Shown piece after piece: positions 1-26,896 of a stretch of DNA of 26,896 nucleotides. Location: IMG/VR virus record IMGVR_UViG_3300007734_000531, positions 1 to 26,896 of that record. One strand, 5' to 3'. The position numbers and the translations under genes are program-made. The first letter of the stretch is position 1. Every line of letters starts with the position of its first letter. The notes under the pieces were generated by a model. The model saw only the letters and a list, made by a program, of their open reading frames with translations. It was not told the DNA's origin and made no database searches. Origin of the DNA: a virus.

Positions 1-1
1 A

Positions 2-127
2 GGAAATGCAAATACTGGTTCACCAACAGGATTTCCAGGAGGAACGTATGGTGGTGGTGGTGGAGGCGGCTTATCAGCTGTGCCTGGTGGCACTGGTGCC
101 GCAGGTGTTGTAGTCGTAGAATACTAA
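2..127 (+). CDS. Glycine-rich tail fibre protein, C-terminal end (partial)
   Basis: This open frame enters from the left edge and stops with TAA at 125-127, so only the last 41 residues are visible. They are mostly Gly with Thr, Pro and Ala, and end in GVVVVEY. The same kind of ending (GVVIVEF) closes the glycine-rich fibre at 2031-2507, so the two are probably paralogous tail-fibre tips made of stacked glycine-rich loops, which in other phages form the receptor-contacting end. The next fibre gene starts 25 bases downstream behind its own ribosome site. The start and N-terminal domains lie outside the window. Confidence 0.7.
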   Translation, partial: GNANTGSPTGFPGGTYGGGGGGGLSAVPGGTGAAGVVVVEY

Positions 128-152
128 GAATAAAACAAAGAGGAAATAAATT

Positions 153-803
153 ATGAGTTCAGTAGTCATAGCAGGAAATACATCGGGATCAGTTACACTA
201 GACGCCCCAGCGATAGCGGGTACAACGGTATTAACCCTGCCAGCCGTATCGGGCACTGTGCTTACAACAGCGTCAACCACAGGCATAAGTGGTTCAGCGA
301 TTACAACAGGTACAGTCGGCGTTTCAGTCGGTGGTACAGGGGCTAATACTCTAACTGCTAATAACGTCATCTTAGGTAACGGCACATCTGCGGTTCAATT
401 CGTAGCACCTGGTGCAAACGGCAACTTACTCACATCAAACGGCACGACTTGGACTTCTGCTGCAGCTCCTGCTGGTGGCGTTACTTCTCTTAATGGTCAA
501 ACTGGTGCAATTACAGACACTAATTATGGTGCAATAGGAAGTTATGTTATTGCGGCTGAAAATGATTTTACTAGTTTGCAAGAACGATTGCCAGATGTTA
601 CTGTTGCTGGAAGCACATTAATTAGAACTAATTTGAATTCATCAACCCAACCATATGGTATAAATGGCTTTCAAACTACTGGTATAAATAATGTTAGTAA
701 TACTAATTTGGGATTTAGCGGAACATGGAGAAGATTAACTCGTAGTAATAATGCTAGTGGTGGCACATCATCAGCTTTTAACTTATATGTAAGAGTATCT
801 TAA
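153..803 (+). CDS. Tail fibre / receptor-binding protein
   Basis: A 216-residue protein rich in Gly, Thr, Ser and Ala. It starts at ATG 153 behind an AGAGGA ribosome site. Residues 1-105 are low-complexity beta repeats with the fibre motif GGTGANTL and the phrase LLTSNGTTWTS, also found in altered form in the fibre gene at 1562. SLNGQTGAIT near residue 113 is a recurrent phage tail-fibre linker. The rest begins with an IGSYV motif and ends GTWRR...LYVRVS, like small tip domains of aquatic phage fibres. Base composition changes inside the gene: 33 of 60 bases are G/C at 181-240 but only 17 of 60 at 661-720, suggesting that the tip was exchanged by recombination. The likely role is host adsorption; the receptor is unknown. 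Confidence 0.75.
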   Translation: MSSVVIAGNTSGSVTLDAPAIAGTTVLTLPAVSGTVLTTASTTGISGSAITTGTVGVSVGGTGANTLTANNVILGNGTSAVQFVAPGANGNLLTSNGTTWTSAAAPAGGVTSLNGQTGAITDTNYGAIGSYVIAAENDFTSLQERLPDVTVAGSTLIRTNLNSSTQPYGINGFQTTGINNVSNTNLGFSGTWRRLTRSNNASGGTSSAFNLYVRVS

Positions 804-909
804 AGGAAAATATAAGAATTATAAACAAGTAAAAAATCCAATTTGGGCAAACGCAGAACACACAGTTATTAATTGTGAAGTAGATTTTGATGACTTAAAA
901 GAAAAAGTT

Positions 910-1230
910 GTGCCATTTAGTGCTGACCTTAATGATACTTATGCTCATACAAAACAAATATTTGATGAATGTGTAGAAGGTAAATGGGGAACTATTGCTG
1001 AATATGTGTCTTATGTTCCAACTCAAGAAGAATTAGCTGAACAAATAAGATTTCAAAGAAATGCTTTATTACAAGAATTAGATAGTATTGTAGGTAACCC
1101 ATTACGCTGGGCATCATTCAGTTCTGAACAACAAACAGCATGGGCTGATTATAGACAAGCATTATTAGATGTGCCACAACAACCAAGCTTCCCTAATACA
1201 ATTAATTGGCCGACCAAACCAACACTATAA
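910..1230 (+). CDS. Tail fibre assembly chaperone-like protein (start codon disputed)
   Basis: The C-terminal 60 residues (RFQRNALLQELDSIV...WASFSSEQQTAWADYRQALLDVPQQPSFP..INWP) match the pattern of the Phage_tail_APC family (PF16778), small proteins usually encoded next to a tail fibre. GTG 910 is the first usable start (106 residues), but it has no good ribosome site and the open frame continues upstream to a stop at 790-792. The upstream codons 814-909 (KNYKQVKNPIWANAEH...) look conserved and coding. The natural start was probably an ATG just before AAG 814, where AAAGGA sits at the right distance, but the bases there read TATAAG. One missing G would explain it. The gene directly follows the fibre at 153-803 and shares its low G/C, so the two may be a swapped pair. 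Confidence 0.65.
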   Translation: MPFSADLNDTYAHTKQIFDECVEGKWGTIAEYVSYVPTQEELAEQIRFQRNALLQELDSIVGNPLRWASFSSEQQTAWADYRQALLDVPQQPSFPNTINWPTKPTL

Positions 1231-1246
1231 AACAAGGAGAAACAAA

Positions 1247-1528
1247 ATGGCAAAGAAAGCATTAATATCAACAGTTGAACCTAGAGAATCAGGTTACAGA
1301 GTAGCTCAAGTAGAGGACGCGGCGAATACATTTGAAGTGGGTGCTGGCCTTATGTGGGTGGACTGTGCTGACGATGTAGTAGCAGATCAATTCTGGTATG
1401 ACCCAAGTGACGAGCTTATCAAAGCAAACCCAATCGTGGTCGAAGCAGCACCAGAAGTTATTGCGCCTACAAAAGAAGAGCTCATGGCTCAACTACAAGC
1501 TTTACAAGCACAAATTACAGCACTGTAA
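1247..1528 (+). CDS. Conserved phage protein of unknown function
   Basis: A 93-residue protein starting at ATG 1247 with AAGGAG nearby upstream; an upstream in-frame ATG at 1169 lies inside the preceding gene and has no such site. The N-terminal 55 residues (MAKKALISTVEPRESGYRVAQV, then an acidic Trp/Asp-rich stretch with WVDCADDVVADQFWYDP) form a compact domain that I recognise from tail-fibre regions of other aquatic phages without a known function. The last 20 residues (TKEELMAQLQALQAQITAL) form a short helical heptad-like tail that could trimerise. G/C content is back to normal here (31 of 60 bases at 1321-1380). Confidence 0.7.
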   Translation: MAKKALISTVEPRESGYRVAQVEDAANTFEVGAGLMWVDCADDVVADQFWYDPSDELIKANPIVVEAAPEVIAPTKEELMAQLQALQAQITAL

Positions 1529-1561
1529 AAAAATTAAAAACGAAATAATTAGGAGTAAAAC

Positions 1562-2023
1562 ATGCCAGCAATAGTTAACGGTACCGACGGAATAACCTTT
1601 CCAACCTGGACAACAGGTACGCGTCCAGCGACGCCTGCTACAGGCCAAGCAGGGTTTAATACAACCATAGGTGCGATGGAGACCTACAACGGTACAACTT
1701 GGTCAACATCTGACTTACCTGCACCAAGTACAGCTGGTAACTTCCTACAATCCACAGGTACAGCTTGGACAAGTGCTACAACACTAGGTGTTGCTAACGG
1801 CGGTACAGGTCTAACGACAACAACTACGGCTTACGGTGTTCTAGCAGCAGGCACAACTGCAACAGGTGCATTACAAAACATTGGTACAGGTACAGCTTCT
1901 CAAGTTCTAACATCTAATGGTCCAGGAGTCCTTCCTTCATTCCAAGCTGCAGCTGCTGGTGGTTTCTCAAACATGACTGTATTCACTTCACCTGGTACAT
2001 TTACAACCCCTCTCAACTACTAA
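1562..2023 (+). CDS. Tail fibre protein, N-terminal part (frame broken near 2010)
   Basis: This 153-residue frame has a clear ribosome site (TAGGAGT) before ATG 1562. It begins with a typical fibre head (IVNGTDGITFPTW, then METYNGTTWS) and carries GGTG and LTSNG repeats. At its end, FTSPGTFTTP normally runs into a glycine-rich tip starting TTKIKVTVVGGG in phage fibres of this type. Here the frame instead reads LNY and stops at 2021-2023, while the expected continuation lies in the +1 frame from about 2013. The natural product is therefore probably one protein from 1562 to 2507. The cause may be a real lesion, a sequencing indel in the CCCCTCTC tract, or programmed +1 frameshifting. Confidence 0.7.
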   Translation: MPAIVNGTDGITFPTWTTGTRPATPATGQAGFNTTIGAMETYNGTTWSTSDLPAPSTAGNFLQSTGTAWTSATTLGVANGGTGLTTTTTAYGVLAAGTTATGALQNIGTGTASQVLTSNGPGVLPSFQAAAAGGFSNMTVFTSPGTFTTPLNY

Positions 2024-2030
2024 AATTAAA

Positions 2031-2507
2031 GTGACTGTTGTGGGTGGCGGCGCTGGAGGTGGTGGTGGAAATTCAGCTTCAGGTTCTGGCGGTGGTGGCG
2101 GTGCTGCTATTTATGTTGGTCCTGTAACTGCTTCAACGCCTTATGCTGTAACTGTAGGAAGTGGAGGTTCAGCAGGTCCAAATGCAAATGTGGGAGGAGC
2201 AGGAGGAACTTCATCATTTGGAGCTTTAGCTTCTGCTACTGGTGGTAGTGGTGGTGTTGTTGGTAGTGGTGGAAGTGTTGGCGGATCTGGTTCTGCAGGA
2301 ACATTACAAGTTAAGGGCGGTGATGGATCACCAGCACCTGGTACCGCTGCTTCAGTTGGTGGACCTTCATTGTTAGGAGGAGGCGGAGCGAATACTTCTA
2401 TTGGTTCAAGAGCAGGGGGAAATTACGGTGGTGGAGGAAGTGCTGGTTTTTCAGCACCACAGGTTGGAGCGGCAGGCGCTGGCGGCGTTGTAATCGTAGA
2501 ATTCTAA
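2031..2507 (+). CDS. Tail fibre protein, glycine-rich C-terminal part (frame-shifted from 1562)
   Basis: This frame gives 158 residues from GTG 2031, but in-frame codons from about 2013 (STTKIK) already belong to it, and neither point has a convincing ribosome site. The product is dominated by GGG, GGSG and GGAGG runs, with conserved VTVVGGGAGGGGG at the start and GAGGVVIVEF at the end. This is the glycine-rich tip domain of phage adhesins. It most probably is the C-terminal half of the protein that begins at 1562. If the frameshift is real and not corrected, the fibre loses its whole tip. Confidence 0.6.
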   Translation: MTVVGGGAGGGGGNSASGSGGGGGAAIYVGPVTASTPYAVTVGSGGSAGPNANVGGAGGTSSFGALASATGGSGGVVGSGGSVGGSGSAGTLQVKGGDGSPAPGTAASVGGPSLLGGGGANTSIGSRAGGNYGGGGSAGFSAPQVGAAGAGGVVIVEF

Positions 2508-2508
2508 A

Positions 2509-2577
2509 ATGAAAATCCTAGTTGGCGTCTTAATTACACTTTGTCTTATTTGGTGTGTACATCATTTAGGAATGTAG
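2509..2577 (+). CDS. Very small membrane protein (22 residues)
   Basis: ATG 2509 opens a 22-residue frame ending at TAG 2575-2577. The peptide MKILVGVLITLCLIWCVHHL is nearly all one hydrophobic helix. It starts two bases after the fibre stop and ends one base before ATG 2579 of the next gene, so it fits the tight packing of the lysis cassette. No separate ribosome site is evident (only a weak purine stretch in TCTAAA), so coupling to the fibre gene is likely if it is translated. It may be a small holin-like or lysis-accessory peptide; it could also be chance. Confidence 0.4.
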   Translation: MKILVGVLITLCLIWCVHHLGM

Positions 2578-2578
2578 A

Positions 2579-2851
2579 ATGAATATGGAAAAAATAACAT
2601 CTATGTTGTTCCCAGTCATTGTCTCAGCGATTGCTTGGATGATTTCATCTGTAACTTCTATGCAAAACGACCTGATTGATATTAAAGCTAAAATGCCTAT
2701 TCTTATTACAGAACAAGGTGTACCAACTGACAGCCCAATATCAGCTGAGCATCGAGGTAAACTTAAAGAAGAATTAAGAGCGCAGATCTCAGAACTTAAT
2801 GTACGTATTCGTATTTTAGAAGAACATGACATGCAAAGACGGGGCAAATAA
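2579..2851 (+). CDS. Small membrane-anchored coiled-coil protein, lysis cassette
   Basis: A 90-residue protein with one hydrophobic segment at about residues 9-26 (MLFPVIVSAIAWMISSV) and a charged helical C-terminal half (KLKEELRAQISELNVRIRILEEHDMQRR) with heptad spacing. The middle ITEQGVPTDSPISAEHRGKLKEE is a pattern I know from other aquatic phages. One membrane helix plus a soluble coiled coil next to holin and lysozyme genes would fit a spanin-like or holin-accessory role, but no spanin signature is seen, so this is inference. Its TAA overlaps the next ATG (TAATG at 2849-2853), indicating coupled translation. Confidence 0.65.
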   Translation: MNMEKITSMLFPVIVSAIAWMISSVTSMQNDLIDIKAKMPILITEQGVPTDSPISAEHRGKLKEELRAQISELNVRIRILEEHDMQRRGK

Positions 2852-3333
2852 TGCTAACCCTTGTCTCATCACTTCTATCTTTTTTATCTGGTGGCTTACC
2901 TAATATACTTAATTTCTTTCAAGACAGATCAGATAAAAAACATGAACTTCAAATGGCTCAGCTTCAAACAGAGCGTGAGCTACAAATGGCTGAAAAAGGT
3001 TTTATTGCCCAAGCTAAAGTAGAAGAGATCCATTTAGAACAAGCACAAGTCGAAGCACAACTAAGTGAAAGACAAGCACTTTACAACCACGACATAGAAA
3101 TATCTAAAGGTGCTAGTCGTTGGGTGATTAACATTAGATCTTTAGTTAGACCTGTGATTACCTATGGTCTTTTTGGTTTACTTGTATTCGTAGAAATATT
3201 TGGTTTCTTTTATGCGATCCGCACAGGTGTAGATTTCCAAGTAGCTATGAATATTTTATGGGATGATGAAACTCAAATCATTTGGTCTTCAGTCGTATCT
3301 TTTTGGTTTGGTACTCAAGCCTTTAAGAAATGA
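2851..3333 (+). CDS. Putative holin (GTA/phage holin-like, membrane protein)
   Basis: A 160-residue protein with a hydrophobic N-terminus (residues 1-23), a long charged helix rich in Glu, Gln and Lys (about 28-90), a strong membrane segment near 103-125 (ITYGLFGLLVFVEIFGFFYA) and a second near 142-157 (IIWSSVVSFWFGTQAF). The segment KGASRWVINIRSLVRPV and the ending WFGTQAFKK are features I associate with the three-TM holins of gene-transfer agents and related phages. It lies directly before the lysozyme, with ATG 3330 overlapping its TGA stop. The likely job is to breach the inner membrane at the end of infection. The holin call rests mainly on topology and context. Confidence 0.6.
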   Translation: MLTLVSSLLSFLSGGLPNILNFFQDRSDKKHELQMAQLQTERELQMAEKGFIAQAKVEEIHLEQAQVEAQLSERQALYNHDIEISKGASRWVINIRSLVRPVITYGLFGLLVFVEIFGFFYAIRTGVDFQVAMNILWDDETQIIWSSVVSFWFGTQAFKK

Positions 3334-3773
3334 AACTAAGTGCTGAAGGAATCAATCTTATTAAACGATTTGAAGGTGTGCGTAATCGCCCCTATCGTTG
3401 TAGTGCTGGGCTTTGGACTGTTGGTGTGGGTCATCTTATCGGCGACGGTAAATCATTGCCTGAATCTTGGAATAGAACTTTTACGAAAGAAGAAATAGAT
3501 GCGCTCCTTATACGGGATCTCAGTCGATTTGAGCGAGGAGTTGGAATGTACATTAAGGTGCCTCTTCGACAATGTGAGTACAACGCTTTGTGTTCTTTTG
3601 CTTTTAACCTTGGCTTGGGTACACTACAGAGGTCAACACTCCGTCAAAAGCTTAATCGAAACGATAAAGAAGGCGCTGCTAAAGAAATACTAAAATACTG
3701 CAGGGCTGGTGGTAAAATAATTAAAGGGCTTCAAATAAGACGTGAAGCTGAATATAGAATGTTTTTAGGGTAA
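3330..3773 (+). CDS. Endolysin, GH24 lysozyme
   Basis: A 147-residue phage-type lysozyme that cleaves the beta-1,4 bond between MurNAc and GlcNAc in peptidoglycan. The catalytic block is clear: Glu15 in IKRFEG, Cys24 in YRCSAG and Thr30 in GLWTVGVGH. This is the E-8aa-C-5aa-T spacing of P21/P1-like enzymes (T4 has Asp in place of Cys). Further family features are the N-terminal EGINLIKRFEG and the C-terminal GLQIRREAEYRMFL. There is no signal peptide or SAR-type N-terminal helix, so release should depend on the holin just upstream. ATG overlaps the previous TGA (ATGA). Confidence 0.92.
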   Translation: MKLSAEGINLIKRFEGVRNRPYRCSAGLWTVGVGHLIGDGKSLPESWNRTFTKEEIDALLIRDLSRFERGVGMYIKVPLRQCEYNALCSFAFNLGLGTLQRSTLRQKLNRNDKEGAAKEILKYCRAGGKIIKGLQIRREAEYRMFLG

Positions 3774-3775
3774 CC

Positions 3776-5722
3776 ATGCCATTAAGTAAACTTATATTTA
3801 AACCAGGTGTCAACCGTGACCAAACAGATTATGCGTCTGAGGGTGGCTGGTATGACATGGATAAAGTTCGCTTCCGTTCAGGGTTCCCTGAAAAACTTGG
3901 TGGCTGGACAGTTAAAACTTTTGATCAGTATGTAGGTTCTGCACGAAGTATATTTACTTGGACTACGACAGACGGAGGACGCTTGGTAGCAGTAGGTACC
4001 AATGAAAAAATCTATGTCAATGCAGCAACTTCACTTTACGACATCACACCTCTTCGTATTACTTATACTACTGCGTCAACACCTTCCTCAGATAATTGTT
4101 TTAGAACAACCGCGGGTTCTAATTTAGTTGAAATCTTAAATATTACTTCAGGTATTGAAGATGGTGAATGGGTAACTTTTAGCGGCGTTGTAAATGCTAT
4201 TGGTGGTATTCCTGCGGCTGAGTTTAACGACGAATTTCAAATTGACGTCATTAGTGGCACACCTTATATTACACTTCCAACAACAGCAACATCATCTGCC
4301 ACATCTACAGGCAACACAAACATTACAGCAGAATTCCAAATCAATATTGGTAATTCAATTACTACACTAGGTTATGGTTGGGGTGCTGGTGTTTGGTCTC
4401 GTGGTACTTGGGGTTCAGGTTCTATACTTCCTATATTTTTCTATCCCAGACTAGAGTTTTTTGATAACTTTAATAATGATTTGACCTTTAATATTTTTGG
4501 TAGTGATCTTTATTACTGGGCGTATGACCCTACATTTACAACAAGAGCTATAAAACTATCTGCAGTTCCTGGTGCTGTAGCCGTTCCTCAACAAGTGACT
4601 ATCAGTTTATTTGCAGCATCAGGTCATTACGTAGCTTTAGGCTGTACTAATTATGATGCAACTGCTCCTGCTCCGAATTACTTAGGTACATATGATCCAC
4701 TACTTATTCGTTGGGCAAACGTTGACCCTGATATTGGTCCTGAACCTGAAAACTGGAAACCGGAACTTACTAATACAGCGGGTTTTCTACGCTTACAAGC
4801 AGGTTCACGTATTGTAGCGGCGATTAACTCTCGCCAAGAAATGCTCATATGGACTGATACTGCGTTAACTTCTATGCAATTTTTAGGTACACAAGAAGTC
4901 TTTGGATTGCAACAACTATCAGCTAATATATCTATTGTAGGTCCTAACGCGGTAGTCGGCATTAATAACGTAGTTTACTGGATGGGACGAGATAAGTTCT
5001 TTACCTACTCAGGCCGTGTCGATGCATTACCTTGTACACTACGTCAATATGTATTTGGCGATATCAACTACGGACAAAGTCAGATTTTCTTTGCAGGAAC
5101 TAATAATGAATTTAACGAGATTGTTTGGTTCTACTGCTCAGCTAATGCAACAGAAATTGATCGCTATGTTATTTACAACTACAATGAAAATATTTGGTAT
5201 TACGGCAATTTAGAAAGAACTGCTTGGGCGGATGCTGGGGATTTAACTAAACCAATTGCATTTGATAATGGCTGGATTTATAACCATGAAACTGGTACAG
5301 ACGACGGACAACCCAACGGCTTACCTCCATTACCTTTGGCAGCTTACATTCAGTCTGCTGACGTTGACATTGATGACGGAGATAAATACATGTTAATACG
5401 TCGTGTTATTCCTGACGTTAATTTCAGAGGATCAGAACAAACTAATCCTGTCACGGGTGCTACAAACACTATTCAGTCAGTCATCACTGTAGGTGTGCGT
5501 AATTTCCCAGGTGCTACAAGTGCAACAACTAACGCATCAGGTGTAACTACAGCTCGAAATGTAACCACAGCAACAGCAACAGTTGACCAGTATACGAACC
5601 AAGTATTTATTCGTGCACGTGGTCGTCAGATGAACTTTAGAATTGAGTCTAACGATGTAGGTACACAATGGCAACTAGGTATGCCTCGTGTTGATGCACG
5701 TCCAGACGGAAAGAGAAATTAA
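3776..5722 (+). CDS. P22 gp10-like packaged-DNA stabilisation / neck protein
   Basis: A 648-residue beta-rich protein. The N-terminal part (FKPGVNRDQTDYASEGGWYD, then MDKVRFRSGFPEKLGGW) is characteristic of P22 gp10-like stabilisation proteins, which form part of the neck or tail tube and keep packaged DNA in the head of short-tailed phages. The rest has many aromatic beta strands with Asn, Thr and Gly turns, as in a propeller-like structural protein. There are no long hydrophobic helices and no enzyme motifs. It starts three bases after the lysozyme stop, behind AGGG, and its TAA overlaps the next ATG (TAATG at 5720-5724). I am confident it is structural and less sure of the exact neck position. 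Confidence 0.65.
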   Translation: MPLSKLIFKPGVNRDQTDYASEGGWYDMDKVRFRSGFPEKLGGWTVKTFDQYVGSARSIFTWTTTDGGRLVAVGTNEKIYVNAATSLYDITPLRITYTTASTPSSDNCFRTTAGSNLVEILNITSGIEDGEWVTFSGVVNAIGGIPAAEFNDEFQIDVISGTPYITLPTTATSSATSTGNTNITAEFQINIGNSITTLGYGWGAGVWSRGTWGSGSILPIFFYPRLEFFDNFNNDLTFNIFGSDLYYWAYDPTFTTRAIKLSAVPGAVAVPQQVTISLFAASGHYVALGCTNYDATAPAPNYLGTYDPLLIRWANVDPDIGPEPENWKPELTNTAGFLRLQAGSRIVAAINSRQEMLIWTDTALTSMQFLGTQEVFGLQQLSANISIVGPNAVVGINNVVYWMGRDKFFTYSGRVDALPCTLRQYVFGDINYGQSQIFFAGTNNEFNEIVWFYCSANATEIDRYVIYNYNENIWYYGNLERTAWADAGDLTKPIAFDNGWIYNHETGTDDGQPNGLPPLPLAAYIQSADVDIDDGDKYMLIRRVIPDVNFRGSEQTNPVTGATNTIQSVITVGVRNFPGATSATTNASGVTTARNVTTATATVDQYTNQVFIRARGRQMNFRIESNDVGTQWQLGMPRVDARPDGKRN

Positions 5723-6390
5723 TGACTGATATTGTTATAAGAGCTACAAAAGCTCCGGCACTGGCCTTAAGTCCAATTAATTTTTCTCAACAACACTTTG
5801 ACTTATATAGTCAACAACTTCGTGTTTATTTTAATACGCTAGATTCTTTTACTGCTAATTTAAGTACTACTGCTGGGGGTTCTAGTTTAAGTTTTCCGCA
5901 TATTGCAGCATCAGATTCAACAGATCAAATAGCGTCTGGCAATGATACACCTACTATTGTTAAGTGGAATACATTAGATTCAGGATTAGGTTGGACATTA
6001 AATGCACCAGGTTCAGCTGTGGCGGGATACTCAGGTATATATAAAATTACTTATAGTTTGCAGTTTGTAAACACAGATAACACTATACACAATGCAGTAG
6101 TATGGATGAAAGTAAATAATGTTGACGTACCTAATTCATCTACTGAGTTTAGTATTCCGGCTCGTAAAAGTGCAGGGGTGCCTAGCTATGTTGCAGGATA
6201 TTCTGAAATTACTTTTACAGTAGAGGCGGGAGATGAGATTGAGCTTTATTGGGCAACTAATTTAGCAGGTAATCCTACAACGCCTATAGCGGGTGTTTAT
6301 ATTTTTCATGACGCTGCACAGACTGTGCCTTATGCTAGACCTGCAATTCCGTCTGCAATCGGCTCAATTACCTTTGTTTCTAGAACATAA
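5722..6390 (+). CDS. Putative virion structural protein with C1q/TNF-like beta fold
   Basis: A 222-residue protein coupled to the gene before it (TAATG). Residues about 80-205 alternate beta strands and turns (YSGIYKITYSLQFVN, VVWMKVNN, then a strand with AGDEIELYW). This resembles the jelly-roll pattern of C1q/TNF-like domains in phage head-decoration or fibre proteins. The N-terminus (RATKAPALALSPINFSQQHFDLYSQQLRVYFN) looks helical and may anchor it to the virion. No catalytic motif is seen. A 36-base gap after its stop probably holds a promoter for the internal-virion genes. The fold call is pattern-based. Confidence 0.55.
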   Translation: MTDIVIRATKAPALALSPINFSQQHFDLYSQQLRVYFNTLDSFTANLSTTAGGSSLSFPHIAASDSTDQIASGNDTPTIVKWNTLDSGLGWTLNAPGSAVAGYSGIYKITYSLQFVNTDNTIHNAVVWMKVNNVDVPNSSTEFSIPARKSAGVPSYVAGYSEITFTVEAGDEIELYWATNLAGNPTTPIAGVYIFHDAAQTVPYARPAIPSAIGSITFVSRT

Positions 6391-6402
6391 CTATGATATT
6401 AT
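6374..6402 (+). promoter_or_regulatory. Possible sigma70-like promoter before the internal-virion genes
   Basis: TTGTTT at 6374-6379 and TATTAT at 6397-6402 are separated by 17 bases. The -10 matches consensus at five of six positions, the -35 at only three. It overlaps the end of the previous gene and lies in one of the few gaps between tightly packed genes. The predicted start (about 6409) leaves a short leader with TAAGGA (6412-6417) before ATG 6427. AT-rich sequence produces such matches by chance, so this is tentative. Confidence 0.3.
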
Positions 6403-6426
6403 TAGATTAATTAAGGACTTTTCAAT

Positions 6427-8202
6427 ATGACAACTCACCACACAGCACAAGGTTTAGCATCCCTAGGTAGACATGGCGACACAATGCTCGTCCATATGAG
6501 TCCGCACGAAGTTGCTGGCTTAAACTATTTAGCCAAAAAACAAGGTACTAAACTTACTATTAACCCAGATACAGGCCTTCCTGAAGCGTTTAGTTTAGGT
6601 GGATTATTTGGTTCTATTTTACCTATGTTCGCTGGAGCTATGTTCCCAGGTGCTGGTTTTGCTATGCAACCTTTATTAGCTGGTGCTTTAACGGGCGGCG
6701 TTCTTGCTAAAGTTCAAGGTAAAGATCCATTAATGGGCGGTCTTATGGGCGGATTAGGTGGTATAAGCGGATCTAATTTAGCACAAGGTTTAGGTGGTGC
6801 TGCCTCAAATGTCGCAGCGGGCGGAAGTACCCCTTATAGTTTAGCAGGTGGATATGTAGATCCTTCTACTGTAGGCGCTATGGTAGGACCTCAAGCACCG
6901 GGTGCAACTTTAGCTAATACAGGTCTGCAGTCAAGTCAATCTATGATGATGAGCCCTGTTGTTAGAAACGCTGTACAAGCTACACAACAAGCAGGTGGAA
7001 TTCTTCCTAATACAGGTTCTTTTTTAGATAAAGAACTTACAGCGTTATCTAACGCAGGTAGAGGTGCAGGTAATCTTGTGACAGGTCAACCAGGTGCATG
7101 GGAAGGATTTAAAAATGCATTTATTGATCCTAAAACTGGAGCTGGCGCATTAACTAATACTCAAGCTGCTTTAAAAATCGGTATGCCAGTAGGTGGCGCA
7201 TTATTAGGCGGTTTAGAACCTTCTGATATTTATGGCGAACCTATGAAACCTAGCGATAAAGATAGATACGATCCGTATTCAAGATTAAATTTAGGTAATG
7301 ATACAGGCCTTCGATTAGTTGCTGAAGGTGGTTATATTAATAGCAAAGATTATGCATTGGGTGGCACAGTCACTACAGGCGGCTTAAAAGACTTATATGC
7401 TACAACGGATTCACCTACTAACCCACAATTAAGTCGTGATGGTTATGGCGTAGGTAGATTAGAAAATTTAGCTAGACAACAAGCAATGACTCAAGCTCAA
7501 ACTACAGGTTATGCAATGGGTGGCCCAGTAAGTTTTGCTGATGGTGGTGATGCTATGAAATTAACAGACGAGATTACACCTGTTGATCAAGGTATGGGAC
7601 TTAGTTCATTAATGCCTCCAGCAACTACACCTCCAGCTCCAGGTCAAGCAATGCCTACTGGTCAAGTACAAAATGCAGCACAAGCCTTATCAGGACAAGC
7701 TAGTTCAGAAGGTAGTATCATTGCACAAGTTGCAAACAATTTAAGAACTGATCCTAACTACGCACCTAAAAATCCTATTGAAGCTTCGATTGTTAAACAA
7801 CTTAAAGGCAACGATCAAACTCAACAAGGTCAAGGTTTAGGTTCATTAGGTGCACAACCTTCACAACCAATGGCACCAACTTTTAATCCTTCCGTAGCTA
7901 TGGGTCCTACTTATTACGCTGGTATAAATGCACCTAGAGGTATGGCACAAGGCGGCTACTTAAATGGTGATGGTGATGGTATGTCAGATTCAATACCTGC
8001 TACAATAGAAGGTAAACAACCAGCTCGTTTAGCCGATGGTGAATTTGTGATTCCAGCAGATGTGGTTAGTCATTTAGGTAATGGCTCATCTAAAGCTGGA
8101 TCAAAAAGATTATATGCAATGTTAGATAAAGTAAGACATGCGCGCACAGGAAATAAAAAACAAGGTAAAGAAATTAAACCTGAAAAATACATGCCTGCAT
8201 GA
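6427..8202 (+). CDS. Putative internal virion / tail-associated protein, Gly-rich
   Basis: A 591-residue protein preceded by a TAAGGA ribosome site. Three parts are visible. The N-terminal domain (GDTMLVHMSPHEVAGLNYLAKKQGTKL, then INPDTGLPEAFSLGG) is a conserved opening in aquatic podophages. Next is a long Gly/Ala/Met hydrophobic stretch (about residues 58-135) with glycine-zipper-like repeats (PLMGGLMGGLGG). Short elements of the form YAMGGPVSFADGGD and AQGGYLNGDGDG follow, leading to a conserved C-terminal block (ARLADGEFVIPADVVSHLGN) and a basic tail. I know this arrangement from virion proteins encoded before ejection proteins; its function is not established. The glycine-zipper segment could insert into membranes during DNA delivery. 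ATGA overlap with the next gene. Confidence 0.6.
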   Translation: MTTHHTAQGLASLGRHGDTMLVHMSPHEVAGLNYLAKKQGTKLTINPDTGLPEAFSLGGLFGSILPMFAGAMFPGAGFAMQPLLAGALTGGVLAKVQGKDPLMGGLMGGLGGISGSNLAQGLGGAASNVAAGGSTPYSLAGGYVDPSTVGAMVGPQAPGATLANTGLQSSQSMMMSPVVRNAVQATQQAGGILPNTGSFLDKELTALSNAGRGAGNLVTGQPGAWEGFKNAFIDPKTGAGALTNTQAALKIGMPVGGALLGGLEPSDIYGEPMKPSDKDRYDPYSRLNLGNDTGLRLVAEGGYINSKDYALGGTVTTGGLKDLYATTDSPTNPQLSRDGYGVGRLENLARQQAMTQAQTTGYAMGGPVSFADGGDAMKLTDEITPVDQGMGLSSLMPPATTPPAPGQAMPTGQVQNAAQALSGQASSEGSIIAQVANNLRTDPNYAPKNPIEASIVKQLKGNDQTQQGQGLGSLGAQPSQPMAPTFNPSVAMGPTYYAGINAPRGMAQGGYLNGDGDGMSDSIPATIEGKQPARLADGEFVIPADVVSHLGNGSSKAGSKRLYAMLDKVRHARTGNKKQGKEIKPEKYMPA

Positions 8203-8612
8203 TTAAAGTAGAATTAGTAGCGCCTGATTATGTATATCAGGTTTGGGACGATGTCAAAGATTATTTAGATGCCTCCATCAAAACTGGAACAGGCACATGC
8301 ACATTAGACCAATTAAAATTATTATTAGCAAAAAATTATCAGACTCTTATAGTGGGAGTTAATGAGCACAATATAATTAAAGGGGCTATGACGGTTGAGA
8401 TTATTAACTACCCTAATGCTCGTACATTATTTATTACAGCACTTGGTGGTATTGGTGTAGTATCAGAAGAAATTTGGAAGCAAGTAGAAGACTGGGCAAG
8501 ATTACAAGGTGTTACAAAAATAAGTGCATGGTGTGAAGAAGCTCAAGCAAGGTTATACAAACAAAAAGCAGGTTTCAATACTATTAGATTTGTTGTGGAG
8601 AAAGATTTATGA
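8199..8612 (+). CDS. GNAT-like acetyltransferase-fold phage protein
   Basis: A 137-residue protein. Its pattern fits a small GNAT fold: a central strand (TLIVGVNEHNIIKGAMTVEI), then a strand with TLFITALGG, a helix (EEIWKQVEDWARLQGVTKISAW) and the typical ending ARLYKQKAGFN. The usual acetyl-CoA loop (Q/RxxGxG/A) is not obvious, so catalysis is uncertain. Its place among virion genes, overlapping both neighbours by ATGA, is typical of GNAT-like proteins in aquatic podophages; in those the substrate is unknown and a structural or processing role is possible. Confidence 0.6.
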   Translation: MIKVELVAPDYVYQVWDDVKDYLDASIKTGTGTCTLDQLKLLLAKNYQTLIVGVNEHNIIKGAMTVEIINYPNARTLFITALGGIGVVSEEIWKQVEDWARLQGVTKISAWCEEAQARLYKQKAGFNTIRFVVEKDL

Positions 8613-9712
8613 AATTATTTAATTTGTTTAATTGGGTTACTAACCTAGTAGAAGCATTTACATTCTATGGTTCAGGTGGTGGATCAGGTGGAGGCTCACA
8701 AACTTCTACTTCTTATTCTACTAACTTACCTGAATATGCTAAGCCATACTATGAAGAGCTTTTAAAACAAACTGGTAAAGCAGTCTATACCACAGGCCCT
8801 ACAGGTGAGGTTACTGGTGTTAAGGGTATGCCTACTTATACAGGCGAAAGAGTAGCAGGATTTACTCCAGAACAATTAAAAGTTCAGTCTGATGTAGCAG
8901 CTATGACAAGACCAGGTGGTTTTGGTGCAGCAACGTCAGGACTTAGTACAGGTCAAACTATGGGGTTCGGCGCAGGTGCTGCTGGATTAGGTCAAGCATT
9001 TGGATATACACCTACAGCTATATCTGGCGGTACATTTACACCAGGTGCTGCTGCGTATTATTCTTCTCCATATCAAACTGCCGTTACAGATATCGCAGTG
9101 CGCGAAGCTGAAAAACAAAGAGACTTAGCTAAATCTGCCGGTGCATTAGGTGCTATCGGTCGTGGTACATTTGGTGGTGCACGTCAAGCTTTATTACAAG
9201 CTGAACAAGGTAGAAACGCTGCACAACAAATAGGAGATATTAGAGCTAAAGGTGCGGAACAAGGTTATTTAAATGCTCAACAACAATTCCAAGCTGACCA
9301 AGCTAGAAGAATGCAAGCAGAGCAACTTAATCAACAAGCACAACAATATGCTGCAGGTCTTGGTAAAGACATTGGTCTTGCAGGACTTACTACAGGTATT
9401 GAGGCTTCTGCTAAACAAGCAGCTGCAGCTGCAGCACAACAAACTGCTGATCTAGAAAGATTAAAAGCACAAGCAGCTACCGGTGCTGAAAAACAAGCTT
9501 ACGAACAAAAAATTGCTGATCTTAAATATCAAACCTTTATGGATCAACAGAACTATCAAAAACAACAACTTGAATATCTCAGTAATATTCTCCGTGGTAA
9601 TGCAGCAGCTCTTGGTTCTACTCAAGTGCAATACACCCCTGCACCTTCTACTGTTTCGCAAATCGGTGGTTTAGGCTTAGCTGGACTTGGTTTAATGAAA
9701 GCTTTAGGTTAA
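8609..9712 (+). CDS. Putative internal virion (ejection) protein, Ala/Gln-rich
   Basis: A 367-residue protein. After a hydrophobic start (residues 1-21) and a Gly/Ser linker comes a conserved block (LPEYAKPYYEELLKQTGKA, and GERVAGFTPEQLKVQSDVA). Residues 160-325 form a long helix very rich in Ala and Gln (from about AVREAEKQRDLAKSAGALGA to QKQQLEYLSNIL). Low-complexity helical proteins of this kind, encoded in a set of three or four just before a giant virion protein, are the usual ejection proteins of short-tailed phages (functional counterparts of T7 gp14/gp15 or P22 gp7/gp20). No homology to those can be read directly. It ends with a short hydrophobic Gly-Leu segment. Confidence 0.55.
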   Translation: MKLFNLFNWVTNLVEAFTFYGSGGGSGGGSQTSTSYSTNLPEYAKPYYEELLKQTGKAVYTTGPTGEVTGVKGMPTYTGERVAGFTPEQLKVQSDVAAMTRPGGFGAATSGLSTGQTMGFGAGAAGLGQAFGYTPTAISGGTFTPGAAAYYSSPYQTAVTDIAVREAEKQRDLAKSAGALGAIGRGTFGGARQALLQAEQGRNAAQQIGDIRAKGAEQGYLNAQQQFQADQARRMQAEQLNQQAQQYAAGLGKDIGLAGLTTGIEASAKQAAAAAAQQTADLERLKAQAATGAEKQAYEQKIADLKYQTFMDQQNYQKQQLEYLSNILRGNAAALGSTQVQYTPAPSTVSQIGGLGLAGLGLMKALG

Positions 9713-9721
9713 GGATAACAT

Positions 9722-11242
9722 ATGAACATTGTTAAATTACAAAACGAATTAAAGAACGTTCCAGACCAAGCACTGATTGGTTATGTTCAAAATCCTACGG
9801 GTCAAGTGCCTAGTTATCTAGCCCTATCAGAATTACAACGCAGAAAAGAAATGCGTGAAAAATATCAAGCGGCTCAACCAGATAAAACAACGGTAGCTGA
9901 AGATTTAGCAGCGCCACAATCACAACCACAAGGTATTGCAGCAATACAACAACCTGCACAAGCTCCCGTAGCAGAACCAGGTGTAGCTGGTCTTCCTGTG
10001 CCTGACCAAATGTTTAGTGGTAAAGGCATGGCAGCTGGTGGCATCGTAGCGTTTGATGACGGTGGCTACGTTAATCCTGGTTTAATAGGTGGCCCCACAC
10101 AAGAATCATTACCATGGTACTCTGGTATTAACGAGTTTTTAAATAGAAATTTTGATTGGTCTGCAACAAATAGAGCGGCTAGAGAAAAAGGTATTGGTAC
10201 TGAAGTAACTAATCCGTTTATTTCTGGTATGCCTAGAACAGACATTATGCAAGAGTATTTAGATATTAGACAAAAAGTAAATACAGGTAAAGGCACTTAC
10301 CAAGATATTGAACGCATGAAACAAATTGAAGGACAAGGTGTACCTGCAGCTACTACTCCTGGTGGTGGCGGTTATATACCTGGCCAAAAAACTCAAGCCG
10401 ATATCCAAGCAGACATTGATAAGCAAAGACAATTAGCTAAAGATAAAGAAAAAGCTATTAAAGATATTTATGCTCCCAAAGGTGGTGCTGCTAAAGAAAG
10501 CGTTAAGAGCCTAGCTGACTATGCAAAAGAATTTAGAGACGTAGTAGGTGAAGATCCTATGAAAGCTAAACTCATGGAAAGAATGGATAAGATGGACACC
10601 GCTGCAGCTGAACAAGCTAGACAAGCGCCTTGGATGGCACTAGCTCAAGCAGGCTTTGGTATGGCAGCAGGTAAATCTCCATTTGCATTACAAAATATTG
10701 CGGCAGGCGCGCTAGAAGGTGTTAAATCTTATGGTGATGCTAAAGATAAAATGAATGCGCTAGAAGAAAAACGATTCGCATTAGTAAATGATATGGCTAA
10801 AGCACAACGTGCTGAACAGCTTGCGATTGCATCTAAAGGTGCTGATAGTCGTGATGCTCAACTTGCTCGTGAACAACAAGAAAGACTTAACGACAAGAAG
10901 ATGGCCAACGATATGCAAATTCATTTACTTGACAACATGTATAACTTAAAAGAAAAAGAAATTGCTGCGGCTGCTAAAGATCAACCTGATGCTACAGCAA
11001 GAGCTACTAAGATTTGGCCTTTAGTTCCTGAACAACAAGAATACAAAGATAAGATGAAAGCGCTTGTCAATAAATTAGGGGACGAAGCTCCAACACCGGG
11101 TACTAAAAATCACAATCTCTATCTTGAAGGTAGAAGAGCTATTGAAAACGAAGTCTATAATAATCTAATTAGAAGACCTGGTATGGGCACCACTGGCGCT
11201 ACATATAATTATGTGCCAGGCAAAGGAATAATGCCACTCTAA
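9722..11242 (+). CDS. Putative internal virion protein
   Basis: A 506-residue protein starting behind AAGGAT. The N-terminal domain (LKNVPDQALIGYVQNPTG, then SYLALSELQRRKEMREKYQ) is a conserved opening in podophage virion proteins. A Pro/Gln/Ala linker follows (about residues 55-100), then AAGGIVAFDDGGYVNPG, an element shaped like those in the protein at 6427. The C-terminal half is charged helix (about 225-430) with a short Ala-rich hydrophobic stretch near 300-330 (APWMALAQAGFGMAAGKSPF) that could contact membrane. It lies between the Ala/Gln-rich protein and the giant protein, so an ejection or scaffold-like role is inferred. The next gene starts one base after its stop. Confidence 0.55.
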   Translation: MNIVKLQNELKNVPDQALIGYVQNPTGQVPSYLALSELQRRKEMREKYQAAQPDKTTVAEDLAAPQSQPQGIAAIQQPAQAPVAEPGVAGLPVPDQMFSGKGMAAGGIVAFDDGGYVNPGLIGGPTQESLPWYSGINEFLNRNFDWSATNRAAREKGIGTEVTNPFISGMPRTDIMQEYLDIRQKVNTGKGTYQDIERMKQIEGQGVPAATTPGGGGYIPGQKTQADIQADIDKQRQLAKDKEKAIKDIYAPKGGAAKESVKSLADYAKEFRDVVGEDPMKAKLMERMDKMDTAAAEQARQAPWMALAQAGFGMAAGKSPFALQNIAAGALEGVKSYGDAKDKMNALEEKRFALVNDMAKAQRAEQLAIASKGADSRDAQLAREQQERLNDKKMANDMQIHLLDNMYNLKEKEIAAAAKDQPDATARATKIWPLVPEQQEYKDKMKALVNKLGDEAPTPGTKNHNLYLEGRRAIENEVYNNLIRRPGMGTTGATYNYVPGKGIMPL

Positions 11243-11243
11243 A

Positions 11244-14200
11244 ATGCCAAGCGTAAACGTACCAGGCTTTGGAGTTGTAAACTTTCCGGATAACATGTCC
11301 GAACAAGATATCAACGCAGCTATTGAAAATGATATCCCAGCCTTTAGACAAAAAAGAGACCAAGAACTTAGACCTGATTTATCATTCGGTGAAGCTGCTA
11401 AGCGCGCTGTTATACGTGGTGGTAAACAAGTAAGCACAGCATTCGGTGATATTATCCCAGCTATTGGTGCAAGTGCATTAGGTTTTGAAGACTATGCTAA
11501 ACGCCAAATGGAAGAGGCTGCGGCAACGCAAGAAGAAATTCAAAATAGATTTGCTCCTGAAGTCCAATCCTATAAAGAAGTAACCGGTCCTATGTCTGCG
11601 TTAAAGTATGGCGTAGAAACTATCGGTGAACAAATTCCTAATTTAGCAACAGCATTAGTACCAGGCGGTGTCGGTGCTATGCTAGGTCGTCGTGCTGCCA
11701 TAGGTGCGGCTGAAGCTGCAGGACTTGGTACAAAAGAAGCTGCTGAATTATTAGCAAGTCGTCAAGCACTTGGTCAAAACTTAGGTATCTATTTAGGTTC
11801 ATATTCTCAAAACGCCCCTGAAGTATTTCAAAACATATATGACACCTCTGGTCAATTAGAACCTGCTGCGGCTTTATTATTTAGTTCTATTAGTGCTGGA
11901 TTAGATTCTGCATTTCCTGCAGCGATCATGAATAAATTAACTAAGCCTGCTAAGATTGGCTTGGTTGAAAAGGTATTAGAAAAGTCTGGCATGGAGCCTA
12001 GTTTACTTCGTAAAATTACAGCAGCTATTCCTGAATCTGCAGCGTTAGAAGGTTTAACTGAAGGTGCTCAAGAAGCCATTAGTTTAAAAGCAGAAAACTT
12101 TATTAACAAGAACGCTGGGTTATTTAACTCAGAAGGCTGGAATCGCATACTAGAATCTAGTATACGTGGTGCAATAGCTGGTGGTGCATTTGGTACTACT
12201 ACTGCTATCCCAGAAAGACTAAGTGAAAGAGCTCAAGCACAAGCGCAACCTTTACCAACCCCTGAACCTACACCTGAATCTGATATAGTAGGAATTAAAC
12301 GAGAACCTGCTGTGCAGGAGACGAGGACACAAGATGGACTTCCAATCACCAGAACTGGAGAAGTTGACACCACAAGAGTTGGAGAAACTCTTCAAGTACC
12401 TGGACGATCCACTGAACCAGGACTTCCCGCAGGAACTACAGAAGATATCGGAGCTGGAGCTCCTGGGGTTACAACTGATGTTACAGAACCTACAAGACGA
12501 GAAGCGGCACAGCCAAGTGCATTAAATAATGTAGGGAAATCAGGAACTATTTATAATCTTGATACTATACCTGAAGGACGTGTATCTTTCGGAGCATTTA
12601 GATCTATTGAAACTTCACCTATTGCACAAGACAAAGAATTATTTAGGCAGCTAAGTGTTCGTGAGTTTGATAATCTATTAATGGATAATGAGCGAAATCA
12701 AGTTCGAAGTGCAGATTATTACGAATCGTTTGTAACTGATAATAAAGACTTAGCTTTAGGCCAAGACAAAAATAAAAACGGTATTCAAGTTACATTTAGA
12801 CCTAATACTTTAAGTGGTCAAGAGAATATTAAGCCTGGTACTGAAGGCGCTTTAGGAGAAATAGTAGGACGAGAATTTAAAACAAACGCTATAGCTCCAA
12901 GAGCTATTCAATCATTTACCCTGCCTAAAAATGAACTTAAAAATATAGATGGAATTTTACAAAGAAAAATTAAAGAGCATTTTGATGCAGTTAAAAATGA
13001 AGATGGGTCATACACATTTAATCGCAGAATAGAAGCAGCACCTAAAACTGAAATACAAGAAGCTAGACAACCCACTCCACAAGAAATAACAACTGCTGAA
13101 CCTACCGCACAAATACCAACCACGCAAGAAACCGCGCAGACTATTACTGATACTTTGAAAAAAGAATTTGGTAATAACATATTAACTGCTCAGAAACGTG
13201 GTTTATTAAACATCGTTGACTCAGTAGACCAATTACCTGCTGAAATACAATCTAGTATCCAACCGAACGCAGTTGGTGCTTACTCAAAAGGCAAGTCTTA
13301 TATTATAGCTAACCGCATGACTGCGGAGAATGCTAGACGTACCTTGTTACACGAAGTTGGAGAACATCATGGGCTCGAAGGTATGCTTGGTAAATCCATG
13401 TATAAACAAGTGCTACGCCAAGTTAACCAATTAAACAAAATGGACCCGGTTGTAACAGAGGCTCACGATCATGTGACTAATTTATATCCTGAATTAAAAC
13501 CTGGTTCAGAAGCTTATTTAAGAGAAGTGCTTGCACGAATTGGTGAAACCTCGCCTGAGAATAGCATTTGGCGTCGAGTGGTGGGTGCTGTAAAGAATTT
13601 CTTAATTAAGATGGGTCTATACAACCCTAACAAATTTACTACTGCAGATCTACAAGATATGATTCTGCATTCCTTGCGTACTTCGTTAAAAGGGGCTGCG
13701 CCAGCAGCGGGAGCCGTAGGTGTGCCTGCAGTTCAAATGGCTAAAGCTGGTCCTACTACTACAGTTGATCCACAAAATTCTAAAGGAGTTCTGGACTCTG
13801 TAGGTAATACAATTAAGAGCACACCAATATATAACTCTCGATTGGCACAAGATGTAAGAAATGTTTATTCTACAATCCCAGATAAACTTAGAGCGATAGG
13901 TCTTTCATTCTTATCATTACCTCAACAAGCAGATTTATTTGGTAGAGAACTCCCTGCGTTAAATGATCTATTAGATATTATTAATAAACGTGCGGGTGCA
14001 TTACAACAATATAGACAAATTGTAGATGACAAAGTATTTAAAGGTTTTAACCTTCTTAAAAACTATCCTAAGCCTGTAGTAGATAAGTTTAATGATGTTG
14101 CACATAAATTAACAGCACTTCGTATCGATCCTAGAAAAGGCAAAGATGAACAAGAAAACTGGAATGATCAGTTAATAGCGGCATGGAATAATTTAGATAA

Positions 14201-16454
14201 GCCTTTACGTGATCTAGCGTATGAGTATTCAGATGCTTTCGGCAAATCTAGAGAGACTATGATTAAACAAGTAGAACTCTTTGCAGGTAAATCTATTGCG
14301 GATCAATTAAGAGCAAGGTTTGAACAAGAAAAGATTTCATTTTACTTACCATTAAGACGTAAAGGTAACTATAGATTAGCTTATTTTGATAAAGATGGTG
14401 AGCGCGTTGTAGTTCATAAAGAAACTCCAGCTGAACTTGCTATCGCAGTTAAAGAAGCACAGAAAGCTGAAGGCCAAGATATAACAACTAGCCTGCTTAC
14501 AAGAGAATTAAACTATAAAGATACACCTCCATTAGGCTTCGTAAAAGGCATTATTGATTTATTAGATCAAAATATAGATGCAGATATTAATGATCCTGAC
14601 TCTGTAGCAGCTAAAGAAAGTTTAATTAATGAAGTCTATAAGACTTACTTAGATACATTCCCTGATGAATCCTTACGTCAACAAATGCGTACTCGTCAAG
14701 GTATTGAGGGTTACATTAAAGATGTTGTAGGTGGATATGCAGACGTAGGTTCTAAATTAGCACATCAAGTTTCTAATCTTGAATACAAACCATTATTAGA
14801 TAAAGCTATGGCAGACGTTAAAAAGAACGAAGCTGATTTTAGATTAACTCATCCAGACTTAAAAGATAATATTCCTGTAACTCAAGTTGTTCAAAACTTA
14901 ATTGATCAAAGAAAATTCCTTGACAACCCTGTAGCTGACAGTATCTCTTCAAGAGCTAGCTGGTTTAGTTATATGTGGCATATTGCAGGCAACGTATCTT
15001 CTGCTGTAGTCAACTTAACTCAAGTTCCTATGGTAGTACTTCCTATGCTCGGCGGTAAATATGGCTGGAGTAAAGCAAGTGCTATGTTAAAAGAAGCGTA
15101 CTCACAATATACCAAAGGTGGGTTAGATGTTAACCGTAAGTTCTTACCTGATTTTACTTTCGGTGCTAATTTAAAACCTGGTGATAAATACTATAACTTG
15201 TACCATAACGCTGTAAGTCGTTCTGCTATTCGTCGTAGTGTGGGCTATGAACTTACAGAAATGAGACGTAGAACTACTGAAGAATTTACAGGTACTAGAG
15301 CTAAAGTCGAAACTGGCCTAGGTTGGATATTCCAAAACTCTGAAAGAATGAATAGAGAAGTCACGCTAATCGCTGCATTTAACTTAGCTAAAGAAAGTGG
15401 TTTATCCGAACAAGCTGCAATTGACGAAGCTATTGACATGACCACTCGTACGCACTCTCATGCATTATCAGAAGCTGGTCCACGTATGTTCCAAAACGGT
15501 CTTGGCAAGGTTGCATTTACGTTTAAGTCTTTTGCTCAAGCACAGATTTATAACATGGCTCGCTTATTCTATCTAGCATTTAAAGGTGAAAAACCTGAAG
15601 TACGCAAACTTGCACAAAAACAATTGACTGGTATTTTAGGCATGACCTACGCATTCTCTGGACTTCAAGGCTTACCAACTTACGGCGCGGCTAATATGTT
15701 TGCGTCTACGGTTGCAGCTATGTTTGGTGATGACGATGAGCCATTTGACTTTGATGAAGCGGTTCGAACCGCGGTTGGTGATATCGGCTACAAAGGTCCA
15801 CTCAATGCGTTAACGAATATCGATATAGCATCGAGAACAGGTTTCAATGGTATGGTATGGCACGATGACCCAAGACGTTTAGCAGAGGTTGGTTTTGCTC
15901 CATACTTTATAGAACACTTCTTTGGCCCATCTTATCAAGCTTTATTTGTGAATCCAGGCCGAGCAATTACACTTATGAAAGAAGGACAAGTATACAGAGG
16001 TCTTGAAACTGTTACTCCATCTTTTGTACGTAATCCTATGAAAGCTTTCCGCTTCGCTACTGAAGGTGCTACAACAACTAACGGCGCACCTATCGTTGAC
16101 GATGTAAGTGCATATAGTGCATTCATGCAAATCTTCGGATTCACTAATGCTGAGTTATCAGAAGCTTATGCAAGAGCTGGATCTATGAAGAAAGCAGAAC
16201 AAAAAATTACTGCAAGACGTACAGCGTTATTAGATCTACACTTTTTGGCTAAGTCTAATGGTGACGATGACATGTTAGCTGAAATTAAAGATAAGATTGC
16301 AGGGTACAATGAGTCATACCCAAGTAACAAAATCTCTCCCGATACTTTAGCTAGATCCTATCGTGGTCATATGGAACGAATTAAAAACTCTGTTGACGGC
16401 GTATATCTCAATAAAAAACTTAAAAATCAAATCATCGAAGAATACGGCGACTAG
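11244..16454 (+). CDS. Giant polyvalent internal virion protein with HExxxH metal site
   Basis: At 1736 residues this is the largest gene. Residues 1-31 (VPGFGVVNFPDNMSEQDINA) are a common start of such virion proteins. Residues 100-330 are Ala/Gly-rich helix with several hydrophobic stretches. A Pro/Thr/Gly linker (about 330-430) leads to a globular domain (about 433-600) that I cannot name. Residues 690-815 hold LLHEVGEHHG with H703, E704 and H708, and E761 in YLREVLARIGE. This is an HExxxH...E arrangement seen in phage polyvalent proteins and suggests a metallopeptidase-like domain. The C-terminal half, including a hydrophobic segment near 1248-1272, is long helix. Such proteins are packaged and ejected with DNA; peptidoglycan or host-protein cleavage is possible but unproven. 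Confidence 0.65.
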   Translation: MPSVNVPGFGVVNFPDNMSEQDINAAIENDIPAFRQKRDQELRPDLSFGEAAKRAVIRGGKQVSTAFGDIIPAIGASALGFEDYAKRQMEEAAATQEEIQNRFAPEVQSYKEVTGPMSALKYGVETIGEQIPNLATALVPGGVGAMLGRRAAIGAAEAAGLGTKEAAELLASRQALGQNLGIYLGSYSQNAPEVFQNIYDTSGQLEPAAALLFSSISAGLDSAFPAAIMNKLTKPAKIGLVEKVLEKSGMEPSLLRKITAAIPESAALEGLTEGAQEAISLKAENFINKNAGLFNSEGWNRILESSIRGAIAGGAFGTTTAIPERLSERAQAQAQPLPTPEPTPESDIVGIKREPAVQETRTQDGLPITRTGEVDTTRVGETLQVPGRSTEPGLPAGTTEDIGAGAPGVTTDVTEPTRREAAQPSALNNVGKSGTIYNLDTIPEGRVSFGAFRSIETSPIAQDKELFRQLSVREFDNLLMDNERNQVRSADYYESFVTDNKDLALGQDKNKNGIQVTFRPNTLSGQENIKPGTEGALGEIVGREFKTNAIAPRAIQSFTLPKNELKNIDGILQRKIKEHFDAVKNEDGSYTFNRRIEAAPKTEIQEARQPTPQEITTAEPTAQIPTTQETAQTITDTLKKEFGNNILTAQKRGLLNIVDSVDQLPAEIQSSIQPNAVGAYSKGKSYIIANRMTAENARRTLLHEVGEHHGLEGMLGKSMYKQVLRQVNQLNKMDPVVTEAHDHVTNLYPELKPGSEAYLREVLARIGETSPENSIWRRVVGAVKNFLIKMGLYNPNKFTTADLQDMILHSLRTSLKGAAPAAGAVGVPAVQMAKAGPTTTVDPQNSKGVLDSVGNTIKSTPIYNSRLAQDVRNVYSTIPDKLRAIGLSFLSLPQQADLFGRELPALNDLLDIINKRAGALQQYRQIVDDKVFKGFNLLKNYPKPVVDKFNDVAHKLTALRIDPRKGKDEQENWNDQLIAAWNNLDKPLRDLAYEYSDAFGKSRETMIKQVELFAGKSIADQLRARFEQEKISFYLPLRRKGNYRLAYFDKDGERVVVHKETPAELAIAVKEAQKAEGQDITTSLLTRELNYKDTPPLGFVKGIIDLLDQNIDADINDPDSVAAKESLINEVYKTYLDTFPDESLRQQMRTRQGIEGYIKDVVGGYADVGSKLAHQVSNLEYKPLLDKAMADVKKNEADFRLTHPDLKDNIPVTQVVQNLIDQRKFLDNPVADSISSRASWFSYMWHIAGNVSSAVVNLTQVPMVVLPMLGGKYGWSKASAMLKEAYSQYTKGGLDVNRKFLPDFTFGANLKPGDKYYNLYHNAVSRSAIRRSVGYELTEMRRRTTEEFTGTRAKVETGLGWIFQNSERMNREVTLIAAFNLAKESGLSEQAAIDEAIDMTTRTHSHALSEAGPRMFQNGLGKVAFTFKSFAQAQIYNMARLFYLAFKGEKPEVRKLAQKQLTGILGMTYAFSGLQGLPTYGAANMFASTVAAMFGDDDEPFDFDEAVRTAVGDIGYKGPLNALTNIDIASRTGFNGMVWHDDPRRLAEVGFAPYFIEHFFGPSYQALFVNPGRAITLMKEGQVYRGLETVTPSFVRNPMKAFRFATEGATTTNGAPIVDDVSAYSAFMQIFGFTNAELSEAYARAGSMKKAEQKITARRTALLDLHFLAKSNGDDDMLAEIKDKIAGYNESYPSNKISPDTLARSYRGHMERIKNSVDGVYLNKKLKNQIIEEYGD

Positions 16455-16469
16455 TTATTTTATTCGCCA
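16445..16469. other. Weak hairpin at the convergence of the two gene blocks
   Basis: GGCGA at 16446-16450 pairs with TCGCC at 16464-16468 around a 13-base AT-rich loop that contains both opposing stop codons. In the minus-strand RNA one more G-U pair is possible. Neither strand has a T run right after the stem, so this is not a good rho-independent terminator. It is the only stem I see at the junction. Confidence 0.2.
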
Positions 16470-16655
16470 AGCCCTGACGCCTAGGCAACCATCTTTCTGG
16501 GTGACAAAAGCTTTTGCTACCATCCCTGCACGTTTAGCACCGGATTCTATTGCATAAATAATAGGTGAAGGCTTTAAGGTGGGGACAAAGAAACTATCCC
16601 CAACACTCATAGCTTCAAACGGAAATATCCATTCAGGCTCTTTATCTAGACTCAC
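16455..16655 (-). CDS. Small conserved phage protein of unknown function
   Basis: A 66-residue protein with GTG start at 16655, placed inside the last codons of the primase-helicase (14-base overlap) behind AAAGGA. The core MSVGDSFFVPTLKPSP followed by a helix and the ending DGCLGVRAWRIK is a pattern I recognise from many phages, where it is usually hypothetical and found among DNA-metabolism genes. It has no cysteines forming a zinc site and no membrane segment. It is the last gene of the minus block; its TAA abuts the TAG of the plus-strand giant gene with no base between them. Confidence 0.7.
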   Translation of the reverse strand: MSLDKEPEWIFPFEAMSVGDSFFVPTLKPSPIIYAIESGAKRAGMVAKAFVTQKDGCLGVRAWRIK

Positions 16656-19494
16656 TATCTAATCCTTTTAATAAAGCTTCAGGAAGCGATGCTAGATTAA
16701 CTTTGTATACACTTGTAGCTGCCTTACCAAAGTCTTTCCAACCTGCGTTCATACGCTTTTTAACATCTTTACCTGCATCTATTTGAATACCAGACTCTTT
16801 CATTTGGAATAAGAATTCCTTACGACTGACTGACATTTCACCTAGATATTTATCAAACTCTGTCTTAGATATCCACATCATATGTTCATCGTTTTCTACT
16901 CGGATGACAAAAGCAGTCCGAGGTTCCATGGTAATCTTATTATCTTTAAATGCTAAGATGCCAGTTTGGTTCTTATTAATATAATCTGATAGTACTGATT
17001 CATAATCAACTGCGTTGACTTTAACTACATTGTCCTTAATAGCAATCATTTCAGTTACAATCTTTTTATAAATTCTATCTAAGTTAAACTCTGTAATACC
17101 GTTAGCATTAGTAATCTCACCTGCAACCATAGATGCAGCCACTAAGTTTTGATAGAATCGATATGCCGTATCATCGCCAAAGTCTTTAGCAAACTTAGCA
17201 CACCACTTATCTATCATCTTACCTATCTCTAATTCACCTACTTTATAAAGAGCCTTGATAAACTCTGGTCCTGCCCATCCATGATTGAATCTAAATGAAT
17301 CAAATATCTCACGACCAAGGGTTGCATCGTCTCTAAATACATCAGGTTTTCTTACTGATAATTCAATAAGTCTAGCTACTTCACCGTTAGGATCTTTCTT
17401 TAGTGTTGTTAACTTGTCATATAAAGAATGATTTGATGTAAAGATTGCAATCAATGAAGCTGACATCTCGTGCTCACGTTCTGCATTTACAGAGGCTTGC
17501 ATTCTGATCTTAGATTTACCCTGTGAAATCTTATGAATCAATTGAGATAAAGTTTTAGGTAATATATTACCCACCTCATCGAGGCCAAATGGAATATTAT
17601 GTAGACCTAAGTATCTACCTGTCATACCATTTTCTGTTGCGTCTAACACAGATAGATCTTTTGGATTACCCCATACACTTAGTGCTGAATATAAAGCACC
17701 TGTTTTAGCTGCACCTGATTCACCTGTTAAAGATATTGTTACACCTGATGTTGATGTGTATTCCATCAAAGCGGAACCAAACCCTGCTAACATTGTAAAT
17801 GCATGTAGTTCTAAACTTGGTAAATTAAGTTTATTAGCAGCTAGTTTCCAATCTTCGTATTTACCTGCTGGGGCTAAGTGTTTAGCTATGCCTCGGCATA
17901 ATGGTGAAGTGGGAGATGATACTTCTTTAAAGTCTCTTGTATATTCTGTACTACCAATCACAAACGATTCTCTGTTTGGTGTCCAACCCATTTGCATTCG
18001 CATAATTTCTGCGGGGGATTTATTCATTAAGTATTGTCCCCATTTAATAATATAGTTCATAAGATATCCTACCTCCTTATTTCCGGGGTTAAATAAAACG
18101 CCATTACTTGCAATGACTTCCTTAAACTTCTCGATTGCATACACATGCTTAATAGGTAACAAGAACTCTCGTTCAGGGTCATTCGGTAGCATGGCTTTCA
18201 TGAGCAGACATTCTCCATCTGCAACACTAAAGATTCGTTTTACTGGGTAGATATCATATAGTGAAACTATGATAGGATCTTTGGGGATCGGTACTCCATT
18301 TTCATCGTATTCATGCGGGGGTAAATAATAGATACCTCCGTTTTTACCGTAGACAAAAGGTTGTAATTCTTGTGGTAACCCATTGAGCTTAGTTGTAATC
18401 TTTGTAGCTTGGTTAATTACTTCTGTTTTAGTTTCTAGTACCGTCTCGCTGACAGGTTGTGATAATTGTAGTTCTTTACCTATCGCTAACGGGTTAGTAA
18501 TTTTGCCTCTAAACGGACATCCTTCGCAACCGCCCGGATTGACATTGTTGAATGTATCGCAAGAGTGTGGTTTATCTTGTGTAGCTTGGGCTTTCCTTAT
18601 TGTCGCTTCTCGGTTATAACCTGGATGTTCTTCTGACATCATGTGGATCGCTGTATCACGATCAGAACAATGTTGTGCGATAGATAACCCAGAATACCAA
18701 AGAGGCTCAGGTAAAGTCTTTGCATTCTCTAGAATAAACTTGATTTGGTTACAGCCGGTACCTTGTAAAGACTTAATAGCAATATCAGAAAACTTAGATT
18801 GGAAATTATCCAACTTCATCATTTTTCGTTGATCTTCACTAAGTCCTGTCTTAGGTAGCGCTGCAATTAATTCGTCATGAGATTGTGACACCTCGCCTAA
18901 AAAGTTTTTAAACTGGTCAAATGAGTATACAGGGATATCACTACCCAATAACTTAGTAGGACTTGGTGGATCAGTCTTTTGATTAAATGTATCTGGGCAA
19001 CGGAGAATCCTAGCAAGATCTGCTGTTACTACAGGATCTATGTTAAGACCGTGTGTCAAGCAAAAGTTTTTAAACTTCTCTGCATAAGGTTTCCACTCAG
19101 TTGCAGGCACATCTTTATCAAATAACCAGTACGCGTGAACGCCACCACCTGAATCTATTCTAACTGGAGGTGGTAATTCGTTATCTAAAATAAATTTATC
19201 AATAGCATCAAGGGCGTCTTCTTTAGACTCGTATCCTTTGCCTTCGCCAACATCTAAATCTACAAAGAAAGATTTAACTGCTTTAGCTTCCTCTGCCTTA
19301 CGACTATAACCATTAAATGAACTAAGTGCTACAAAGATATTAGTCTTCGTATTCTTCTTAGATTCAACAAATGATTCTAACTCATCTATGTTTTCTACGA
19401 ATTTGTGCTTAGTGATCTTAGCTATCGGATCGATAGTAGCTACACAATATACGCCTGTAGATGGCAATGCTTTCTTATAAAATTCTTTAATCAT
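16642..19494 (-). CDS. Primase-helicase (archaeo-eukaryotic primase-type domain plus DUF927-like ATPase)
   Basis: A 950-residue replication protein. The N-terminal domain has primase-polymerase motifs: FFVDLDV with D79 and D81 (metal binding), DSGGGVHAYW at 114-123 (the sGGGxH motif with H120) and RILRCPDTFNQK at 162-173. A Cys cluster follows (C312, C323, C326), probably a zinc knuckle for template binding. The C-terminal half has an ATPase with Walker A GESGAAKTG at 591-599, Walker B FGLDE at 636-640 and a sensor Asn in IFTSN near 688; the order resembles DUF927-type helicases. It should synthesise primers and unwind DNA at the fork. Translation probably starts at ATG 19494, coupled to a leader ORF (19491-19523). 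A separate T7-like primase-helicase is not seen. Confidence 0.8.
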   Translation of the reverse strand: MIKEFYKKALPSTGVYCVATIDPIAKITKHKFVENIDELESFVESKKNTKTNIFVALSSFNGYSRKAEEAKAVKSFFVDLDVGEGKGYESKEDALDAIDKFILDNELPPPVRIDSGGGVHAYWLFDKDVPATEWKPYAEKFKNFCLTHGLNIDPVVTADLARILRCPDTFNQKTDPPSPTKLLGSDIPVYSFDQFKNFLGEVSQSHDELIAALPKTGLSEDQRKMMKLDNFQSKFSDIAIKSLQGTGCNQIKFILENAKTLPEPLWYSGLSIAQHCSDRDTAIHMMSEEHPGYNREATIRKAQATQDKPHSCDTFNNVNPGGCEGCPFRGKITNPLAIGKELQLSQPVSETVLETKTEVINQATKITTKLNGLPQELQPFVYGKNGGIYYLPPHEYDENGVPIPKDPIIVSLYDIYPVKRIFSVADGECLLMKAMLPNDPEREFLLPIKHVYAIEKFKEVIASNGVLFNPGNKEVGYLMNYIIKWGQYLMNKSPAEIMRMQMGWTPNRESFVIGSTEYTRDFKEVSSPTSPLCRGIAKHLAPAGKYEDWKLAANKLNLPSLELHAFTMLAGFGSALMEYTSTSGVTISLTGESGAAKTGALYSALSVWGNPKDLSVLDATENGMTGRYLGLHNIPFGLDEVGNILPKTLSQLIHKISQGKSKIRMQASVNAEREHEMSASLIAIFTSNHSLYDKLTTLKKDPNGEVARLIELSVRKPDVFRDDATLGREIFDSFRFNHGWAGPEFIKALYKVGELEIGKMIDKWCAKFAKDFGDDTAYRFYQNLVAASMVAGEITNANGITEFNLDRIYKKIVTEMIAIKDNVVKVNAVDYESVLSDYINKNQTGILAFKDNKITMEPRTAFVIRVENDEHMMWISKTEFDKYLGEMSVSRKEFLFQMKESGIQIDAGKDVKKRMNAGWKDFGKAATSVYKVNLASLPEALLKGLDSESR

Positions 19495-19523
19495 ATGCAG
19501 TGACTTTCTATTTTTTTAGTCAA
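19491..19523 (-). CDS. Possible 10-codon leader ORF coupled to the primase-helicase
   Basis: TTG at 19523-19521 lies five bases downstream of GGAGGAG (19535-19529), the strongest ribosome site I saw in the window. The frame encodes MTKKIESHCI and stops at TGA 19493-19491, which overlaps the primase ATG (ATGA). The ribosome site is 34 bases from the primase ATG, too far to serve it directly, and the bases just before that ATG contain only a weak purine run. A coupled leader is therefore the simplest reading. TTG starts are rare, and the peptide itself need not matter. Confidence 0.35.
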   Translation of the reverse strand: MTKKIESHCI

Positions 19524-19527
19524 CAGT

Positions 19528-19572
19528 ACTCCTCCGCAATAAATTGCGTTTTTTCAAATACCACGGAGGAAT
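19528..19572 (-). promoter_or_regulatory. Ribosome-site-sequestering hairpin in the primase-helicase leader
   Basis: In the minus-strand RNA the bases from 19572 down to 19564 (AUUCCUCCG) can pair with those from 19536 down to 19528 (CGGAGGAGU): nine pairs including one G-U, hiding the GGAGGAG ribosome site. A second hairpin, CGCAA/UUGCG with a UUUA-type loop (19548-19535), uses two of the same bases, so the two folds compete; the second leaves GAGGAG largely free. This looks like a two-state translational switch. What would flip it (a protein, temperature, RNA turnover) cannot be seen. On the plus strand the inner hairpin is followed by six T, but no plus-strand gene ends there. Confidence 0.4.
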
Positions 19573-19590
19573 CTCTATTCTACTACGTTT

Positions 19591-19902
19591 TTATATCTTG
19601 TCGATAACTTTAGATTGAATAAAGTCTTTAGCATCGGTCGACGTTACAGCAGGTAAGATACCCTTGTCAATACCTTTGTTTACCAACTCTATAAATTTAG
19701 TTATCCTTTCATAATTTTTTTCTCTTACGTATTGACCCCTAAACCAACTATGTATAGACATTCTTGATACATTGAAGGCCTCCGCTACGTAGGTGGTAGG
19801 TAGATTCGCTTTTACACAAATCTTACCTAGTTGTACACCTATTCTTGTAGGGTCAGCTTTTTGTAAGTTAATTAAGAATTGTTCACTATAAGGACGTGCC
19901 AT
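19591..19902 (-). CDS. HTH DNA-binding protein
   Basis: A 103-residue protein behind AAGGAG. Residues 30-58 (KANLPTTYVAEAFNVSRMSIHSWFRGQ) form a clear helix-turn-helix of XRE-like type: the first helix after LPT, the turn at FNVS and the recognition helix MSIHSWFRG. The opening MARPYSEQFL and the rest of the layout are a pattern I know from replication regions of other aquatic phages. It may repress or time the minus-strand operon or bind a replication origin; nothing in the sequence decides this. It lies 9 bases after the Cys-rich protein and about 70 bases before the structured primase leader, making it a natural candidate for local control. Confidence 0.7.
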   Translation of the reverse strand: MARPYSEQFLINLQKADPTRIGVQLGKICVKANLPTTYVAEAFNVSRMSIHSWFRGQYVREKNYERITKFIELVNKGIDKGILPAVTSTDAKDFIQSKVIDKI

Positions 19903-19911
19903 ATTAACTCC

Positions 19912-20793
19912 TTATGATTTAGCAGACCATTTGTTGATGATACTACTTACATCAGCTTTAGGTGCCTGCGGTTGTTGAACAGATGATTCTCTTAATACAG
20001 GTTCAGTTACGTCAGCTTGTGGTGCAGCTTGTGTAGGTGCCGGTTGCGCTGGCGCTACGTTAGGAACCACTGGTGTAGCTAACATATCTTCTTCTTCCTT
20101 CTCTTGATAGATAGAAAGCTTCACATAGTTTTGCGCTTCTTCTGAATTAGCTAATTCATTTAGTGCTGGAATTAGATCTAACGGCACAGGTGCGCTTGGT
20201 GCAAATAATAACTTCTGGTATGTAGCAGCTGGGTCAAAATACATCTTAGTTACCGCAGCGTTGTTGTTAATACCACTTGCAGCTAGGTATCTAATATACG
20301 TTTGGAACGGACGACCACCATTAACTTCATCACCAAAACATGACTTAGGTGAGAGAATTAATTGAATAAGTTCTTTAGGTTTATTAGGTGTAACTACTGC
20401 GGTTCTCCATGTAAGCTTACATTGTTGTGCAGCACCTTTGATACTGTGTGGACATTGGTTACATGCCGGAGCTTGTTTGTTCTTGACATCAGCATCAGGT
20501 GTTCTAGCATCACTTGCCCAGCAAATAATCTTAGCTTTTTTACCAGGAGTATAAGTACTATCATATAAAGTTCGGCACGGTGTATGCGCCATCTTTACAA
20601 AGATAATGTCCATTTCACCATTCACTGGCGATGATGCTACCTCGTTACCATTCACAAGCATAGTGAACTTACGACCTTCTGTTGAAATCTTTCTACTATT
20701 AGCCCGACCTGCAACTGCCAATGTATCTTGATTAAGACCATTAGGTGAGGCTAATGAATTTTGTTGCAACTGACTAATTAAATCCATACTCAT
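19912..20793 (-). CDS. Cys-rich phage replication protein, candidate ssDNA-binding protein
   Basis: A 293-residue protein behind AAGGAG. Residues about 40-210 look globular and beta-rich; C91, C111, C114 and C125 (CWASD, CNQCPH, QCKLTW) could hold one zinc ion. Residues 228-280 are a disordered Pro/Ala/Gln linker with acidic patches (QEKEEED), ending in a short amphipathic tail (VSSIINKWSAKS). A folded core, flexible linker and short tail for protein contacts are the layout of ssDNA-binding proteins, and no other SSB is seen in this replication block. The tail is not the acidic type of bacterial SSB or T7 gp2.5, so this is inference only. Genes on both sides are within about 10 bases, showing one operon. 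Confidence 0.5.
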   Translation of the reverse strand: MSMDLISQLQQNSLASPNGLNQDTLAVAGRANSRKISTEGRKFTMLVNGNEVASSPVNGEMDIIFVKMAHTPCRTLYDSTYTPGKKAKIICWASDARTPDADVKNKQAPACNQCPHSIKGAAQQCKLTWRTAVVTPNKPKELIQLILSPKSCFGDEVNGGRPFQTYIRYLAASGINNNAAVTKMYFDPAATYQKLLFAPSAPVPLDLIPALNELANSEEAQNYVKLSIYQEKEEEDMLATPVVPNVAPAQPAPTQAAPQADVTEPVLRESSVQQPQAPKADVSSIINKWSAKS

Positions 20794-20803
20794 ATACTTC
20801 TCC

Positions 20804-21235
20804 TTATTTACTTGTTGGTTTTCTTACAACTACACTAAATTCTCTTACCGAATTGATACCTGGTGGTAAACCTTCACCTTCATGGTTTGCCATATGCTCT
20901 GCAAAATTAGTATTGTGAATACGTTGTTGCAGTAACTCTAAAGCGCCGTGCTCTAAAATATATTGTTTAAACTCATCCCAATTAATACATGAGAATTGTT
21001 CTTTGACTGTTCTAGTAATCGTGCCATTATTAGTACGAACACTTTCTACATTCATTGCATTACATTCAGCTAACATGGCTTGTTCTAACTGAGTTAGTTC
21101 ATCTGATAACTCACCATCTTTTGTTTTGTATTGTCTGTACAAGTTTTCTCTAGCTGTTCTAATGCTAATAAAAGCTTTTACCATTTCGTCTAGCTTTGGA
21201 CTTTCATGTACTTGTTGTTCTAATTCTTCACTCAT
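20804..21235 (-). CDS. Gp157-like helical phage protein
   Basis: A 143-residue protein. Residues 1-60 form a charged coiled-coil region (SPKLDEMVKAFISIRTAREN to LEQAMLAECNAMN). They are followed by a small domain with VESVRTNNGTITRTVKEQFSC, a helix with WDEFKQYILEHGALELLQQR and the end GLPPGINSVREFSVVVRKPT. The arrangement of a long coiled coil plus a compact domain containing a short Thr-rich hairpin is that of siphovirus Gp157-like proteins, whose role is not well known. It overlaps the helicase stop by ATGA (start 21235, helicase end 21232), so both are probably made in fixed proportion; it may be a helicase or replication partner. Confidence 0.55.
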   Translation of the reverse strand: MSEELEQQVHESPKLDEMVKAFISIRTARENLYRQYKTKDGELSDELTQLEQAMLAECNAMNVESVRTNNGTITRTVKEQFSCINWDEFKQYILEHGALELLQQRIHNTNFAEHMANHEGEGLPPGINSVREFSVVVRKPTSK

Positions 21236-22797
21236 GTGCCTAACTCCTCTCGATATAAATCAACTAATTTTGTATGTAAATCTACTTTGCCTTGTAACAT
21301 GGCATACATTTTCCTTTCTACTTCTGATCCTTGTAAATGTACTACGGTCATTTTGTTTACCTGACCTACACGATCCATACGTGCGATACATTGTAAGTAC
21401 GTTTCAACTGACATCACTGGAGACCAAAATACAACTGTGTTAGCCGCGGTCAAAGTTACACCATGAGACGCGGATTGTGGCTGAATAACTAATACTCTAG
21501 GCTCTTCCATTGTTTGGAATCGATTAATAATATTAGCACGTTGTGTTGCTGATACATCACCCTGAATGATTTCATTAGTAATACCTTTATCTTCTAGATG
21601 ACGAGCCACTAATTCAATGGTATGTCTATATGGAACAAAGATAATTACTTTATGTTCTGTTTCTTCAATAACTTCCATCAATGCATTAAGACGTGGTTGA
21701 ACATCAAACTCTAATACTTCTTTTGAGTCTGTATACACAGCGCCACCTGATATTTGTAAAAGTTTATTTAATCCAGCTGCAGCATTGACTGCACTAATCT
21801 GTGCACCAGCAGCTTCAATCATCATCTGATCTTTTAACATCTTGTAATACTTTTGAACTTGTGGCGTAAGAGGTACTTCTCGTGTTGTATAAAGTACATC
21901 TGGTAAATCTAAACAATCTGCTTTAGCAAAACGAATAGCTGGTTGTAGCGCTTTAAATACTTCATTCTTAGCATTAGGTTTAGGCACCCATTTAAATCTT
22001 GTGACTTGATACATCACCTTGTCACGCCATGCCATAGAAAATTTAGGCACGTTCTGTGGACAAACAAGTCTAGCCAATCCATATGCATCAACAGGTGATT
22101 GAGACGCAGGTGTACCTGTCATCATCCATAATCTTGTTTCAGGTTTAAGTAATTTAGCTAGGGTCTTCCAACGCGTAGTGGATGGACTCTTGTATGCGTT
22201 AGCCTCGTCAATAACTATAAGATCAAAACCACCTTTCATAATATCGTCTTTAACAATAGCAACGCCATCGTAATTAATAATGACAAATTCGTATGGACCT
22301 TGTATAACTTTTTGTCTTTTAGCTGCAGGACCATGTGCTACTGAAACAGATCTATGCATAGCCGTATTTAAAATATCAGCTTGCCATGCAGAATACATAA
22401 TAGATAAAGGACATATGACAAGAACTCTTTTAATAATTTTTTGCGTCATTAAATAATCAGCAGCCCAAATGACAGAAGAAGTTTTACCTGTACCTGCTTC
22501 GTTAAAACAGAATGCACGATGATTAATACTTAAGAATTCCGCGGTTACACGTTGGTGATCAAAAGGTTTATAAAGACCTGGATAGTTATAATCGCGTTTG
22601 ATTGGTGAAGGTAAATTGTTTCGGAAAGAAACAATCTGGTTGAGCCTAGTCATCTCTGGAACATCCCAGTATATAACCATCTCAGCAAGGTTACCATTGC
22701 GTTCTACAACTTCAGACTTAGCAATGTTGTCTGTAATATGCGGAACAATGTGTTCCGGTACTATAATTTTTAATGCGGTGTTTTGTATGATTTCCAT
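21232..22797 (-). CDS. SNF2/DEAD-type superfamily 2 helicase
   Basis: A 521-residue ATP-dependent DNA translocase. Motifs in order: a Q-like element YKPFDHQ (76-82), Walker A NEAGTGKTS (99-107), DEAN (197-200), TGTPAS (227-232), a second RecA lobe with KVIIFVPYRHTIELVARHLE, then SHGVTLTAANTVVFW and the motif VI block QCIARMDRVGQ. The layout is that of small phage SNF2-like helicases, which usually act in replication, recombination or branch migration. The first 70 residues are a phage-specific N-terminal domain. The ATG has no ribosome site, but a promoter-like element ends exactly six bases upstream, so the mRNA may be leaderless. Confidence 0.88.
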   Translation of the reverse strand: MEIIQNTALKIIVPEHIVPHITDNIAKSEVVERNGNLAEMVIYWDVPEMTRLNQIVSFRNNLPSPIKRDYNYPGLYKPFDHQRVTAEFLSINHRAFCFNEAGTGKTSSVIWAADYLMTQKIIKRVLVICPLSIMYSAWQADILNTAMHRSVSVAHGPAAKRQKVIQGPYEFVIINYDGVAIVKDDIMKGGFDLIVIDEANAYKSPSTTRWKTLAKLLKPETRLWMMTGTPASQSPVDAYGLARLVCPQNVPKFSMAWRDKVMYQVTRFKWVPKPNAKNEVFKALQPAIRFAKADCLDLPDVLYTTREVPLTPQVQKYYKMLKDQMMIEAAGAQISAVNAAAGLNKLLQISGGAVYTDSKEVLEFDVQPRLNALMEVIEETEHKVIIFVPYRHTIELVARHLEDKGITNEIIQGDVSATQRANIINRFQTMEEPRVLVIQPQSASHGVTLTAANTVVFWSPVMSVETYLQCIARMDRVGQVNKMTVVHLQGSEVERKMYAMLQGKVDLHTKLVDLYREELGT

Positions 22798-22803
22798 TCT
22801 AGT

Positions 22804-22831
22804 ATATTAACACAACTAGATATGGTGTCAA
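22804..22831 (-). promoter_or_regulatory. Sigma70-like promoter giving a leaderless helicase mRNA
   Basis: Reading the minus strand, TTGACA (22831-22826, perfect -35) is followed after 16 bases by TAATAT (22809-22804). Six bases later is the helicase ATG at 22797, which is where transcription should begin. TATACT at 22806-22801 is an alternative -10 with a poorer 19-base spacing. The element fills the 45-base gap between the small HNH-like gene and the helicase. Confidence 0.5.
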
Positions 22832-22842
22832 GTATTAATTTA

Positions 22843-23157
22843 CTATTTCTTAGTAACTTTTTTTCGTTCTCTTTTACTTGCTTCGGACACTAAATTGTGT
22901 TTGGAATCTCTTTTAAATGATCGGTTCTTTTTTGCAGCTTGAATAAAATATCCATCTTTATTTGAACCGCCCTTGTCAAGAGCTTTTTTGTGAGATACAT
23001 CTTTACCTTCTCTAATTTCTGCTGTATGGTCTTTGTCTTTAGGACTGTCAAAATACTTCTTATCAATTGCACGACGTGCACGTTGACGCTCCATCCGTTT
23101 CTTATGTTCTAACGGAGAGTCTTTATAGATAGGTCTGGGTTTATTAACAAAAGGCAT
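22843..23157 (-). CDS. Small HNH-like basic phage protein
   Basis: A 104-residue, very basic protein. The N-terminal half (PLEHKKRMERQRARRAIDKKYF) is helical and charged. The segment GKDVSHKKALDKGG, then KKNRSFKRDSKHNLVSE, has the spacing of small HNH-fold phage proteins in which a DVxHK histidine is followed by an NRSF/NRSK block. I therefore read it as an HNH-type nuclease or a DNA-binding derivative of one. The usual Asn-rich loop after the His is replaced by GGSNKDG, so activity is uncertain. The ATG lies six bases after a perfect TATAAT and has no ribosome site. It directly follows the PD-(D/E)XK nuclease. Confidence 0.55.
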   Translation of the reverse strand: MPFVNKPRPIYKDSPLEHKKRMERQRARRAIDKKYFDSPKDKDHTAEIREGKDVSHKKALDKGGSNKDGYFIQAAKKNRSFKRDSKHNLVSEASKRERKKVTKK

Positions 23158-23163
23158 AACGCT

Positions 23164-23191
23164 ATTATATCACCCTTGGTTAAAGTCACAA
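23164..23191 (-). promoter_or_regulatory. Sigma70-like promoter giving a leaderless mRNA for the HNH-like gene
   Basis: On the minus strand TTGTGA (23191-23186) is followed after 16 bases by a perfect TATAAT (23169-23164), then six bases to the ATG at 23157. The predicted start is the A of the ATG. The same 16-base spacer and six-base distance occur before the helicase gene. The -35 lies inside the end of the nuclease gene and matches four of six consensus bases. Confidence 0.5.
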
Positions 23192-23826
23192 GACTTAACA
23201 GGACAATATCTACATAGCGGAGTATAGTTAGGTGGCCAACTGTTTGTTTCATAAGAGTTATTTAATCTTTCAAGGGGCCCCTTAAACTTTTCCCAAGACT
23301 TGTCAATATCTTTTCTATCATACTCTTCAGTCACAAAGGTATTGTGCATGACAAATAATAAACCTGCTTTAATCTTGTTGACTTGAGGAAAATGTGCAAA
23401 TGTCATGAGAGACATAAGTCTTAATTGTTTAGGGTCGGGATACTTATTACTGCCTGTTTTATAATCCACAATAAAAGCATAATCACCATCAACAATAAGT
23501 AAGTCAACGATACCACGGACCCAACGTTTAGGATCACTAAAATCACATACGGTTTTATCTTCATACAAAGCCATTTCATACTCTGCATACTTTGTACCAG
23601 GAATTGCGATAAGACTATCTGCTGCAGCTTTAAATCTAAGGTAATTGGTGGCAAGTTCTTTACCGTCTTTAACGTAGTCTTCCAAAGCTTTATGAACTTC
23701 TGTTCCATATTTCATTTGTTCCGAAGGAATGATTTCATAATTCTGTGCAACTTTAATTTCGTAGTACTGCTTAGGACAATTTTGATATTGTTTAAGCGAC
23801 GAGAAAGACCATGTAAAGTCAGCCAT
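23170..23826 (-). CDS. PD-(D/E)XK nuclease, RecB/Cas4-like with Fe-S cysteines
   Basis: A 218-residue exonuclease-type protein. Family residues visible: H45 in GTEVHKALEDY, D108 in GIVDLL, D121 and K123 in AFIVDYKTG, and Q134 in PKQLRLMSLM. Together these form the H...D...DxK...Q active site of the RecB/Cas4 branch. Four cysteines, C17 in QNCPKQYYE and C205, C208 and C213 in the C-terminal CRYCPVKSC, are placed as in proteins that hold a 4Fe-4S cluster. In phages it likely resects DNA ends for recombination or degrades host DNA. It is not evidence for CRISPR; no cas genes or array are present. ATG overlaps the stop of the 55-codon gene (TAATG). Confidence 0.85.
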   Translation of the reverse strand: MADFTWSFSSLKQYQNCPKQYYEIKVAQNYEIIPSEQMKYGTEVHKALEDYVKDGKELATNYLRFKAAADSLIAIPGTKYAEYEMALYEDKTVCDFSDPKRWVRGIVDLLIVDGDYAFIVDYKTGSNKYPDPKQLRLMSLMTFAHFPQVNKIKAGLLFVMHNTFVTEEYDRKDIDKSWEKFKGPLERLNNSYETNSWPPNYTPLCRYCPVKSCDFNQG

Positions 23827-23993
23827 TAGTCTTCTTTCTTTTGGACTTCGCCTGTTGATTTATTTAATTCGTATTCAGTATCTTCAGGTTTTTTCTTGCG
23901 AAATATCAAATCAAAGTTCTTTTCAAACATATCTGAACTTGGTTTACTATGAATGAAGTCTCCTGTGATGTCATTCCTTGCAGTTTTTTTCAT
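23826..23993 (-). CDS. Conserved small phage protein, 55 residues
   Basis: ATG 23993 opens 55 codons ending with TAA that overlaps the nuclease ATG (TAATG at 23828-23824). The N-terminal TARNDITGDFIHSKPSSD, followed by a helix FEKNFDLIFRKKK, matches a motif common in small phage proteins (TxxNDxTGDxIxSK...). These are widespread but without known function. A GGGGA-type ribosome site precedes it, and its start lies inside the 38-codon gene. It is very charged with no membrane segment. Tight coupling to the nuclease suggests a shared time of expression and perhaps a joint job. Confidence 0.65.
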   Translation of the reverse strand: MKKTARNDITGDFIHSKPSSDMFEKNFDLIFRKKKPEDTEYELNKSTGEVQKKED

Positions 23994-24087
23994 ACCATTT
24001 CCCCACTAATATAATTATATAAATAGCCCACCAAAACCAATGAGCATCGAATCTATATAAACTAAATGCCACAAGTAATTCTAACAT
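23971..24087 (-). CDS. Small Trp-rich membrane protein, 38 residues
   Basis: ATG 24087 overlaps the TAA of the oxygenase gene upstream (TAATG at 24089-24085). The frame runs 38 codons to TGA 23973-23971, overlapping the next gene start by 23 bases. The peptide has a short helix LELLVAFSL, an aromatic DAHWFWW stretch and one membrane segment (WAIYIIILVG) followed by a basic end (KWYEKNCKE), giving a single-pass inner-membrane topology with the C-terminus probably inside. The coupled start and the lack of another gene in the 93-base gap make it likely to be translated. Function unknown. Confidence 0.55.
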   Translation of the reverse strand: MLELLVAFSLYRFDAHWFWWAIYIIILVGKWYEKNCKE

Positions 24088-24677
24088 TAATTCTTCTTTT
24101 TCTTATCAAAATATACATCCGAATGTTCGCCATTAAATCTTACATAGTGTAAAAATACTTGAGCATATTCGTTACCTTCAAATTTTTCACGCCAATGTTC
24201 TGAAATCATACCAAGATATACAACAGCTTGGCCAGGTTCTAAATCATAAGATACTGTTTCACCATCAGGTTTAGTAAACCAAATTGGCCACTTAGAACCG
24301 TCACTACCTAGATGTAATGTCACACTTACTTCACAAGCGGGGCGGTCTTTATGTTTCTTTAACTCGTCACCATTAGCATATATCCTTGCATAAGAATAAG
24401 TGGGCAACATTAATTCTTGCATAAGCTCATTCATAATAGGAAGTCTTGCTAGTAATAAATGAATAAACCATTTGTAGTCATACATAGCTAATGATAAAGG
24501 GCATTGGGGATCTTTAGAAAATAACTCTGGTGTTTCTACTGATGCCTTTTTAAATTGTTCATAAAAGAATTTAGCTTCGTCAGGGGATATAAAGTTATTA
24601 ACTATTAAATAATTATTTTCTAAAAGTTGTTCTCTTGGGGTCTTTTGAACTTCTTCTACTAATTTTTCTTCTGCCAT
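24087..24677 (-). CDS. 2OG-Fe(II) oxygenase-like protein (first of two)
   Basis: A 196-residue protein behind an AGGAG ribosome site. A helical N-terminal part leads to the double-stranded beta-helix. Its iron ligands appear to be H109 and D111 (KKHKDRP) and H161 (SEHWRE), with YARIYANGDEL before the first and YAQVFLHYV after the last. This is the phage family in which ARIYxxGDxLxxHxDRPxCE is typical. The usual 2-oxoglutarate-binding Arg after the distal His is not plain (R163 or R180 are possible), so cofactor use is less sure than in its neighbour. Substrate unknown: nucleic acid, protein or small molecule are all possible. Confidence 0.7.
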   Translation of the reverse strand: MAEEKLVEEVQKTPREQLLENNYLIVNNFISPDEAKFFYEQFKKASVETPELFSKDPQCPLSLAMYDYKWFIHLLLARLPIMNELMQELMLPTYSYARIYANGDELKKHKDRPACEVSVTLHLGSDGSKWPIWFTKPDGETVSYDLEPGQAVVYLGMISEHWREKFEGNEYAQVFLHYVRFNGEHSDVYFDKKKKN

Positions 24678-24686
24678 AATACTCTC

Positions 24687-25283
24687 CTATTTAAAATACG
24701 GTCCGACTAACCATGTTACTACTGAATATCTAAATCCTTTTGTTATAGGTTCTACGCCATGAAGCATAAATGATGGAAACACAATGATGTCACCTTTTTC
24801 TTGAGGTGGGTATATCCTATCATGTCCGTTTTGAATATAAAATTTACCACCTTCAAAATCATCATTAAGAACTACTATACAAGTAATTTTTCTTGTTTCG
24901 TCTGACACAACATGAAAAGTGTCTACATGAGATTCATACTTACCATCCACGTCATACATTAAAAACTCAGCTTGATTAGAATGCGTGATATGGTATTTCC
25001 AATATTGATGATTTACATTTAAACCTACTGTAGTTAGAGTAGCACCAATACCTGCATGTAAAGGTAAAGGCAACCTCATTACATTTCTTATGTTTAAATT
25101 AATATTCTTTTCAGGGTCACGACCTTGTCCAATAAATGGAAGTTCTTTTTCTACTTCAGGTTTAGAATATTCTTCTATTAATCTTTTACAAAATCCTTCT
25201 GACACAGCTTTCTGCATGACATAACATACATCTAATTCACCTTGAGGTAGCTGTTGATATTCTACTTGTGTATTATCTTCCAT
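24687..25283 (-). CDS. 2OG-Fe(II) oxygenase, prolyl-hydroxylase-like (second of two)
   Basis: A 198-residue protein with an intact active site: H119 and D121 in YESHVDTFH, H175 in PSFMLHGVEP and R185 in KGFRYSVV. This is the HxD...H...R order of PKHD/prolyl 4-hydroxylase-like enzymes. GGKFYIQNGH and KGDIIVFPSF are further family marks. It should hydroxylate a substrate using O2 and 2-oxoglutarate and release succinate and CO2. Aquatic phages often carry these enzymes near replication genes; roles in repair, modification of nucleic acids or of host proteins are suggested but unproven. A TAGGA-type site precedes the ATG, and it lies one base after the HNH gene stop. Confidence 0.85.
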   Translation of the reverse strand: MEDNTQVEYQQLPQGELDVCYVMQKAVSEGFCKRLIEEYSKPEVEKELPFIGQGRDPEKNINLNIRNVMRLPLPLHAGIGATLTTVGLNVNHQYWKYHITHSNQAEFLMYDVDGKYESHVDTFHVVSDETRKITCIVVLNDDFEGGKFYIQNGHDRIYPPQEKGDIIVFPSFMLHGVEPITKGFRYSVVTWLVGPYFK

Positions 25284-25284
25284 T

Positions 25285-25737
25285 TTATTTTCCTACGTAA
25301 GTTTTTAATATCCAATTCGCAAATTTAATAAGTTCTTCCGGTGTTGCATTGTTTTTCATTGTATTAGCTTTATTACTAATCACCATTATATTTCCTTTTA
25401 TGTAGCCTTTTGTATTATCTATCCTGTCTAAAGAAGGCGAATTTACTTTTGTGCTTGTATTTTTATTTCTTATAATTTCAATATCTAATATCGGACACCT
25501 TGAGGGAATAATTATATCTGACACACCTATATTAAATTCAAATTGTTTTTGTTTAGCTCGTTGCTTAGCTCGAAATAATATAGTTTTCTCGTGATTCTTC
25601 TCTCTCCATCTAATTAATTTGGCTATAAATTTGTCTTTATTATTAACATAATATTTTTGGTTATAAGATTTTACTTTTTCCGGATTGTTTAATTTCCATA
25701 GTTTTTCTAATTCTGCTTTTTTATTAGCAGTCTCCAT
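25285..25737 (-). CDS. HNH-type endonuclease, probably free-standing homing enzyme
   Basis: I choose ATG 25737 (150 residues), with GGAG six bases upstream; an earlier GTG (25761) and ATG (25749) are possible. The first 65 residues are very basic helix, likely for DNA contact. The core has CPILDIE (C81), then SLDRIDNTKGYIKGNIMVIS, N125 and MKNNATPEELIKFANWIL. This is a layout known from phage HNH / endonuclease VII-like homing enzymes in which the classical His is replaced by the DRID block. It lies against the end of the DNA polymerase gene, overlapping it by 14 bases, as mobile endonuclease genes often do. It has more A/T than the polymerase, hinting at separate origin. Confidence 0.65.
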   Translation of the reverse strand: METANKKAELEKLWKLNNPEKVKSYNQKYYVNNKDKFIAKLIRWREKNHEKTILFRAKQRAKQKQFEFNIGVSDIIIPSRCPILDIEIIRNKNTSTKVNSPSLDRIDNTKGYIKGNIMVISNKANTMKNNATPEELIKFANWILKTYVGK

Positions 25738-26896
25738 AACTTGCTCCATGATTAGCTTCACACGCTACGGGTAGTCCGGTTGCCCACATAGGAGGAGAGG
25801 ACATAGTGGTTGTTATGAAGGAGAGAGCTTCATCCACTTCTGTCTCAGGAACAACGCAGACTACCGCATCGTGAACAGTAAGCACAGGTCGATACCTCTT
25901 ATTAATTTCTATCATCTGTTCGCCGACAATAATACGAGCTAGTGCTTGTACCACATTTTCGACTACAGATCCGCCCCAAATAGATATCATGCCTCGCCTT
26001 GACTTATATACAAATTTAGATTTAGCTTCTGATACATCCCATGTAAGACCGGGATAGTATATGTATAATCCGTTTGGCAATCTTATGCCTTTTGGTGTCA
26101 CAAGTAAAGCATTATGTGCATCCAAATAATAAGGCTTTTTATCTTTAGGCCAGTTAGCCATGTCCTGTAAGGCTTCATCGCATGTTTTCCATAAATCAAT
26201 GACTTTATTATTTACTTCACGATATACACCTACAAGACGCTTACATTCTTGCTCATCCATAGTAACACCGGCTGATATCTTTAATGTCTGTTGTAGTTTT
26301 GCTGATCCTGTACCATATCCTAATCCTAGAATACAAGTCTTGCCTACGGCACGTTCAGTCTTATCTGTTTTAGTAATTGTACGGTTATAAACTTTAGATG
26401 CAAACTCTGAATAAACATCGCGACCTTCTTCATACCATCTCACGATATCGTTTTGTCCGGCCAACCAAACTAAAACTCTAGCCTCGATCTGAGATGAGTC
26501 GCAGTTAATGACTTGATGTCCTTCAGGCGCTATGACTGCGTTCTTCAACGCTTTCTTTTTCTTATCCCGTGCGGGTAAGTTTTGGAAGTTAACCTTATCT
26601 GATCCTGCCCATCGACCCGTATGAGCACCGTAATATTTAAGTGGGATAGGTAGTTTACCTTTGTTTCGTGCACCAATACTTAAAAATCTTTCAATTCGCG
26701 ATTCTTCTATAGTTGATTTAGTGCCCAACCTAACGCGGCAAAGTTCTTGTATGTAAGGGTCTTCGTGTTCACATAGGTCTAAGAATCCTTGGTCGCCCTT
26801 GGCTAAAGCAAACGTATCTTTGCCCGTCGCGGGACTTACCTTGAGTGGCACAGTAACACCTAGTTCTTGAAGAATCTCAGCAAATTGCTTGTTACT
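25724..26896 (-). CDS. DNA polymerase, family A (partial, C-terminal polymerase domain)
   Basis: The frame runs through the right edge (codons SNKQFAEILQELG continue upstream of GTG 26851), so the N-terminal and any 3'-5' exonuclease part are outside. The polymerase domain is clear: RIERFL...GAHTGRWAGSDKVNFQNLP, motif A VINCDSSQIEARVL, motif B RAVGKTCILGLGYGTG (finger Lys and Tyr) and motif C LTVHDAVV. The usual VHDE is VHDA here; the metal-binding Asp is kept, and the Ala variant occurs in other phage enzymes. It ends with HGASYGDC. Its last bases overlap the HNH gene. It is the replicative polymerase of this phage. Confidence 0.9.
   Translation of the reverse strand, partial: SNKQFAEILQELGVTVPLKVSPATGKDTFALAKGDQGFLDLCEHEDPYIQELCRVRLGTKSTIEESRIERFLSIGARNKGKLPIPLKYYGAHTGRWAGSDKVNFQNLPARDKKKKALKNAVIAPEGHQVINCDSSQIEARVLVWLAGQNDIVRWYEEGRDVYSEFASKVYNRTITKTDKTERAVGKTCILGLGYGTGSAKLQQTLKISAGVTMDEQECKRLVGVYREVNNKVIDLWKTCDEALQDMANWPKDKKPYYLDAHNALLVTPKGIRLPNGLYIYYPGLTWDVSEAKSKFVYKSRRGMISIWGGSVVENVVQALARIIVGEQMIEINKRYRPVLTVHDAVVCVVPETEVDEALSFITTTMSSPPMWATGLPVACEANHGASYGDC

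Follow-up and report, generated by a model that had tools for sequence, protein, structure and literature searches.

A conserved RNA leader, probably a translational operator, upstream of a DUF927 primase-helicase gene in uncultured phages

How the synthesis of a phage replication enzyme might be controlled is a question raised by the gap of 96 nt that separates an HTH-like gene from the primase-helicase gene following it, within a virus record of 26,896 bases, probably a fragment (the window). In the window the structural genes are located on the plus strand up to 16454, and the replication genes on the minus strand. The primase-helicase of 950 aa matched PHROG primase/helicase families, and its C-terminal half matched two solved structures, 8tch (pathogenicity-island protein, 6.9e-9) and 5dgk ('active helicase', 2.6e-7). 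SaPIBov1 Rep is related to Cch, a DUF927 helicase (PMC7581432). In Pfam the HTH-like gene matched HTH_3 only weakly (E 0.12). The gap is the site of a structured leader, and the features of the region are as follows.

19591..19902, minus strand: HTH-like gene, found before the primase gene in nearly every relative tested (phmmer matches at 108 of 109 loci)
19577..19604, minus strand: probable promoter, TCGACA (19604-19599), 16-nt spacer, TAGAAT (19582-19577)
19564..19572, minus strand: 5' arm of stem P1, AUUCCUCCG, the anti-Shine-Dalgarno, about 5 nt past the -10-like box (fold; compensating changes)
19549..19563, minus strand: 5' bulge with the A-tract AAAAAA at its end (A-tract in nearly all leaders)
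19535..19548, minus strand: inner hairpin P2, CGCAA-UUUA-UUGCG, flush with the 3' arm of P1 (arm-swap test, p=5e-5; covariation)
19528..19535, minus strand: 3' arm of P1, the Shine-Dalgarno (SD) GGAGGAG(U) (SD duplex -9.5 kcal/mol; unpaired probability 0.00)
19495..19527, minus strand: conserved block ACTGTTGACTAAAAAAATAGAAAGTCACTGCA before the SD-poor ATG (alignment; sole copy in the window)
19491..19523, minus strand: leader ORF of 10 codons started by TTG, MTKKIESHCI and stop, its TGA overlapping the primase ATG (ATGA)
16642..19494, minus strand: primase-helicase gene (DUF927; SaPI Rep / SCC Cch-like helicase domain; Pfam DUF927 3.3e-21; PDB matches)

An earlier note on this DNA had described a strong SD, GGAGGAG, 34 nt from the primase ATG, masked by an anti-SD sequence upstream. 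Both statements were confirmed. The SD was located at 19535-19529 on the minus strand, with the ATG at 19494, and UUCCUCCG pairs with CGGAGGAG, the MFE fold extending this pairing to 14 pairs (19572-19559 with 19541-19528); in the clade of the window the first bases of the bulge lengthen P1 to this extent. For the 111-nt leader the folding energy was -28.9 kcal/mol, with z=-4.65 relative to dinucleotide shuffles, none of the 200 shuffles being equally good. The TTG-started ORF proposed in the same note is well spaced from this SD, and the overlap of its TGA with the primase ATG also held. The SD of the primase ATG itself, at -1.6, was the second-weakest among 25 window genes checked. Since many window genes carry good SDs, unlike the primase ATG, the host of this phage very probably uses SDs in translation.

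For comparison with related phages, a tblastn-confirmed scan gave 80 viral loci and an independent DNA-pattern scan gave 63 stretches; the two combined yielded 47 distinct leaders, to which one more locus, L150, was added as the 48th. All 48, which come from a large group of uncultured phages, lie directly upstream of the same primase-helicase gene. The order of the elements is constant: a GTAGTANAATA-like box, about 5 nt, the C-rich 5' arm of P1, the bulge (usually ending in A5-A7), P2, the G-rich 3' arm of P1, ACTGTTGACT, an A-rich stretch, usually CTGCA, and the ATG. The 3' arm of P1 is frequently GGCGGG or GGUGGG rather than a classical SD; in most representatives it lies about 5-8 nt before the TTG, where its SD energy is between -5 and -11 kcal/mol, and it is occluded in most of them (median unpaired probability 0.01). 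The primase ATG has SD energies of -0.1 to -4.2 kcal/mol in the representatives, except for L001 at -7.4. A conserved stem pairing the SD, as expected of an SD-sequestering leader, was thus found, P1 being weak in a few lineages (L007, L095, L118 and L139). Rfam gave no match up to E=5 within 19300-20000, and none at gathering score in six relatives; the P1/P2 RNA family is absent from Rfam, and RNA brakes on phage replication proteins are already known.

Covariation in related leaders, proposed in the earlier note as a check, was examined in two ways, after MAFFT with RNAalifold on 23 leaders had given no consensus structure because the arms were misaligned. In the arm-swap test, 13 representatives (12 below 80% identity, plus L150) were compared. 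Native P1 arms paired at -9.2 kcal/mol against -7.4 for swapped arms (p=0.0015 with tight and p=0.006 with wide segments), and native P2 at -6.5 against -3.5 kcal/mol (p=5e-5), while two pairs of control segments gave no signal (p=0.25 and 0.32). A stricter fixed-register test of P1 on the same number of representatives gave p=0.034 for Watson-Crick pairs and p=0.14 for all standard pairs, weaker because the register of P1 shifts by one or two bases from clade to clade. When a covariance model was built from 3 leaders, it recovered 48 of 48, with a single match at each locus and no other match below E=0.6. In its alignment 10 of 12 pairs had changed on both sides (shuffled mean 7.0), and across 46 distinct rows, the relatedness of which makes the shuffle counts overstate significance, 84.1% of cells were paired (70.3% shuffled) with 103 double-change cells (37.5 shuffled). 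The covariation score was 0.422 against 0.191 shuffled, and every slid register scored lower, at most 0.189. For P2, 4 of 5 pairs showed changes on both sides and 94.6% of cells were paired. The arm-swap result is the cleaner evidence, since the covariance-model alignment was fitted to the structure. The earlier note had named stems lacking compensating changes in relatives as a refuting condition; this was put to the test, and the claim of SD occlusion survived, with compensating changes in its favour.

The same note had suggested translational control of the primase through a two-state switch, in which the SD-masking stem alternates with a competing hairpin that frees the SD, perhaps driven by temperature. 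The part concerning SD occlusion stood, on the compensating changes and the occluded G-rich arm, whereas the two-state and temperature parts were not supported. The competing hairpin exists (CGCAA-UUUA-UUGCG, 19548-19535), both stems are conserved, and in the clade of the window the extended 14-bp P1 shares bases with P2, as a switch would have it. When P2 was forced, however, at -14.3 against -23.4 kcal/mol, the SD remained mostly paired within P1 (unpaired probability 0-0.29), because P2 stacks on the outer stem instead of replacing P1. The best fold with an open SD, at -9.7 kcal/mol, lies about 14 above the MFE. In other clades P1 and P2 occur together in the MFE fold, so that the two helices are compatible and conserved together rather than mutually exclusive. 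In silico the SD stayed paired from 10 to 60 C, with none of the opening in the physiological range that an RNA thermometer would show. We therefore regard a two-state switch as very improbable.

The covariation is nearly all Watson-Crick with no G-U excess, and a count of G-U against A-C was uninformative as to the strand; hence covariation separates neither RNA from DNA nor sense from antisense. As the covariation would fit either strand, the conserved element might be an antisense terminator, in which P2 and the complement of the A-tract would bring plus-strand transcripts to an end, the pairing of the SD being secondary. A terminator-like site was called at 19535-19548 on the plus strand (CGCAATAAATTGCG-TTTTTT), and the A-tract stands beside P2 in nearly all leaders. 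The stem is short and AT-rich, however, and P1, one arm of which lies beyond the would-be U-tract, also covaries. The leader is kept in L025, where the A-tract is missing, and in L095, where it is reduced, and to the right of 16454 the window contains no convincing plus-strand gene. An antisense terminator is accordingly considered unlikely.

Alternatively, the hairpins could form in DNA, as a replication origin or a single-strand priming site beside the gene for an initiator helicase. The helicase domain is related to those of SaPI Rep and SCC Cch, a class in which origins can lie beside the genes (PMC7581432), and the Watson-Crick-only covariation is consistent with DNA. However, a search for direct repeats of the iteron type found none at either end of the primase gene, and many close relatives lack the cassette altogether. 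The conserved CTGCA preceding the ATG is a conceivable site of G4-type priming; nothing usable on CTGCAAA as a priming site was found in the literature searched. The layout of the parts (box, 5 nt, stem, SD, 5-8 nt, start codon) corresponds to an mRNA leader, and a DNA-level element appears improbable. Taking this geometry together with the P1 result, we favour sense RNA.

Upstream of P1, the GTAGTANAATA-like box (19586-19576), within which TAGAAT falls, is the probable -10 element of a promoter for the leader; the -35-like hexamer is contained in the 3' end of the HTH-like gene, and the promoter scan scored the pair 10/12. Across the 48 leaders GTAGTANAAT is nearly invariant, the third base of the -10 being free. 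P1 begins about 5 nt past this box; transcription is predicted to start at about 19570. Six relatives carry the exact GTAGTANAATA box at this locus, and one of the six has it at a second place as well; a phage-wide class of such promoters was rejected, as the scan gave this locus and one other exact site only. ACTGTTGACT as a second promoter was also rejected for want of a -10-like site at constant distance.

A structure at the predicted 5' end of the mRNA might serve mainly as a stabilising hairpin, combined with a spaced weak ribosome site, the TTG and the SD being by-products. In agreement with this, the frame of the TTG ORF and the SD consensus drift, and relatives with a short leader have their own AGGA before the ATG. 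Against it, the G-rich arm holds its distance from the start codon, and this codon is TTG in 47 of the 48 leaders (CTG in L025). A mainly stabilising role is thus rather unlikely.

The distance from TTG to ATG is 24-32 nt and all three frames occur; in L095 a change in the length of the A-run is compensated by a second change before the ATG (compare L118). The leader ORF stops within 15 nt of the primase ATG in 40 of 48 leaders, 20 nt inside the primase gene in four and at +38 in one; in the remaining three (L006, L058 and L112) it is fused in frame with the primase. A ribosome loaded at the SD would therefore reach the primase start in nearly all relatives. The stop at or near the main start is as expected of leader-peptide coupling, whereas neither the frame nor the peptide is conserved among the 48 leaders; two of the three frames would bring a ribosome there anyway, so that the overlap of the ORF with the ATG does not by itself point to selection. 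As the TTG is in the primase frame in L006, L058 and L112, the primase protein of these three may begin 8-10 codons before its ATG.

Taken together, the P1/P2 leader is real and conserved, and probably a translational operator. The best reading, which we think is probably correct, is that of a self-contained promoter and 5'-UTR cassette acting in cis, in which masking of the sole good SD represses translation of the primase. Transcription from a promoter within the end of the HTH-like gene would give an mRNA that folds from its first bases into P1, onto which P2 stacks, and in this default fold P1 would hide the leader's only good ribosome-binding site, giving poor loading and little primase. 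Once the structure is melted or its formation prevented, a ribosome could load at the SD and the TTG, translate about ten codons, stop at or near the primase ATG and restart there, or, in a few relatives, read straight into the primase. Use of the TTG and translational coupling to the primase are both predicted. The switch might be an RNA-binding replication protein, either the primase-helicase or a phage SSB, these being the natural candidates; the HTH protein, also proposed in the earlier note, is a further candidate.

This arrangement may be compared with known systems. In T4, proteins that bind leader structures at the ribosome site or close to it control gp43 and gp32, and at the gene 43 (DNA polymerase) operator of T4 and RB69 it is the cognate protein that represses (PMC3014915). 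There, as here, a hairpin lies some tens of nt ahead of where a replication gene starts, with sequence that overlaps the ribosome site; however, no common sequence or loop was noted, and in the primase leader the SD forms part of the stem and serves a leader ORF begun by TTG. The T4 gene 32 leader, a pseudoknot with an A+U-rich tract (PMC3014915), likewise stacks two helices, after which an A-rich stretch covers the start region, but P1 and P2 are nested and no pseudoknot was found. In several replicons, including SGI1 S004-repA, R1 RepA and ColIb-P9 repZ, the initiator gene is coupled to a short leader ORF, which lies upstream and overlaps the start of the replication gene, and a stem masks a ribosome site (PMC7826253). 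There it is the rep SD that the stem masks, and translating the leader opens the stem, whereas here the SD of the leader is masked, the main ATG is SD-poor, and no antisense RNA came to light. The primase leader thus unites traits of the T4 operators and of the leader-ORF replicons, matching neither. In the literature searched, no leader control of DUF927 primase-helicases was found, and the leader offers a testable RNA control element, supported by covariation, for such an enzyme. It is possible, and we suggest it tentatively, that it represents a new class of autoregulatory RNA in phages, in which the SaPI-Rep-like primase-helicase (or SSB) binds P1/P2 on a removable promoter-operator cassette lost or gained several times in one clade; if so, free replication protein would shut off its own translation through the leader.

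The junction between the HTH-like and primase genes takes three forms among the relatives. In 38 called loci, and in L150, it holds the structured leader; in 21 the two genes adjoin or overlap directly, the TGA of the HTH gene in several of them overlapping an ATGA; and in 46 an intrinsic terminator stands a short way ahead of a primase ATG poor in SD. One gene junction is thus built in three interchangeable ways. On a quick tree of 100 proteins the leader is confined to one clade, in which it alternates with the direct form, and its label requires a minimum of 6 changes. Leader and box occur together and are missing together, and in loci lacking them the HTH stop adjoins or overlaps the primase ATG; as the direct form is without both box and hairpin, the leader behaves as one removable unit.

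In more distant relatives with the terminator form (L065-L080 and L158-L219), a sense-strand intrinsic terminator ends roughly 12-20 nt before the SD-poor primase ATG, often followed by a conserved tail, GTCTCTGCG or ACTCTG. The T6-GTCTCTGCGA tail was also found after terminators in unrelated phage and prophage contigs (L223, L225, L228 and many others), in which an upstream GCAGAGA could pair with TCTCTGC. An intermediate-looking leader occurs in L057 (2890-3000), with a GTAATACAGT box, a CCCCCA/TGGGGG stem and an inner palindrome; because T6 comes next, it may be a leader of this kind that became a terminator, or a terminator that became a leader. The L057 primase as sole query matched only itself and a near copy.

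Elsewhere in the window, a 2OG-Fe(II) oxygenase gene (PF13640, 3.3e-14) is located at 24687-25283 on the minus strand, and its neighbour at 24087-24677 is similar by eye, with no Pfam match. A 158-aa ORF at 25285-25761 on the minus strand, which begins within the 3' end of the DNA polymerase A gene, gave no Pfam match and resembles by eye an HNH-type endonuclease.
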